Assembly (NCBI RefSeq): GCF_002795405.1
Contig: NZ_PHGZ01000032.1
Location: 1 to 64,000 of the forward strand
Direction: 5' to 3'
Source: Caviibacterium pharyngocola
GTDB taxonomy: Bacteria; Pseudomonadota; Gammaproteobacteria; Enterobacterales; Pasteurellaceae
Length of the DNA stretch: 64,000 nt
This document shows positions 1 to 64,000 of the stretch, one piece after another (positions within the stretch are counted from its first letter, which is position 1; the number at the start of each line of letters is the position of its first letter). The notes beneath the pieces are model-generated. The model was not told the origin of the DNA, searched no databases, and saw only the letters and a list, made by a program, of their open reading frames with translations. The position numbers were made by a program, and so were the translations under genes.

Positions 1-115
1 ACTGCTACATAATACCGTAACGTTCAGATTGCACAACGTTCGAAAGCGCGCGCCAAACAACGACAAAATCCGACCGCACTTTTAAGCAAATGGGCAGAAT
101 TAGCGGAGCTTTAAA

Positions 116-1354
116 ATGTTGGGATTTTTTAAACGCAAAACAGAACGGCGCAACACCGTGACGATTGACGAATTGCTTTCTTATATGGGCGTCGCCAACA
201 CCGGCGCCGGCGAGTTTGTCAGTCCGCAGACGGCGGAGGCGTTGCCGGCGGTAATGAACGCCGTTACGGTGATCAGTGAGGCGGTGGCAAGTATGCCGTG
301 CTATTTGTATCGATTAAAAGGTGACGGACGGGAAAGAGTGCTTGATCATCCGATTGATTATTTACTCAATGAAATGCCTAATCGGTCACAAACACCCTAT
401 CAGTTCAAATACACAATGATGAGGCATTGTTTATTAAACGGCAATGCTTACGCGGTGATCGGGTGGGATAAACAAGGACAGCCGGAAAGTTTAACGCCTT
501 ATGCGCCGAGTGCGGTCAATATTCAGCGCACACCGAAAGGCGAATATATTTATCAAATCACCGATTTAGACGGCAAAGTAAAAACCTATTTGCAAGATGA
601 AATTCTCCATTTGCGTCATTCGTCCATTGACGGCTTTATGGGGCGTTCGCCGGTGGCGATTTGTCGCGAAACCGTGGGATTAGGTTTAGCACAGCAACGA
701 CACGGCGCAAGCGTAATGAAAAACGGTTTAATGGCAAGCGGGATTATTACTACCGGCGAATGGTTGGATGATGTCAAAGCGAATAAAGCGATTAAAGCGC
801 TTGAACGCTATAAGGGTGCGAAGAACGCGGGTAAAACGCCCGTGCTTGAAGGCTCAATGCAATATCAACAGCTTGGAATGACAAACCAAGATGCGGAATG
901 GTTACAAAGCCGCGCGTTTACGATTGCGGACATTGCGCGGATCTACAATATTAGCCCGATTTTCTTGCAAGATTATTCACATTCGAGCTATGCCAATTTT
1001 AGCGAGGCAAGCCGTGCTTTCTTGTCGCAAACGTTGCGCCCGTGGCTAACGAACTTTGAACAGCAATTAAAAGACGCCTTAATGATTGATATAACGGATC
1101 GCAATGCACCGCGCTATTTAATCGAATTTGATACAAGCGATTTATTGCGTATTAGTCAAACGGAACGCTTTCAGTCTTACGATGTGGCGATTAAATCGGG
1201 TGTAATGAACCCGAACGAAGTCCGCAGACGCGAAGGCTTGCCGCCTTATGCCGGCGGAGAGGAATTTAGTCAGGCGTGGAAACAAACCGTTAAAGTCGAA
1301 AAAGACGCCGATAAGGAAAAAGACAAAGAGGCAAGCAATGGCGAGAATGATTAA
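116..1354 (+). CDS. HK97-family phage portal protein
   Basis: The 412-residue product matches the length and sequence style of HK97-type portal proteins, which form the dodecameric ring at one capsid vertex through which DNA is packaged. The N-terminal half has the family's pattern of a PAVMNAVTVISEAVASMP helix followed by a region ending in HPIDYLLNEMPN. The later segment SRAFTIADIARIYNISPIFL is typical of the stem/crown part. The C-terminus is lysine- and glutamate-rich. The stop overlaps the start of the next head gene, so the two are probably translationally coupled. Capsid and protease genes normally flank a portal and are expected to the left of the window. The weak ribosome site lies in an A-rich stretch just before ATG. 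Confidence 0.9.
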   Translation: MLGFFKRKTERRNTVTIDELLSYMGVANTGAGEFVSPQTAEALPAVMNAVTVISEAVASMPCYLYRLKGDGRERVLDHPIDYLLNEMPNRSQTPYQFKYTMMRHCLLNGNAYAVIGWDKQGQPESLTPYAPSAVNIQRTPKGEYIYQITDLDGKVKTYLQDEILHLRHSSIDGFMGRSPVAICRETVGLGLAQQRHGASVMKNGLMASGIITTGEWLDDVKANKAIKALERYKGAKNAGKTPVLEGSMQYQQLGMTNQDAEWLQSRAFTIADIARIYNISPIFLQDYSHSSYANFSEASRAFLSQTLRPWLTNFEQQLKDALMIDITDRNAPRYLIEFDTSDLLRISQTERFQSYDVAIKSGVMNPNEVRRREGLPPYAGGEEFSQAWKQTVKVEKDADKEKDKEASNGEND

Positions 1355-1694
1355 AGCCGGCAAATATAACAAACTTATCACGTTGCAAGCGCGCGATTTT
1401 GAACGGGAAAAGCAACATAATCAATATGGGGCGGGAACTCCGATTTGGGCGGATGTTGTCACGGTTCGGGCTAGCGTCGAACCGATTCAAGGGCGTGAAT
1501 ATTTTTCCGGTCCATTCCAATTAGGTGAAGACATTATTCGGGTACGCCTCCGCTATCTGCCGAATATTACCCGAAAAATGCGCGTGAAATACGGCGATCG
1601 CTATTTAGAAATTAATTCGGTGATTGATAGCAAAGAAGAACACCGAGAACTTCAATTAATGTGCAAGGAGGGTGAGGCTTATGGCAAGCGTTAA
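1338..1694 (+). CDS. Phage head-tail adaptor (head-tail joining protein)
   Basis: About 118 residues from the ATG at 1338, which has a GAGG ribosome site six bases upstream and overlaps the end of the portal gene. The frame is open further upstream to 1248, but that segment is the portal gene read in another frame. Length, basic beginning (MARMIKAGKYN) and the pattern IRVRLRYLPNITRKMRVKYG are typical of the phage head-tail joining family (HK97 gp7/SPP1 gp16-like), small beta-barrel proteins that cap the connector. Position between portal and gp6-like connector agrees. In a satellite such a protein would let its own small capsid accept helper-phage tails. Confidence 0.82.
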   Translation: MARMIKAGKYNKLITLQARDFEREKQHNQYGAGTPIWADVVTVRASVEPIQGREYFSGPFQLGEDIIRVRLRYLPNITRKMRVKYGDRYLEINSVIDSKEEHRELQLMCKEGEAYGKR

Positions 1695-2001
1695 TATTAC
1701 GTTGGAAGAAATCAAGGCGCATTTGAACCTAATGGAAGATTTTGAACTTGATGACACCCTATTACGCACCTATGCGAAAGTCGCGCTTGAAGTCTCCCAG
1801 AATCATATAGGCAAAACATTCAGTGATGAAAACAGCGAAAAAACGGTGATATTCACCCAAGGCATAAAAGCCGGCTGTTTGATGTATATCGCTTATCTGT
1901 ATGCTAACCGTGAGGCAGTAACGGATATAGCGAATCTAAACCCTGTACCTATGGGGATTAAATCGCTTTGGGAAGTCTATCGCGAGCCGTGCGTGTATTA
2001 G
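1681..2001 (+). CDS. Phage head-tail connector (gp6-like)
   Basis: About 106 residues from ATG 1681, preceded by an AGGAGG-type ribosome site. A GTG nine bases earlier is possible but less well placed. The protein is all-helical in appearance and opens with ITLEEIKAHLNLMEDFELDD, the usual beginning of HK97 gp6/DUF-type connector proteins that bind below the portal ring. It overlaps the preceding adaptor gene, continuing the head operon. Confidence 0.8.
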   Translation: MASVNITLEEIKAHLNLMEDFELDDTLLRTYAKVALEVSQNHIGKTFSDENSEKTVIFTQGIKAGCLMYIAYLYANREAVTDIANLNPVPMGIKSLWEVYREPCVY

Positions 2002-2008
2002 GTGATGT

Positions 2009-2371
2009 ATGCCCTATCAACCGTTAAAGCGTTGCACCTATCCGAGTTGCAAGAATCGCGTAAAAGCCGGTCGGTGCGAACTTCACCAACAGAAGAAACC
2101 GGATAACCGCCTACCGGCAAGCAAACGCGGTTACGATCACAAATGGAGTAAATATCGCGCCGAGTACCTCAAACATAACCCGCTATGCGTGATGTGTTTA
2201 GCCAAGGGCATTTATACACCCGCAACCGTCATAGACCATATTAAACCCGTAGAGAACGGGCAAACCGACCCGCTATTCTGGGATATGCATAATCATCAAG
2301 CCTTATGCCGTGATTGCCATAGCTATAAGACAAGGGTAATCGACAAGCGTGGTTATGGGGCGAAGAAATAG
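2009..2371 (+). CDS. HNH endonuclease of the packaging module
   Basis: A 120-residue protein with paired cysteines near the N-terminus (CTYPSC and CELH) and a classic HNH core: CVMC, then VIDHIKP, then NHQALCRDCHSYKT. HNH proteins encoded beside terminase genes in cos phages (for example HK97 gp74) stimulate terminase cleavage of the packaging site. Its place immediately before an iteron array and the small terminase gene supports that role here. The start at 2009 is preceded by a weak AGGTG. A homing-endonuclease role is less likely because it sits in a conserved packaging order. Confidence 0.87.
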   Translation: MPYQPLKRCTYPSCKNRVKAGRCELHQQKKPDNRLPASKRGYDHKWSKYRAEYLKHNPLCVMCLAKGIYTPATVIDHIKPVENGQTDPLFWDMHNHQALCRDCHSYKTRVIDKRGYGAKK

Positions 2372-2395
2372 ACGGTTGCGCTATCACAACAGTTC

Positions 2396-2494
2396 AACCG
2401 TTACCCTATGGAAACCTTTAGTTGTGGTCATATGACCATAACTTAACCGTGGTGATATAACCATACTTCAGTTGTGTACATATGTACACAGTTG
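2396..2494. repeat. Four palindromic iterons of about 25 bp upstream of terS
   Basis: Three consecutive 25-bp units start at 2420, 2445 and 2470 and carry palindromic cores at exact 25-bp spacing: TGGTCATATGACCA (2425-2438), TGGTGATATAACCA (2450-2463) and TGTACATATGTACA (2475-2488). A fourth, more degenerate unit (2396-2419) has the imperfect palindrome GTTnCCnTAnGGnAAC. The half-spaces repeat AGTTGTG/AACCGTG. The array is non-coding and lies between HNH and TerS. Such a phased array looks like a protein-binding site, either the packaging (cosB/pac-like) recognition site for the satellite TerS or an operator. Confidence 0.8.
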
Positions 2495-2516
2495 AACGGG
2501 CTCAAAATCGAGCTTG

Positions 2517-2544
2517 TTAACCAAACCGATTTTGGATTGGTTAA
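2517..2544. repeat. Inverted repeat in terS leader
   Basis: TTAACCAA at 2517-2524 is mirrored by TTGGTTAA at 2537-2544, and an inner CC/GG pair extends the stem. It lies just after the iterons and before terS, in otherwise non-coding AT-rich DNA. It could be part of the packaging site or an mRNA hairpin. There is no T-tract, so it is not a terminator. Confidence 0.55.
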
Positions 2545-2716
2545 GTTATTGATTTTAAAACAAACCTCAAATCTGAGTTTAGTTTAAATTTTAATCAATG
2601 AAATGCAAATGAGAGAGGTGGGGGGGAGTTTTGAAAAGAAAAAGGCAACCCGAAAAAACCGCCCACCCACTCAAATTTTTACGCAAAACAATTTTTTAGA
2701 AAATAAGGAAAAAAGA

Positions 2717-3085
2717 ATGACGAAACAAACTGCCTATAACGCACCGGATTTTTTGGATGACATTGCAAAAGCACAATGGAACGCCCGCATAGCACAGCTT
2801 GCCGAGCGTAACGATATTAAACCGGAAGATTTAACCAATTTAGAAATTTATTGCGTGAATTATTCATTATTTAGACAAGCGTCCGAAGATATTACGAAAA
2901 ACGGCTTTTCTTTTAAGAATAGTCAAGGTTCACGCTCCCGCAATCCGGCACTTTCTGCTAAATCAGACGCCGAAAAAGTAATGATTAAAATGTCGTCTTT
3001 GTTAGGTTTCGATCCAGTCAGTCGCCGCAGAAATCCGATTGAAACCGAAGAAACGGACGTAATTGATGAAATTTTGAGTTTATAG
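2717..3085 (+). CDS. Phage terminase small subunit (P27 family)
   Basis: TerS recognises the packaging site and hands DNA to TerL. From ATG 2717, which has an AAGGA site seven bases upstream, the product is 122 residues. The open frame reaches back to 2603, but the extra residues are low complexity and the ribosome site favours the shorter form. The helical N-terminus, the central NLEIYCVNYSLFRQA helix and the NPALSAKSDAEKVM segment are typical of P27-like small terminases. The gene ends two bases before terL. In phage satellites a divergent TerS redirects packaging to the satellite genome, so this and the upstream iterons probably form a matched pair. Confidence 0.85.
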   Translation: MTKQTAYNAPDFLDDIAKAQWNARIAQLAERNDIKPEDLTNLEIYCVNYSLFRQASEDITKNGFSFKNSQGSRSRNPALSAKSDAEKVMIKMSSLLGFDPVSRRRNPIETEETDVIDEILSL

Positions 3086-3087
3086 TA

Positions 3088-4755
3088 ATGAGTATCTGGC
3101 ACGATTACGCCGAGCAAGTCAGAACCGGCGAGATTGTCGCGTGTAAGCGCATTAAACAAGCCGTCGAACGTTACTTTCAAGACTTGGCAAACCCTGACTA
3201 TTATTTTGATGAAAATGTCGTGAATAAATTTATCGCCTTTTCTCAGTTATGCCCGCACGTCAAAGGGCATTTACGCGGACAACCGATAATACTTTCAGAC
3301 TGGCAAGTTTTTTTATTTGCGAACCTTTTCGGCTTTAAGCATAAAAACACCGGCTTGAGAAAATACCGCTCCGCCTATATTCAAGTTGCGCGCAAAAATG
3401 CAAAATCCACAGTCGCGGCAGTGTTGGCAAATTGGTTTTTGATAATGGAAAGCGGACAGCAAGACATTTACACGGCGGCAGTTAGTCGCGATCAAGCGCG
3501 CATTGTTTTCGACGACGCGCGACAAATGTGCCTACTCTCCAAACCGCTTAGAAACCGCGTCAGCATTCAACAGCATAAAATGGTTAACCCAAAATCGAAC
3601 AGCTTAATGCGCCCGTTAGCGGCGAAATCAAGCACAATCGAGGGCACTAACCCAAGTCTTGCGATTGTGGACGAATACCACTTACACACCGACAACAGCG
3701 TGTATAGTGCGCTTGAATTAGGGCAAGGCGCGCGCCCGCAAGGGCTATTATTTGCCATTACGACCGCCGGCAGTAACACGATTTCCGCGTGCAAACAGCA
3801 TTATGATTATTGTTGCCAAATTCTGGACGGCAACGAACACAACGACAGCATTTTTATAATGATTTTCGAATTGGACGAAGAAAGCGAAATCGATCATCCT
3901 GAAAATTGGATCAAAGCTAACCCGAATATCGGCAAATCCATACCCTATTTAGACTTTGAAAACACCATAAAAAAAGCGCGCGGCATTCCTTCCGAATGGG
4001 TGGAAATGTTGACGAAACGCTTTAACGTCTGGTGCCAAGGTGCGACGCCGTGGCTTGCGCTAGACAGTTGGGCGCAGTGCAAAGACGACTACGACGATAG
4101 CGATTTATTGCACCTTGATTGTTATATGGGGCTAGATTTATCCAGTACGAACGACTTAACCAGTATTTGCTATACCTTTCCGCACGAAAATAAAGTGCGG
4201 TTATTTTGCCGGCATTATATCCCTGAATATCAGCTTGAGAACGTGGCAAATAAAAACCGCGCAATCTATCGGCAATGGGAGCGTCAAGGGTGGCTAATCA
4301 CCACGCCGGGCGATTGTATCGATTACGACAAAATCCGCGATGATATTTTAAAAGACAGTGAACGATTTAATATCAAAATGATTGGTTTTGACGTATGGAA
4401 CGCAACACACTTAAGAACGCAGTTGCAATCTGCCGGCTTAGAAGTGGAACCCTTTCCGCAAACCTATCAGCGGTTTAGTCCGGTGGCGAAATCCGCCGAG
4501 GTGCTTATTAATCGCAAAATGATATTACACAACGGCGATCCGGTTCTGGCGTGGGCATTATCTAACGTCGTAATGGAAACCGACGCAAACGCTAACATTA
4601 AACCGAACAAGAAAAAAGCCGCGAATAAAATCGATCCGGCAATCGCGTTTTTAATGTCATTCGGCACTTATCAGCTTGAATTTGGCGACGTCATTTTTGA
4701 ATTATCGCCGGAACACCAAGCCTTACTCGAAAACTTTAACGGGATTGATTTATAA
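3088..4755 (+). CDS. Phage terminase large subunit (HK97/P27 type)
   Basis: The 555-residue packaging motor has an N-terminal ATPase and a C-terminal RNase H-like nuclease. The Walker A-like ARKNAKST lies at residues 101-108 and the Walker B LAIVDEYH at about 191-198. A first nuclease aspartate is in MGLDLSSTND near residue 345, with a second acidic strand at MIGFDVW. The length is normal and the gene appears intact. It follows terS with a two-base gap. TerL cleaves concatemeric DNA and pumps it through the portal. Confidence 0.93.
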   Translation: MSIWHDYAEQVRTGEIVACKRIKQAVERYFQDLANPDYYFDENVVNKFIAFSQLCPHVKGHLRGQPIILSDWQVFLFANLFGFKHKNTGLRKYRSAYIQVARKNAKSTVAAVLANWFLIMESGQQDIYTAAVSRDQARIVFDDARQMCLLSKPLRNRVSIQQHKMVNPKSNSLMRPLAAKSSTIEGTNPSLAIVDEYHLHTDNSVYSALELGQGARPQGLLFAITTAGSNTISACKQHYDYCCQILDGNEHNDSIFIMIFELDEESEIDHPENWIKANPNIGKSIPYLDFENTIKKARGIPSEWVEMLTKRFNVWCQGATPWLALDSWAQCKDDYDDSDLLHLDCYMGLDLSSTNDLTSICYTFPHENKVRLFCRHYIPEYQLENVANKNRAIYRQWERQGWLITTPGDCIDYDKIRDDILKDSERFNIKMIGFDVWNATHLRTQLQSAGLEVEPFPQTYQRFSPVAKSAEVLINRKMILHNGDPVLAWALSNVVMETDANANIKPNKKKAANKIDPAIAFLMSFGTYQLEFGDVIFELSPEHQALLENFNGIDL

Positions 4756-4756
4756 A

Positions 4757-4831
4757 ATGCAGCTAGAAACAATTTATTTACTAATCTATAGTTCGATACT
4801 TTATGCGTTATTTTATTATTGGAGCGAATAA
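4757..4831 (+). CDS. Small hydrophobic peptide between terL and gp10-like gene
   Basis: A 24-residue frame starts one base after the terL stop and ends exactly where the next gene's ATG begins. The product (MQLETIYLLIYSSILYALFY and four more residues) is almost one membrane helix with many Tyr and Leu. There is no clear ribosome site, so it would rely on coupling to terL. The perfect fit between two genes suggests it is translated, at least as a coupling device. No family recognised. Confidence 0.4.
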   Translation: MQLETIYLLIYSSILYALFYYWSE

Positions 4832-5284
4832 ATGGGCGATTTTACACAGCAAATTGAGAAATTTCTTCAAAAAGTTGACACAAAATTAGCCCGTCATCCG
4901 AAAGCCGCACGCGAGGCGCTCGGCGAGGCGGGCAAAGCGATGAAAAAAGCACTCGAACCGAATGTACCGGTTCAGGGAAAAAGCACGCCGACGCGTCGCA
5001 AAGGGACATTAAAGCGACACGTTAAAGCACGCATAAAAAGAAAAGACGGTAGTCTGGTGATTTATGTCGGTATATGGAAGAAAGGCGCACAGAAAAATAA
5101 AGAAAAGAATTTAGCGAAAGGCAAACACGCCTATTTAAACGATCCGTTTTTCTGGCATTTTGTGGATAAAGGCACGCAGAAAATGAGTGCGCGTAATTTC
5201 TTATCAAGCAAAAAAGAACATTATGAACAAATAGGCTTTGACAAAATGAAAGAGGTTTATCTCAGTAAGATGACCGAAAAATAA
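4832..5284 (+). CDS. HK97 gp10-like head completion / tail-component protein
   Basis: A 150-residue basic protein. An N-terminal helix is followed by GKAMKKALEPNVPVQGKSTP and a segment of strands (GSLVIYVGIWKKGAQKNK, FFWHFVDKGTQKMSARNFL) characteristic of the HK97 gp10/putative tail-component family, which sits at the head-tail interface. The motif KGTQKMSARNFL is close to the family signature. A GGAG ribosome site lies five bases upstream of the ATG. It is the last structural gene before a terminator-like hairpin, and no true tail genes follow. Confidence 0.78.
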   Translation: MGDFTQQIEKFLQKVDTKLARHPKAAREALGEAGKAMKKALEPNVPVQGKSTPTRRKGTLKRHVKARIKRKDGSLVIYVGIWKKGAQKNKEKNLAKGKHAYLNDPFFWHFVDKGTQKMSARNFLSSKKEHYEQIGFDKMKEVYLSKMTEK

Positions 5285-5316
5285 AAAACGCCGGTTGATC
5301 AGAACGGCGTTATTTG
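5285..5316. terminator. Hairpin terminator after head/packaging operon
   Basis: AACGCCG (5287-5293) pairs with CGGCGTT (5305-5311) immediately after the gp10-like stop codon. The tract on the + side is short (TTATTTG), while the minus side has six T's, so it may work in both directions with modest strength on +. Confidence 0.6.
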
Positions 5317-5419
5317 TGCAAATCAATTTTAGAAGTTTGCTTATTTATCGTATCGAGGATGAACGACTAACCAAGCAATAAAATTATAGCAAAACAGTAA
5401 AAATCATCAAGGAAAACCT

Positions 5420-5803
5420 ATGAACGACGAATTAAATTCATTATTAGACGATGTATCTACCGTATTGGAAGAATTAAAAAAAGTCGATAGAGATACCTTT
5501 ATTAAACGGATATTTGAAAAACAAAATAAAGGCGAGGAAGTCAATAACACGGATGACATAAAATTTGTTTTTGAATATTTGAAAACAATCTTTTTCTATT
5601 TTGACCGAAACAAAACAAAAATCATTAAACTGATGATGAAAGACGAGCGATTTGATGACGAAGATAGACAACAGATTAATCAATTTATCAACGTGAATAA
5701 TCAGAAATTGGACTGGATGATCGGTTTTATCGAACAAGCGCTAGCGGTGCATACGACAAGCCTAGATAAACAGCTCGAAGGCTTTAATCAGCGCCTGAAT
5801 TAA
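5420..5803 (+). CDS. Hypothetical acidic helical protein of the satellite
   Basis: 127 residues, acidic and predicted helical throughout, with heptad-like stretches near both ends. An AAGGA site precedes ATG 5420. Low-GC composition compared with the head genes. No recognisable domain. It stands alone between the terminator of the head operon and a structured RNA element at 5821, and could be a regulator or size-redirecting accessory factor, but no sequence feature proves either. Confidence 0.6.
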   Translation: MNDELNSLLDDVSTVLEELKKVDRDTFIKRIFEKQNKGEEVNNTDDIKFVFEYLKTIFFYFDRNKTKIIKLMMKDERFDDEDRQQINQFINVNNQKLDWMIGFIEQALAVHTTSLDKQLEGFNQRLN

Positions 5804-5820
5804 TTTATAATCATTGACAG

Positions 5821-5871
5821 ACGCGCCTAGGGTCGCTCCCGAAAGCAAAGCACCTTACTTTGTCGGCGCGT
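5821..5871 (+). ncRNA. Possible three-way-junction RNA element
   Basis: ACGCGCC (5821-5827) pairs perfectly with GGCGCGT (5865-5871). Inside, GGG/CCC (5830-5832 with 5838-5840) and CAAAG/CTTTG (5846-5850 with 5858-5862) form two further short stems. The result is a compact cloverleaf-like fold of 51 nt just before the next gene's ribosome site. It may be a leader regulatory RNA or a processed small RNA. Support is by base pairing only. Confidence 0.4.
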
Positions 5872-5907
5872 TTCCATTCATAAGGACAAATGCAAAAGGG
5901 GCATTAT

Positions 5908-6942
5908 ATGAGTAATCTAAGAGTATTGCCTAAAAAGGCTTATTCTATCTCGGATGTCGTGAGATATATCACGATTAATCATCATATTAGCTTATCAGAA
6001 AGGGATATTCTTGAATATATCCAAAATGGTGATTTACAAGCGTCTATTTTTCTTCAAGGAAATATAAACGAAATCACCGCCATTAATAGAAAAACGATAC
6101 CTAAAAAAGAGCATTTAGGCATAAGAAAAAGCAATATTTTTATAAAAATCAATCAAGCAATAACCGATTTTCAAGTTTCTTATTTTGGTGATGAATTATC
6201 TTACGAAATAAAAGCGAACAATCATTTATTCGATCTCAATATTTATCTAGATAGTCGTTATTATTTAGCAAGTTATTTTTCAGAAAACAATATCATTCAG
6301 CTTTTTAGCGGCGAAACAGATAAATTCAAACGTTTAACATTCACCAGTTATTTTAATTTACCTAAGCATATTTTTGAAAATCAAAATACAGATAATTTAC
6401 TCGAAAGCAAAGTAATAAATTATTTTCCTAATATTTCTATAGCAGAAAAAGACGGTATTTATTTAAGTATTCCGGTCGCAGAAAATAAAACAAAAATATT
6501 GCTTGATGATATTTGTATATTACACGAAGATGTTTTGCGTTTCTTAGAAATGTTTTCCGTGATTGATTCCGAATCGAATTTAACCGAATTACAAAAACTC
6601 AACGAAGAAATTAACAAGAAAAATCAAGAAATCAACGCCCTTTATCAAAAAACCGAAAGTCAGAAAATAACGATTGAACAGCAAGCGAAAGAAATTAATA
6701 ATTTAAAGATTGCCGCAAGCGAGGAAAATCGCCCTATTCTGCTTGGCGCTTATCGGGAAAAAGATCCGTTAAAAATAGCGATTGATATTCGACGGAAATA
6801 TTGGGCTAACTATCCCGAAAATGTGAAAACTGATACACAAATCACAAATAACATTGTGCGAGATTATCAAGTCAAAAGAACGTTTGCCAAAGAAATAGAA
6901 AAAATCGCTTGCCCTATCGACAGAAGAAAAAACAAATCTTAA
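5908..6942 (+). CDS. Satellite-encoded hypothetical protein with coiled coil
   Basis: About 344 residues from ATG 5908 (AAGGGG six bases upstream); an alternative ATG at 5890 also has an AAGGA site. The N-terminus (KKAYSISDVVRYI, then SLSERDILEYIQNGDL) resembles a small helix-turn-helix or DNA-binding module. Residues of roughly 225-275 form a lysine/glutamate/glutamine-rich coiled coil. The C-terminal 60 residues (PLKIAIDIRRKYWANYPEN, then TNNIVRDYQVKRTFAKEIEK) look like a separate folded helical domain seen in several mobile-element proteins. Low GC. The gene ends before a strong terminator. Function unknown, possibly DNA binding. Confidence 0.7.
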   Translation: MSNLRVLPKKAYSISDVVRYITINHHISLSERDILEYIQNGDLQASIFLQGNINEITAINRKTIPKKEHLGIRKSNIFIKINQAITDFQVSYFGDELSYEIKANNHLFDLNIYLDSRYYLASYFSENNIIQLFSGETDKFKRLTFTSYFNLPKHIFENQNTDNLLESKVINYFPNISIAEKDGIYLSIPVAENKTKILLDDICILHEDVLRFLEMFSVIDSESNLTELQKLNEEINKKNQEINALYQKTESQKITIEQQAKEINNLKIAASEENRPILLGAYREKDPLKIAIDIRRKYWANYPENVKTDTQITNNIVRDYQVKRTFAKEIEKIACPIDRRKNKS

Positions 6943-6966
6943 CCTAACATATTGATTTTATTATAG

Positions 6967-6994
6967 CCTCCCTATATAGGGAGGTTATTTTTTT
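6967..6994 (+). terminator. Rho-independent terminator
   Basis: CCTCCC/GGGAGG with a TATATA centre (6967-6984), followed by TTATTTTTTT. It closes the 5908-6942 gene and separates it from the AlpA transcription unit. Confidence 0.85.
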
Positions 6995-7106
6995 ATCGCC
7001 TTGCTATAACACCGCCCTATTCCTTTAGTGCTTAAATACCTTCCGACGAAATACTTAACGGGATGCAACAGCGTACTACGCAGTTTAACAAATGGAGGGC
7101 ATTTTT

Positions 7107-7316
7107 ATGACAGACACACAAACCCAATCTAAACAGCTTATTTCAGGCAAAAAAGTCACTGAAATTGTCGGCATTGGTCGTACAAAACTCAATCTTTTAG
7201 TCAAAGCGAATCAATTCCCGCAACCTATCCGCTTTTCTCAAAATTTTATTCGTTGGGATTTAGAGGAAGTAAATGCGTGGATTGAAGAACAGAAAGAAAA
7301 ACGAGTAACGCAATGA
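7107..7316 (+). CDS. alpA: AlpA-family transcriptional activator
   Basis: A 69-residue winged helix-turn-helix protein of the AlpA/excisionase fold. ATG 7107 is preceded by a GGAGG site inside a longer frame that begins at 7092. The core reads SGKKVTEIVGIGRTKLNLLV, then IRFSQNFIRWDLEEVNAWIE, the family's usual DNA-binding helix and wing. In P4-like satellites and PICIs AlpA switches on excision and replication genes and is often the target of helper-phage induction. Its start overlaps nothing upstream, but its stop overlaps the start of the next small gene (ATGA). Confidence 0.88.
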   Translation: MTDTQTQSKQLISGKKVTEIVGIGRTKLNLLVKANQFPQPIRFSQNFIRWDLEEVNAWIEEQKEKRVTQ

Positions 7317-7453
7317 GTGATTTAAATCTGAGTGAACAAGGTGCAGACAATGCCGGTAAACGCATTTCAACAGGGATTTTATTTTTTCTTTGTTGCGGCG
7401 GACTGGCTTTATTAACCCTAGCAATAGCCTTCGGTTATTACTTGATTAAATAA
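7313..7453 (+). CDS. Small single-pass membrane protein downstream of alpA
   Basis: 46 residues. The start overlaps the alpA stop (ATGA), so translation is coupled. A polar N-terminus (MSDLNLSEQGADNAGKRIS) precedes one hydrophobic helix containing FFLCCGGLALLTLAIAFGYY. No family recognised. Position between alpA and the Icd-like frame suggests a function in establishment or superinfection control, but this is inference only. Confidence 0.6.
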   Translation: MSDLNLSEQGADNAGKRISTGILFFLCCGGLALLTLAIAFGYYLIK

Positions 7454-7465
7454 CGGATAAATAAA

Positions 7466-7499
7466 AACACTGCGGGAGCTATCCGGCTCGCACAGTGTT
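7466..7499 (+). ncRNA. Stem-loop leader RNA, possible P4 CI-like immunity RNA
   Basis: AACACTG (7466-7472) pairs with CAGTGTT (7493-7499), and an inner GAGC/GCTC pair (7476-7479 with 7486-7489) continues the stem around a small loop. It lies upstream of the Icd/Ash-like frame. In phage P4 the corresponding leader encodes the CI antisense RNA that terminates transcription of the replication operon. The position matches; the sequence has not been compared with known CI RNAs. Confidence 0.4.
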
Positions 7500-7542
7500 C
7501 GAAAGGAAAAAATTAAGACAATTTAATTGCGGGTGATTCAAT

Positions 7543-8931
7543 ATGAAATTAAATCAATTTAATTATAATATCAATGAAAACATTTCACAATCAAATTTCT
7601 TTACAAAGTGCAGTGAAAAATCCTATTATTTTCTTGCAGTCGCAAAATCGACCGCCGAGCCTGAGAACTCGAATCAATACAAGGCGAACAGTAGCACGCC
7701 ATTAAACCGTGCTTTTTTTGTTCGTAACATTCGCACACCTGAAAAATTTAACCGGCTCAAAATCGAGCGTGTTAAATACACCAAAAGCAATGTGGCGGAT
7801 TATATTAATAATTTGCCGAATTGTTTTTCTTCTATGGTAGCGTATGGCGGGAAAGGTTTCGCCCTTTGCTGTGTTCCTTGTATCGCAGTTTCTCAGCCCG
7901 TTATACGTTACCGCCAACACAAAAGCCTGAGAACTTTTCAAGCGGTAATTTCTACAAATCAATACAAGGAAAAACCGCAAATGAAACTATTCATTTTTGT
8001 GGCAATTCGCCGCACAGATTTAACCAACAAAACGCACAAAATCCGCATTATTGCCGAAAGTGAAATGCAAGCTCGCGCCCAATTAGCTCGGCAATTCATT
8101 CTATTTTGGGCGGGTGAAATCAATCTAAAAACTTTCCCAAAAAACACCGCACTTTTGCCGGCTGTAGAAAATAACCGCTTGCAAGGCGTCGCAGATGATT
8201 GTAGTATTGAAAGCACTACAACAGTTAACGGCTTGCGCAGTCGTCAAACAAGCGCTTTTTTTATGTCTCAAATTCCTTTCAATGGGCATTTAGCCTATTC
8301 ACAAGCCGAATTTGTGACAAGGTCTATACGCCGAAATAAGGCGGAGTTTATCCGCACGAATAAGGCGAGCCGATTAACTGCGGTAGTTGAAGCCTTGTCA
8401 CACCTTACACAGGACGGCAAGTCAATTTTTACTAATACAGTTAAGAGAAATTCACAAATGAAAACCAATCAAAACACCGCACTAATGCCGGTGCGTTCTA
8501 CCCTATCCGTTCAACCGTCTGCGCCGGCACAAGGGGCGTTTATGTGTAATCTGAATAAATTACCAGTATTGTCAAATTCAATCTGTCGCGCTATTATCGC
8601 AAGCACTACAGCAAAAAGCGGAACCCGCACCCGTAAGACTTGCGGATTTTTATTGTCAAAAATTCATTCCTTGAACGTTCCTGTAAAATCAGGCGCGCTT
8701 TTATATATCGAATTTGCGGCAAGGTTAAGAGATCGAAATAAGGCTTTAAGCACGAATAAGATCCGCCGACTTTTTGCGGTAGTTGATACCTTGTCGCACC
8801 CTACTACGGGCGATACCTTAAACACTGTAACAAAAAGAGATCCAAAAATGAAAACCAATCAAAACACCGCACTAATGCCGGTGCGTTCTACCCTATCCGT
8901 TCAACCGTCTGCGGGGGTGCGCTATGCGTAA
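7543..8931 (+). CDS. Icd/Ash-like repetitive protein (host cell division inhibitor Icd-like region)
   Basis: A 462-codon open frame of mosaic appearance. The middle part, starting at an internal ATG at 7981 with AAGGA ten bases upstream, reads FIFVAIRR, then HKIRIIAESEMQARAQLARQ, the signature of P4-type Icd-like proteins that act on cell division. The part before it is compositionally unlike a normal protein and resembles the Ash-type leader frames of P4 satellites. The part after it consists of two tandem 390-bp units (8211 and 8601), each ending in an identical 66-bp segment that begins with its own ATG. The real products may therefore be several nested small proteins and not one 462-residue chain. 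Confidence 0.55.
   Translation: MKLNQFNYNINENISQSNFFTKCSEKSYYFLAVAKSTAEPENSNQYKANSSTPLNRAFFVRNIRTPEKFNRLKIERVKYTKSNVADYINNLPNCFSSMVAYGGKGFALCCVPCIAVSQPVIRYRQHKSLRTFQAVISTNQYKEKPQMKLFIFVAIRRTDLTNKTHKIRIIAESEMQARAQLARQFILFWAGEINLKTFPKNTALLPAVENNRLQGVADDCSIESTTTVNGLRSRQTSAFFMSQIPFNGHLAYSQAEFVTRSIRRNKAEFIRTNKASRLTAVVEALSHLTQDGKSIFTNTVKRNSQMKTNQNTALMPVRSTLSVQPSAPAQGAFMCNLNKLPVLSNSICRAIIASTTAKSGTRTRKTCGFLLSKIHSLNVPVKSGALLYIEFAARLRDRNKALSTNKIRRLFAVVDTLSHPTTGDTLNTVTKRDPKMKTNQNTALMPVRSTLSVQPSAGVRYA
8211..8523 (+). repeat. 390-bp-period repeat, copy A
   Basis: Starts with AAGCACTACA and ends with a 66-bp segment (8458-8523) that recurs without change in copy B 390 bp downstream. The interior is diverged but aligns at the protein level (TNKASRLTAVVEALSHLT in A, TNKIRRLFAVVDTLSHPT in B). 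Confidence 0.8.
8601..8913 (+). repeat. 390-bp-period repeat, copy B
   Basis: Second unit, offset by exactly 390 bp from copy A at both its first ten bases and its last 66 bases (8848-8913). It abuts the start of the next small gene at 8924. The identical ends and diverged middle suggest an old duplication with recent gene conversion or selection on the 66-bp piece. Confidence 0.8.
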
Positions 8932-9142
8932 TTTATCCAAAGAAACCGCCGATTTAAGAGCCGAACTAATCGACTTGTTGAAAGATGTTGATTTTATCGA
9001 GCATTGCCTAGTCAACGCACAAGCGGAGAAATGGCAAGCAATCGCCCTAAAAAACCTAAATAGTGCTTACAGACAAATGCAGTTATTTAGCGAAATTGCA
9101 CAGATGAAAGCACAGCAAGCAGAACAAGGAGGCGAACAATGA
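8924..9142 (+). CDS. Small hypothetical satellite protein
   Basis: 72 residues, helical, rich in Ala, Gln and Glu (QLFSEIAQMKAQQAEQGGEQ at the end). The start overlaps the end of the preceding repetitive frame by eight bases and the stop overlaps the next ATG by four, so it belongs to a tightly coupled run of small genes leading to the primase. No known family. Confidence 0.6.
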   Translation: MRNLSKETADLRAELIDLLKDVDFIEHCLVNAQAEKWQAIALKNLNSAYRQMQLFSEIAQMKAQQAEQGGEQ

Positions 9143-9381
9143 CTGATATTCTAAACATTCAAGACAAGCTTTCACAACATATCGAACAAGCAAAGGCGAT
9201 CGTCGATTATTTAGCGGCGGATATAGCTTGTAATGACAGCTTTTCGGCAAACAAAGACATTATTGCAAACACCTTGTGGGCGGTGCAAACGTTGCTAGAA
9301 AACGCCTCAAATTCACAAGGCGAGTTATTCGACGCAATAAAGGAGGTTAAAAATGGCACGCAGAAAAACCATAAAAATTAA
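9139..9381 (+). CDS. Small hypothetical satellite protein
   Basis: 80 residues, acidic and helical (NIQDKLSQHIEQAKAIVDYL). A GGAGG ribosome site precedes the ATG, and the stop lies inside the next gene. Part of the coupled small-gene run upstream of the replication protein. No family recognised. Confidence 0.6.
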   Translation: MTDILNIQDKLSQHIEQAKAIVDYLAADIACNDSFSANKDIIANTLWAVQTLLENASNSQGELFDAIKEVKNGTQKNHKN

Positions 9382-9565
9382 ACCTTTTCAGCCCAAAGAT
9401 GACCGATTACCAACGTGGGAGCAGTTAGTAAAAGCGATAAAAGAGACAGATCTCTATCTCGGCTTTGCTAAAACATACATTCACAACGGACATTTACAGG
9501 GCGCAACCCAAGCCCTGAGATCAATTAAAAGAGCAACCACAACAGGATTAAAAATCAAGGAGTAA
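9353..9565 (+). CDS. Small basic hypothetical satellite protein
   Basis: 70 residues. The N-terminus is strongly basic (MARRKTIKIKPFQPKDD), the rest helical (LYLGFAKTYIHNGHLQGATQ). A strong GGAGG site precedes the ATG inside the end of the previous gene. The basic start could bind nucleic acid. Function unknown. Confidence 0.6.
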   Translation: MARRKTIKIKPFQPKDDRLPTWEQLVKAIKETDLYLGFAKTYIHNGHLQGATQALRSIKRATTTGLKIKE

Positions 9566-9569
9566 CAAA

Positions 9570-10097
9570 ATGGCAACCTCAAAAATTAACGCACTGGCAG
9601 ATTTAAAACAATGGAAAGGTCAATTTAACCAAACCAAAAACGGAGGGATTGCCCGCCTTAAACATAAGGGCGACGCTCAAAGCAATAACGCGCCGTCAAA
9701 AGCACTTGATAGCGTTCAGCCACCAAAGAAAACGCTAAAACCGTTCAACCCGTTCGCCCTGAAATTAGCGCAGTGCAATCGAATGTTCGATTTGACCCGT
9801 CAAGCGATTGAACGCTGTAAACGTGATTATCCCGATTATTACTATCACAAGCGCAAAATGGCAACGGAGTGCAACGAAATTGTCCGGCGACTAAATGACG
9901 GGCGCGCACTAATTAAACGCTTAACCGCTTATACAGCAGAGCAAGACCCGACACAACAAGCGACGATCAAAGAAAGTTTGCAAGCGATTAACTATCTTTC
10001 CGTGAAATTCAAAGAATTAGCGGACTATGTGGCGCAAGTGGACGGTAACGGCGATAAATTGGAATCGTTAGACAATAAAACCGATTTAGAGGTGTAA
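9570..10097 (+). CDS. Hypothetical satellite protein upstream of primase
   Basis: 175 residues with an AAGGAG site before ATG. A basic, asparagine-rich N-terminal third (including KPFNPFALKLAQCNRMFDLT) leads into a helical C-terminal half. It ends two bases before the helicase/primase gene, which suggests an accessory role in replication, for example as a loader or inhibitor. No motif proves this. Confidence 0.6.
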   Translation: MATSKINALADLKQWKGQFNQTKNGGIARLKHKGDAQSNNAPSKALDSVQPPKKTLKPFNPFALKLAQCNRMFDLTRQAIERCKRDYPDYYYHKRKMATECNEIVRRLNDGRALIKRLTAYTAEQDPTQQATIKESLQAINYLSVKFKELADYVAQVDGNGDKLESLDNKTDLEV

Positions 10098-10099
10098 GA

Positions 10100-11933
10100 A
10101 TGGGAAGATTAAAAAATGCGCCTTTGCTCGCTAAGGCGAACAATTCAAACAGCAACGCGCTCGATGAATTTTTTATCCTCGCCGGCGCCGGCGTCTGGGA
10201 ATTTTACCGAGATAAAGCCAAACAAAACGGCGCGGGCGAAGGTTGGCGATTATTGTGCGATATATTCAAAATGCCATACAGCGAACAGCCTAGCGCATTG
10301 ACGGATGAACAGCTTGAAAACTTATCGCAGTATCACATAGCGCCAAGCAATCGCCAGATAATCAGTATTATCGAATGTAACGAATTAACTCAAGCACAGC
10401 GCACCACAATCAGCCTAAACCTCGCCCGAAACACGCGGGCGAAAACGGTAGTATTTCGGTCGATTGCCGGCGAAATCTTGGAAAACGTCAGCGGATATGT
10501 CGAACGCTTACGCAATGACAAGGAAGTCGTCGCGCAAGCCGAAATGATTGCGCCGGAAGAAATCGATTTAAATTCTTCCGCAGTCACGGAAGAAATGCGA
10601 GTAAATGCGTTCTTAAAATGGCACGCCGAACCATTGGCAAGAGATACGCACAAAAATCAAACACTAAAATATAACGGTAGATTTTGGGAACCCTTGCAAG
10701 ATGAAGATGTTAAGCGATTAATTTTAGACTTTTTCAAGGCATATCACGCCGATTATTCAATAAACCGCATAAACAAATTATGCGAATTGATTAATTTAAG
10801 TATTGACCGTTTTGAACATACTAGCAATAAATATCTAGGCTTTAATAATGGCGTACTGAATAAACTCACATTAGATTTTGAAGCGCATAAGCCGGAGCAT
10901 TATCTAAAAGGCGTGGAAGATGTGGAATGTAATATTCAAGCGACCGACACACCGCACTTTTTTAACTGGCTTGATTTTGTCAGCAACGGCAATCAAGAAA
11001 AACGTAACGCCCTACTTGCCGGCTTATATATGGTTTTAACAAATCGCTATGAATGGCATTTATTTCTCGAAATTACCGGCGTCGGCGGGAGTGGAAAAAG
11101 TGTTTATTCCGAAATCGCCCGAATGATTAACGGTGAATTTAATACCGCCTATTTGACACTGGAAGATTTGGAAAGCGATAAAAAGCGCTCAATGCTAATT
11201 AATAAAAGTTTATCCATATCGCCCGACCAAAAACGCTATAAAGGTTCCGGCGAAGAATTAAAAGCTATTACCGGCGGGGGAAAAATTAGCGTTAAGATTA
11301 ATTATAAAGATCCGTTTGACGCCTTGCTTACACCGGTCATTATGGTTGTCACCAACGAGCCGCTAATCTTCACCGACCGCAACGGGGGGGATTAAACGGC
11401 GCCGAGTGATAATCTTATTCGATCGCAAAGTGCCGGACGGAAAAGTTGATCCGTACTTCCTCGATAAAGTGCGGGCGGAAATTTACGGGATTGTGAAATT
11501 CTTAGCGGCGCAATTTCCTATTCCTGACGCCGCACGAAAAATTCTAGTCGAATATAAAGACAGTATCGACGCCAAAGAAACCAAAAAGCACGCCAATCAT
11601 TTAATTGAATTTGCCGACGTGTTCGAGGTGCGGAAATTGCCCGAAAATCCGGACAGACAACAATTAAAGGATAACTTTAGCGGGCTAATATGGGGGAGCG
11701 CGAGAAGTACAAAACAGCCACACGAAACGCTATATCTGGCTTATCTCTTTTTTTGTGACTGTATGAATATAAAGCCGATTCCGCTTAATACATTCAAAAG
11801 CGCCCTACCGGACGCACTCAAAGAAACCGGACAACAAGCACCGATACAAGAAAGAGTTAAAGACGGCTATCTGGTAACGAATATTTACTGGAAAACGCCA
11901 CACCAAGATACATTTAAACGGTGGGAAAGCTAA
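10100..11933 (+). pseudogene. P4/D5-type replicative helicase-primase, broken by a frameshift in a G7 tract
   Basis: Two frames that together encode about 610 residues. The first (10100-11395) carries an N-terminal region, a D5_N-like region and a superfamily 3 helicase core with Walker A GVGGSGKS and the strand PVIMVVTNEPLIF. The second (to 11933) continues with RRRVIILFDRKVPDG, the next conserved piece of the same family. Deleting one G from the run of seven at 11384-11390 restores an unbroken reading (NGG-IKRRRV). It therefore looks like a one-base insertion, a phase-variable tract or a sequencing error. This protein would initiate satellite replication at an origin not identified here. 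It lies at the end of the small-gene run. Confidence 0.82.
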
Positions 11934-11943
11934 AAACCTAATG

Positions 11944-11971
11944 AAAGCGACTGTAAAAAGTCGCTTTTTTT
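11944..11971 (+). terminator. Rho-independent terminator of the replication operon
   Basis: AAAGCGACT/AGTCGCTTT nine-pair stem directly after the primase stop, followed by a T-run. Confidence 0.9.
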
Positions 11972-12175
11972 ATAGCAGTGAATAATTCCACTGAACTCAA
12001 GTATAATACAAGTGATTTAATCACTGAAAAAATTATTATACATTTCAACAAGATAACACTAAAAATAGTGAATAAGTGGAGAAGTGACTAAAAATGCTAT
12101 AAAAAGTATAAAAAAACTTGCACAATTCTTTTATACTCAAGAAACTAATTAGCTAGATTTGAAACAAAAAAACCT

Positions 12176-12196
12176 ATGTAACCACGGATGTAACCA
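12176..12196. repeat. Direct repeats near the element end (possible integrase arm sites)
   Basis: ATGTAACCA occurs at 12176-12184 and again at 12188-12196, 12 bp apart and about 55 bp from the tRNA-like junction. Tyrosine integrases usually bind short direct repeats in the arms flanking att. Assignment is by position and form only. Confidence 0.4.
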
Positions 12197-12248
12197 AAAC
12201 AAAAAACAAAATAAAAAATAACATATATTTCATACGGTTAAATTGAAT

Positions 12249-12270
12249 TTCAAGTCTCGCTCAGGCACCA
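12249..12270 (+). other. Putative attachment-site remnant: tRNA-Leu 3' end
   Basis: The 22 bases run from TTCAAGTC, the usual T-loop of tRNA-Leu, to CAGGCACCA, the acceptor and CCA end. The upstream side is not tRNA sequence. A Leu tRNA with similar 3' end is present intact at 25559-25645. Such isolated 3' ends mark the distal att of elements that integrate into tRNA genes. One base is missing compared with a standard T-arm plus acceptor, so the copy has drifted or the crossover lies within it. Confidence 0.62.
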
Positions 12271-12280
12271 GTTGACTAAA

Positions 12281-12319
12281 CAAAGCCTTGCATAACTTAA
12301 CGCAAGGCTTTGTTTTTTC
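12281..12319 (+). terminator. Rho-independent terminator next to att
   Basis: CAAAGCCTTGC (12281-12291) pairs with GCAAGGCTTTG (12302-12312), followed by TTTTTT. The position just after the tRNA 3'-end fragment suggests it was the tRNA gene's own terminator before integration. Confidence 0.88.
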
Positions 12320-12532
12320 TAGTAAATTCAAGCTTTTTACGAATTTCTCTTATCATAGTTTAACGTCGCTAAACGGCGCTAATCGCAAATTTTAGGAACA
12401 CTGTTAGTAACACTGTATATGTTTGTTATTATTTTTCCATTTATAGCGTTGTGACTTAGATCAATGAATCTAATTTTTAAGAATAGTAGGATTATAAAAC
12501 AATCCAAAATCTTATATTAAGGAGAATTTAAA

Positions 12533-13150
12533 ATGAAAAAATGGCTATTACTTTATCTACTATTTCCCTTTATGGCTGTAGCTCAAGAAACAGGAGAAAG
12601 CTGTTCTCAGATAACAGACAATGATAAACGTTTAGAATGTTATGATAGCGTTTTTATAAAACAAGATAATGATACAAATAAATCGAAAGAAATTGATAGT
12701 CAATTAGCAAAATTAATGTCTTGGGAATATAGAGAAACTAAAGATGAAATGAGGGAAACTACAAACTATTTTGCCTCTATTTTATCGTCAAATAAAGTTG
12801 AATTTTCATTTCCTTACCAAGGTGGATCGCATTTATATATGACATTAAGAAAACATTCGGAACTAGGTAATGATGTAATGTTTATTATTAGTAAAGGGCA
12901 ATTCAGTTGCCGCATAAATGGCTGCAAAATATCTGTGAAATTTGATAATAATAAAGTAGAAAATTACACAATGAGCGAACCTGATAGTGGGGGTAGTGAT
13001 ACATTATTTATTAGCTCGTCACAGGATATTAAAAAATTTACGGATAAACTAAGAAAATCAAAGAAAGTAATCGTTGAGCTACCATTCTATGAGCACGGAA
13101 AAAAACAATTTACTTTTGATATTGAAGGATTAACTTGGTCGCATTTTTAA
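12533..13150 (+). CDS. Secreted protein, weakly VasI/TagO-like
   Basis: 205 residues with a clear signal peptide (MKKWLLLYLLFPFMAVAQ). The mature part starts with a cysteine segment ending KRLECYDSVF, a motif shared by many short exported proteins including type VI-associated VasI/TagO. The later layout (SLxxR-type strand, a two-cysteine loop with CRINGCK, PFYEHGKKQFTFDIEGL) also resembles that family. No type VI genes are nearby. AGGAG precedes the ATG. AT-rich and located between the satellite att and nrdR, so it may be acquired DNA. Confidence 0.6.
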   Translation: MKKWLLLYLLFPFMAVAQETGESCSQITDNDKRLECYDSVFIKQDNDTNKSKEIDSQLAKLMSWEYRETKDEMRETTNYFASILSSNKVEFSFPYQGGSHLYMTLRKHSELGNDVMFIISKGQFSCRINGCKISVKFDNNKVENYTMSEPDSGGSDTLFISSSQDIKKFTDKLRKSKKVIVELPFYEHGKKQFTFDIEGLTWSHF

Positions 13151-13182
13151 AGAATACAAAACAACCGCACCAAGAACCCAAC

Positions 13183-13212
13183 AGGGCGTATTATACAAAT
13201 ACGCCCTATTTT
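13183..13212. terminator. Bidirectional terminator between convergent genes
   Basis: AGGGCGTA/TACGCCCT (13183-13190 with 13200-13207), with an A/T-rich run on the + side, between the secreted protein gene and nrdR, which converge. Confidence 0.7.
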
Positions 13213-13222
13213 ATAATGCCCT

Positions 13223-13675
13223 CTAGTTTCCCTTCAATTTTTCAATTTCTTTACTGAATTCGTTAATATCATCAAAGCTCAAATATACTGAGGCAAAGCG
13301 AATATAGGCGACTTTATCTAATGCTTTTAATTCATTCATCGCTAAAGTGCCGACCAGTTTGCTCGGTACTTCGCGCTCTCCTGTTGCGCGCAGTTGGTGG
13401 ATAATTCGGCTGATCGCTTTTTCGACATCATCGGAGCTGACCGGCCGTTTTTCCAAGGCGTGTAAAATGCCGCGTCGTAATTTATCTTCGTTAAACGGTT
13501 CTCTGCCGCCGTCGGTTTTAATTACTTTCGGTACGATAAGTTCTGCGGTTTCAAAGGTGGTGAAACGTTCGTGGCAGTTGCCGCACTCGCGCCGACGGCG
13601 AACTTGGTATCCGTCGGAAACCAAACGGCTATCAATAACTTTTGTTTCTTCGGTGGAACAAAAAGGACAACGCAT
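13223..13675 (-). CDS. nrdR: Transcriptional repressor NrdR
   Basis: 150 residues, full family length. An N-terminal zinc ribbon ([17 protein letters not shown], then [15 protein letters not shown]) is followed by an ATP-cone ([19 protein letters not shown]). NrdR senses nucleotides and represses ribonucleotide reductase genes by binding NrdR boxes. The gene is alone here. In many relatives it is followed by ribD, which is absent in this window. Confidence 0.96.
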
Positions 13676-13859
13676 AATCTTCTCACTTAATAGGAATAAC
13701 CCGTTCAGTTTAGCAAAAGCATTCGGAATTTACGATATTTTTCCGTGTTTCAACCCTATTTTTACTAATTAGATCACGGTATTTTCATTCTTTAATCTTG
13801 CATATTTTCGCTTTATTTCCTACTATAATACTCAACTATTTTATATTTGGAGAAATAAA

Positions 13860-14723
13860 ATGAAAAACGAGTTAATTTGCTATAAAAAAATGCCTGTCTG
13901 GAACAAAGATTCCCTACCGAAAATGTTTCAAGAAAAGCACAATACGAAAGTCGGCACTTGGGGAAAAGTGACTGTTTTACAAGGAAAATTAAAATTTTAT
14001 ATGTTAACGGAAGAAGGAGAAATCGTTAGCGAACATATTTTCACGCCCGATGTGGAAACGCCTTTTGTCGAGCCACAGCTGTGGCATAAAGTGGAAGCGC
14101 TGTCCGATGATTTGGAATGTTATTTGGAATTTTATTGTCGTAAAGAAGATTATTTCAGCAAAAAATATAATATGACGGCAACCCATTCCGAAGTGAAAAG
14201 TGCGGTGGAAATTATCAATCCTTGTAAAGTGTTGGATCTCGGTTGCGGCCAAGGTAGAAATTCGCTATTTTTAAGTTTATTGGGTTATGATGTGACGGCG
14301 TGGGATCACAATGAAACCAGTCTCCGCTTTTTAGCGGAAACCGCCGAGAAAGAAAATTTGTCAATTCGCACCGCACTTTATGATATTAATTCGGCTGCGA
14401 TCCAAGAAAGTTACGATTTTATTCTTTCCACCGTTGTTTTTATGTTCTTAGATCGTGCCGCCGTGCCGAATATTATCCGTAATATGCAGGAAAAAACCCG
14501 TTCCGGCGGTTATAATTTAATCGTTGCGGCAATGAATACGCAAGACGTGCCTTGCCCGTTGCCGTTTTCGTTCACCTTCGGTGAAGGCGAGTTAGCGCAA
14601 TATTATCAAGGTTGGGAATTGCTCAAATACAATGAGGAAATGGGTGAATTACATAAAACCGATGAAAACGGCAATCGGATAAAAATGAAATTCGTCACAA
14701 TGTTGGCGAAAAAATCCGAATAA
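13860..14723 (+). CDS. tehB: SAM-dependent methyltransferase TehB (tellurite resistance)
   Basis: 287 residues. The N-terminal ~85 residues form a DUF1971-type cupin-like domain, as in the Haemophilus protein and unlike the shorter E. coli TehB. The C-terminal methyltransferase carries motif I VLDLGCGQGRNSLFLSLLGY. A GGAG site precedes the ATG. TehB methylates tellurite and in Haemophilus also affects oxidant resistance. It is monocistronic. Downstream, a perfect 13-bp inverted repeat (14735-14764) overlaps the end of modC but lacks a T-run. Confidence 0.93.
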   Translation: MKNELICYKKMPVWNKDSLPKMFQEKHNTKVGTWGKVTVLQGKLKFYMLTEEGEIVSEHIFTPDVETPFVEPQLWHKVEALSDDLECYLEFYCRKEDYFSKKYNMTATHSEVKSAVEIINPCKVLDLGCGQGRNSLFLSLLGYDVTAWDHNETSLRFLAETAEKENLSIRTALYDINSAAIQESYDFILSTVVFMFLDRAAVPNIIRNMQEKTRSGGYNLIVAAMNTQDVPCPLPFSFTFGEGELAQYYQGWELLKYNEEMGELHKTDENGNRIKMKFVTMLAKKSE

Positions 14724-14756
14724 ACAATTTGCCTTAAGATAGGATGCGGCGGCATC

Positions 14757-15815
14757 CTATCTTACGACGGATACCGCTTTTATTTGTGCATAAACCGCTT
14801 GTCCGACCGATAAGTTCAATTCGTCCGCCGACCATAAACTCACATCCGACCAAATTTTCTGTTCGCCGATGGCGATTTCTACGCGCATTTGATTAGGTTG
14901 TGGGAAAAGTGCGGTGATTTTTCCGGTTAAAATGTTGCGGATACTGCTTTTTTCCGGCAACCTTAGCGCAAGCGATACGTCGGACGCCATAATGCAAACA
15001 CGCACTTTTTTGCCTACCGCCGCTAAACGCTCCCCAACCCACAATGTTTGTCCGTTTATATCCAAGGCACTCATATTATAGGCGGAATGATGAGATTGTA
15101 CCGGCAAAGACAGCAACGCACTGCGTTCATTATTAGTTTTCCACGCGGAAAATAACGGACTTTGCCAGACATTTTCCAACACATCATAGGCTTTGACTTT
15201 TCCTTCATCCAATAACACGACGCGCTCCGCCAAACGCAATAATTCGTCCAAACTGTGCGTCACATAAAGAATCGGAATCTGAATTTCCTTGGATAAAGTT
15301 TCCAAATAAGCTAATAATTCGCGTTTGCGCGGCAAATCCAGTGCAGATAACGGCTCATCCATCAACAAAATTTCCGGCTCGGTTAATAGCGCACGCCCAA
15401 TCGCGACCCGTTGTTTCTCGCCGCCGGATAAGGTGATCGGGTAACGTTTCAATAAATGCCCGATACCTAATAGCTCGACAATACGCTCAAGTTTCGCTTT
15501 ATTCTCTTTTTTGCAACCGTAACATAAATTGCCTTTCGCCGTATAATGCGGAAACAAGCGCGCATCTTGAAAAACATAGCCGATATGCCGATGATTCGGC
15601 GGTAAATTAATCCCGCGTTGCGTATCCGTTAAAGTGCGGTTGTTTAAACGAATAAATCCTTGATCCGGCGCGATCAATCCGCCGATTAAATTGATCAGCG
15701 ACGATTTTCCCGAACCGGATAACCCGAATAACGCCGTGATACCTTGATTTGGAATCTGTAAATCGGCGGCAAAATCCAGTTGCCCCAATTTCTTCCTGAC
15801 ACTAATCTCTAACAT
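14757..15815 (-). CDS. modC: Molybdate ABC transporter ATP-binding protein
   Basis: 352 residues with Walker [11 protein letters not shown] near residue 33, signature LSGGEKQR, Walker [13 protein letters not shown] and a C-terminal Mop/TOBE molybdate-binding domain ([14 protein letters not shown], then TGKITALF). It powers ModB for molybdate uptake at the inner membrane. It overlaps modB by 14 bases, so the two are translated together. Confidence 0.96.
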
Positions 15816-16530
15816 CCGTTTGTCCTAATTTTTTTTGCGCACGTTTTGCCAACCATTCCGAAATCAATAATGAAACCAACGAAATCAAAATGGCGATAAA
15901 ACACAATCTGGCGGCGGCATTTTCCGCGCCCGGTGTTTCAATAAAGGAAAACATTGCCAACGGAATGGTTTGCGTGACTTTCGGGATATTCGACACAAAG
16001 GTAATTGTAGAACCAAATTCGCCTAATGATCGCGCAAAACCTAAAATTAATCCGGCTAAAATCCCCGGCAATGAAAGCGGTAAAGTAATGGTGAAAAAAG
16101 TTCTGATACCGGAGGCGCCTAATGTGCGCGCCGCTTGTTCCAATTTAAAATCCACGCCTTCCAACGCCAATCGAATCGAACGAACGACCAGTGGAAACGA
16201 CACGATCGCCGACGCCAATGCTGCGCCGTACCAGCTAAAGCCGAAACTAAAATCAAACCATTGCAACAAATGTCGCCCGATTACGCCGTTGCGTCCCATT
16301 GTCACCAATAATAAATAACCGATCACAACCGGCGGCAATACCAAAGGCAAGTGAATGATCCCGTTTAAAACGGATTTTCCCCAAAAATTTTTCCGCGCTA
16401 ATAACCACGCAATAAAAATCGCAAAAGGTAATGCGGCAATCACAGACACTACAGCGACTTTTAAACTCAACATAATCGCGTTGATTTCAGGCTGGGACAA
16501 ATGAAAATAATTCAATAATGAGGTCAACAT
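15802..16530 (-). CDS. modB: Molybdate ABC transporter permease
   Basis: 242 residues, five to six membrane helices and the permease EAA loop ([20 protein letters not shown]) that docks to ModC. Separated from modA by a hairpin that is likely to lower read-through. Confidence 0.95.
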
Positions 16531-16560
16531 AGTCTATTATAATTTTTATCCGACTCGATT

Positions 16561-16590
16561 AAAAAAGATCGGCGGATCATTGACCCGCCG
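16561..16590 (-). terminator. Partial terminator between modA and modB
   Basis: CGGCGGGTC/GATCCGCCG stem read on the minus strand, followed by a T-run, in the 66-base gap between modA stop and modB start. Placement within the operon suggests that it raises the ModA to ModBC ratio. Confidence 0.7.
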
Positions 16591-16596
16591 AACCGA

Positions 16597-17358
16597 TTAT
16601 TTCGCAGAAAAACCGTATTGTTCAAAGATTTTTTTCGCTTCATCGGTTTTTAAATAATCAAAAAAGGCTCGACTTTCCGGATTATCGTGACCGGCAATTA
16701 CCGCTGCCGGATATTCTACCGGCGGATGAGAACCGTCAGGGAAAGTCGCCACAACTTTCACTTTTTGACTTGCCGCCGCATCGGTCGCATACACCACGCC
16801 TAACGGTGACTCGCCTTGCTCGACTAACGCTAAGGCTGCACGAACGTTATTTGCGCGCGCAAGTTTATCTTCTAAATCGTCCCATTGGTTTAAATAAGTG
16901 AATGCCGCTTTCGCATATTTTCCTGCCGGAACGTGTTCCGGATCACCGACGGCCAAATAAGTGCCTTTTAATGCCGCTTGCCATTTTTTATCGGTTAAAT
17001 CCACCGCACTTGTTTGGCTTTTTTCCGGTGCGATCATCACTAATTTGTTGCCGACCAAATCAAAACGGCTGTCCGCCACAATCGCATTTTTTTCCGCTAA
17101 AAAATCCATCCATTTTTGATCCGCGGAAATAAATAAATCCGCCGGCGCACCTTCGGTAATTTGGCGAGCAAGCACGGAAGAAGAAGCAAATGAAAAATCA
17201 ATTTCTCCTTTCGGATTGGCTTTCAAATATTCCGTTTTCACGTTTTCCAACGCATTGGTCATCGACGCTGCGGCAAATACGGTAATTTTCGCTTGTGCGT
17301 TTAAAGATAACGCCGCACAAGCGACCGCTAAAGTTAACATTGTTCTTTTAAACATCAT
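16597..17358 (-). CDS. modA: Molybdate-binding periplasmic protein
   Basis: 253 residues with a signal peptide (cleavage after SLNAQA). The mature protein starts KITVFAAASMTNALENV, typical of ModA, with SSSVLARQITEGAPADLFIS as the ligand-binding segment. It captures molybdate for ModBC. First gene of the modABC operon, preceded by a ModE operator. Confidence 0.96.
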   Translation of the reverse strand: MMFKRTMLTLAVACAALSLNAQAKITVFAAASMTNALENVKTEYLKANPKGEIDFSFASSSVLARQITEGAPADLFISADQKWMDFLAEKNAIVADSRFDLVGNKLVMIAPEKSQTSAVDLTDKKWQAALKGTYLAVGDPEHVPAGKYAKAAFTYLNQWDDLEDKLARANNVRAALALVEQGESPLGVVYATDAAASQKVKVVATFPDGSHPPVEYPAAVIAGHDNPESRAFFDYLKTDEAKKIFEQYGFSAK

Positions 17359-17382
17359 TTACTCCGTTAAGGGTGAATAAAA

Positions 17383-17405
17383 GTTGTATATAAAATTATA
17401 TAACG
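17383..17405. promoter_or_regulatory. ModE operator between modA and modE
   Basis: An imperfect palindrome, GTTGTATAT on the left and ATATAACG on the right with a six-base AT centre, matches the ModE pattern of two TATA-type half-sites. It sits just upstream of modA and between it and the divergent modE, as expected for repression by molybdate-bound ModE. Confidence 0.75.
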
Positions 17406-17482
17406 AATTAAAAAATAAAAGCTACATAAAAAAATGCTTTACATTAAAATGTGATCATCGTCTCTACGATTTAGGATAAATT

Positions 17483-18259
17483 ATGTCGGAAACAGAAATT
17501 CTTCTTACAATCAAATTGCAACAACAGCTTTTTGTGGAGCCAAAACGGATTCGATTACTTAAAGAAATTCAGCAATGCGGTTCTATTAATCAGGCGGCAA
17601 AAAATGCCGGCGTAAGCTATAAAAGCGCTTGGGATCATTTGGAAATGATGAACAAAATCAGCCCGAAACCGCTATTAGAACGTAACACCGGCGGCAAAAA
17701 CGGCGGCGGTACGGCATTAACGCATTATGCCCGACGACTTTTACAACTTTATGATTTATTGGAACAAACGCAACAAAAAGCCTTTGAAATCTTGCAAGAT
17801 GAAAGTGTACCGCTAGGTAGTTTACTGTCGGCAACCGCGCGTTTTTCTTTGCAAAGTAGCGCAAGAAACCAATTTTTCGGCAAGGTTTCCGCCTTGCGAC
17901 AACAAGATATTCATTGTTATGTTTCTATCGAATCGGATGATTTCACTCAACCGTTAATCGCCTCCATTACTCAGCAAAGTGCGGTACGTTTACAGCTTGT
18001 TTCGGGCAAAGAAGTAATGGCAATGATCAAAGCGCCGTGGATTAAGATTTATCCGAACCGTCCGGATAAAGCGCATAACTGTTTTCCAGCGACAGTCAAT
18101 GCGATCACGGACAAAGGCGAATTTAAAGAAATCATTCTGACATTGGGTCAACATATCCAATGCTGTGCAACGGCAAGCCACGAAGAAACTTTTACCATCG
18201 ATCAAGAAGTTTATTGTTATATTGATCCGGAGCAAATCGTATTAGTAACGTTATATTAG
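17483..18259 (+). CDS. modE: Molybdate-responsive regulator ModE
   Basis: 258 residues. The N-terminal winged helix (RIRLLKEIQQCGSINQAAKN) is followed by two Mop domains (SARNQFFGKVSAL and SGKEVMAMIKAPW regions). It binds molybdate and represses modABC. Transcribed divergently from modA across the operator. Confidence 0.94.
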   Translation: MSETEILLTIKLQQQLFVEPKRIRLLKEIQQCGSINQAAKNAGVSYKSAWDHLEMMNKISPKPLLERNTGGKNGGGTALTHYARRLLQLYDLLEQTQQKAFEILQDESVPLGSLLSATARFSLQSSARNQFFGKVSALRQQDIHCYVSIESDDFTQPLIASITQQSAVRLQLVSGKEVMAMIKAPWIKIYPNRPDKAHNCFPATVNAITDKGEFKEIILTLGQHIQCCATASHEETFTIDQEVYCYIDPEQIVLVTLY

Positions 18260-18392
18260 GGCGAGTGAACTTTTCTACCTTATGATCAGCTTGCGACTAA
18301 TTTAGCCTCTCCGGACTGTATAAAGTGGCGGAGCAGTTCTGCTATGGGTAACTGATTCCGACAGCAGATCGCTGTCGGGCAAATTCAATCAT

Positions 18393-18427
18393 AAAAAAAC
18401 CTATAATAAGCTACTATTACAGGTTTT
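18393..18427 (-). terminator. Terminator of the ArsR-family gene
   Basis: On the minus strand, AAACCTGTAATA pairs with TATTATAGGTTT (one G-T pair), followed by a T-run, just after the regulator's stop. The remaining spacer (18260-18392) holds a perfect 8-bp hairpin, CCGACAGC/GCTGTCGG, of unknown use. Confidence 0.75.
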
Positions 18428-18448
18428 ATCAAAGATTCGAAACGGAAA

Positions 18449-18739
18449 TTAATTCTCACAAAATAGACGATGTAATAATTTAATAACTTCTTCGGATTTT
18501 TTATCGTTAATATAATATCGTCTTTCGCGATGATGAATTTCGCAGTCCACTAACCCCGCTTCACGCAGCACAGCCAACTGATTAGACATTGCCGCTTGCG
18601 GAAGATTAATCAACTGCGTTAATTCGGTGACATTGCGATGCCCCTCGGATAAGCAACATAATACCGCCAACCGATTCGGGTTTGCCAAAACTTTTAAGAA
18701 AATCGCCGCTTCCTTGCTTTTTTGTAAAATATCATCCAT
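18449..18739 (-). CDS. ArsR-family winged-helix regulator
   Basis: 96 residues, all one winged helix: LKVLANPNRLAVLCCLSEG, then LPQAAMSNQLAVLREAGLV and the wing ERRYYIN. The pattern is closest to the BigR/YgaV/HlyU branch and not to the metal-binding ArsR branch. Two cysteines lie side by side (CC) in the second helix. BigR-type proteins sense sulfide or polysulfide through two separated cysteines, so a similar redox role is possible but not shown. No obvious target operon is adjacent. Confidence 0.82.
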   Translation of the reverse strand: MDDILQKSKEAAIFLKVLANPNRLAVLCCLSEGHRNVTELTQLINLPQAAMSNQLAVLREAGLVDCEIHHRERRYYINDKKSEEVIKLLHRLFCEN

Positions 18740-18845
18740 TGATACCGCCCTTTTCTGCTTATGTTATTGTAATTATTCTAACATTCTCGCATTATTCGAG
18801 CAGATTTTCTTTGTCAAAGATCATAAAATGACATTCCGTTTCATT

Positions 18846-21032
18846 TTATTTATTCACTTTTTCCAATTTAGCCAAGGCGGCAATCAACCACTTAATTCCT
18901 TGACCTTGAAATGCTACTTGTAGGCGGGTGTTATTTTCCGCCCCCTCCACATTGATAATCGTACCGAAACCGAATTTTTCGTGTTTGACTTTTTGCCCGA
19001 TTTTCCATTCGTTATCGGATAAAATCGGTGTCTGCGCAATGCCGCTGACTTGGCGGTTATAGGCTCGTGTCACCGTTCCGCGCAAACGAATTTCGCGAAT
19101 GCATTCTTGCGGAAGTTCGGCGATAAATCGTGACGGCAAATGACGTTCTTCTTTAGCATATAAGCGACGACTTTCCGCATAACACAGCGTCAGTTTTTGT
19201 TTCGCGCGTGTAATTCCCACATAGGCTAAACGCCGTTCCTCCTCCAAGCGTCCCGGTTCTTCAAAGGATCGAAAACTTGGAAACACACCTTCTTCCACGC
19301 CCACAATAAACACGCGGGCAAATTCCAGTCCTTTCGCGGAATGTAACGTCATCATTTGCACGCAATCTTGATGCGGCGAGGCTTGTTCTTCCCCCGCCTC
19401 AAGCGAGGCGTGCGTTAAAAAAGCGGTTAATTCCGTCATTTCTTCCGCATCGTCCGGCTTAATAAATTCACGCGTCGCACTGACCAATTCCTCCAAGTTT
19501 TCTATCCGCACTTCACCTTTTTCACCTTTTTCCTGTTTATACATTTCATATAAACCCGAATGTTTGATGACAAAATCCGTTTGTGCGAACAATGGCATTT
19601 CCATTGTGTCTTGTTGTAAAGAATTCACCAGTTCGAGAAAACGTAACAAGGCGGTCGCCGCACGACCGGCAAGCATATTTTCTCGAATTGCAATTTGCGT
19701 CGCTTGCCATAAAGTAATTTGACGATCGCGGGTTAACGCACGCAGAATTTCCAAGGTACGATCGCCGATACCACGCGGCGGCGTATTAACGACCCGTTCA
19801 AAAGCGGCGTCATCTTGACGGTTGGCGATTAAGCGTAAATAAGCTAAGGCATCTTTAATTTCTTGGCGTTCGAAGAACCTCATTCCGCCATAAATTCGGT
19901 ACGGAATTTTCGCTCGAATCAAGGCTTCTTCGATAACCCGCGATTGGCTGTTACTGCGATATAACACGGCACATTCGTTTAATCGTCCGCCGTTTTCCGT
20001 CCATTCATTAATCTGTCCCGCAACAAATAAGGCTTCATCCAGTTCATTAAAGGCGGCGTAAATTCCGACGGGATCGCCCTTTCCGCCATTCGTCCAAAGA
20101 TCTTTACCTAGCCGATTGCTATTGTTTGATATTAATTGATTTGCCGTTTGAAGAATATTACCGGTGGAACGATAGTTTTGTTCCAACCGGATGGTTTTCG
20201 CTTGAGAAAAATCCTGTAAAAAACGATGAATATTTTCAATTTGCGCTCCGCGCCAGCCGTAAATGGATTGATCATCATCACCGACAATCATTAATTTGCC
20301 TTGTTCTCCCGCCAGTAATTTGATCCACGCATATTGAATTTTGTTGGTATCTTGAAATTCATCCACCAAAATATGCTGAAAGCGCTGTTGATAACGTTGC
20401 AAAATAACCGGCTTTTTCAACCAAAGTTCATAAGCGCGCAGTAATAATTCGGAAAAATCCACCAATCCCGCACGATCACAGGCATCTTGATAAATTTGAT
20501 AAATTCGGATCCATTCCCGTTCTTGTCGGTCATTGTTATCATCGATTTGATCCGGTCGTAACCCTTCTTCTTTTTTGTTATTGATATACCAACAAGCTTG
20601 TTTATGCGGAAATATTTTTTCATCGTATTGGTGTAATTTCATCAATCGTTTGACTAAACGAAGTTGATCTTCGGCATCCAAAATCTGAAAATCTTGCGGC
20701 AATCCGGCATCGGAATGATGCGCTCTCAATAAACGGTGTGCAATGCTGTGGAAAGTACCGACCCACATTCCGAATAATTGGCGGGAAGAATATTTGGCTA
20801 GGGTGCTTTCGATGCGGTGACGCATTTCCGCCGCGGCTTTATTGGTGAAAGTCACTGCCATAATGCTGCCTTCGGGAATATTTTCGACGGCAATTAACCA
20901 CGCGATACGATAAGTTAACACGCGGGTTTTTCCGCTCCCCGCACCGGCTAAAACCAGATAATTTCCCAAAGGTGCGGCAACCGCTTCGCGTTGTTTGTCA
21001 TTTAAACCGTCAAGTAATTCCGAAATATCCAT
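18846..21032 (-). CDS. uvrD: DNA helicase II
   Basis: 728 residues, normal for UvrD, a superfamily 1 3'-5' helicase in excision and mismatch repair. Motifs: AGAGSGKTRVLTYRIAWL (Walker A), FTNKAAAEMR, LVDEFQDTN, GDDDQSIYGWRGA, EQNYRST, LHSAKGLEF, YVGITRAKQKL. The C-terminal tail GQKVKHEKFGFGTI is the UvrD-type RNA polymerase-interacting Tudor-like domain. Monocistronic. Confidence 0.97.
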   Translation of the reverse strand: MDISELLDGLNDKQREAVAAPLGNYLVLAGAGSGKTRVLTYRIAWLIAVENIPEGSIMAVTFTNKAAAEMRHRIESTLAKYSSRQLFGMWVGTFHSIAHRLLRAHHSDAGLPQDFQILDAEDQLRLVKRLMKLHQYDEKIFPHKQACWYINNKKEEGLRPDQIDDNNDRQEREWIRIYQIYQDACDRAGLVDFSELLLRAYELWLKKPVILQRYQQRFQHILVDEFQDTNKIQYAWIKLLAGEQGKLMIVGDDDQSIYGWRGAQIENIHRFLQDFSQAKTIRLEQNYRSTGNILQTANQLISNNSNRLGKDLWTNGGKGDPVGIYAAFNELDEALFVAGQINEWTENGGRLNECAVLYRSNSQSRVIEEALIRAKIPYRIYGGMRFFERQEIKDALAYLRLIANRQDDAAFERVVNTPPRGIGDRTLEILRALTRDRQITLWQATQIAIRENMLAGRAATALLRFLELVNSLQQDTMEMPLFAQTDFVIKHSGLYEMYKQEKGEKGEVRIENLEELVSATREFIKPDDAEEMTELTAFLTHASLEAGEEQASPHQDCVQMMTLHSAKGLEFARVFIVGVEEGVFPSFRSFEEPGRLEEERRLAYVGITRAKQKLTLCYAESRRLYAKEERHLPSRFIAELPQECIREIRLRGTVTRAYNRQVSGIAQTPILSDNEWKIGQKVKHEKFGFGTIINVEGAENNTRLQVAFQGQGIKWLIAALAKLEKVNK

Positions 21033-21158
21033 TATATCACCACTGTTTTTTTGTACAGTCTGATTATAGTGGATTTTTATCGAAAGGCAATAAGTGCGGT
21101 CGGCATTCGAGTAATTTTTCTCAAAAATGTACGCCGCCGAATATCAGCGGCGCGTCAT

Positions 21159-22250
21159 TTAGTTTTTGATTCGAATATGAACGGTGATTTCTTCCCGATC
21201 GTGATAAAGATGTTTCGCTTGAATTTGAAAGTTTAATCCTTGTTTTTGCAAGTTATCTTCGAGGTACTGCAGGCATTGTCTCACTTCGGCATAACGTTTT
21301 TTCATCGGTAATTTCAAATTAAAAATCGTTTCGCGACACCAACCGTTAACCAGCCATTTACAAATTAATGCGGCGATACGGCTCGGTTGTTCGACCATAT
21401 CGCACACTAACCAATCGATTTTGCTGCGTTTCGGCGGCTGGAATTTAAATCCGTCTTCCGAACAATGCTCAATGCGTCCGGTTTCGTGCAAACTTGCCGC
21501 CATTTTGCCGTGATCAACGGCATAAACGAATACGCCGCGTTTCACCAGTTGATAAGTCCAACCGCCGGGACAAGCGCCCAAATCGACGCCGGACATTGTG
21601 TCGTTAAAACGTCGGCTTTCCTCTTCGCGCGGAATAAATGTAAGGATCGCTTCTTCCAATTTCAGTGTCGAGCGGCTCGGCGCTTCGGGCGGAAATTTTA
21701 ACCGAGGAATCCCCATAAAATGCGCGGAATGATTGTCGTTGTAAGAATAACCGACATAGCAAGCATTCGATCGAATGAAAAAAATATGCAAAGTCAGACC
21801 GCACTTTTGTCCTTCCCTTTCTTTCAACCAACCTTGGTTTTTCAAGGCGTTACGCAACGGAACGGTAAATTTGCGACAGAACGCGGATAATTCTTTGGCT
21901 TCGTTGGTATCCGCCGTTTCCACGCGAACCTCACTACTTTGCCGCAATTTAATGGTTTCGTTAAGTTGTTGATATTGGGCAATAATCGGGCTAATGCGAT
22001 CTTGCGGTGATAAATCCGTCAGTAAATCGGAGACCACAATCAGCTGGCGCGCAAAGATCAGTTGATTAAAAGGAATCTCTCTTGCCAGTCGATCCGCTTC
22101 TCCCGTTTGATAACATTCAAATACGACATAGCCCGCATTATCCGTCACGCGGGCAAAACCGAATATGCCTCGTTCCGCCGCTTTATCGGAAATTTCCGCA
22201 GCAACTTCTTTTTCAAATCCGATTCGACAGTATAAAATCAACTTATTCAT
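21159..22250 (-). CDS. rlmM: 23S rRNA (C2498 2'-O) methyltransferase
   Basis: 363 residues: N-terminal RNA-binding THUMP-like domain and a C-terminal Rossmann methyltransferase with [15 protein letters not shown] as SAM site. Modifies C2498 of 23S rRNA. The start overlaps the gcvA stop by eight bases, as in Haemophilus and E. coli, where the order gcvA-rlmM is kept. Confidence 0.94.
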
Positions 22251-23139
22251 TAATTTCTTCCCGTTTCATTTCATTTGTGATCCAATTACGAAACGCCATA
22301 ATTTGTTCGTTATTTATTTTATCCAGATGATGTACGACATAAAACGATTTCGGATCTTTAAATCGAGTCGGCAAAACAACTTTGAGATTGCCGTTATTCA
22401 TTTCTTGTTGAGCCAAAATTTTATTGGCGAGTACAATCCCTTGCCCGTGCACCGCCGCTTGTAGCGCCATAAACGTATGGCTAAACAACGGGCCGTGTTG
22501 AATATTCATTCCTTCCACTTGCAAATAGGTCGCCATATTTTGCCAATTATCGCGCGTGTGAATGTGGATCAAGGTATGATTTTTCAGATCATCTTTATGA
22601 TGAACGGGTTGTTGCGCCAATAATTTCGGCGATGCAAGCACTAGTAAATTTTCTTCTGCCAGTTTTTCCACTTGCAGATTATCCCAATTTCCTTTGCCGT
22701 AATAAATGGCGATGTCCACTTCTTTGCTGAGCAAGCCTTCGTCTTGATCAACGCCTTTTAAACGCACTTCAATATCGGGATATTGACGATTAAATTCACT
22801 TAAGCGCGGCACCAACCATTGAATCCCGAAGGTTTGCGGTACGCTGATAGTTAGGTATTTTTCATTTTTTTGCGCCAGTAATTTATCCGTAGCGTCGGAG
22901 AGTTTGTGGAGAATTTTCGCCACATCGACAAAATACGCTTTGCCCGTTTCCGTTAATTCCAACGAGCGATTTTTCCTTTTAAAGAGTTCAATGCCTAAAA
23001 AATCTTCTAATAATTTTATTTGATGACTCACTGCAGCTTGGGTGACAAACAATTCTTCCGCCGCTTTGGTAAAACTTAAATGACGTGCGGAACATTCGAA
23101 AGCTTTCAGTGAATTCAAGGGAGGCAAACGTTTATACAT
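22243..23139 (-). CDS. gcvA: LysR-type glycine cleavage regulator GcvA
   Basis: 298 residues from ATG 23139 ([15 protein letters not shown]), with GGGAAG upstream. A longer frame would need TTG. The helix-turn-helix is [20 protein letters not shown]. GcvA controls glycine cleavage genes and activates the divergent small RNA gcvB, which is found intact next door. Confidence 0.93.
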
Positions 23140-23265
23140 AAATCTTCCCAATGCTTAAAATTTAATTTATAATAATAAAGATCCGTTTCGGATTAGTTTT
23201 TCTAATGCGTCAAATAAAAAAAATATCCTTTGTCCTATTTTTCTATTCTCACTACAATACGCCCA

Positions 23266-23446
23266 TACTTAATGATTGGTAATTCCTTACTGGTTAAGAG
23301 TTTCGGACTTAAGTATGATGTTGTGTTTGCATATTGTTCGGGAAACCGAACGGAGTAACCTTAATTAGGTTACTTATTTCACTTCCTGTATATTTTTAAA
23401 CCCTATTTAGGTTATTCGCGCCGCTCCTCTTGAGCGGCGTTTTTTT
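23266..23446 (+). ncRNA. gcvB: Small regulatory RNA GcvB
   Basis: Divergent from gcvA, as in enterics and Pasteurella. Recognised by the GU-rich R1 seed (GATGTTGTGTTTGC near 23315), a hairpin CGAAC..GTTCG region, the near-identical segment TTCACTTCCTGTA (about 23378-23390) and a strong terminator GCCGCTC/GAGCGGC with T7. A promoter with -10 TACAAT (23253-23258) and -35 TTTGTC fits a start near 23266. GcvB is an Hfq-dependent repressor of amino acid and peptide transporter mRNAs. The 5' end is estimated. Confidence 0.92.
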
Positions 23447-23609
23447 ATCTGTTCACTATATCACAATTTCACTCAAATTTCTTCGCTAAACGATATAAAC
23501 GCACAAAATCATCCGAAATACCGATATTTTTATCACGAACTGTTTGCAACTTTTTGAGAATGGTGTAGATTAAAAAATATTATGTCGTATATATGGTTAA
23601 GGAAATAAT

Positions 23610-24629
23610 ATGAGTAAAAATATCGATTGGAAAAATCTAGGCTTCGGATATATCAAAACCGATTATCGCTATATCGCTTACTGGAAAGACGGTCAGTGGT
23701 CTAAAGGCGAGTTGACGCAAGATAATGTTTTACATATCAGCGAAGGATCCACCGCACTTCACTACGGTCAGCAATGTTTTGAAGGATTAAAAGCCTATCG
23801 TTGCCAAGATGGTTCAATCAACTTATTCCGTCCGGATCAAAATGCCAAGCGGATGCAAACTAGTGCGCGTCGCTTGCTAATGCCGGAAGTACCGGTCGAA
23901 ATGTTCGTTGACGCTTGTAAACAAGTGGTAAAAGCGAATGAAGAATGGGTTGCCCCTTACGGCACCGGCGCAACATTGTATTTACGTCCGTTTTTAATCG
24001 GCGTAGGTGATAATGTCGGCGTCAGCCCTGCACCAGAATATATTTTCTCTATTTTCTGTTGTCCTGTCGGCGCGTATTTCAAAGGCGGAATGAAACCGAC
24101 TAACTTTATCGTATCCGAATACGACCGTGCCGCACCGCAAGGTACCGGCGCGGCAAAAGTCGGCGGAAACTACGCTGCAAGTTTATATCCGGGTAAAAAA
24201 GCGAAAGAACATAACTTTGGCGACTGTATTTATTTAGATCCCGCCACGCATACTAAAATCGAAGAAGTCGGTTCGGCAAATTTCTTCGGTATCACGAAAG
24301 ATAATAAATTTGTGACACCGCTATCACCGTCCATTCTTCCAAGTATTACAAAATACTCTTTGCTCTATTTGGCTCAAAATCGCTTGGGTATGGAAGCTGT
24401 TGAAGGCGATGTGTATATTAACGAACTGGATCAATTTAAAGAAGCCGGTGCTTGCGGTACGGCAGCCGTTATCACACCGATTGGAGGCATTCAATACGGC
24501 GATGATTTCCATATTTTCTATTCTGAAACAGAAGTCGGTGAAATCACTCAGCGTCTTTATAATGAGCTGGTCGGCATTCAATTCGGCGATATTGAAGCAC
24601 CGGAAGGTTGGATTGTAAAAGTCGAATAA
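23610..24629 (+). CDS. ilvE: Branched-chain amino acid aminotransferase
   Basis: 339 residues, of the long class (like Haemophilus IlvE). Fold-type IV PLP enzyme. GGNYAASL contains the region after the PLP lysine, and [15 protein letters not shown] and EEVGSANFF are characteristic. Interconverts Leu, Ile and Val with their keto acids. AAGGA precedes the ATG. A terminator follows. Confidence 0.94.
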
Positions 24630-24640
24630 TAAATTCATAA

Positions 24641-24667
24641 AAATTGGGCCTACGCGCCCAATTTTTT
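24641..24667 (+). terminator. Rho-independent terminator of ilvE
   Basis: AAATTGGGC/GCCCAATTT nine-pair stem followed by seven T's. Confidence 0.92.
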
Positions 24668-24746
24668 TCACGAAAATCCACTGTTCTATAAGCACAATAT
24701 GCATTAGAATAATAAGTGTTTATCTATTATTCGGCTGATGTCCTCT

Positions 24747-25304
24747 ATGAAATTAAATTTCCCTACGATTCTAACTTTATTTCGGGTGATTCTGATCCCG
24801 TTTTTTATTATAGCCTTCTATCTCCCCTTCACTTGGGCGCCGCTGGTTACCACCGCGATTTTTTTCATCGCCTCAGTAACGGATTGGTTTGACGGCTATC
24901 TCGCACGGAAATGGAACCAAAGCACGCCTTTTGGAGCGTTTTTAGATCCCGTTGCGGATAAAGTAATGGTTGTTGCTGCGCTTGCTTTGGTGATGGAATA
25001 TCAACATTCTTTTTGGGTTACGCTACCTTCAATCATAATGATTTCCAGAGAAATTATTATTTCGGCATTACGCGAATGGATGGCGGAAATCGGCAGTCGA
25101 AATAAAGTTGCGGTATCGTGGTTAGGGAAAGTTAAAACCGCCTCCCAAATGCTCGCATTAGGCGGGTTGCTTTGGCGTTACAACGTGTTAATGGAAATTG
25201 CCGGTATTATTTTCTTATATGTCGCAGCAATTCTAACCGTTTGGTCAATGTTGCAATATTTAAAAGCGGCGAAAAATAATTTATTGGACGAAAACAACAC
25301 CTAA
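24747..25304 (+). CDS. pgsA: CDP-diacylglycerol-glycerol-3-phosphate phosphatidyltransferase
   Basis: About 185 residues from ATG 24747 ([18 protein letters not shown]), matching the E. coli start. An ATG nine bases earlier is also in frame. The CDP-alcohol transferase motif [20 protein letters not shown], then DPVADK, is intact, with four to five membrane helices. Makes phosphatidylglycerol phosphate. Followed by tRNA-Gly and tRNA-Leu, an arrangement shared with enterics. Confidence 0.94.
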
Positions 25305-25477
25305 ACAAGCAAAAGTGCGGTGAAAATAAATCCATTTTATGGATTAATAACGGATTGTTTAAAATTTGATTTCTTTTTAAACAATCAAACAATTTTTTGA
25401 ATTTTCTATTTGACTAATACGTATAAATCCGTAAAATGCACATCGTTGTTTGGCAATGTGCAAACATTCTTAAATAC

Positions 25478-25553
<76 letters not shown>

Positions 25554-25558
25554 CTCAA

Positions 25559-25645
25559 GCCCGAGTGGTGAAATCGGTAGACACAAGGGATTTAAAATCC
25601 CTCGACTTTCGAGTCGTGGCGGTTCAAGTCCGCCCTCGGGCACCA
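25559..25645 (+). tRNA. tRNA-Leu (anticodon TAA)
   Basis: 87 nt with encoded CCA and a long variable arm, as in class II tRNAs. Acceptor GCCCGAG pairs with CTCGGGC; anticodon loop TTTAAAA gives UAA; T-loop TTCAAGT. Five bases after tRNA-Gly, so probably co-transcribed. The following 220 bases are AT-rich with no feature seen. Confidence 0.97.
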
Positions 25646-25868
25646 TTTAATTCTATTCTTATAATTCATCACTTATTCGATTTATACTTTTTATTTCGTA
25701 TCTTATTACATATTTGATTTATTAAAATTTCCAACTGTTCATATTGATTATTTTTTATAAAAAGTAGATTTTATGTAATATATAAAAATATAAAGCGACC
25801 GTTAAAAATTAAAAATAATTTCTCACAATCGCTTAATTAAATATAATTTATTACAATAAAATCAAATA

Positions 25869-26336
25869 TTACAAAGGTAATTCCGTTGTATTTTTGACTG
25901 TCTGTAAAATAATTTCTGATTTTAATGTCTTTATGCCTAATTCTTTAGTTAAATATTTCTTTTTATAAGCATAAAACTCATCTAAATCGGCAACTTGAAG
26001 TTTTAAAATGAAATCATAATCACCTGCCATTAAATGACATTCCGTAACCTGTGACAATAATTTCATTTCAAAAATAAAACGTTCTCTTTGTTTAAAATCC
26101 TCTTCAAAAAAGGAACCTAAAGCATAAACCGTTAAATTACAATTTACTTTTTTCGGGCTTAAAATCGCTACATATTTATCAATGATGCCTTGTTCTTCTA
26201 AAATATTAACTCTTCTTAAACAAGCGGAATTTGATAATCCGACTTCTTTCGCCAATTCATTATTTTGTAAACGTCCATTTCTCTGTAAAGCGCGTAAAAT
26301 TCGGGTATCAAGATTATCCAATACTTTATTTGCCAT
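25869..26336 (-). CDS. Lrp/AsnC-family regulator
   Basis: 155 residues: N-terminal helix-turn-helix (TRILRALQRNGRLQNNELAK, then LSNSACLRRVNILEEQGII) and a C-terminal RAM ligand-binding domain (ECHLMAGDYDFILKLQV). Such proteins sense amino acids. It is transcribed in the same direction as, and 160 bases downstream of, the YfcC-arcC-arcB operon, so it is a candidate regulator of that operon. It has its own AT-rich upstream region. Confidence 0.9.
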   Translation of the reverse strand: MANKVLDNLDTRILRALQRNGRLQNNELAKEVGLSNSACLRRVNILEEQGIIDKYVAILSPKKVNCNLTVYALGSFFEEDFKQRERFIFEMKLLSQVTECHLMAGDYDFILKLQVADLDEFYAYKKKYLTKELGIKTLKSEIILQTVKNTTELPL

Positions 26337-26501
26337 ACAATACCTCGCTAAATGCGATTAATAAAATTAAATATTAAAAATAAAAATCAAAGATGAATTT
26401 AATAATAAATATATTCGTCATTCATTATATATAACAACTTATTAGACTCAAGGCCGTTTATTCAAATATGTGATCTAAACAGCCTTTTTATCTTTTTAAA
26501 A

Positions 26502-28019
26502 TCAAGTATATAATTGAACTTGGATAACAAGTAAAACCGATCCTATCAATAATAACGCGCCAATCATCGGAAGAACGAATTTCACCCATTTATTAAACGG
26601 AATATGTAACATTTGTAATGTCACCAAGACTAACCCTGTCGGTGCTAGGAATAACATTGCATATTGTCCCCAGTTATAAGCCGACACAACAATATGGCGC
26701 GGAATTCCTACGGCGTCTGCCAAAGGCGCCATAATCGGCATTGAAAGCACCGCCAAGCCGGAAGAAGACGGAACAAACAATCCTAAGAAAATAAAAACGA
26801 CTAATTGAGCAAGAATGAAAATACTGCCCGGCATACCGGAAACTAAATCCGACATATATGCCAATATGGTATCGGAAATCATTCCTTCGTCTAAAACAAG
26901 GTTCACCCCGCGCGCCAAGCCGATAATTAAGGATACGGCAACCAATTCGGAAGCACCTTCGGTAAAGGCATTTACGATTTCATCTTCTGTGAGTTTGGAA
27001 ATGAACATTATGATAATGGTTAATGTCAGGAAAGAGGCTGCCATTTGTGGGAACCACCAACCGCCGAACATTACGCCCCAGATCATAATCGGGAATGCGA
27101 TACAGAAAATGGATAAAATAATTTTTCTTCTGGCAGTGAATTCCAGCAATTTACTCGGATCATAATTTTTCATATACCGATGTTGAAATTCTTCTCTTTC
27201 ATCATAGGAATAGGAAAAAGTCGGATCTGCTTTTATTTTCCGGCAATACCAATATAGATAAACAATTACGCAAGCGGAACCTAAAATTAACCCGACAGTG
27301 CGAAAACCGATACCTTCCGTAAATTGAATACCGGCGGCGTTAGAAGCGATAACGACGGAAAACGGATTAACCGTTGAAAATGCCGTTCCCATTGAAGAAG
27401 CAAGGAATATCGCACCGACGCAAACAATCGCGTCATAACCTAATGCGATGAAAACAGGGACTAATATCGGATAAAAGGCGACGGCTTCCTCCTCAATACC
27501 GCAAGTCGTACCGCCGATAGCCATTAATACGCAGACGCTAAAGACGATAAAGAATTCATTTCCTTTCGTTCGTTTTGCTAACGCCGTCAAGCCCGCATTA
27601 AACGCACCGGTTTTATTAATAACACCGATCATTCCGCCCAGCACAAAAATAAACACCATTACATCCGCCGCTTCAATAGTCCCTTCCACCATACTAATGG
27701 CGATATCTTTGATACCTTTCGGATTTTGTTCGACACGTTGATAAGATCCCGGAATTGCGACCGGTTTTCGTATAGTACCTTCGGTAAAATTTTGCAACTC
27801 AATTTTAATATTTAATTGATCTAAGGTTTCTTTTGTCGGAGGTAAAACGCGATCCGGTTGTTGGTATGTTTTTACGACGAAATGATTTGTTGAAGAATTA
27901 TAAATCAATTTGGAATAAGATCCCGCAGGAATAATCCAAGTTAATCCGACGGCAATAATTAAAATAACAAATAAAATAGAAAATGCCGTAGGGAATTTAA
28001 AAGCCTTTTTTGTACTCAT
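26502..28019 (-). CDS. YfcC-family membrane transporter (C4-dicarboxylate/basic amino acid carrier family)
   Basis: 505 residues from ATG 28019 (MSTKKAFKFPTAFSILFV), with AAGGAG upstream. Earlier in-frame starts lack a ribosome site. 11-12 membrane helices, with conserved GGTTCGIEEEAVAFYP and SSMGTAFSTVNPFS typical of YfcC/DcuC-related carriers. Clustering with carbamate kinase and catabolic ornithine carbamoyltransferase points to arginine, ornithine or citrulline as substrate. In Haemophilus the same trio is found (HI0594-HI0596). Confidence 0.88.
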   Translation of the reverse strand: MSTKKAFKFPTAFSILFVILIIAVGLTWIIPAGSYSKLIYNSSTNHFVVKTYQQPDRVLPPTKETLDQLNIKIELQNFTEGTIRKPVAIPGSYQRVEQNPKGIKDIAISMVEGTIEAADVMVFIFVLGGMIGVINKTGAFNAGLTALAKRTKGNEFFIVFSVCVLMAIGGTTCGIEEEAVAFYPILVPVFIALGYDAIVCVGAIFLASSMGTAFSTVNPFSVVIASNAAGIQFTEGIGFRTVGLILGSACVIVYLYWYCRKIKADPTFSYSYDEREEFQHRYMKNYDPSKLLEFTARRKIILSIFCIAFPIMIWGVMFGGWWFPQMAASFLTLTIIIMFISKLTEDEIVNAFTEGASELVAVSLIIGLARGVNLVLDEGMISDTILAYMSDLVSGMPGSIFILAQLVVFIFLGLFVPSSSGLAVLSMPIMAPLADAVGIPRHIVVSAYNWGQYAMLFLAPTGLVLVTLQMLHIPFNKWVKFVLPMIGALLLIGSVLLVIQVQLYT

Positions 28020-28088
28020 AATAAACTCCTTGTCATAATACCCTTTTATAATACGGGAATACGACACCGTATTCCCGTTAATTTTAAA

Positions 28089-29018
28089 TTAATAATATTC
28101 GATCTCGGAGACGCTATTCGTCACTCTCGTGCCCGCTTTACCTTTTACGATATCAACAATATCGGATAAGGAACCGATCACGGCATCTTTTCCCGTTTGT
28201 TGCACAAAATTAACCGCCGCTTGAACTTTAGGCCCCATTGATCCTGCGGCAAACTTCATTGCGGAAATAACATCAGGAGAAACTCTGGCAATAGCTTTTT
28301 GTTCAGGCTTGCCCCAATCTAAGAATACGGCGGAAACATCCGTAGCAATAATAAACAAATCCGAATCAAGATTTTCTGCTAACAGCGCCGAGCATAAATC
28401 CTTATCAATCACAGCTTCGACACCTTGCAAATTACCTTGTTCATCATAATAAGTCGGAATACCGCCTCCACCGGCACAAATCACAATGCTACCTTTTTCA
28501 AGCAACCATTTCACCGGACGAATTTCAAAAATACGCTTCGGTAACGGGCTCGGCACAACACGACGATATTTATCGCCGTCTTGCGCAATCGCCCAGCCTT
28601 TTTCTTTTGCTAAAAATTCCGCTTCTTCTTTGCTATAAACCGGACCGATCGGTTTCGTCGGATGGTTAAATGCCGGATCATCCCGATCCACTTCCACTTG
28701 AGAAAGCAAGGTGGCAAAAGGCACTTCGAAAGGCACTAAATTACCTAACTCTTGTTGAATCATATAACCGATCATCCCGACGGATTCGGCGCCCAACACA
28801 TCTAACGGATAAGTCGGCACATCTTTATAGGCAGCACCTTGCAACGCAAGTAACCCCACTTGCGGCCCATTACCGTGTGCAATAACCAATTCATTATTAG
28901 GATAAATTTTTGCGATTTGTTCGCAAGCGATACGCACATTCTGACGCTGATTTTCCGCCGTCAAAGGCTCTCCTCGTCTCAATAATGCATTACCGCCGAG
29001 TGCAATGACAATTCTCAT
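28089..29018 (-). CDS. arcC: Carbamate kinase
   Basis: 309 residues with family motifs [32 protein letters not shown] and [10 protein letters not shown]. Transfers phosphate from carbamoyl phosphate to ADP, the ATP-yielding last step of arginine/citrulline fermentation. Nine bases downstream of arcB, in operon order arcB-arcC-yfcC. An AGGAGG ribosome site is present. Confidence 0.95.
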
Positions 29019-29026
29019 ATGTCCTC

Positions 29027-30031
29027 CTAAATTAAGCTGGCAACCATAACCGCTTTAATGGTATGCATCCGATTTTCGGCTTGTTCAAACGCCACATTCA
29101 TCGGTGATTCGAAAACATCCTCGGTCACTTCAATACCGTTTGCCAATTCCGGATATTTTTCCGCAATCTGGCGACCAACTTTCGTTTCGCTATTATGGAA
29201 TGCCGGTAAACAATGCATAAATTTCACTTTAGGATTACCGGAACGTTGCATTAATTCAGGCGTGACTTGATAAGGTAACAATAATTTAATCCGTTCGCCC
29301 CAAGTTTCCAACGGTTCGCCCATTGAAACCCAAACGTCAGTATGGACAAAATCCACATCTTTAACCGCTAAATCAATATCTTCCGTGACGGTAACGCGCG
29401 CGCCGCTTTCCGCACCGAATTTTTGACACATTTCAACCAGTTCCGCATCCGGTAACAATGCCTTCGGCCCGCAAATACGCACATCCATTCCCAATTTCGC
29501 GCCGATTAATAATAAAGAATTTCCCATATTATTACGCGCATCTCCGATATAAACATATTTAATTTCGCTAAGCGGCTTGTCGCAGTTTTCAATCATTGTC
29601 AGTACATCCGCAAGCATTTGCGTCGGATGAAACTCATCCGTTAAGCCGTTAAATACAGGCACGCCCGCATAAGCGGCAAGTTCATCCACAACCGATTGTT
29701 TAAATCCGCGATATTCAATGGCATCATACATACGACCCAACACGCGCGCCGTGTCTTTCATACTTTCTTTATGACCGATTTGCGAAGAAGTCGGATCAAT
29801 ATAAGTGACTTGAGCGCCTTGATCATAAGCTGCCACTTCAAACGCGCATCGGGTGCGCGTGGAGGTTTTTTCAAAAATCAACGCAATATTTTTGCCTTTT
29901 AACACTTGTTTTTCATTACCCGCATATTTTGCGCGTTTAAGATCTCTTGATAAGTCTAATAAGTATTTAATTTCACGCTCAGAGTGATTTACTAAACTTA
30001 ATAAGTGTCTGTTTTTAATATTAAAAGCCAT
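29027..30031 (-). CDS. arcB: Ornithine carbamoyltransferase, catabolic type
   Basis: 334 residues. Carbamoyl phosphate site [18 protein letters not shown], then HPTQMLAD, and ornithine site FMHCLPAFH. Sequence is close to the catabolic ArcB of Pseudomonas and Haemophilus, which splits citrulline to ornithine and carbamoyl phosphate. Because argG lies in the same window, an anabolic contribution cannot be excluded. No arginine deiminase gene is present nearby. Confidence 0.94.
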
Positions 30032-30161
30032 AATAAATTCTCCCTAATGTTTATTTATTCATACTTGTCGGTAGTGGTTTACTACGTTGGCTATAATAAT
30101 TAAAAGCGAATTGAATTTGATTGCGTAATAAAAAGAGTTATGTAAAGATTTCGCATAAAAT

Positions 30162-30178
30162 TCGAATTTTTCATTCGA
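30162..30178. promoter_or_regulatory. Palindromic operator candidate upstream of arcB
   Basis: TCGAAT-TTTTC-ATTCGA, a perfect 6-bp palindrome with a 5-base AT-type centre, 130 bases before arcB. It resembles an ArgR half-box pair but the centre is one base longer than normal. It could equally be an Lrp-type or other site. Confidence 0.35.
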
Positions 30179-30232
30179 TTAACACATTTAATGCTAATCT
30201 TGAATAATAAACGTTATTTTATTTCATAAAAC

Positions 30233-30266
30233 AAAACGGCCGCACTTATAAAAGTGCGGTCGTTTT
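30233..30266. terminator. Uptake-signal inverted-pair hairpin
   Basis: Two inverted uptake signals (CCGCACTT and AAGTGCGG) with flanking AAAACG/CGTTTT make a 15-bp stem with an internal mismatch and T's. It serves as terminator for yciH on the minus strand. Confidence 0.8.
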
Positions 30267-30311
30267 ATTAAGAAAAATGGTCATTAAAATGACCATCTGA
30301 TATAGGAGAGA

Positions 30312-30632
30312 TTAACCGCCGGATAACTTAACCTTAAAGCCTTTTTGTTCTAAGATTTGTTTAAGTAATTCCCGCTTGTCGCTTTGAATTTCGATCGTTG
30401 CGTTTTTTACCGTGCCGCCGCAACCGCAACATTTTTTCAGTTCTGCCGCCAGTTTTTTCATCGTTTCTTCATCCGAATCCAAACCGGTGATCACACTGAC
30501 GCCGCTGCCTTTTCGTCCGCTGGTTTGGCGGGAAATTCGCACGATACCGTCACCCTTCGGTGGAAGGTTTTGCGGTTTTTCCTGTTTGATTCTGCCGCTT
30601 TCGGTCGAATAAACCAATACGCTATCAGACAT
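30312..30632 (-). CDS. yciH: SUI1/eIF1-family translation factor YciH
   Basis: 106 residues from ATG 30632, one base after the pyrF stop. SUI1 fold with CCGCGGTVKNATIEIQSDKR, the family's conserved strand. E. coli YciH affects start-codon selection. Co-transcribed with pyrF. Confidence 0.92.
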   Translation of the reverse strand: MSDSVLVYSTESGRIKQEKPQNLPPKGDGIVRISRQTSGRKGSGVSVITGLDSDEETMKKLAAELKKCCGCGGTVKNATIEIQSDKRELLKQILEQKGFKVKLSGG

Positions 30633-30633
30633 A

Positions 30634-31326
30634 TTATGCGATCGAAGCATTAATCGAACGTAACACTTCCGCCGGATTATCCGCTTGAGTAATCGGACGA
30701 CCGATAACAAGATAATCCGACCCCGCTTGAATTGCCGCTGGCGGTGTCATTACGCGGCGTTGATCACCGAAATCAGCGCCGATCGGGCGAATTCCCGGTG
30801 TCACCAACTTAAAGTCTTTTCCGCAATGAGCGCGTAAAATTTCAACTTCTTGCGGCGAACACACCACGCCGTCCAATCCCGCTCGTTGTGTTAAATTTGC
30901 CAAACGGATCACTTGTTCCATCGGTGAAGCGTTAATCCCGATTTGCAATAAATCCAAATCTTCCATACTGGTTAAAACGGTGACACCGATTAAAATCGGC
31001 GCATCTTTTCCGTAAGGTTGAAGAATTTTTTTTGCTTCTTCCATCATTCTTAAACCGCCGCTTGCGTGCAAATCCACCATCCACACGCCTAAATCCGCTG
31101 CAGAACGCACCGCTCTTGCCACCGTATTCGGAATATCGTGGAATTTTAAATCTAAAAATACATCAAAATGGCGATTATGAAGCTGTTTAATAAAATTTGT
31201 TCCGAGCGTCGTAAACATTTCTTTACCGACTTTTAAACGGCATAAGCTCGGATCAATTTGATCAACAAGCGCTAAAGCTTGTTCTTCTTTTTCATAATCT
31301 AATGCAACAATGACTTTACTGGTCAT
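30634..31326 (-). CDS. pyrF: Orotidine 5'-phosphate decarboxylase
   Basis: 230 residues from ATG 31326 ([11 protein letters not shown]), with GAAGGA upstream. The catalytic strand [12 protein letters not shown] holds the Asp-Lys-Asp set. Makes UMP. The leader of the gene lies inside the end of lapB. Confidence 0.96.
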
Positions 31327-31345
31327 AACATCTTCCTTCTTAAGA

Positions 31346-32536
31346 TTAATTGTGTTCGATTCCACGAATAGGCTTAATGCTTTCCCATTGACGACAAGAC
31401 GGGCAGCACCATATTAATTTATGCGTTTGATAACCGCAATTTACACAACGGTAATCGAATCCTTGACGAATTCGTTCCCCCACCATTTTATGTAATAAAA
31501 CCAAGCTATCTTTCGCGCGTCCGTCCTCCGCATTATCAATTTGATATTGAATAAAACGATGAAAAACAAAGGTGCTCGGATGCTGGTTAAGTTGTTGATA
31601 CAATTTTGTTTGTGCGGCAAGCGTGCCGTCTTTTTCCGCAATTAAATCGGCAAGCGCCAAATCCACGGCACTATTATGACAAATTTGGCTGGCTTTAATC
31701 AAAAATAATTCGAAATTATCTAACTGAGATAATTCTTGGTAGCAAAATTTTAAATCCGATAACACTTCGCCGATATAAGCAGGATTCTGCTCCAACACAT
31801 TTTCTAAATTTTTGACCGCACTTCGGTAATTTTTTTGTTGAATAAAGACATTCGCCAATAACATTGAGGCACGCACGCAAGTCGGAGAAACTTTCAGCGC
31901 CGTATGCAATATTTCGACCGGATCCTCTTTAGCCTCGACGGATAAACTCGCCGCATATTCGCAATAATAATGTGCCAGTTCGATATTGTCTTCTTTCGGT
32001 GCGATTTTCGCCAATTTTTCGGCGACATTCACCGCCTTTTTCCATTCTTTTGTTTTTTGATAAATTACGGCAAGCTGCTGTAATGCCCCTTCCGCAAATT
32101 CGGGTTCGTCCACCAGCATTATATACAAGGCTTCCGCACGATCATAAAATCCGACGGTAATAAAATCTTTCGCAAGTTGCTGTTTTGCCAAGAGTTTTTG
32201 TTCAAAGGTATAATTCGGACTGCGATCCAATGCTTGGTGAATGCGTAAAGCGCGATCCACTTCGCCACGCGAACGAAATAAATTGCCGAGCGTTAATTCG
32301 GCTTCAAATTGGGAGCTATTTTCGATTTCATTTTCCGTTTCTTGTTTTTGTAGCATATCCAAAAACAAGTCAACCGCTTTTTCCGGTTGATTAGAAAGCA
32401 AGAAATTTACCCCGGTAACATAATCGCGGGATAATTTATTGCTAATATCTTCCTGATCTTTTTTAGCGCTGCGATGTCCCATATACCAACCGTAAGCGGC
32501 GGCAATAGGTAAAAGAAGGAAGAGTAATTCCAGCAT
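31346..32536 (-). CDS. lapB: Lipopolysaccharide assembly protein B
   Basis: 396 residues. One N-terminal membrane helix ([19 protein letters not shown]), a chain of TPR repeats, then a rubredoxin-like zinc module ([20 protein letters not shown]). LapB targets LpxC to the FtsH protease and coordinates LPS synthesis with transport. Overlaps lapA by one base. Confidence 0.95.
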
Positions 32537-32832
32537 TATTGTGCAGCCTTGTCTCGGCTGGTCGTCAATTCGTTAATTTGTAATGTTTGACGTTTAACTT
32601 GACGCGCCAACGACATATTTTTTAATTTTAATTTGAGATAGAAAAAGCCGGTAATAAACCACCCTAAAATTAAGCCCAAACCGAATAAAATCGCCACTAA
32701 GGTCGAAAGCTGAATTTCGCTTTTTGCAATAATGTAATTAAAGGAAATCACTTGATCGTTATTAGCGCCGACGGTAATAGCGACTAAAATAACGGCAAGT
32801 AAAATAATAAAGCCCAAAATATATTTAATCAT
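32536..32832 (-). CDS. lapA: Lipopolysaccharide assembly protein A
   Basis: 98 residues with two membrane helices and a C-terminal coiled segment (LKNMSLARQVKRQTLQINEL), the DUF1049 layout of LapA/YciS. Acts with LapB at the inner membrane. Confidence 0.92.
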   Translation of the reverse strand: MIKYILGFIILLAVILVAITVGANNDQVISFNYIIAKSEIQLSTLVAILFGLGLILGWFITGFFYLKLKLKNMSLARQVKRQTLQINELTTSRDKAAQ

Positions 32833-32882
32833 CGGTATTTCTCCCTAACAAATCCGACTATCATTATGCCAAAAATACAGAC

Positions 32883-32910
32883 AAAAAACGACACAAAAGT
32901 GTCGTTTTTA
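32883..32910 (-). terminator. Terminator after ihfB
   Basis: AAAACGACAC/GTGTCGTTTT on the minus strand with a T-run, between ihfB and lapA. Confidence 0.85.
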
Positions 32911-32925
32911 CGGTTAGCAAAATAG

Positions 32926-33210
32926 TTACGCTTGAATGTCAACGCGTTCTCTCAGTTCCTTTCCCGCCTTAAAGTGCGGTACGGATTTAGCTTCTAATTT
33001 GACCGGATCACCGGTTCTCGGATTACGCCCTACACGAGGTTGACGAAAATGCAATGAAAAACTTCCGAATCCGCGCACTTCAATGCGTTCACCGTCTTCC
33101 AACGTTTGCGACATTTGCTCTAAAATTTCTTTTACCGCATTTTCAATATCTTTCACCGCTAACGTCGGATTTTTTAGAACCAAATTTTCAATAAGCTCTG
33201 ACTTCGTCAT
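32926..33210 (-). CDS. ihfB: Integration host factor subunit beta
   Basis: 94 residues of the HU/IHF fold with the DNA-intercalating arm [11 protein letters not shown]. Pairs with IhfA to bend DNA. Follows rpsA as in E. coli; an inverted repeat, GATGAGTGTAG/CTACACTCATC, lies in the 71-base gap between them without a T-run. Confidence 0.96.
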
Positions 33211-33281
33211 AGTATTCTCCTAACCTTTTTACGATGAGTGTAGAAAAATTCCTACACTCATCATTTTAAGGGAACTTACAA

Positions 33282-34928
33282 TTATTCGCCTTTAGCAGCT
33301 TTGAATGCTTCAGCCATTGCGTTCGGAATTGCAACGTCTTCTTGTTTGTTCACGCTGGCAACCGCTGCCGCTTCTTCCGCTTGGTCTTTCGCTTTTACGG
33401 ATAAGTGAACGATACGCGCTTTACGATCTACGCCGGTATATTTGGCTTCAACAACGTCACCAACTGCAACTTCGCCGGTTAAATCAGCAGCACGGATATA
33501 ACCTTCCACGCCGTTATCCAATTCGACTTTAGCACCTTTTGCGTCAGCTTCAACAACTTTCGCGCTCACTACTGCGCCTTTTTTGTTGACTGCAACGAAG
33601 TTATTGAACGGATCTTCTTCAAGCTGTTTGATACCTAAAGAAATGCGTTCTTTGGCAGAATCCACTTGTAATACGACTGCAGCGACTTCATCACCTTTTT
33701 TGTAGTTACGAACCGCTTCTTCACCCGGAACATTCCAAGAAATGTCAGATAAGTGAACTAAACCGTCGATACCGCCTTCAAGACCGATGAAGATACCGAA
33801 ATCAGTGATAGATTTGATTTTACCGGAAACTTTATCACCTTTGTTGTGAGTATCGGCAAATTGCAACCACGGATTAGGTTTGCATTGTTTTAAACCTAAA
33901 GAAATACGACGACGTTCTTCATCGATTTCCAATACCATTACTTCAACAACATCACCAAGACTTACGACTTTAGACGGATGAATGTTTTTGTTTGTCCAAT
34001 CCATTTCAGAAACGTGAACTAAACCTTCAACGCCTTCTAAGATTTCAACGAAACAACCGTAGTCGGTTAAGTTGGTTACTTTACCGGTTAATTTGCTGTT
34101 TACCGGATGATTTTCAGCGATTGCCGCCCAAGGATCTTGACCTAATTGTTTTAAGCCTAAAGAAACACGGGTACGATCTTTGTCGAATTTCAATACTTTA
34201 ACAGTGATTTCATCACCGACATTCACGATTTCGCTTGGGTGTTTAACACGTTTCCAAGCCATATCGGTAATGTGTAATAAACCGTCAACACCGCCTAAAT
34301 CAACGAATGCACCGTAGTCAGTCAAGTTTTTAACCGTACCTTTCACTTCCGCGCCTTCGGCAAGGTTCGCTAAGATTTCTTCGCGATCTTGGCTGCTTTC
34401 GGATTCGATAACCGCGCGACGTGAAACAACGACGTTGTTACGTTTTTGATCAAGCTTGATGACTTTGAATTCTAATTCTTTACCTTCAAGGTGTAAGGTA
34501 TCGCGAACCGGACGAGTATCTACTAATGAACCCGGTAAGAATGCGCGAACACCGTTTAACTCAACTGTGAAACCGCCTTTCACTTTACCGTTGATTAAAC
34601 CGATAACAGTTGCTTGTTCTTCGAATGCTTTTTCCAATTCGATCCAAGATTCGTGACGAACCGCTTTCTCGCGAGAAAGTTTGGTTTCACCGTAACCGTC
34701 TTCCACTGCGTCTAATGCAACGTTGATCACGTCGCCGACTTTAACGTCCAATTCGCCTTGTGCGTTTTGGAATTCTTCAGCCGGAATACGCGCTTCGGAT
34801 TTTAAACCTGCGTCCACATAAACGAAGCCTTTTTCGATAGCGACGACTGTACCGTTAACGATTGAACCTAAACGGGTTTCAAGGTCTTTTAATGATTCTT
34901 CAAATAGTTGAGCAAAAGATTCTGACAT
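33282..34928 (-). CDS. rpsA: 30S ribosomal protein S1
   Basis: 548 residues from ATG 34928 ([17 protein letters not shown]), in a longer frame whose extra part is leader. Six S1 repeats, each with patterns such as [19 protein letters not shown] and [21 protein letters not shown]1 binds mRNA leaders for translation initiation. Downstream of cmk, as in enterics. Confidence 0.97.
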
Positions 34929-35033
34929 AATTAATCTTCTAAATATAGTTAATAACGTCCACTTCATATCCTTAGAAAGTGGGGCTGATAATAAAAGTTC
35001 ATTCCATCCTTGAACGAACGTATTTCATTTGAT

Positions 35034-35717
35034 TTAAGCCGTTACACCGAGCTTTTTTCGAATATAATCAAGCGATTGTTCGATCACTTGCTCGATACTT
35101 AATTCGGTGCTGTCGAGCAATAATGCATCCTCGGCAGGTTTAAGCGGCGCCACAGGGCGATTTCTATCACGAAAGTCGCGATCTTTTATCTCGGCTAAAA
35201 TCTGTGCAAAGTTACCATTAATCCCTTTATTTTGCAACTGTTTATAACGTCTTTTCGCTCTTTCTTCCGCACTGGCATCTAAAAACAGTTTCACTTGCGC
35301 ATTCGGAAATACCACCGTGCCCATATCACGCCCGTCCGCAATCAGCCCGCCGTGTTCGGCAAAATTGCGTTGCAGCTGCAAAAGTGCGGTGCGAACTTGC
35401 GGAAAAACTGCGATTTTCGATGCCGCATCCGCCACTTCTTGCGTTCGAATCAATGCGCCGACAGATTCCCCTTCCAAAATAATATCCACTTCGCCGTTCA
35501 CCGGTTGAAAACGAATATCCAATTCGCTCGCTAATCGCGTCAACTCGGCTTCGCTATCCAAAGGCACATTCTTTCTCAATGCGGCAAGCGCCGTGACGCG
35601 ATAAATCGCCCCGCTGTCCAATAAATGAAAATTCAATGCCTCCGCCAACGCATAACACAACGTGCCTTTACCCGCACCGCTCGGCCCGTCAACAGTAATT
35701 ACGATTTTTTCCGCCAT
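35034..35717 (-). CDS. cmk: Cytidylate kinase
   Basis: 227 residues: P-loop [26 protein letters not shown] and [13 protein letters not shown] motifs. Phosphorylates CMP and dCMP. First gene of the cmk-rpsA-ihfB block. Only three bases from the DUF535 stop upstream. Confidence 0.96.
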
Positions 35718-35720
35718 AAT

Positions 35721-36599
35721 TTATCCTTGATTAAAAAGCCGGTTAATTCGCACCGCCGCAGATTCGAACATTTCATAACGTTTACGATACATCGAACGCT
35801 TTTTACTTTGAATTTCTTGCAACGGTTTCATTTCGATTTTTTTCGGCAACGTCCAATAACCCGACGAATTAAGAACGGCACCGTTTTCTTGCCAAAAACT
35901 ATTATAATCGAAAAGTAGCTTGGTCGAATCGTTCCATCGATATTTCGTTTGATTTTTATGCGCAATGCCTAATAATTCGCAATCTAAGGTTTGAGCAAGC
36001 ATTTTAAACCCGTTGATTAACATAAACATCGGGCGTACGCCGTGTAATCGTTTGGTTGCCGCCCGAACGGATTCTTGCGCTTGCGCGTCATTCGGTCCTT
36101 GAATCGATGCGATAAGTAATTTATTCGGCGCTAAAAAGGTAAAAGAAGCATCATAAACACTCTTTTGTTCGTGATCGGCAATATTCAACGAAAAAAAGCC
36201 TTCGAAGGGATCAATTTGATTAATATTCAGGTATAAATTTAATTCCTCGGTTAATTCCGCCAATAAAATACGCCCGTCGTTCACTAACTTTTCCGCGTGC
36301 GCCGCCGAAAAATTTTGTTCTGCTGAAACAAAATTATCGATAATCGCATTCAATCGTTGTTCCGTATTGAAACGCTTATCGCAATATTTCGACAATAATG
36401 TATTCATCCGATAAGGCGTTTGTACGAATAACGTCGCCCACAACGGATGTGCGGTTAAAAAATCTACTAATTTGAGAATGTGCCGTCGGTATAATCGGGT
36501 ACGAATTTTATAGCGAAAATAATCTCTCATCCGCTTATTTAAGCGTTTTTCGTGCGGATGCATTTCGTTAAAAGTCGGAAAATGAAATAATTGTGGCAT
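35721..36599 (-). CDS. VirK/YbjX-family protein (DUF535)
   Basis: 292 residues, basic, with the family segments FEGFFSLNIADHEQKSVYDA and LIASIQGPNDAQAQE followed by RLHGVRPMFML. YbjX/VirK relatives affect envelope or virulence traits in enterics, but no biochemical role is known. Its stop lies three bases before cmk, so the two may be co-transcribed. Confidence 0.8.
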   Translation of the reverse strand: MPQLFHFPTFNEMHPHEKRLNKRMRDYFRYKIRTRLYRRHILKLVDFLTAHPLWATLFVQTPYRMNTLLSKYCDKRFNTEQRLNAIIDNFVSAEQNFSAAHAEKLVNDGRILLAELTEELNLYLNINQIDPFEGFFSLNIADHEQKSVYDASFTFLAPNKLLIASIQGPNDAQAQESVRAATKRLHGVRPMFMLINGFKMLAQTLDCELLGIAHKNQTKYRWNDSTKLLFDYNSFWQENGAVLNSSGYWTLPKKIEMKPLQEIQSKKRSMYRKRYEMFESAAVRINRLFNQG

Positions 36600-36849
36600 A
36601 ACAAATTAATCTGAATGTCAAAATGACTAAAAATCATAGCAAAAAACCACCGCACTTTAAAGACCCTTTAAGTTTCAATTAGTTAAATGCAATATTTTTC
36701 TACACTCTTATTTTTTCATAAAAAATAAAACATTATTGCTACAAAATTAGCATCAGGATCTTGATATTTAGTGCATTTAGGGATAAATTACGCACAAAGT
36801 GTAGCATATACATAACATTTCATCGTTTCAATGTTAATTAAGGGGAAAT

Positions 36850-37971
36850 ATGGAAAGCATCGGCAAAGAATTCGAATTAAAACGACAAGGCAAAATCGCC
36901 CGTTTAACCAACCGCACTTTTAAATTCGACGCACGAATTAAAGAGGGCTGGTTTTCCGCCGTTTATTTTCTTAAAACGAAAGAAATCATTAAGCAACGTC
37001 GTCCGAAACAGCAAGTGACAATGCAATTCTTCCAGAAAAAAGATGCGATTTTATGCGGTGTGGATGAAGCCATTGCGCTATTACATACCTTTGCGGAAAA
37101 TCCGCAAGATCTCAAAATTTGGGCGTTAAACGACGGCGATAAAATTAAACCTTTCGAGACGGTTTTAATGGTCGAAGGTTTTTATGAAGATTTCGGTTAT
37201 TTGGAAGGCTTGATCGACGGCGTACTGGCGCGTCGCACTTCTGTGGCGACCAATGTGTATAACGTAGTGCAAGCCGCCGGTGATAAACAAGTGATTTTTA
37301 TGGGCGATCGCGATGATCATTTCTCTCAACAAGCCGGCGACGGCTATTCCGCTTATATTGGCGGTGTCGCGGCACAAGCGACGCACGCAATGAACGAATG
37401 GTGGGGCAACGAAGGTGTCGGTACAATGCCGCACGCCTTAATTCAGCTCTTCGACGGCGATTTGGTCAAAGCTTGCGAAGCCTATTTAGCCACTTATCCG
37501 AAAGATAATTTGGTCGCCTTGGTGGATTATCATAACGATGTTATTACCGACAGCCTCAATGTCGCGCAACATTTCGGCGATCGCTTATACGGCGTGCGTT
37601 TGGATACGGCGGCGAATATGGTGGATCAATATTTCTTACGCAATCAACACGAATTCGGACAAGAAGATTTACGCGGCACCAACGTTAGTTTGGTGCGTCG
37701 TTTGCGTGAACATTTGGATGCGGCGGGCTACCCGAAAGTCAAAATTATCGTCAGCGGCGGCTTTGACGCCGACAAAATTCGCCGTTTCGAAAGCCAAAAT
37801 GCGCCAGTCGATTCCTACGGCGTCGGTTCCAGTTTATTGAAAGTGAATATCGGTTTCACCGGCGATTGCGTGCGCTTAAACGGTAAAGAACAAGCGAAAC
37901 AAGGACGTCGCTATAGCTTTAATCCGCGTTTAAGTGCGGTCGAATTTTCCACCGTTTTAGAGGATGAATAA
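36850..37971 (+). CDS. pncB: Nicotinate phosphoribosyltransferase
   Basis: 373 residues, of the short class. SVATNVYNVVQAAGDKQVIF, FMGDRDDHFSQQAGDGY and KVKIIVSGGFDADKIRRFES fit the NAPRTase TIM-barrel, with the phosphate-binding SGGFDADK. Converts nicotinate and PRPP to nicotinate mononucleotide. Six bases before the membrane protein gene and followed by nadE, so an NAD-salvage operon. The function is based on family resemblance and context. AGGGG precedes the ATG. Confidence 0.88.
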   Translation: MESIGKEFELKRQGKIARLTNRTFKFDARIKEGWFSAVYFLKTKEIIKQRRPKQQVTMQFFQKKDAILCGVDEAIALLHTFAENPQDLKIWALNDGDKIKPFETVLMVEGFYEDFGYLEGLIDGVLARRTSVATNVYNVVQAAGDKQVIFMGDRDDHFSQQAGDGYSAYIGGVAAQATHAMNEWWGNEGVGTMPHALIQLFDGDLVKACEAYLATYPKDNLVALVDYHNDVITDSLNVAQHFGDRLYGVRLDTAANMVDQYFLRNQHEFGQEDLRGTNVSLVRRLREHLDAAGYPKVKIIVSGGFDADKIRRFESQNAPVDSYGVGSSLLKVNIGFTGDCVRLNGKEQAKQGRRYSFNPRLSAVEFSTVLEDE

Positions 37972-37976
37972 GAAAA

Positions 37977-38996
37977 ATGCCGAGCAAATTTTCCGCTTTT
38001 CTCGCGCGCCAAAACGTTCGCTTCGATTTACGTCGTTACAGTATTGACGCAATGAATTTTATGGCGTTGGGCTTATTTTCCTCGTTAATTATCGGATTAA
38101 TTCTAAAAAATCTCGGCACTTGGTTAAATCAGCCTTGGTTAATCGAACTCGGCGGTCAATCGCAAAGCGCAATGGGCGCAGCAATCGGCGTCGGTGTAGC
38201 ATATGCATTACAGTCGCCGCCGTTAGCGCTACTTGCCAGCGCTACTACCGGCATTCTCGGTGCGACACTGGGCGGGCCTATCGGCTGTTTTGTTTCTGCG
38301 TTAATCGGCGCGGAATGTGGCAAATTGGTACATAAAACGACGCCGATAGATATTCTCATCACACCCGCCGCTACATTAATTGCCGGATTCGCCACAGCAA
38401 AACTAATCGGACCGTTCCTCGCCGTATTAATGCAAGAAACCGGCGCGTTGATTATGTGGGCGGTGGAACTGCATCCGATTCCGATGAGCATTTGCGTATC
38501 GGTCTTAATGGGAATGATCCTCACCTTGCCTATTTCCAGTGCCGCCATTGCAATCACCCTTTCCTTAAGCGGATTAGCCGCCGGCGCCGCAACAATCGGT
38601 TGTTGCGCGCAAATGGTCGGTTTCGCCGTAATGGGTTTCCGTGAAAATCGCTGGGCGGGATTGTTAAGCCAAGGTTTAGGTACCAGTATGCTACAAATGC
38701 CGAATATCGTTAAAAATCCTAAAATTTGGATCCCGCCGACTCTTGCCGGCGCTGTGATCGCACCTTTTGCTACGGTTTGGTTTCAAATGCAAAATATTCC
38801 CGCCGGCGCCGGAATGGGCACCAGCGGACTGGTCGGTCAAATCGGCACGCTCAACGCAATGGGCAATTCCCTATTTGTTTGGAGCGCCATATTGTTATTA
38901 CATTTTATCTTACCCGCCGTTCTCACCCTATTTTTTGCCGCAATTTTGCGCCGAAAAGGTTGGATTCGTTCGGGCGATTTAACGTTAACCGTTTGA
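37977..38996 (+). CDS. EIIC-like membrane protein (PTS_EIIC_2 type), candidate niacin transporter
   Basis: 339 residues, glycine- and alanine-rich, about 8-10 membrane helices, beginning YSIDAMNFMALGLFSSLIIG, with repeats such as GAAIGVGVAY and TLGGPIGCFVSALIGAECGK. It resembles the lone EIIC-type family (PF13303) that lacks EIIA/EIIB partners. Enclosed between pncB (six bases) and nadE (28 bases), it may import nicotinate, the PncB substrate. This function is inferred from context only. Confidence 0.78.
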   Translation: MPSKFSAFLARQNVRFDLRRYSIDAMNFMALGLFSSLIIGLILKNLGTWLNQPWLIELGGQSQSAMGAAIGVGVAYALQSPPLALLASATTGILGATLGGPIGCFVSALIGAECGKLVHKTTPIDILITPAATLIAGFATAKLIGPFLAVLMQETGALIMWAVELHPIPMSICVSVLMGMILTLPISSAAIAITLSLSGLAAGAATIGCCAQMVGFAVMGFRENRWAGLLSQGLGTSMLQMPNIVKNPKIWIPPTLAGAVIAPFATVWFQMQNIPAGAGMGTSGLVGQIGTLNAMGNSLFVWSAILLLHFILPAVLTLFFAAILRRKGWIRSGDLTLTV

Positions 38997-39024
38997 TTTA
39001 AAAATAAAACGAAAGGAGAGCAAA

Positions 39025-39756
39025 ATGGAAAATTATTTAACCTATCTCTTACAATGGTTAGAACAACAACGCCTTGAATACGGCGCCAAAGGTTATGTCA
39101 TCGGCATTAGCGGCGGTATCGATTCCGCCGTCGTCGCGCATTTACTCACGCGCTGCGACGCACCGGTGCAAGGCTTAATTCTGCCGTCGGAAACCACTTC
39201 GCCGCAAGATATTGCCGATGCTTATGCCGTAGCGAAAAGTGCCGGTTGTCCGGTATTGGAAGTGCCAATCATTGAAACCTACCGCACTTTTATGCAAACA
39301 ATGCAACCTTTGTTTAATCAGCAAGCGGAACGACAAAATGTAATCGCAGGAAATTTACAAGCACGTTTACGAATGATCTCGCTATATACTTACGCGCAAA
39401 GCAATCAGGCGATTGTGGTCGGCACGGATAATGCGGCGGAATGGCACACCGGCTATTTCACTAAATTCGGCGACGGCGGCGTGGATATCGCTCCGCTGCT
39501 ACATTTGCGCAAAGAACAAGTATATGAATTAGCGAAATTACTTAACGTACCGCAACAAATTTTGGATAAATCGCCGAGTGCCGGATTATGGCAGGGGCAA
39601 ACCGACGAAAGCGAAATGGGCGTCACTTATCAAGAAATCGACGCCTTCTTACGCGGCGAAAGCGTGTCGGAACAGGCATTAAAACAAATCGAATTTTGGC
39701 ATAACCGCTCGCACCATAAACGTCGTTTACCGGCAACGCCGAAACCGCTTGATTAA
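39025..39756 (+). CDS. nadE: NH3-dependent NAD+ synthetase
   Basis: 243 residues of the ammonia-dependent class (no amidase domain). The ATP-pyrophosphatase loop GISGGIDSAVVAHLL and the GTDNAAEWHTGYFTKFGDGG segment are complete. Makes NAD from nicotinate adenine dinucleotide. AGGAG precedes the ATG. Last gene of the salvage operon; an uptake-signal terminator follows. Confidence 0.95.
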   Translation: MENYLTYLLQWLEQQRLEYGAKGYVIGISGGIDSAVVAHLLTRCDAPVQGLILPSETTSPQDIADAYAVAKSAGCPVLEVPIIETYRTFMQTMQPLFNQQAERQNVIAGNLQARLRMISLYTYAQSNQAIVVGTDNAAEWHTGYFTKFGDGGVDIAPLLHLRKEQVYELAKLLNVPQQILDKSPSAGLWQGQTDESEMGVTYQEIDAFLRGESVSEQALKQIEFWHNRSHHKRRLPATPKPLD

Positions 39757-39792
39757 TTTTTTATCCTAGCACGGCAAAGCCGTAAGTCAGAT

Positions 39793-39829
39793 AAAAAAAC
39801 ACCGCACTTTACAAAGTGCGGTGTTTTTT
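39793..39829. terminator. Uptake-signal pair terminator between nadE and argG
   Basis: AAACACCGCACTTT and AAAGTGCGGTGTTT form a long perfect stem with A/T runs on both sides, serving the convergent nadE and argG. Confidence 0.93.
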
Positions 39830-39837
39830 ATGCAAGA

Positions 39838-41208
<1,371 letters not shown>

Positions 41209-41236
41209 TTATATTATGCATAAACAACGGATTTTT

Positions 41237-41277
41237 GTAAATAAAAATTCATTTTTTATACATAAAAATTCATTTTC
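41237..41277. promoter_or_regulatory. Tandem ArgR boxes upstream of argG
   Basis: ATAAAAATTCATT occurs twice, at 41241 and 41262, exactly 21 bp apart: two 18-bp ARG boxes with a 3-bp gap, the standard spacing for the ArgR hexamer. They lie 70-105 bases before the argG start. Confidence 0.85.
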
Positions 41278-41283
41278 TAATTT

Positions 41284-42114
41284 TTAACGTTCCGTCGGTA
41301 ACATTAAATAAGGATCGGGATATTGATATACGAAGCCCAATTCCTGACTAATTTTATCCGCTTTAATAATCCGCTGCGGATCCTGTGCCGAGCAAATAAA
41401 GTGCGGTAATTCTAAACCGAGTTTTTCCGCCGTCTGCGTATAATAATCACTGCGGGTCGGGTGTTTTGCCGCCGATAAATGATATAGGCGCTGATAACTC
41501 GGCGTTTCAAGCAATAACTGAACGGCTCTAGCGCAATCGTCAATATGCACCAAATTCACCGGACTGCCGCCCGCCGTAATGTCTTGTTTTCCCGCCAGTG
41601 AATAAACCGGATGACGATCATCGCCGACCAAGCCGGCAAAACGAATAATATCGCAATCGATATCGGTTAAACCGAACAGCCAGCGTTCGATTTCCACTAA
41701 TGCCTTACCGATATCACCGGCAGGTTGCGGCACGATATTTTCATCAAACTCGCCCGATATTTCAGGAAACACCGACGTAGAACTAATGAAAATAATATGC
41801 TGAACATTATGTAATAACGCTTCGTTAACCAAATTTTTCACGCCTTGTACATAATGGTTCAAGTCGAAAAAATATTGGCTCGGGGGAATATTAATCACCA
41901 ACGAATCGACGGAAAGCAATGCGGTCAAATCATCGGGATCAATATTTAAATCCGGCGTAAGTTCCAAATGATAAGCTTCCAAACGCAACAAACGCATTTG
42001 CTCGGCACCTTCGTGCGTGCGCTTACTACCTTTAACATCCCAACCTAAATTCTTCAAATGGCGCGCAAGGGGCAAACCCAGCCAGCCTAGGCCGACGATT
42101 GAAACGGATTTCAT
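41284..42114 (-). CDS. NAD(P)-dependent epimerase/dehydratase-like protein (YeeZ type)
   Basis: 276 residues with Rossmann start VSIVGLGWLGLPLARHL and an extended SDR layout (FISSTSVFPEISGEFDE, VNLVHIDDCARAVQLLL). YeeZ-like proteins have no established substrate. Monocistronic, downstream of the argG promoter region but read in the same direction as argG. Confidence 0.82.
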   Translation of the reverse strand: MKSVSIVGLGWLGLPLARHLKNLGWDVKGSKRTHEGAEQMRLLRLEAYHLELTPDLNIDPDDLTALLSVDSLVINIPPSQYFFDLNHYVQGVKNLVNEALLHNVQHIIFISSTSVFPEISGEFDENIVPQPAGDIGKALVEIERWLFGLTDIDCDIIRFAGLVGDDRHPVYSLAGKQDITAGGSPVNLVHIDDCARAVQLLLETPSYQRLYHLSAAKHPTRSDYYTQTAEKLGLELPHFICSAQDPQRIIKADKISQELGFVYQYPDPYLMLPTER

Positions 42115-42228
42115 ACTGTACCTTGTAATTTTATGTTAACGCGCATCTCGCGCCTCGCAAAAATTACTATTCCACAACCAAACTAAATTAATGTCAAGAC
42201 AAGGGCGAATCAAATTCGCCCTGCTCCG

Positions 42229-43089
42229 TTATTTTGTTAATAAATCCAACGCTTCTTGATATTTATCAACGGTTTTTTGAATCACGTCCGCCGGCACTTT
42301 CGGCGCAGGCGGTTGTTTGTTCCAACCGCTGTTTTCCAACCAATCGCGCACGAATTGTTTATCGAAAGACGGCGGATTCGTTCCTTCTTGATAGGTATCG
42401 ATCGACCAAAAACGGCTGGAATCCGGCGTCAATACTTCGTCCATTAAAGTCAACACACCGTTTTCATCCAAACCGAATTCAAACTTCGTGTCACAAATAA
42501 TAATACCCTTGGTTAACGCATATTCCGCCGCCGCCGTATAAAGCGCAATGGCTTTTTCTTTCACTTGCGCCGCCAAATCCGCGCCGATTAACCGTTCGCA
42601 TTCCGCATAGCTGATGTTAATATCGTGATTGCCTACTTCTTCTTTGCTGGACGGGGTAAAAATCGGCGCCGGCAATTTACTGGCTTCCACTAAGCCTTTT
42701 GGCAATTCCAAACCGCAAATCGTACCGGTTTGGTTGTAATCTTTCAGTCCGCTGCCGGTTAAATAACCGCGTACGATGGATTCGATTTTGATCGGCGTTA
42801 AACGTTTACAAACCACCGCGCGATCTTTGACTAAATCCGCTTCTTCTTTCGGCAACACGTCATAAACCGTTTCGCCGGTAAAATGATTCGGCATAATATG
42901 CGCCAATTTGTTAAACCAAAAATTCGAGATTTGCGTCAAAATTTCGCCTTTACGCGGAATCGGATCATCCAAAATCACATCAAACGCCGACAAACGATCC
43001 GTCGCCACCATTAACATCCGTTTATCGTCAATTTCATATAGATCCCGCACTTTACCGGAATAGATTTTTTTCAAGCTGAGTTGTGTCAT
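42229..43089 (-). CDS. purC: SAICAR synthase
   Basis: 286 residues with SGKVRDLYEIDD at the N-terminus, RGYLTGSGLKDYNQTG and DEVLTPDSSRFW. Catalyses step eight of purine synthesis. AAAAGG precedes the ATG. A PurR box and an uptake-signal hairpin lie upstream. Confidence 0.96.
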   Translation of the reverse strand: MTQLSLKKIYSGKVRDLYEIDDKRMLMVATDRLSAFDVILDDPIPRKGEILTQISNFWFNKLAHIMPNHFTGETVYDVLPKEEADLVKDRAVVCKRLTPIKIESIVRGYLTGSGLKDYNQTGTICGLELPKGLVEASKLPAPIFTPSSKEEVGNHDINISYAECERLIGADLAAQVKEKAIALYTAAAEYALTKGIIICDTKFEFGLDENGVLTLMDEVLTPDSSRFWSIDTYQEGTNPPSFDKQFVRDWLENSGWNKQPPAPKVPADVIQKTVDKYQEALDLLTK

Positions 43090-43114
43090 TTGCGCTACCT
43101 TTTGGCTTATAAAT

Positions 43115-43145
43115 AAAAAGTGCGGTTATTTTACCGCACTTTTTT
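43115..43145. terminator. Uptake-signal pair hairpin in the purC upstream region
   Basis: AAAAAGTGCGGT and ACCGCACTTTTT form a 12-bp stem about 30 bases before purC. On the minus strand the loop reads TAAAATA, which can be a -10 box 16 bases after TTGCGC of the PurR box. The hairpin may therefore be part of the promoter and need not be a true terminator. Confidence 0.5.
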
Positions 43146-43149
43146 CTTC

Positions 43150-43165
43150 GCGCAAACGTTTACGT
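43150..43165 (-). promoter_or_regulatory. PurR operator of purC
   Basis: GCGCAAACGTTTACGT matches the PurR consensus (ACGCAAACGTTTNCNT) at nearly all positions and lies about 60 bases before the start codon. Confidence 0.88.
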
Positions 43166-43319
43166 TTTTTTTATTGTCACAATATTTCCTTTATATCGCC
43201 CTCTTTCGAACGAAGATCAAAATTCCCGCCGTCGCATTACAGAAAAAAACGTTGAGTCTCCCACTGTTTTGGGCGAAAATACGCCGTTTCTTATTCAATT
43301 AACGGTTTCATTAAATAAA

Positions 43320-44909
43320 ATGTCATTAAACGATTATCCACAACAAGTAAACAAACGTCGCACCTTTGCGATTATTTCTCACCCTGACGCGGGTAAAACC
43401 ACTATTACGGAAAAAGTTTTGCTTTACGGCAACGCCATTCAAAAAGCCGGCAGCGTGAAAGGCAAAGGCACGGCGCAACACGCGAAATCCGACTGGATGG
43501 AAATGGAGAAACAACGCGGAATTTCCATTACCACCTCCGTAATGCAATTTCCTTATAACGATTGCTTGGTAAACTTATTGGATACGCCGGGGCACGAAGA
43601 TTTCTCGGAAGATACTTACCGCACTTTAACCGCGGTGGACAGCTGTTTAATGGTGATCGACTCGGCGAAAGGGGTTGAGGAACGGACAATTAAATTAATG
43701 GAAGTCACCCGCTTGCGCGACACGCCGATTTTGACCTTTATGAACAAGCTCGACCGCGATATTCGTGATCCGATGGAATTATTAGACGAAGTAGAAAACG
43801 TGTTGAATATTCATTGCGCGCCGATTACTTGGCCGATCGGTTGCGGAAAATTGTTCAAAGGCGTTTATCATTTATACAAAGACGAAACCTATTTGTACCA
43901 AACCGGTCAAGGTCACACCATTCAAGAAGTCCGGATCATCAAAGGATTGGATAATCCGGATTTGGATCAAGCGGTAGGCAACGATTTGGCGCAACAACTG
44001 CGTGACGAATTGGAATTGGTGCAAGGTGCGTCAAACGAATTTGAATTGGACGCCTTTTTAAACGGCGAACTTACGCCGGTCTTTTTCGGCACCGCGCTAG
44101 GGAATTTCGGCGTGGATCATTTCCTTGATGGTTTAACCCAATGGGCGCCGGCACCACAAGCCCGTCAATCGGACGTTCGTTTGGTGGAAAGTGCGGAAGA
44201 AAAATTAACCGGATTCGTGTTTAAAATCCAAGCCAATATGGATCCGAAACACCGCGACCGCGTTGCCTTTATGCGCGTAGTTTCGGGCAAATATGAAAAA
44301 GGAATGAAATTAAAACACGTTCGAATCGGTAAAGATGTAGTGATTTCCGACGCGCTCACCTTTATGGCGGGCGATCGCACGCACGCCGAAGAAGCCTATG
44401 CCGGCGACATTATCGGTTTGCACAATCACGGTACGATTCAAATCGGCGATACTTTTACGCAAGGCGAAGATCTAAAATTTACTGGCATCCCAAACTTTGC
44501 GCCGGAATTGTTCCGCCGTATTCGTTTGAAAGATCCGCTAAAACAAAAGCAATTATTAAAAGGCTTGGTACAACTTTCCGAAGAAGGTGCGGTGCAAGTT
44601 TTCCGCCCGCTAATGAACAACGATTTAATCGTAGGCGCGGTGGGCGTATTGCAGTTCGACGTAGTGGTTTCCCGTTTGAAAACCGAATATAACGTGGAAG
44701 CGGTGTATGAAAACGTCAACGTCGCCACCGCCCGTTGGGTGGAATGTGCGGACGCGAAAAAATTCGAAGAATTTAAACGCAAAAACGAACAAAATCTTGC
44801 CCTAGACGGCGGCGATAACCTCACCTATATCGCACCGACAATGGTGAATCTAAATCTGGCGCAGGAACGTTATCCTGATGTGACCTTCTTCAAAACCAGA
44901 GAACATTAA
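43320..44909 (+). CDS. prfC: Peptide chain release factor 3
   Basis: 529 residues from ATG 43320 ([20 protein letters not shown]), matching family starts. GTPase motifs: [13 protein letters not shown] (G1), [12 protein letters not shown] (G3), TFMNKLDRD (G4). Recycles RF1/RF2 after termination. Ends before a strong terminator. Confidence 0.96.
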
Positions 44910-44927
44910 AAATCCATTTAGGTTTAT

Positions 44928-44960
44928 ATGGCGGCTAAGGAAATTAGCCGCCATTTTTTT
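44928..44960 (+). terminator. Rho-independent terminator of prfC
   Basis: ATGGCGGCTAA/TTAGCCGCCAT 11-bp stem and seven T's. Confidence 0.95.
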
Positions 44961-45150
44961 GCCCGCTAATATCCAAAAACTTAACTTCTTTCTACTTAAA
45001 TTGTTTATTTATAGAACAATTATTGCGCAAAAAAAAACGATTTATAATATCCTTGTAATTTATAAGATTACAAATAGAACTAATCTCTCATTTGTACAAT
45101 AAATTCATTTATTCAAATCTACAGCATCATTCATTTACAAGGAATTTCAT

Positions 45151-46320
45151 ATGTCTCTAGAACAACAAGAAAACATATATCAACAAACTAAGGCAAAATT
45201 TAACGAATTAATGCCTTTATTTGAAAAAATGTTCGCACAATACAATAAACTGGACAATCAGGCGGCAGAAATTAATAATGAGCAAAAACGTCAGTTAGAC
45301 CAAAAAATAAATGAACTCAACAAAAATCAAGAAAAAGAGCTAGAAAAATATAAAAATACGAATTCTTTAAGAAACAAACTTAGCAATAGACTGGAAAACA
45401 GCAATTTTTTCAATTTACTGGCATATACGCAGATCATTGCACTAGTGCTTTTTTTTATAAATCCAAATATACAAGAAACATTATTTTACTCACTAAATAT
45501 TGAAGGTGAATTTATATCTATTCTCTCCGACATTATCAATTTCTTTGTCATATTTTTAGTATTATCTATTCTCTATTATAAAACCGGTTTTATAATGAAT
45601 AAAAAGATTGCCATTTTAGTTTCTGTAGCAATATTTTTATTCCACCTAAATAATATTACCAATGGTCATATAGCTGAAATCATAGCGCAATATCCATCGT
45701 TTATCTTACAAGGATTCATACTTCCATCTATTGTCATCCCTATTTTGTTAATATTTAGCTTATTAATGCTAAAAGATAGAAAAAAATTAAAGACGTTAGA
45801 GGAACAATCTAAAAAAATAGACCAAATCAAGTTAAAATATAAAAACTTAGCGGCTCAAGAAACGCAAAATTATAATGCTGAACATAAAGCACTCAGAGAA
45901 AAAATGCTTCTAACGGATTTTTATGCTGAGGCGGAAAAAAATCCTGAATTTAAACCGTTATTTGATTATATCCCTAAAGAATTTTTATCTTTAAATATCA
46001 AAAATTGGACGCCTATATATGCAATAAAACTGATAGAAAGAACCGACTTCTATCAACTTAATCAAATTATTCAATCAAAACGCGCTTACTCTCTGACTGA
46101 AGCAATCAGAGCCTTAGATGAACAAAAACATCGAGAAAAATTAGAGGAAAAAGCAGAAGAAGCAGAAAGAGCGAGTCAATACGCAAAAATTCAAGCTTCA
46201 GAAGCATTAAGACGAGCCGATCTAGCTGAGCAGCAAGCTAGACAAGCTGAATGGAAAGCTAGACAAGCTGAAATTAGAGCGCGCGATGCGGAATATGAAG
46301 CGAGTAAAAAATATTATTAG
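45151..46320 (+). CDS. Low-GC membrane protein with flanking coiled coils, unknown
   Basis: 389 residues. Residues 1-80 are charged and helical (probable coiled coil). Four hydrophobic segments follow, near 88-105, 128-148, 152-170 and 183-207. A second coiled coil covers 208-255 and a folded stretch (FYAEAEKNPEFKPLFDYIPK) comes next. The last 55 residues are a heptad pattern with repeated AEQQARQAEWKARQAEI units. AAGGA precedes the ATG. Base composition is markedly AT-rich against prfC and the peroxidase gene. No family recognised. An acquired gene is likely; possible roles include a defence, secretion or scaffold protein, none proven. Confidence 0.75.
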   Translation: MSLEQQENIYQQTKAKFNELMPLFEKMFAQYNKLDNQAAEINNEQKRQLDQKINELNKNQEKELEKYKNTNSLRNKLSNRLENSNFFNLLAYTQIIALVLFFINPNIQETLFYSLNIEGEFISILSDIINFFVIFLVLSILYYKTGFIMNKKIAILVSVAIFLFHLNNITNGHIAEIIAQYPSFILQGFILPSIVIPILLIFSLLMLKDRKKLKTLEEQSKKIDQIKLKYKNLAAQETQNYNAEHKALREKMLLTDFYAEAEKNPEFKPLFDYIPKEFLSLNIKNWTPIYAIKLIERTDFYQLNQIIQSKRAYSLTEAIRALDEQKHREKLEEKAEEAERASQYAKIQASEALRRADLAEQQARQAEWKARQAEIRARDAEYEASKKYY

Positions 46321-46354
46321 CTTGTAACCTTAATGCAAAAGATCGAGACTTTCG

Positions 46355-46446
46355 TTTCAGACTGATGACAAACCTTAATTTATTGTATTTTCAATACGGA
46401 CGCACTGCGTGCGTTCAAATATACAAAGCTCTTTGTCAATAAACTA
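46355..46446. repeat. Dispersed terminal-inverted-repeat element, copy 1
   Basis: The left end TTTCAGACTGATGACAAACC is also found at 53618. The right end TTTGTCAATAAACT is roughly its inverse. The centre contains the palindrome ACGCACTGCGTGCGT. An uptake-signal hairpin follows (CCGCACAAAAGTGCGG). Length about 92 bp. Non-coding. Confidence 0.55.
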
Positions 46447-46463
46447 GCCGCACAAAAGTGCGG

Positions 46464-47624
46464 TTATTTTTTTAATAGTTTTTCATAACGTTCGTCGGTT
46501 AAGCTGTTTAAAAAGGCTTCCAAGGCATCGATTTCTTCATCGGATAGCGCCGGTGCTTTTAGCTGCGAATGCGCGATTGTCGGTTCATATTCCGCTTGCA
46601 TCCAAGGTTGTCCGGTTTCCGGATTAATTTTGCGCGTCGGATTATTGTAATGATCCAAAAACAGCAACACCGTGCGCAATTCCTTAAAAACGCCGTTGTG
46701 CATATAAGGTGCCGTCACTGCCACATTGCGCAATGTCGGCACTTTAAATTTTCCTTTTTGTGCGGGATCGCCCTTTACTGCGGGATTATCCGCCAAGCCG
46801 TTATCCACAAAACCCTGCGCCAGTTGATTGTGCAAAATTAAGCGCTGATTTTTCGGCACGCCGAGATTGTAATAATGATAATTGCTGAAGGTTTCTTGCG
46901 GATGATTTTCTTGTTGCGCTTGATGACAACTTGCGCAATTCGTTCGATTTTTATCGAAAAATAACGACCGCCCTTTTTCTTCTTGCGCGTTTAATTGCGC
47001 TTCGCCGCGCAGAAATTTGTCGTATTTGCTATCAAAGGGCGCCAGTAATTTTTTCTCTTGCTGAAAAGTCGCCAAAGCATCTCCCATTGCTGCATAAACG
47101 CTTTCCGGCGATTGCCAAACCGACTCGCCGTAATGCTGGGTAAAGAGCGCTGCATACATCGGTTGACCAATCAAGCGTTTCGCCACTTCTAATTTATTCG
47201 GCATTCCCATTTCTTTCGGATCCAACGGCGGCCCGCCCGCTTGTTCGGCTAAATTTTTCGCCCGACCGTCCCAAAATTGCCCGCCGACATATTCGCCGCT
47301 GTCCGCATCAAAATAAAAACTCGGCGAATATTTACTATATAACATTGTCGGTGCATTACGATTGCCGAAAAAATGCGGATTATCGCCTTGCGACACCATT
47401 TTCTCCGCGCTGTTTTCCCGCTGATCGACAAATGCCGCATCGGGACTGTGGCAAGAAGCGCAATTTTGCGTTTGGTTATAAGAAAGCAGCGTATCGAAAA
47501 ATAAAATTTGCCCCAATAATGCCTTGTCAATGCCCTGTTCCGGCATTGTTCGCGGTTCTTTTTCCAATGCGAGACTATAATGGCAAGCCGTTGCAAATAA
47601 TAAAAAAGTACAAAATAAACGCAT
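46464..47624 (-). CDS. Cytochrome c peroxidase
   Basis: 386 residues with signal peptide (cleavage near SLA-LEKEP). Two c-type haem sites: CASCHSPDAAF and CASCHQAQQENH. The family's GVPKNQRL and VPTLRNVAVTAPYMHNGVF segments are clear. A periplasmic dihaem peroxidase reducing hydrogen peroxide with electrons from the respiratory chain. The FNR site between this and the next gene suggests oxygen control. Confidence 0.9.
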   Translation of the reverse strand: MRLFCTFLLFATACHYSLALEKEPRTMPEQGIDKALLGQILFFDTLLSYNQTQNCASCHSPDAAFVDQRENSAEKMVSQGDNPHFFGNRNAPTMLYSKYSPSFYFDADSGEYVGGQFWDGRAKNLAEQAGGPPLDPKEMGMPNKLEVAKRLIGQPMYAALFTQHYGESVWQSPESVYAAMGDALATFQQEKKLLAPFDSKYDKFLRGEAQLNAQEEKGRSLFFDKNRTNCASCHQAQQENHPQETFSNYHYYNLGVPKNQRLILHNQLAQGFVDNGLADNPAVKGDPAQKGKFKVPTLRNVAVTAPYMHNGVFKELRTVLLFLDHYNNPTRKINPETGQPWMQAEYEPTIAHSQLKAPALSDEEIDALEAFLNSLTDERYEKLLKK

Positions 47625-47709
47625 TCGTCACCTCTTAGTTCATCCGTTAACAAGCTCTAGAATACACAGAATATTCGGCAAACTCTCTACATATTTTCAG
47701 GTAGAAGAT

Positions 47710-47723
47710 TTGATATGAATCAT
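47710..47723. promoter_or_regulatory. FNR box between the peroxidase and hemerythrin-like genes
   Basis: TTGAT-ATGA-ATCAT matches nine of ten consensus positions of FNR (TTGAT N4 ATCAA). About 86 bases from the peroxidase start and 98 from the hemerythrin-like start, so it could serve either. Confidence 0.68.
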
Positions 47724-47821
47724 TTTTTTCCTTGTTTTTCGTAAAAAACGCTTTTTAGCCCGAAGATTATATCATACTATTTTAGTCGGATTTATTTTAA
47801 GCTGAAACACGGAGCGATTTT

Positions 47822-48322
47822 ATGTCTTTAGAAAATACCTTTCAAACCGATCAACAACTTAACGCGGCAAGCTACGCGGACACTATCGATTATATTTTGA
47901 CACGTTTTCACGAACGTCACAGAGAACAGCTACAAACCTTAATTCCGCTTGCGGAAAAATTGGAAAATCGCCACGGCGAGCGCGAAGATTGTCCGATGGG
48001 TATTGCTGCGGCATTGCAAAACGCCTATGCGGATTTATCCAGCCATATGATGAAAGAAGAACAAATTTTGTTCCCGATGATCAATGCGGGCAATTATGCA
48101 ATGGCGAGAATGCCGATTCAGGTAATGGAATTCGAACACGACGAACACGGCGCAACTATCGAATTATTACGCTCGCTCACCAATAATATGACCCCGCCGC
48201 AAGACGCTTGCACCACTTGGCGTACGCTATATAGCGGCATCGCGGAATTCGTGACGGATTTAGAACAACATATCCATACGGAAAACAACATTCTATTCCC
48301 GCGCGTTATCCGCGAAAGCTAA
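47822..48322 (+). CDS. Hemerythrin-domain di-iron protein (YtfE/RIC-like without ScdA_N)
   Basis: 166 residues. The conserved histidine/glutamate set is visible: HERHREQL, HMMKEEQILFP, FEHDEHGAT and HIHTENNILFP, i.e. two HxxxE motifs separated by His. Typical YtfE/RIC proteins are about 220 residues with an N-terminal ScdA_N domain that is missing here. RIC proteins repair iron-sulfur clusters or store NO and iron. The short form may bind only the di-iron centre. No closer function is assigned. Confidence 0.84.
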   Translation: MSLENTFQTDQQLNAASYADTIDYILTRFHERHREQLQTLIPLAEKLENRHGEREDCPMGIAAALQNAYADLSSHMMKEEQILFPMINAGNYAMARMPIQVMEFEHDEHGATIELLRSLTNNMTPPQDACTTWRTLYSGIAEFVTDLEQHIHTENNILFPRVIRES

Positions 48323-48337
48323 GTTTTCACCGATTTA

Positions 48338-48376
48338 AAAAAGGCACGGATCATCAATCTGTGCCTTTCTTTTTTA
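48338..48376. terminator. Bidirectional terminator
   Basis: AAAGGCAC/GTGCCTTT stem with A/T tracts on both sides, between the convergent hemerythrin-like gene and qseC. Confidence 0.88.
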
Positions 48377-49753
48377 CTTCAACAAAATCGTCGCGCGTAA
48401 CCCTTGTTGTTGTGCGGAATTCGTGTAATTTTCCAACCGCACTTGATAATGATGTAGCTCGGCAATGCGGTAAACGATAGACAACCCCAGTCCGCTGCCC
48501 TTTTCATTTTGTCCCGCCGGACGGTAAAAACGTTGACCCAGTTTTGCCAGATCCGCCGGATTTACGCCGCCGCCGTTATCTTCCACCACGATTTTATCGG
48601 CGAATAAACGCACATCGATTCGGCTTTGTTCCGGACAATAACGAATGGCGTTATCAATTAAATTGCGCAACATTAGCGCTAATAATAACGGCTGTCCTTG
48701 TCGAACGAGCGGAGTTTCGATTAACTCGAAAGTCAATTCCGTGCGGCGTTTTTGCGCATTAAAGTATAATTCGCCGATTAAAGACGGAATCAGTTTATCC
48801 CAATGAATTTCTTGCAAATTATCCAATTCTTTCAAATTATCCAAGCGCGAAAGGGTTAATAATTGCTCCACTAATTGCGTGGCGCGATCGATACCTTGGG
48901 TTAAATTCGACAAGGCTTGCGCACGCATTTTTTCATCATCGCCGGCAATTTGCGCCACTTCGGTTTGAATACGCAATGCCGCCAACGGGCTGCGTAATTC
49001 GTGCGCCGCGTCGGAGGTAAAGCGCCGTTCGCGCAATAACATCGTCGAAGTGCGGTCAAAAAATCCGTTTAAACTGTTGACCAACGGCAAAATTTCACTC
49101 GGTAATCCCTCGGTTGCTAAAGCGCGATGATCTTCCGGCATGCGCAACGCCACTTGTTCGCCCACTTTTTGCAAAGTGCTTAATTCGCGCGAAATCACCC
49201 AAACGATTAACCCGAGCAAAAACGGCAAACTGGCAAACCAAATCCACATTTGCCCGAACACCATTTTATTGATCAACTGATGACGATATTCCAGCTCTTG
49301 CCCCACGGCGATAATCAGCCGCCCGTCGCCTGCCGGCAACCAGAAAATGCGCCATTTGTCGTCGTCATCTTGCAATTCGGTATCGGCAAAGCCGCGTTTC
49401 GGCGCAAAAATAAAATTATTGCCGTTTTCACTGTCGCTTAATACCAATTCGCCCTCTCGGGTAAATACGGCAAACGCCAAAGCGTCATCTTCATATTTCG
49501 GTTTTTTAAAGTGCGGTCGTTTTCTGCCCGATATTGCGCCACCGCGATTTCGTTCGATTAAAATGCTGTGCAAATCGGACGATGCCAATCGTTTCGCCAA
49601 TAAAATTTGTTGCGCGTCAAACACTTCATCCACTTGCTCGCGCACTTGAAACCACGCCACCGCCGTAGAAAAACACCACACGCCTAACGCCACCAAAGAC
49701 AAAATCGCCATTAGGCGCAATCTTAAACTACCGTTTTTAAACCGTTTCATCAT
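48374..49753 (-). CDS. qseC: Sensor histidine kinase QseC
   Basis: 459 residues from ATG 49753 ([18 protein letters not shown]), where the coding overlaps the last codons of qseB. A longer frame exists but includes sequence read from qseB. Two membrane helices enclose a periplasmic sensor region. H-box [16 protein letters not shown]-box [10 protein letters not shown]-box [12 protein letters not shown]. Senses catecholamines/iron in relatives and phosphorylates QseB. Confidence 0.93.
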
Positions 49754-50408
49754 TTTTACCCAAGGTGTAACCGACGCCGTGAACCGTGCGAATGAATTGC
49801 TTGCCCAGTTTTTGCCGCAAATTATAAATATGCACTTCCAAAGCGTTGCTGCTGACTTCATCGTCCCAAGTATAAAGTTTTTCTTCGATAAACGAACGAG
49901 AAAGCACCCGCTCTTTGTTGTGCATAAACAGTTCCAACAGCTTATATTCGCGCGTCGTCAGCACCACTTCTTCATCACGCAAAAACACCTTGCGTTGATT
50001 CGGATCGAATTTTACTAAACTATGTTTGATAATCGGATTGGTTTGCCCGTAACGGCGACGAATCAACGCTTGCAGGCGTGCCACCACTTCCGCCAAAGCG
50101 AAAGGCTTACATAAATAATCGTCCGCACCGCGTTGCAAGCCGGTAATACGCTCGTCCAGAGTATCACGTGCGGTTAAAATCAATACCGGCACATCTTCAT
50201 TATTACGCCGCCATTGCTGCAAAATATCCAAGCCGTCAAGCTTCGGCAGCGTAAGATCCAGCACCACCGCGTCATAAGGCGCGCTTTTAATCGCCTCTAA
50301 GCCGGTTTTACCGTCGGTAAACCAATCCACGCTGAAGCCTGATTTGCTTAAGCCCATTTTCAATCCGTCGCCGATTAACGGATCGTCCTCAATTAATAAA
50401 ATTCGCAT
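49737..50408 (-). CDS. qseB: Response regulator QseB
   Basis: 223 residues. Phospho-acceptor Asp51 in [15 protein letters not shown] switch lysine, and OmpR-type winged helix ([20 protein letters not shown]). Coupled to qseC by overlap. In Aggregatibacter the operon ygiW-qseBC is autoregulated and iron-responsive. Confidence 0.95.
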
Positions 50409-50453
50409 AATTTCTACCGCACTTTTTGTTATTCTTCCGGCATTTTATACAAA

Positions 50454-50478
50454 AAAAGTGGCAATTTCGCCACTTTTT
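50454..50478 (-). terminator. Hairpin between ygiW and qseB (attenuator candidate)
   Basis: AAAAAGTGGC/GCCACTTTTT, a perfect 9-10-bp stem on the minus strand with T's, in the gap between ygiW stop and qseB start. It would partly terminate transcription coming from the ygiW promoter. Confidence 0.8.
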
Positions 50479-50490
50479 ATGCACAAGATT

Positions 50491-51021
50491 TTATTTCACT
50501 TTTTCAATATGGTGAATTTCAATTTCCGTTTTCTTCCAAGATTTATCCACTTCACCGATTAATTTCACTTCATCGTTCGGTGTAATTTCTTGTCCGCGCC
50601 ACGCACGACCTTCGATTTCGACGGTAATTTCACCGCTCGCATCACGGAACAAGAAATCCTCTTTACCGACTTGTTCGACAATTTTACCTTGCAAAACAAT
50701 CACTTGATCATCTTTCCAAGAAGCGGAATCCGCCACTTTCGCCACCGGTAAATTTAATGCCGGATGACGGGCTTTTTGTCTTTCTTTCACCGGATGCGCC
50801 GGATCCACAAAGCCGCCGCGCGGTTTGTCTTCGCCGCGATATTTTCTGTCACCGTGGTGTTTTTTTCCGTCGTGGAAATCACATTTCCCGTCGCGCGGCG
50901 CTGGTTGGGTGAGTGTCGGTTTATCGGCATCTTTTGTGGCGGTCGTTTGAGCATTGTCCGCATAACTAAAGACACTTACGGCGGATAGTGCTAAAATGGT
51001 CGCTAAACTACGTTTTTTCAT
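50491..51021 (-). CDS. ygiW: YgiW/BOF-family periplasmic protein
   Basis: 176 residues with a signal peptide (MKKRSLATILALSAVSVFSYA). The mature half holds the bacterial OB-fold (VIVLQGKIVEQVGKEDFLFR, then EITVEIEGRAWRG). A histidine/lysine-rich linker comes first. Members are linked to stress tolerance. First gene of the ygiW-qseBC operon. Confidence 0.93.
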   Translation of the reverse strand: MKKRSLATILALSAVSVFSYADNAQTTATKDADKPTLTQPAPRDGKCDFHDGKKHHGDRKYRGEDKPRGGFVDPAHPVKERQKARHPALNLPVAKVADSASWKDDQVIVLQGKIVEQVGKEDFLFRDASGEITVEIEGRAWRGQEITPNDEVKLIGEVDKSWKKTEIEIHHIEKVK

Positions 51022-51098
51022 CGTATTTCTCCTCTCAAATTCAGGTTAATTAAAACAAGACGACTTGCCTTGTTGAAACGAATTAAAACAAAAAAATA

Positions 51099-51114
51099 TT
51101 AAGAAGATCTTAAG
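51099..51114 (-). promoter_or_regulatory. QseB binding site
   Basis: On the minus strand CTTAA-GATCTT-CTTAA, two direct CTTAA repeats with a six-base spacer, the pattern reported for QseB in Aggregatibacter. It lies 78-93 bases before ygiW and 23-38 bases before the divergent aminotransferase gene. Confidence 0.72.
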
Positions 51115-51136
51115 AACATCAAAAAAGGAAAAAATT

Positions 51137-52246
51137 ATGCGTTGCGATAAAATGTCGGCATTTATTGTTATGGATATTGTGCGCGAAGCGGCGAAATATC
51201 CGAATGCGATTCATTTTGAAATCGGACAACCCGATCTGGCGCCTTCGCCGAAAGTCACCGAAGCCTTGCAAAAAGCCGTGCTTGATAACCGTTTCAGCTA
51301 TACGGAAAGTTTGGGCATACAAGCCTTAAGAGAAAAAATCGCCGATTATTATCACCGCACTTACGGCGTCGAAATTGCGCCGCAGCGTATTTTGCTAACG
51401 CCGGGTACCAGCGGCGCATTTTTAGTGGCTTATGCCCTCACATTAAATCAAGGTGATAAATTAGGTTTAACCGATCCTTCTTATCCTTGCTATAAAAATT
51501 TCGCTTATATGATGGATATTCAGCCGGAATTTATGCCGGTAGATAAGCAAGATTGTTACCAACTTACTCTTGAACAACTGAAAAAAACCAATGTGCGCGC
51601 CTTGCAAATTTCCTCGCCGGCAAATCCGACCGGCAATATTTATACGCCGGCGCGCTTAAAAGAATTGAACGATTATTGCATTTCTCACGATATTGCATTT
51701 ATTTCCGACGAACTTTATCACGGTTTGGTGTATGACGAAAATGCCGCCACTGCGCTGCAATTTAATCCGAACGCTTATGTAATCAACGGATTTTCTAAAT
51801 ATTTTTGTATGCCGGGAATGCGTTTAGGCTGGTTGATTGTGCCTGAAAATAAAGTGCGCGAGGCGGAGATCATTGCGCAAAATATCTTTATTTCCGCACC
51901 GACATTAAGCCAATACGCCGCGCTGGAAGCCTTTGACGAAAGCTATTTGCAAGAAGTTAAAGAAAAATTCCGCGCCCGCCGCGATTTTCTGTACGAGCAG
52001 TTAAAAGACGTATTTACCATCGAATTTAAACCGCAAGGCGCGTTTTATTTGTGGGCGGACGTGTCGAAATATACCGACGACAGCTATGAATTCGCGAAAA
52101 AAATGCTGCACGAGATCCAAGTCGCCGCCACACCGGGCATTGACTTCGGCGCAAACGGCACCAAACATTATTTACGTTTCGCCTACACCAGAGACATCAC
52201 GCATTTGCGCGAAGGCGTCGAACGAATCAAACATTGGCTAAAATAA
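51137..52246 (+). CDS. PLP-dependent aminotransferase (class I/II)
   Basis: 369 residues, fold-type I. PLP lysine in INGFSKYFCMPGMRLGWL, aspartate in FISDELYHGLVY and the loop SPANPTGNIYTP. The substrate is not evident. Thirteen bases from a cysteine desulfidase-family gene, so a role in sulfur amino acid use (transamination of cysteine or methionine) is reasonable but unproven. Confidence 0.88.
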   Translation: MRCDKMSAFIVMDIVREAAKYPNAIHFEIGQPDLAPSPKVTEALQKAVLDNRFSYTESLGIQALREKIADYYHRTYGVEIAPQRILLTPGTSGAFLVAYALTLNQGDKLGLTDPSYPCYKNFAYMMDIQPEFMPVDKQDCYQLTLEQLKKTNVRALQISSPANPTGNIYTPARLKELNDYCISHDIAFISDELYHGLVYDENAATALQFNPNAYVINGFSKYFCMPGMRLGWLIVPENKVREAEIIAQNIFISAPTLSQYAALEAFDESYLQEVKEKFRARRDFLYEQLKDVFTIEFKPQGAFYLWADVSKYTDDSYEFAKKMLHEIQVAATPGIDFGANGTKHYLRFAYTRDITHLREGVERIKHWLK

Positions 52247-52259
52247 TAAGGAAATCAGA

Positions 52260-53558
52260 ATGATGTCGTTTTCCGCAAATATTCAACAACAAATTCTGCA
52301 AACCGTTAAACAGGAAGTCGTGCCGGCACTCGGCTGTACGGAGCCGATTTCTTTGGCACTTGCCGCTGCAACGGCACGCCGATATTTAAATAGCGTACCG
52401 GATAAAATTGAGGCGAAAGTTTCGCCGAATTTAATGAAAAACGGAATGGGCGTGACCGTGCCCGGCACGGGAACTTTAGGGCTAACAATGGCGGCGGCAA
52501 TCGGTGCGATCGGCGGCGATCCCGATGCCGGTTTGGAAGTATTAAAACATATCACGCCGGAACAAACCGCCCAAGCCAAAGCCTTAATCGCCGAGGATAA
52601 AGTTTCCGTTTCCATTTTGGAAACCGAACATATTTTATATTCCGAAACAACTTTATTTCAAGGCGACGAGCAAGTTTGCGTACGCATTGCGGCGCACCAC
52701 ACCAATATTATTTATATTGCCAAAAACGGTGAAGTGCTGTTTTCTAAGCCTTGCGCGGTGGAAACCGATCATTTAAACGAAATTTTCACCGCACTTCGCG
52801 CCAAAGATATCTTTGATTTTTCGATGAATGTCGATGAAAGCGAAATTGCCTTTATTCGCGAAGCGGCAACATTAAATGAAGCCTTATCGCAAGAAGGATT
52901 GCGCAATGATTACGGTCTGCACATCGGACGAACCTTGCAAAAACAAATCGAGCGCGGGTTATTAAGTGATGATTTGATGAGCCGCATTATTATCGAAACC
53001 GCCGCCGCTTCCGACGCCAGAATGGGCGGCGCGAATTTGCCGGCGATGAGCAATTCCGGTTCCGGTAATCAAGGGATCACTGCAACAATGCCGGTTGTGG
53101 TGGTGGCACGGCACATTAATGCAACGGAAGAACAACTTACGCGTGCGCTTTTTCTTTCACATTTAATGGCGATTTATATTCATAGCAAATTGCCGAAACT
53201 TTCCGCCTTATGCGCGGCAACCACGGCGGCAATGGGCAGCTGCGCCGGTATAGCTTGGCTATTAGGCGGCTCATTTGACACCATTAGCCGCGTAATCAGC
53301 AGTATGATCGGCGATATTAGCGGCATTATTTGCGACGGCGCGGCAAACGGCTGTGCGATGAAAGTTTCCACCGGCGTCACATCGGGATATAAAGCCGTAC
53401 TAATGGCGTTGGATAATACCAATGTCACTGGCGACGAAGGTATCGTGGAACATTGTCTCGATCGCTCGATTAACAATCTGTGTAATATCGCCTCACGCAG
53501 TATGCAACACACGGATCGCCAAGTGATCGAAATTATGGTGAATAAACCGAAAACATAA
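52260..53558 (+). CDS. cyuA: UPF0597/L-cysteine desulfidase family protein (CyuA/YhaM)
   Basis: 432 residues of the serine dehydratase-alpha fold, with the conserved cysteines in LGCTEPISLALAAA and IICDGAANGCAMKVSTG expected to ligate a [4Fe-4S] cluster. In enterics CyuA degrades cysteine to sulfide, ammonia and pyruvate under anaerobiosis. AAGGA precedes the ATG. Co-transcribed with the aminotransferase. Confidence 0.88.
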   Translation: MMSFSANIQQQILQTVKQEVVPALGCTEPISLALAAATARRYLNSVPDKIEAKVSPNLMKNGMGVTVPGTGTLGLTMAAAIGAIGGDPDAGLEVLKHITPEQTAQAKALIAEDKVSVSILETEHILYSETTLFQGDEQVCVRIAAHHTNIIYIAKNGEVLFSKPCAVETDHLNEIFTALRAKDIFDFSMNVDESEIAFIREAATLNEALSQEGLRNDYGLHIGRTLQKQIERGLLSDDLMSRIIIETAAASDARMGGANLPAMSNSGSGNQGITATMPVVVVARHINATEEQLTRALFLSHLMAIYIHSKLPKLSALCAATTAAMGSCAGIAWLLGGSFDTISRVISSMIGDISGIICDGAANGCAMKVSTGVTSGYKAVLMALDNTNVTGDEGIVEHCLDRSINNLCNIASRSMQHTDRQVIEIMVNKPKT

Positions 53559-53588
53559 TATCCGCACGACGAAAAGCCGATAAAAAAA

Positions 53589-53616
53589 TACCGCACTTTT
53601 ATAAAAAAGTGCGGTA
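53589..53616. terminator. Uptake-signal pair terminator after cyuA
   Basis: TACCGCACTTTT/AAAAGTGCGGTA stem about 30 bases after cyuA. Confidence 0.85.
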
Positions 53617-53617
53617 A

Positions 53618-53761
53618 TTTCAGACTGATGACAAACCTATATAATCGTTTATCATCATTTTTTAGGTGAGAGTTTACAGATGAATGTAAACGATGTCTTT
53701 GGGTTACGATGTAAACTATGTTATCAGGTTGTACCGATTGTACTTTGTCAACAAACTGAAA
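53618..53761. repeat. Dispersed terminal-inverted-repeat element, copy 2
   Basis: Begins TTTCAGACTGATGACAAACC as copy 1 at 46355 and ends TTTGTCAACAAACTGAAA, the inverse. The flanks extend the inverted repeat to 16 of 17 bases. The 100-base centre has its own palindrome GTTTAC...GTAAAC and encodes nothing. A second, slightly mutated uptake-signal hairpin (53761-53792) follows. Confidence 0.6.
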
Positions 53762-53798
53762 TTACCGCTCTTTTATAGCAAAGTGCGGTAATTTTTGG

Positions 53799-54077
53799 TT
53801 ATTTTGTAAGGTAAAACACGGAAAACGGCAATACAGCCAGCCAAAGAATTGCGCTGACACTGACGATAATCTTGAAACTAAGATGTTGAGTTTTATGGCG
53901 AAAGTGTTTCATTCCTAAATGTATGCCGATAAATCCGCCGCATAAACACAATAAAAACAGCGTTTTTTCTGCAATACGCCATTGTTGTTTAACGGCTTTT
54001 TGCTTATCAATATACATCAAAAAATAAGCGGCGATATTCACCGCCGCTAAAAAACAAGGAAGAATCCAATTAAGCAT
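53799..54077 (-). CDS. DUF1294 membrane protein
   Basis: 92 residues, three or four membrane helices, with the family's [20 protein letters not shown] segment and [20 protein letters not shown]1294 proteins have no known biochemical function. Its start overlaps the glyA stop by eight bases, so it is co-translated with glyA. Confidence 0.85.
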
Positions 54078-55329
54078 AAACAGGCAAGCGTTTACAAATC
54101 GCCAACACTTTTTCTTTGGTTTCTGCGATCACTTGTTCGTGGTTGTCTTTGTTGATGCTGTCTAACACATCGCACATCCAACCCGCCAATTCGATTACAT
54201 CCGCTTCTTTGAAACCGCGACGGGTAACGGAAGGCGTACCGACGCGAATACCGGAAGTGATAAACGGTTTTTGCGGATCATTCGGCACCGCATTTTTATT
54301 CACGGTGATATTGGCACGACCTAACGCCGCATCCGCCGCTTTACCGGTTAAACCGTGGCTGACCAAATCCACCAAGAACAAGTGGTTTTCCGTGCCGTTT
54401 GACACCACGTTATAACCGCGTTGTTTAAACACTTCCACCATTGCTTTCGCGTTTTTCAACACTTGAATTTGGTAAGCTTTAAATTCAGGTTCTAACGCTT
54501 CTTTGAAGCATACCGCTTTCGCCGCGATAACGTGAACCAACGGGCCACCTTGACCGGCAGGGAACACAGCGCTGTTTAATTTTTTGTAAAGTTCTTCGTC
54601 ACCGTTCGCCAAAATCAAACCGCCGCGCGGGCCGGCTAAGGTTTTGTGCGTTGTTGTGGTCACAACGTGCGCGTGCGGCATCGGGCTCGGATAAACGCCC
54701 GCAGCGATAAGACCGGCAACGTGCGCCATATCTACGAACAAATAAGCGCCAACTTCATCGGCGATTTCACGCATTTTCGCCCAATCCACCACTTGAGAAT
54801 ATGCGGAAAAACCGCCCACAATCATTTTCGGTTTTACTTCGTGCGCTTGTTTGCGTAACGCGTCGTAATCAATCAAACCTTCGGAAGTAATGCCGTATTG
54901 CGCCGCATTATAAATTTTACCGGAAAAACTTACGCTCGCACCGTGGGTTAAGTGACCGCCGTGTGCCAAACTCATCCCTAAAATGGTGTCGCCCGGATTT
55001 AACAATGCCATATAAACCGCCGCATTAGCTTGCGAACCGGAATGCGGTTGCACGTTGGCATAATCCGCGCCGAATAATTCTTTTGCACGATCAATGGCTA
55101 ATTGTTCGACGATATCCACATATTCGCAACCGCCGTAATAACGTTTGCCCGGATAACCTTCGGCGTATTTGTTGGTTAATTGAGAACCTTGCGCTTCCAT
55201 TACGCGCGGGCTGGCATAGTTTTCGGATGCGATTAATTCGATATGTTCTTCTTGACGACGATCTTCGTTTTGAATGGCTTGCCATAATACCGGATCATAG
55301 TCGGCGATGTTCATACTTCTTTTTAACAT
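54070..55329 (-). CDS. glyA: Serine hydroxymethyltransferase
   Basis: 419 residues, normal length. The PLP lysine lies in [16 protein letters not shown], and [16 protein letters not shown] is the usual N-terminal signature. Converts serine to glycine and supplies one-carbon units to purine synthesis, next to purD and purH here. Confidence 0.97.
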
Positions 55330-55478
55330 TGTTGTGTCCTCATTAGTGGAAAGTAAATAACAAATGTATTGTAAAGGCTTTATGTGCTTTTATATACACT
55401 TTTTTTAACTAAAATTCGATGCTTAATTTTCATTGCGGATATGAATTAAATTCATTTAAAGTGCACCGCACTTTTATT

Positions 55479-56717
55479 TTATTGCGCAATTTTCGGCTTT
55501 TCTTCTTTAATCGGCAAATTGCTAATCGCTGCTAAAAAGGCGAGTAACATATCCGCATACCACATATATTGATAATTGCCGAAATAATCCATTGCCAACC
55601 CACCCGCATAAGCGCCGAAAAACGCGCCGATTTGGTGGCTAAACAAGGCAAACCCGAATAAGGTCGCCAAATAACGCACGCCGAATAATTTTCCGATAGC
55701 GCCGGCGGTGGGCGGCACGGTTGCCAACCACGTTAACCCCAAACCTATTGCAAAAATATAAAATGTTAACGCGGTTTGCGGCATAAACAAATAAATTGCG
55801 ATCAAGATGACGCGGCTTAAATACATCCAAAATAAAATATATTTGCATAAAAATCGATTCACGCACCAGCCCACAAACAGGCTGCCGACCACATTCGACA
55901 AACCGATTAATCCCACCGACCAAGAGGCGACATCGGATTGCAAACCGGCAAGGCTGACTTCAACCGGTAAATGCGTCACCAAAAATACGACGTGGAAGCC
56001 GCAGGTAGCAAAAGCCAGATGAATCAGAATATAACTCGGATTTTTACACGCGGTTTTGATCGCTTGCAATAACTTTTGTTCGCCTTCGGCATTGTGATGC
56101 GTTTGTTTCGCCGTCACGCCTTTAGTCAAATAAAACGAAAGCGGCAGGCACAATAAACTGATGATCGCCAGCGCATAAAACGTATTATTCCAGCCGATCA
56201 TCGGTACGGCAATCAAGGTTTGTACCAAGGGTGCGAATAAAAACTGACCGAACGACGATCCGGCGTTAATAATACCGGAAGCCGTTCCGCGCTGTTGCGG
56301 CGAAATTTGATTCGCTGTGACACCCATCAATACGGAAAAACTGCCTGCCCCCGTACCGAAAGCAACCAAAATGCCCAAGGTTAGCACCAATCCCCAAGCG
56401 GAAATCAACATAGGCACTAGCAACCAACCGAGCACCAATAATAATGTTCCGCCCAACAATACCGGCAGCGCGCCGAATTTATCCGCCAAGCCGCCCATTA
56501 TCGGCTGCGACAATCCCCACATTAACTGCATTACCGCCAATGCAAAGCTAATTTGCACAATGTTGATTTCCGTATCGGCGGTAATCGGTTCGACGAATAA
56601 CCCGACGGTTAACCGCATACCCGATGTCACCAATAAAATCGCAGAGGCAATAAAGACGACAAGCCACGCGTTTTTATTATTCGATGACATTGCAAAAGTG
56701 CGGTCAAATTTACGCAT
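55479..56717 (-). CDS. MFS transporter
   Basis: 412 residues, 12 membrane helices, with MFS loop motif GGLADKFGALPVLLGG after helix 2. The start at 56717 has GAGAG upstream; a later Met (residue 10) lacks a ribosome site. The first residues (MRKFDRTFA) encode an uptake-signal core. The gene overlaps the purD end by eight bases. Substrate unknown; resembles Haemophilus relatives of oxalate/formate-type and sugar carriers. Confidence 0.83.
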   Translation of the reverse strand: MRKFDRTFAMSSNNKNAWLVVFIASAILLVTSGMRLTVGLFVEPITADTEINIVQISFALAVMQLMWGLSQPIMGGLADKFGALPVLLGGTLLLVLGWLLVPMLISAWGLVLTLGILVAFGTGAGSFSVLMGVTANQISPQQRGTASGIINAGSSFGQFLFAPLVQTLIAVPMIGWNNTFYALAIISLLCLPLSFYLTKGVTAKQTHHNAEGEQKLLQAIKTACKNPSYILIHLAFATCGFHVVFLVTHLPVEVSLAGLQSDVASWSVGLIGLSNVVGSLFVGWCVNRFLCKYILFWMYLSRVILIAIYLFMPQTALTFYIFAIGLGLTWLATVPPTAGAIGKLFGVRYLATLFGFALFSHQIGAFFGAYAGGLAMDYFGNYQYMWYADMLLAFLAAISNLPIKEEKPKIAQ

Positions 56718-57999
56718 TTTTCTCTCTTGCCACCGCGCGATAACCGATATCGCGACGATAGAAACGACCGTTCCATTGAATTTGTTCGGCTAATTTTAGT
56801 GCTTGTTGTTGCGCATCAAAAACCGTATTGCCTAATGCCGTAGCACAAAGCACGCGTCCGCCGTCGGTCAGTAATTTGCCTTCTTGTTGTTTTACGCCGG
56901 CTAAAAAAACTTTTTGATTTTCCACCGCACTTTGCGGAAGTCCTGTGATTTCATCGCCTTTACGATAATCGCCCGGATAACCTTCGGCAGCTAGTACAAT
57001 ACCTAATGCGGCGCGTTCATCCCATTGAGATTGAATTTCATTGAGTTTGCCATCGCAAGCTTTTAGGCAAAGTTCCACCAGATCGGATTTCATTCGCATC
57101 ATAATCGGCTGAGTTTCCGGATCGCCGAAACGACAGTTGAATTCGATCACTTTCGGCTGACCGTTTTTGTCGATCATCAATCCGGCATACAAGAAACCTT
57201 TATACACATTATTTTCCGCCGCCATTCCGCGCACCGTCGGATAAATAATTTGCTCCATTACGCGATCGTGAATTTCCTGCGTCACCACCGGCGCCGGCGA
57301 ATACGCGCCCATTCCGCCGGTATTCAAGCCTTTATCGCCTTCGCCTACACGTTTGTGATCTTGCGAGGTTGCCATCGGTTCAACATTTACGCCGTCCACC
57401 ATTACAATAAAACTGGCTTCTTCACCGTCTAAAAATTCCTCAATCACTACGCGACTGCCCGCGTCGCCAAAAGCATTGCCGGAAAGCATATCTTTAATCG
57501 CAGCTTCCGCTTCTTCTAATGTCATTGCCACAATCACGCCTTTACCCGCCGCCAAACCGTCGGCTTTCACCACAATCGGCGCACCTTTTTCACGCACATA
57601 GGCAAGGGCTTTTTCCACCTCGGTGAAATTTTGATATTCCGCCGTCGGGATATTGTGACGTGCTAAAAAGTCTTTAGTAAAGGCTTTGGAACCTTCTAAT
57701 TGCGCCGCCGATTGGCGCGGTCCGAAAATTTTTAAGCCGGCTTGTTCGAACGCATCCACCACGCCCACAACAAGTGGCGCTTCAGGCCCGACGATAGTTA
57801 AACCGATGTCATTTTGTTGTGCGAATTTCACTAAAGCAGGCACATCGGTCGCTGCAATAGCAACGTTTTCAATGCCGTTTTCCAGCGCCGTGCCGGCATT
57901 ACCGGGCGCGACGAAGATTTTATCCGCCAGCGGAGATTGTGCGACTTTCCAAGCAAGGGCGTGTTCGCGACCGCCGTTTCCGATGATGAGAATGTTCAT
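56710..57999 (-). CDS. purD: Phosphoribosylamine-glycine ligase
   Basis: 429 residues of the ATP-grasp class: IIGNGGREHALAWKVAQSPL at the N-terminus and VEFNCRFGDPETQPIMMRM near the active site. Step two of purine synthesis. In enterics it directly follows purH; here a 540-base repeat region separates them. Confidence 0.96.
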   Translation of the reverse strand: MNILIIGNGGREHALAWKVAQSPLADKIFVAPGNAGTALENGIENVAIAATDVPALVKFAQQNDIGLTIVGPEAPLVVGVVDAFEQAGLKIFGPRQSAAQLEGSKAFTKDFLARHNIPTAEYQNFTEVEKALAYVREKGAPIVVKADGLAAGKGVIVAMTLEEAEAAIKDMLSGNAFGDAGSRVVIEEFLDGEEASFIVMVDGVNVEPMATSQDHKRVGEGDKGLNTGGMGAYSPAPVVTQEIHDRVMEQIIYPTVRGMAAENNVYKGFLYAGLMIDKNGQPKVIEFNCRFGDPETQPIMMRMKSDLVELCLKACDGKLNEIQSQWDERAALGIVLAAEGYPGDYRKGDEITGLPQSAVENQKVFLAGVKQQEGKLLTDGGRVLCATALGNTVFDAQQQALKLAEQIQWNGRFYRRDIGYRAVAREKNA

Positions 58000-58543
58000 T
58001 TTTGTGTCCTATTTGCGTGTATAACGCCTTGTTGTTTAAATTAAATCGTGTTTCGCCGGTGGCGCCTTACTTTTTCTTTGCGTTGCCAAAGAAAAAGTAA
58101 GCAAAAAGAAGGCAACCCTACTTCGTTGCTTTTTCCTCACTTAAATAAAATTTTTTAACGGAAAATTAGCCTGATGTTCGCTTCGCTCTCGCTCGGCGTA
58201 ATTTTCCTAAAATTTTATTACGTTCGGGCAACGCAGAAGGGAACCCGTTTTGTTCATTTGCTATATAAAAGTGCGGTGAATTTTTGTAAAATTTTTTAAA
58301 CGCACTATATGTTAACTGTGATTTAAACCGCCATCTAAGACGCCCGAAATAAATTGAGTTTTTAGGTTAATTTTGTACTGTTTGAACGAAGCGAGTTTAC
58401 AAAATTAACCGTTAAGAAAATTCAATTTATTTCGGAAAAGCGGCTTAGCAGGCTCGCCTTTCTTTTGGCTACTTTTCTTTGGCGAAGCAAAGAAAAGTAT
58501 GCTCGCCCGTAGGGCGAAAGCCCGCGGCAGGCGGAATCAACAA
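58000..58543. repeat. Repeat-rich non-coding spacer between purH and purD
   Basis: No gene is seen. It holds a perfect 14-bp hairpin (TTACTTTTTCTTTG/CAAAGAAAAAGTAA, 58067-58100) and an 11-bp hairpin of similar type (ACTTTTCTTTG/CAAAGAAAAGT, 58471-58498). Two longer AT-rich inverted repeats lie between them (58142-58220 and 58344-58435), each enclosing GC-rich TTCGCTTCGCT/GAACGAAGCGAG-like sequence. The pattern is typical of dispersed intergenic repeats in this family. No IS or tRNA recognised. Confidence 0.6.
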
Positions 58544-60145
58544 CTAGTGTCTAAAATGCCGCATTTTAGTTAACACCATCACCATATTATGTTCATCCGC
58601 TGCGTCAATCACTTCTTGATCACGCATTGAGCCGCCCGGGTGGATGACGCATTCGATGCCCACTGCGGCTGCGGCGTCGATGCCGTCGCGGAATGGGAAG
58701 AATGCGTCGGATGCCATTACGCAACCTTTCACTTCTAAGCCTTCGTCTTGCGCTTTAATACCGGCAATTTTTGCGGAGTAAACACGGCTCATTTGTCCGG
58801 CGCCGATACCGATGGTTTGGTTGTCTTTGGCGTAAACGATGGCGTTGGATTTAACGAATTTCGCCACTTTCCAGCAGAATAATAAATCTTTCAATTCTCG
58901 TTCTGTCGGTTGACGTTTGCTGACCACTTCAAGATCTTCTAAACCGACCATTCCTAAGTCGCATTCTTGTACCAATAATCCGCCGTTGACTCGTTTGAAG
59001 TCTAAGCGTTGTTGTGCAGTCGTCCATTCACCGCATTCCAATAAACGCACGTTTTTCTTCGCTTTAACCACCGCTTGTGCCGCTTCGCTTACGATCGGAG
59101 CAATGATTACTTCGACGAATTGACGTTCAACAATAGCTTTTGCCGTGGCTTCATCCAATTCGCGGTTAAAGGCGATAATGCCACCGAAAGCGGAAGTCGG
59201 GTCGGTTTGATAAGCGCGATTGTAAGCTTCCAAAATATCCGCACCCAATGCCACGCCGCACGGGTTGGCGTGTTTGACAATTACGCAAGCCGGTTCGTCG
59301 AAGGATTTTACACATTCTAGCGCGGCGTCGGTATCGGCGATATTGTTGTAAGAAAGCGCTTTACCCTGTAATTGTTTTGCCGTGGAAACGCTAGCTTCTT
59401 TCACTTCTTTTTCCACATAAAACGCGGCTTTTTGATGTCCGTTTTCGCCGTAACGCATTGTTTGTTTGCGGATGAAATTCAAGTTTAAAGTCCGTGGAAA
59501 TTGACCGCACTTCGCATCTTTATCTTCTTCGTCCGCAGTGAAATAAGGTTTAACTAATTGCCCAAAATAGTTGGCAATCATCGAATCGTATTGCGCGGTG
59601 TGTTCAAAGGCTTTAATCGCCAAATCAAAACGAGTTTCCAAAGTTAAGCCGTTCGCATTTTGATCCATTTCCGCCAAAAGCGCATTAAAATCGGCATTAT
59701 TCACCACAATCGCGACATCTTTGTGATTTTTCGCTGCAGAACGCACCATTGTCGGCCCGCCGATGTCGATGTTTTCCACTGCGTCTTCCAACGTGCAATT
59801 CGGTTTGGCAACGGTTGCGGCGAACGGATACAAATTCACCACTACCATATCGATCGGTTCGATACCGTGTTTGTTCATTACGTCGTCATCCGTGCCGCGA
59901 CGTCCTAAAATACCGCCGTGCACTTTCGGGTGTAAGGTTTTCACCCGTCCGTCCATCATTTCCGGAAAACCGGTGTAATCGGACACTTCAGTGACCGGTA
60001 AACCGCTCTCGGCGAGCAGTTTTGCCGTACCGCCGGTGGATAATAATTTAACACCGCGCTGTACAAGCCCTTGGGCAAATTCAACAATTCCTGTTTTATC
60101 GGAAACGCTTAACAGCGCTTGACGAATCGGACGATTTGATTGCAT
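58544..60145 (-). CDS. purH: AICAR transformylase / IMP cyclohydrolase
   Basis: 533 residues. N-terminal MGS-type cyclohydrolase ([18 protein letters not shown]) and C-terminal transformylase with [13 protein letters not shown]. Last two steps of purine synthesis. PurR box upstream. Confidence 0.97.
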
Positions 60146-60198
60146 TGAACACTTCCTTTACTGAAATATTAAAGATGAATAAAAACCGCGACATTATA

Positions 60199-60214
60199 AC
60201 GCAAACGTTTGCTT
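60199..60214 (-). promoter_or_regulatory. PurR operator of purH
   Basis: ACGCAAACGTTTGCTT, an essentially perfect PurR box, 55-70 bases before the start. Confidence 0.93.
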
Positions 60215-60243
60215 TTATGTAGTGAAAATAACTTTTTTATAAC

Positions 60244-60266
60244 AAAAAAGCCCGCAAAGTGCGGGC
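60244..60266 (-). terminator. Terminator of the doxX gene
   Basis: GCCCGC/GCGGGC stem on the minus strand with six T's. Confidence 0.9.
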
Positions 60267-60309
60267 AAAATCTAAGATGGAAATAGAATTTTATTATGTA
60301 AAAGGTAAA

Positions 60310-60714
60310 TTAATTTTTTGTTCTTTTGTTATCTAAGGCGAAAGCTCCTGCGCCGGCGAAAACGAAATACAAAAAGACTAATGAATATAATGCAGCTAAT
60401 TCGCCTTGGTTAACAATCGGTAATAAAATGTTATCCGCCGCGGCGTGAATGCCGAAATAGGCGAATGCCATTTGACCGGATAATAAAAATGCTGTCGGAC
60501 GCACGAATAAGCCGATGATCAATAACACACCGCCGATGATTTCCAACAATCCGCCGATGCCGTACATTGAAAGCAATTCGACTGCGCCGTTTCCGCCGGT
60601 CATTGAAACCGGAAATTCAAAGAATTTCGCCGTGCCGTGTAATAAAAACATATAACCCGCAATAATGCGCAATAGCGCTAATACATAAGGGCTTAATTTT
60701 GTGAGTGAATTCAT
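60310..60714 (-). CDS. DoxX-family membrane protein
   Basis: 134 residues, four helices, with LLRIIAGYMFLLHGTAKFFE and the later LIIGLFVRPTAFLLSGQMA of DoxX proteins. The family is linked to quinone-dependent or thiol redox but its exact role in this setting is unknown. Monocistronic. Confidence 0.88.
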   Translation of the reverse strand: MNSLTKLSPYVLALLRIIAGYMFLLHGTAKFFEFPVSMTGGNGAVELLSMYGIGGLLEIIGGVLLIIGLFVRPTAFLLSGQMAFAYFGIHAAADNILLPIVNQGELAALYSLVFLYFVFAGAGAFALDNKRTKN

Positions 60715-60834
60715 AAAGTGTCCTTTTAAAATAAATCAATGCAAAAATGCTAAGTGAGGCTATGATAGTTTAATCGCTCTCACTTAACAATCGTGAAATC
60801 AGAAAAGGACTTTTTACTTTTAAGAAAAAATCAC

Positions 60835-62580
60835 CTAAGGAATAACCCGTTTTGATAACCAATCGGAAAACTCTTGCGCCGACATAAAACCGCTGATGCG
60901 CGCAGATTGAATTTCCGCACCTTGTTGATCAAAAAAGATAATCGTCGGCAAGCCGATAACCTTTAGTTTTTCGATCAATTCCGTATTCGCCGGGCTATTT
61001 TTGGTCATATCTACTTGTAATAGCAGAATTTTTTCGAACTGACGTCGAACGGTCGGATCGCTAAAAGTATATTTTTCAAATTCTTTGCAGGCAACGCACC
61101 AATCCGCATATAAATCCAACATTGCAACGGCGTTCGGGTTAGTTTTGAGTAATTGCTGCAGCTGCGCGTAATCATTCACGCGTTGAAACCGAACCGAAGA
61201 AGAAATCGCCGCAGATGGCACCGCACTTTCCCCGCGCGGTTCCGTTCCCCAAAACCACGTTTGCAAAGGTTTCACCGCGATCATCGCCGCAATCAATAAC
61301 AGGATGCGCAGTGCTTTACCGATGCCGTTTGCGTGCATTTGCCAAGCCGCCCACAGGAAAAACGCCGCGCCCAATAATGCCCATAAGCGGTTTTCCCATT
61401 CTTCCGGCAAGACGCGCGATAATAAAAACACCGGCAATGCCAGCATTACAAAACCGAACGCGATTTTAACATTAATCATCCACTCGCCCGATTTCGGTAA
61501 AATTTTATTACCGAATAATGTCACCGCAATAAGCGGTAAGCCCATTCCCAAGGCTAATAAATATAAGGTCAAGGCACCCGTCCAAATATCGCCGCTTTGC
61601 GCTACATATAATAATGCGCCGGACAATGGCGCCGAGGTGCAAGGCGAAGCGACCAATCCGGCAATCATTCCCATTACGAAAACACCGCCGAACGCACCGC
61701 TCTTTTGCGTTTGGCTTAACTGCGTTAATTTGGTTTGCCAAGAAGCAGGCAGCTGTAAAGTGAATACGCCGAACATCGACAACGCCAATAAGATAAAAAT
61801 CACGGACAACCCGATTAACACCACAGGACTTTGCAACGCCACTTGAAACGGCAAGCCAATTAAGGCGACGATTAAGCCGAGCAGGGTGTAAGTCAGTGCC
61901 ATTCCCTGCACATAGACAAAACTTAAACCGAATGCATAAAGGGTATTCGGACGCTGATTAGCGCCGATCACAATCGCCGACAACAACGGCAACATCGGCA
62001 GCACGCAAGGCGTAAACGCGAGCCCCAAACCTAGCAGGAAAAAGCCCAAAGCGGCATATTTGCTTTCGAATAAACGCGCGGCAAAGGAATCTTGCCCGCC
62101 GTTATTCGATGAAAGTGCGGTTATTTTTTCAGAAAAAATATCTTGCGTGGCATTACTTGGTTGATCAAGTGCCGCTAATTGAATAGTTTTCGTTTCCGGC
62201 GGATAACAAAAGCCTTTCGTACAGCCTTGATAAGTGACGGATAATACGGCGCTGTTCGCCAATTTCACCGCCGGCACACTCAATGCCAATTTATCGCGAT
62301 AAATTTCCGTTTCGCCGAAAAATTCGTCTTGATAGGTTTCTGCTTCGGGCAACGCGACGGAATCAATTTTGCCTTGTTCATTTTCCAACAAAATTTCTTT
62401 TTTGTATAAATAATACTCCGGCGCAATTTCCCAAGAGAGTTCGACGCCGTTCGCCTGTTGCGTCGCGTTTAAGCGAAAGGCTTTGTCGGCGGTTAAAAAT
62501 TTGGTTTTATTGCCGAATAAATCGGCATTTGCACCAAAAGCCGTAAAAAGAAAAAGATAAAAAAAGAAAAATTTTTTCAT
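60835..62580 (-). CDS. dsbD: Thiol:disulfide interchange protein DsbD
   Basis: 581 residues. Signal peptide, N-terminal periplasmic domain with redox cysteines around CTKGFCYPPE, eight membrane helices with Cys in FTPCVLPMLP and ASPCTSAPLSG, and a C-terminal thioredoxin domain with ADWCVACKEF. Transfers electrons from cytosolic thioredoxin to periplasmic DsbC and CcmG. Confidence 0.95.
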   Translation of the reverse strand: MKKFFFFYLFLFTAFGANADLFGNKTKFLTADKAFRLNATQQANGVELSWEIAPEYYLYKKEILLENEQGKIDSVALPEAETYQDEFFGETEIYRDKLALSVPAVKLANSAVLSVTYQGCTKGFCYPPETKTIQLAALDQPSNATQDIFSEKITALSSNNGGQDSFAARLFESKYAALGFFLLGLGLAFTPCVLPMLPLLSAIVIGANQRPNTLYAFGLSFVYVQGMALTYTLLGLIVALIGLPFQVALQSPVVLIGLSVIFILLALSMFGVFTLQLPASWQTKLTQLSQTQKSGAFGGVFVMGMIAGLVASPCTSAPLSGALLYVAQSGDIWTGALTLYLLALGMGLPLIAVTLFGNKILPKSGEWMINVKIAFGFVMLALPVFLLSRVLPEEWENRLWALLGAAFFLWAAWQMHANGIGKALRILLLIAAMIAVKPLQTWFWGTEPRGESAVPSAAISSSVRFQRVNDYAQLQQLLKTNPNAVAMLDLYADWCVACKEFEKYTFSDPTVRRQFEKILLLQVDMTKNSPANTELIEKLKVIGLPTIIFFDQQGAEIQSARISGFMSAQEFSDWLSKRVIP

Positions 62581-62651
62581 AATAAATACGCGTTCCTAAC
62601 TAGCTTGCGAGGCATTCTAACACAAATTAACACAAACATTTTCGCTGAAAC

Positions 62652-62674
62652 CTTATTTTTATTAGAAAAATAAG
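62652..62674. repeat. Perfect hairpin in dsbD-rpmE2 intergenic region
   Basis: CTTATTTTT/AAAAATAAG with a five-base loop, between the divergent dsbD and rpmE2. The promoter-like TTGATA (62676) follows. It may be an operator but does not match a known Zur or Fur box clearly. Confidence 0.35.
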
Positions 62675-62749
62675 TTTGATAATTATTCTTAATTAGTATA
62701 GGATACGCCGAGAATTTATTTTTCATCGCAAAATAAGGAGAATAATACA

Positions 62750-63016
62750 ATGAAAAAAGGCATTCATCCGGAAAATTATCGTACCGTTTTATTCTATGAC
62801 AGCAACGCCAAAAAAGGCTTTTTAATCCGTTCGTGCGCCCGCACCAATAATACGATGAAATGGGAAGACGGCAAAGAATATCCGGTGTTTATGTGCGATA
62901 CTTCATCGGCGTCACACCCGTTTTATACCGGTAAATCCAGACAAATCGCCACCGAAGGCCGCGCCAGCGAATTTGCCAACCGTTACGCCAAATTCGGCGC
63001 CCTACGGTCGAAATAA
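62750..63016 (+). CDS. rpmE2: 50S ribosomal protein L31 type B (zinc-free paralogue)
   Basis: 88 residues. Lacks the CxxC zinc motif of L31 type A, so is of the C- class. [17 protein letters not shown] and [14 protein letters not shown] are typical. A GGAG site is seen. Such paralogues replace the zinc-binding form in low zinc. Confidence 0.95.
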
Positions 63017-63028
63017 GGAGAAAATACG

Positions 63029-63169
63029 ATGCAAGTGTTATCTTCATTAAAAAGCGCCAAAACGCGCCATCCGAATTGTAAAATCGTTCGACGCCACGGT
63101 GTCGTTTATGTGATTTGCAAAGAAAACCCGCGATTTAAAGCCCGTCAAGGAGGCAAAAAGAAAAGATAA
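63029..63169 (+). CDS. rpmJ2: 50S ribosomal protein L36 type 2 (YkgO-like)
   Basis: 46 residues: [20 protein letters not shown], then [17 protein letters not shown] and a basic tail. Matches E. coli YkgO in length and pattern. AAGGAG precedes the ATG. Forms an operon with rpmE2, as ykgM-ykgO in E. coli. Confidence 0.95.
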
Positions 63170-63207
63170 GTTTTTGTGTGTGTAAGATTGAGCGTTGTTG
63201 CTCACCT

Positions 63208-63246
63208 ATCCCTCCGGACTTGACCTCCCGCCGGAGGGATTTTTTA
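63208..63246 (+). terminator. Rho-independent terminator of rpmE2-rpmJ2
   Basis: ATCCCTCCGG/CCGGAGGGAT ten-bp stem and T's. Confidence 0.95.
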
Positions 63247-63269
63247 TTGAATTTTATCCCGCCAAAATT

Positions 63270-63283
63270 ATGATTTAGATCAT
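63270..63283. promoter_or_regulatory. FNR-like box upstream of arcA
   Basis: ATGAT-TTAG-ATCAT is a palindrome of FNR type (eight of ten matches) 140 bases before arcA. In E. coli FNR enhances arcA expression. Confidence 0.55.
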
Positions 63284-63420
63284 AAAATCAAACGCTAATT
63301 CAACAAATTTAACATTTCTTACTTGTTACAATAATGTTGCAATTATAAAATGACACACTTAGAATACCTAAGATTAACTAGTTATAAAAAAACACAAAAT
63401 TCACGAGGGAAGGAAATCAA

Positions 63421-64000
63421 ATGATCACACCGCAAATATTGATCGTTGAAGATGAAGCTATTACTCGGAATACGTTAAAAAGTATTTTCGAGGCTGAGGG
63501 CTATGAAGTGTTTGAGGCCTGCGACGGTATTCAAATGCATAAAATTCTGTCAACGCAAGAAATCAATCTTGTTATTATGGACATCAATTTGCCGGGCAAA
63601 AACGGGTTAATGCTTGCCAGAGAATTACGCGAAAATACCGATACCGCATTAATGTTTTTAACCGGTCGCGATAATGAAGTGGACAAAATTTTGGGCTTGG
63701 AAATCGGCGCCGACGATTACATTACCAAACCTTTCAACCCGCGTGAATTAACCATTCGGGCGCGCAATTTGTTACAGCGCACAATGTCGGAACACAGCAA
63801 AGCGCCATCGCAACATATTGATCAATATCGTTTCAACGGTTGGATTTTAGATCTCAACAGCCGTTCGTTGATTAATCCGGAAGGCGAAGAATATAAACTG
63901 CCGCGCAGCGAATTTCGCGCAATGCTGCATTTTTGCGAAAACCCCGGAAAAATTCAAACTCGCGAAGAATTATTAAGAAAAATGACCGGTCGCGAATTAA
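63421..64000 (+). CDS. arcA: Aerobic respiration response regulator ArcA (3' end outside window)
   Basis: 193 residues visible. Receiver domain with the phospho-acceptor Asp near 54 in [15 protein letters not shown] and the lysine in [15 protein letters not shown], then the start of an OmpR-type DNA-binding domain. AGGGAAGG precedes the ATG. With ArcB it represses respiratory genes at low oxygen. Not to be confused with arginine deiminase, which is also called arcA. Confidence 0.95.

Follow-up and report, generated by a model that had tools for sequence, protein, structure and literature searches.

A probable capsid-forming PICI at tRNA-Leu(GAG) in Caviibacterium pharyngocola, with its own head, packaging and tail-capping genes

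Genes and ends of the island

The window analyzed here is the 64,000-nucleotide stretch comprising positions 1 to 64,000 of the forward strand of contig NZ_PHGZ01000032.1 (C26; assembly GCF_002795405.1) from Caviibacterium pharyngocola. Its left part carries the following features.

1..17, no strand: 17 bases at the contig end, from a dispersed repeat that also occurs in other contigs, once beside a transposase-like gene
13..114, +: C-terminal 33 codons of the prohead protease with its stop (residues 153-186 of the Pmp8 protease, 69% identity)
116..1354, +: portal protein (PF04860 1.6e-98; 84.5% to Pmp8)
1248..1694, +: head closure protein Hc1 (open frame, the actual start being probably near 1347; PF05521, phrog_25; 1.9e-21)
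1672..2001, +: head-tail adaptor Ad1, connector (PF05135, phrog_40; PHROG 2.6e-23)
2009..2371, +: HNH endonuclease of the packaging module (PF01844, phrog_144; 2.7e-8)
2603..3085, +: TerS, terminase small subunit (frame; likely start 2717; PF05119, phrog_83; 4.3e-24)
2658..2716, +: candidate cos-like packaging signal in the HNH-TerS interval (exact pattern 2658-2685)
3088..4755, +: TerL, terminase large subunit (PF20441 2.3e-49 and PF03354 3.4e-30)
4832..5284, +: HK97 gp10-like neck/tail-completion protein (PF04883 1e-5, phrog_5 9.7e-8)
5420..5803, +: 127-aa protein in the cargo slot (no family at 0.001 in Pfam/PHROGs, none in PADLOC; weak sub-cut-off DUF6291 match)
5820..5886, +: int-alpA RNA (RF02996 41.4 bits, gathering 35.8)
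5890..6942, +: 350-aa protein (no family in Pfam, PHROGs or PADLOC; homologs in 14/32 relatives)
7092..7316, +: AlpA-type excisionase/regulator (PF05930 8.8e-8)
7543..8931, +: Icd-like/repressor-type frame, 462 aa (phrog_6928, a PHROG transcriptional-repressor family, 3.1e-12)
7623-7675, +: C4-target motif (27.6 bits, gathering 46.7)
7636..7719, +: isrK-like RNA (48.3 bits, gathering 50)
7830..7918, +: C4 antisense RNA (RF01695 61.9 bits, gathering 45)
8924..10097, +: four small frames of the replication operon (open reading frames; counterparts in relatives)
10100..11395, +: SF3/D5-type helicase-initiator (primase-helicase), N-terminal part (phrog_864 3.4e-45, PF19263, PF08706)
11406..11933, +: same helicase gene, C-terminal part in another frame (PF03288; frameshift in a G run)
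11976..12090, no strand: iteron cluster A, following the helicase (3 words that differ from the word of the left cluster by at most one mismatch)
12249..12411, +: attR, partial tRNA-Leu(GAG) 3′ end and downstream sequence (95% to C21:58452-58615)

Pfam and PHROG scans placed all of the portal, adaptor, connector, HNH, TerS, TerL, gp10-like and AlpA genes named by the initial annotation on the + strand. Three of its other assignments required qualification. The Icd-like frame is present, but part of it is probably non-coding because it overlaps the C4 antisense and isrK-like RNAs; the SF3 helicase gene is present but split into two frames, while it is a single frame in 26 of 29 relatives; and the tRNA-Leu 3′ end is real but only a partial copy. 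That annotation was silent on the broken helicase and the C4 RNA, and the tail terminator described below lay outside the window. The C4 RNA was detected by Rfam in the present element and in 9 of 11 relatives scanned; among the papers listed by a literature search on satellites and PICIs, none mentions C4 antisense RNA. A defence role for the cargo frames was rejected, as none of the four window proteins tested had a PADLOC match; of two Pmp8 proteins examined likewise, one matches exonuclease-type models.

The window begins at base 1 of C26, and the left end of the island was found at the end of contig C21, which carries an intact tRNA-Leu(GAG), a 163-bp att repeat, an integrase, a tail terminator of the gpU type and, truncated by the contig end, an HK97 capsid gene (N-terminal 261 aa visible). 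Thus the integrase, capsid, protease (its last 33 codons) and second att predicted to lie leftward were all recovered, and both att sites flank the whole module set of an island of about 16 kb sited in tRNA-Leu(GAG). We infer the join of C21 to C26 from the order of the genes, from the att repeats and from the lack of any other fragments, leaving an assembly gap of about 0.9 kb that holds the capsid C-terminus and most of the protease. The dispersed repeat at base 1 is the likely cause of the break, but its orientation there does not match what simple insertion of the C14 element would give. With its helicase frameshifted and the contig broken within the protease, at a dispersed repeat, the C. 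pharyngocola copy looks damaged and is probably defective. A siphovirus prophage lies elsewhere in the genome, on C34.

Affinities of the head and packaging module

A cf-PICI is defined in PMC10690885 as encoding the major capsid protein, head maturation protease, portal and head-tail connectors. The island has HK97-type head genes, with portal, Hc1 and Ad1 complete and capsid and protease seen in part, together with TerS, TerL and HNH; an integrase, an AlpA-type regulator, a primase/helicase (frameshifted) and a specific att site are also all present. The best solved-structure match of the capsid was 9gyi 'Major head protein' (3.7e-81), followed by the Rcc01687 capsid (1.8e-16); PMC12846349 reports that the capsid of an E. 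coli cf-PICI clusters with that of the Rhodobacter capsulatus GTA.

TerL is at least 79% identical in 33 of 140 family genomes, the present one included. Thirty of those 33 genomes were taken as elements (besides the present one, G024 and G047 were left out for a broken or short TerL), and counts omit L071-L073, further copies from one genome. The helicase lies to the right of TerL in all 29 relatives in which it is visible, three more being cut by contig ends. The distinct gene order suspected initially therefore holds against enterobacterial cf-PICIs, but it is the rule among relatives and was rejected as a peculiarity of the present element. Among the E. coli, Klebsiella, Proteus and Gilliamella relatives, the helicase gene comes before the capsid gene and no integrase separates them; in Pasteurellaceae, this interval is occupied by integrase and att.

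Pmp8 (OR544139), deposited as a phage, has the same order from tail terminator to primase (TerL 86% identical), but its integrase, annotated only as 'similar to integrase', is found at the opposite end and on the other strand, its cargo is different, and it has no C4 RNA at gathering score. Pmp7 (OR544138), also deposited as a phage, stops at an Ad1-like remnant, without portal, protease or capsid. No paper listed by a literature search on Pasteurella multocida prophages mentions Pmp8. The enterobacterial cf-PICI-type islands compared, vB_KppS-Ant (LR881103) and E. coli islands at fis, all classed by composition, share the order capsid-protease-portal-Hc1-Ad1-HNH-TerS-TerL, an HTH regulator and an Icd-like gene, with a P4-type primase in 2 of 3 complete ones. 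They differ in that int/att, located at fis in E. coli, separate TerL from the regulator gene, and in that their iterons are gathered in a single block between helicase and capsid.

HNH, terminase and a cos-like site occur alike in the Pasteurellaceae and in the E. coli, Klebsiella, Proteus and Gilliamella relatives. The cos-like pattern, allowing up to 2 mismatches, has one match in the window against 0.01 expected from shuffles, and 33 of its 34 matches in genome contigs adjoin HNH and/or terminase genes of the same kind. Its 12-mer occurs in both E. coli islands but is absent from LR881103. TerL is 86% identical to two Pasteurella records and 70% to the E. coli/Klebsiella-type pair that includes LR881103, and one further, unlisted record falls in the 60-80% band; 2611 of the 2616 phage records with a match show less than 60% identity, and among the matches listed these reach at most 36%. 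TerL and the common cos-like site thus place the island closest to other cf-PICIs, as far as those islands are classed by composition.

These affinities bear on whether the locus is a remnant of an ordinary HK97-like prophage stripped of its tail and lysis genes, a reading that would account for the HK97-type head genes and for a copy whose helicase is broken and whose protease region is interrupted. We consider it extremely improbable. The TerL identities of 70-86% are to satellite-type records, AlpA, the C4 RNA and the iterons are of satellite type, and the module set is enclosed by both att sites. No match to 14 tail/lysis proteins of two siphoviruses was found in the island or in 31 of 32 relatives (positive control 14/14), and none of these 31, which share the module order, contains an unassigned frame longer than 350 aa. 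The exception is L075, in which a complete tape-measure gene separates HNH from TerS. TerL affinities and this survey together led us to reject an ordinary prophage remnant.

Satellite-encoded tail genes

The initial annotation had described the island as free of tail and lysis genes. Scans with Pfam and PHROGs found no tube, tape-measure, tip or lysis gene in 20 island frames (17 in the window and 3 on C21; the gap of about 0.9 kb is unseen), so the claim holds for tape-measure and lysis genes; the gp10-like protein, however, belongs to a neck/tail-completion family, and a lambda-like tail terminator of the gpU type is encoded immediately beyond the window, on C21 (PF06141 3.5e-23; Minor tail protein U chains 7.6e-8). 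Apart from that gap, no set of tail, tape-measure and lysis genes such as would mark an ordinary prophage was seen to the left of base 1 or elsewhere between the att sites. Single tape-measure genes do occur in L075 and, after TerL, in LR881103 (a Klebsiella/E. coli record); therefore the cf-PICI kind is not strictly free of tail genes. One E. coli island has a lambda tail I gene after TerL, and the enterobacterial records searched (L043, L081) have neither gpU nor a gp10-like gene.

Across 32 elements including the present one (L075, which is cut, was omitted here and from the portal+TerL tree), 18 carry both gpU and the gp10-like gene, 10 neither, 2 gpU only and 2 the gp10-like gene only (Fisher 5.7e-5). 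On the tree this reduces to about 5 independent contrasts, 4.3 of them in the same direction on average (sign test, median p 0.125), indicating that relatedness matters for the co-occurrence. Co-divergence of the two is weak (Spearman 0.22), so that presence alone goes together.

Both genes might be swapped in from each helper phage rather than belong to the satellite. They are the most divergent structural genes in the 18 elements with both (median pairwise identity 34% for gpU and 45% for gp10-like, against 59-83% for other head and packaging genes), their distances hardly track head-gene distances, as little as those of integrase and helicase, and on the portal+TerL tree gpU changes 6 times and gp10-like 8 times. 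In the gpU tree, however, one branch with moderate support (85/72) separates all 21 satellite proteins, G047 included, from 18 phage proteins, so exchange, if any, took place among satellites. Fresh acquisition of gpU from helpers is not supported by this tree, and we regard the swapping of both genes as unlikely. Nor does gpU serve as a marker of a helper prophage in C. pharyngocola, since the sole PF06141 match in the genome is the satellite's own. A literature search on phage satellites with a tail terminator found no paper, the founding cf-PICI papers being outside its scope.

Iterons, integration site and proposed cycle

Matching iteron clusters lie at opposite ends of the integrated Pasteurellaceae islands. 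A shared end-to-end 7-mer was reached in at most 1% of 200 shuffles for 19 of 29 elements, the present one included, while 10 of 29 failed at 1%; the mean own-end match exceeded all 5000 permutations over the 29 elements, both results being uncorrected for relatedness. The own left end ranked first in only 6 of 29 (present element 6th, ties counted). These tests omit L075 (cut), L042 (no sequence before gpU), and L047 and L048 (helicase not seen). By hand calculation, the clusters would stand about 1.7 kb apart in the circularized element, flanking int/att; the integration site of the Pasteurellaceae lineage appears to lie inside the replication origin.

P4 offers a parallel, as its annotated ori and crr share a word in the way the island-end iterons do, and crr lies between the helicase gene and attP. 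A literature search on P4 crr iterons found no paper. With AlpA, a P4-type helicase and iterons that follow the helicase beside att as they do in P4, the island could be a P4-like satellite that merely captured late genes. Psu/Sid/Delta-type genes mark P4-like satellites; they are annotated in P4, and PHROG/Pfam scans found no such family in the 20 frames. P4 itself has no annotated head or terminase gene, while the head/terminase module and cos-like site here are common to enterobacterial islands, which makes capture very unlikely.

Other satellites carry capsid genes too. PmCI172/PmCI86 of Pasteurella multocida is a PICI with a major capsid homolog that forms small-headed particles with a Mu-like helper, a likeness drawn from the published description (PMC6092414). 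The Streptomyces satellites MulchRoom and MiniFlayer encode their own capsid and packaging genes and depend on helpers, but these are virulent, no primase homolog is present, and the authors found no significant homology to cf-PICIs (PMC10690885).

The island is best explained as a cf-PICI of about 16 kb in tRNA-Leu(GAG) (probability about 0.9, judged from gene content and sequence comparison), in line with the initial assignment to that group in a Pasteurellaceae host, which composition and the Pasteurellaceae relatives bear out. In the proposed cycle, the C4 antisense RNA, known here from its Rfam match, and the repressor region would keep the island silent until helper-phage induction, when AlpA and Int would excise it. 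Circularization would leave the iteron clusters no more than about 1.7 kb apart with int/att between them, and replication would be started at this reunited region by the SF3 helicase. DNA cut at a cos in the HNH-terS interval by the island's own HNH, TerS and TerL would then be packed into its own HK97 heads. Its gp10-like neck protein and gpU-type terminator would cap a helper tail and attach it to these heads, the helper supplying lysis and the remaining tail parts.

The cf-PICI family and Pasteurella as a host are already published; what looks unusual in the Pasteurellaceae lineage is an att within the origin together with a lambda-like tail-capping protein. We tentatively suggest, at somewhat less than even odds, that in this branch int/att moved into the origin so that excision rebuilds it, and that its satellites take tail parts and finish tails themselves. 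If so, integration would split the origin and park its halves at opposite island ends, where a leaky initiator would be unable to trigger replication from within the chromosome, and the gpU and gp10-like pair in most satellites of the branch, with a tape measure in a few, would reflect their own tail finishing and not theft of finished tails. An origin cut by its att site would be a testable way for excision to license replication. The conserved cos-like signature offers a quick DNA marker for such satellites, including those deposited as phages. As cf-PICIs spread by their own heads with other phages' tails, the tail terminator encoded by these satellites, together with the tape measure of single relatives, provides concrete genes for testing tail compatibility.

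Genes of the island and its two ends

The right part of the island fills the window from base 1 to about 12411, the window being bases 1-64000 of a contig (C26) of 66,580 bases in a draft genome of 2.49 Mb and 43 contigs. On the + strand it carries, in order, genes for portal, head closure, connector, HNH, TerS, TerL and a gp10-like protein, two unknown frames, AlpA, an Icd-like frame, small frames and a P4/D5-type helicase that spans two frames (10100-11933). The genes named in the initial annotation, from portal to helicase, were thus seen again; the tRNA-Leu end placed behind them proved to be a partial copy within a 163-bp att repeat (12249-12411), 95% identical to C21:58452-58615, which on that other contig of the genome spans the 3′ end of an intact tRNA-Leu(GAG) and what follows it. 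The window copy is short by one base of the tRNA end. The integrase, capsid and second att predicted to lie to the left were found at the end of C21, where the final 3 kb carry tRNA, att repeat, integrase, tail terminator and capsid gene in this order on one strand:

C21, last 3 kb, same strand as the tRNA: tyrosine integrase, 405 aa
C21, last 3 kb, same strand as the tRNA: gpU-family tail terminator, 146 aa
C21, end, same strand as the tRNA: HK97 major capsid gene, 261 codons, then contig end

The predicted protease was recovered as its last 33 codons (window 13-114), 69% identical over the matched stretch to the protease of the Pasteurella record Pmp8 (OR544139), and further capsid and protease matches in the genome are confined to a separate prophage on contig C34. 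With Pmp8 as a ruler, the island was estimated by hand at roughly 16 kb, of which about 0.9 kb is missing. The sequence on either side is chromosome, with genes that we take to be topoisomerase-like and secG-like on the left and presumably nrdR-like on the right.

Window bases 1-17 recur in the genome as a dispersed repeat of about 25 bp (C5, C12, C13 and C14), a longer form of which makes up the extreme end of C13 and, on C14, adjoins a transposase-like gene; the assembly thus probably broke at this repeat. The orientation of the repeat at base 1 does not match that of a simple insertion. The helicase frameshift falls within a homopolymer run of G in a conserved motif region, and the gene is a single frame in 26 of 29 relatives (split in L062, L065 and L070); possible explanations are a true lesion, a site of slippage and a mistake in the assembly. 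Since the helicase is split and the break falls at the protease, we would not expect this copy to be self-mobile.

Rfam searches of the window returned three RNAs:

7830-7918: C4 antisense RNA, above gathering threshold
5820-5886: int-alpA RNA, above gathering threshold
within 7623-7918: isrK-like RNA, just under gathering threshold

The C4 RNA, a target-like motif and the isrK-like RNA (7623-7918) all lie inside the Icd-like frame. P1 and P4-like elements are known to use control of the C4 type. Among the 11 Pasteurellaceae satellites scanned (of 33), nine have the C4 RNA (all except L042 and L082) and nine the int-alpA RNA (all except L064 and L069). Two scars, on C7 (L010:3341-3630) behind tRNA-Val(GAC) and on C40 (L011:3073-3330) behind tRNA-Met(CAT), hold sequence resembling the att-to-integrase leader of the island and the opening codons of a decayed integrase, without an element; in other species, relatives of the island have their integrase beside these two tRNAs.

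Class membership, spread and a putative packaging signal

Capsid-forming PICIs (cf-PICIs) are defined, in PMC10690885, by capsid, protease, portal, connectors, both terminase subunits and HNH, with a helper needed only for tails; all of these genes were found in the island, capsid and protease only in part. TerL gave 2616 matches among phage records: two at 80-90% identity, the Pasteurella records Pmp7 (OR544138) and Pmp8 (86%); three at 60-80%, two of them among the matches listed, at 70%; and 2611 below 60%, the best of which among the matches listed reach at most 36%. Pasteurella is named among cf-PICI hosts in PMC10803314, so both the kind and the host range are already on record. A TerL of at least 79% identity occurs in 33 of 140 Pasteurellaceae genomes (hand count, this one included), and matches at E 0.001 or better in 46. 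Pmp7 (L082) and Pmp8 (L042), filed as complete phages, resemble a partial and a near-complete satellite, respectively. Genome G086 (L070-L073) holds 14 TerL matches to the satellite kind, some equal in score and others decayed, and two of them are spaced about 16.07 kb in head-to-tail order.

The interval from HNH to terS contains a conserved stretch, a putative cos on sequence grounds, in which 28 of the 35 elements compared share an exact 12-mer; the 12-mer is present in two E. coli islands and absent from the Klebsiella/E. coli record LR881103. A degenerate pattern derived from this stretch has a single match in the window, where 0.01 would be expected at up to two mismatches. Across the genome collection it matches 34 stretches, 33 of them adjoined in register by HNH and/or terminase genes of the satellite kind; the sole case without satellite HNH, TerS or TerL beside it is L136 of Ursidibacter arcticus. 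Twenty-one stretches are from Pasteurellaceae (five from one genome), many being elements that supplied the pattern. The 13 from other hosts (Enterobacteriaceae, Proteus, Xenorhabdus, Gilliamella and Aeromonas), none used to derive it, all have the genes alongside.

Tail genes and the tail joint

Relatives were sampled as 34 loci with close TerL from 30 genomes plus the two Pasteurella records; 32 elements were annotated, namely 31 loci (three further copies from one genome left out) and Pmp8. Fourteen tail and lysis queries, taken from the C34 prophage and phage Pmp14, had no match in the window island or in 31 of the 32 relatives, and all 14 were recovered in a positive control from which eight of them derive. 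The description of the stretch as lacking any tail gene needs some correction: the gp10-like protein belongs to a neck/tail-completion family, and the gpU-family terminator lies on C21, just outside the window. The exception, L075 (G037), has a 903-aa tape-measure frame between HNH and TerS (L075:3809-6520; PF20155 5.9e-63, lambda C-terminal domain 1.2e-20). LR881103 has a tape measure after TerL (L043:2036-4333; PHROG 2e-176, no match in Pfam), and in the E. coli SCU-125 island (L085) TerL is immediately followed by a lambda tail I protein (5.4e-7). Satellites of this kind can thus own single tail genes, which we guess might let the satellite set tail length or interfere with the helper tail. 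The right end of L085 carries an annotated abortive-infection gene.

Both gpU and the gp10-like gene are present in 18 of the 32 elements, neither in 10 and a single one in four; profile searches agree with the absences and found neither in two enterobacterial records (L043 and L081). The head genes diverge together (Spearman 0.92 for capsid-TerL, 0.87 for portal-capsid), and gpU (0.28) and gp10-like (0.03) are out of step with TerL, as are helicase (0.15) and integrase (0.14). On a portal+TerL tree gpU requires six changes and gp10-like eight, mostly joint (in 4.3 of about 5 contrasts, a number too small for significance), and in the gpU tree a branch separates the satellite proteins from phage gpU (support 85/72). 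The best reading is an old satellite-owned pair, lost and regained among satellites, which would serve to cap lambda-type tubes supplied by a helper. A possible helper is the C34 prophage (C34:34000-62000; L009, L117), a siphovirus with terminase, portal, capsid, tape measure, gp10-like neck and a 1777-aa protein that we take to be J-like; its tube matches the lambda tube family below threshold, and its terminator is of gp17 type, not gpU type.

Gene order and a possibly divided replication origin

The capsid precedes TerL in 32/32 elements, and the helicase follows TerL in 29, the other three being cut by contig ends. In 24 elements the integrase is encoded past the helicase on the other strand. 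In four, as in the window island, it is on the left side and co-oriented with the other genes, and in one a fragment of it stands at the left locus edge; in three of the 32 it was not found. In the other branch (LR881103, two E. coli islands, Proteus and Gilliamella) the helicase precedes the capsid, and the interval holds no integrase and nothing larger than small frames (5/5 readable cases); a sixth island has IS1 there. The distinct gene order suggested by the initial annotation is accordingly real relative to this branch, yet no peculiarity of the window island, since 29 elements share helicase after TerL. Drawn as circles, regulator, helicase, origin and capsid-to-TerL modules keep one order in both branches, which differ in the placement of int/att.

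In Gram-negative PICIs the origin directly follows the replication gene, with two iteron sets flanking an AT-rich stretch (PMC6092414). LR881103 has nine GTGAACA words between helicase and capsid (11721-11943), and in the same interval of the two E. coli islands a different word occurs eight times in the first and a third word six times in the second. In Pasteurellaceae elements iteron-type words are present at the right end, behind the helicase, and again at the left end, ahead of gpU/capsid. Their end-to-end shared word count was reached by at most 1% of 200 shuffles in 19 of 29 elements; the other 10 do not reach this level. Own ends match with a mean of 2.68 versus 1.71 permuted, above all 5000 permutations of ends among elements. 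The own left end ranks first in only 6/29 (sixth for the window island), because related elements have words in common. The window island's sharing was equalled by 0/200 shuffles: AAGTGAATA-type words (at most one mismatch) number five at L008:9961-10075, in the left part on C21, and three at window 11976-12090, with five in the rest of the window part (11.9 kb) and none in the rest of the left part (2.7 kb).

Words at both ends of these elements, together with the single block in the other branch, argue that Pasteurellaceae int/att sits within a stretch that forms one origin block there. Integration might then disable the origin until excision. In P4, GTGAACA is common to the annotated ori and crr, and these two separated blocks can work together, so the split may equally be harmless.
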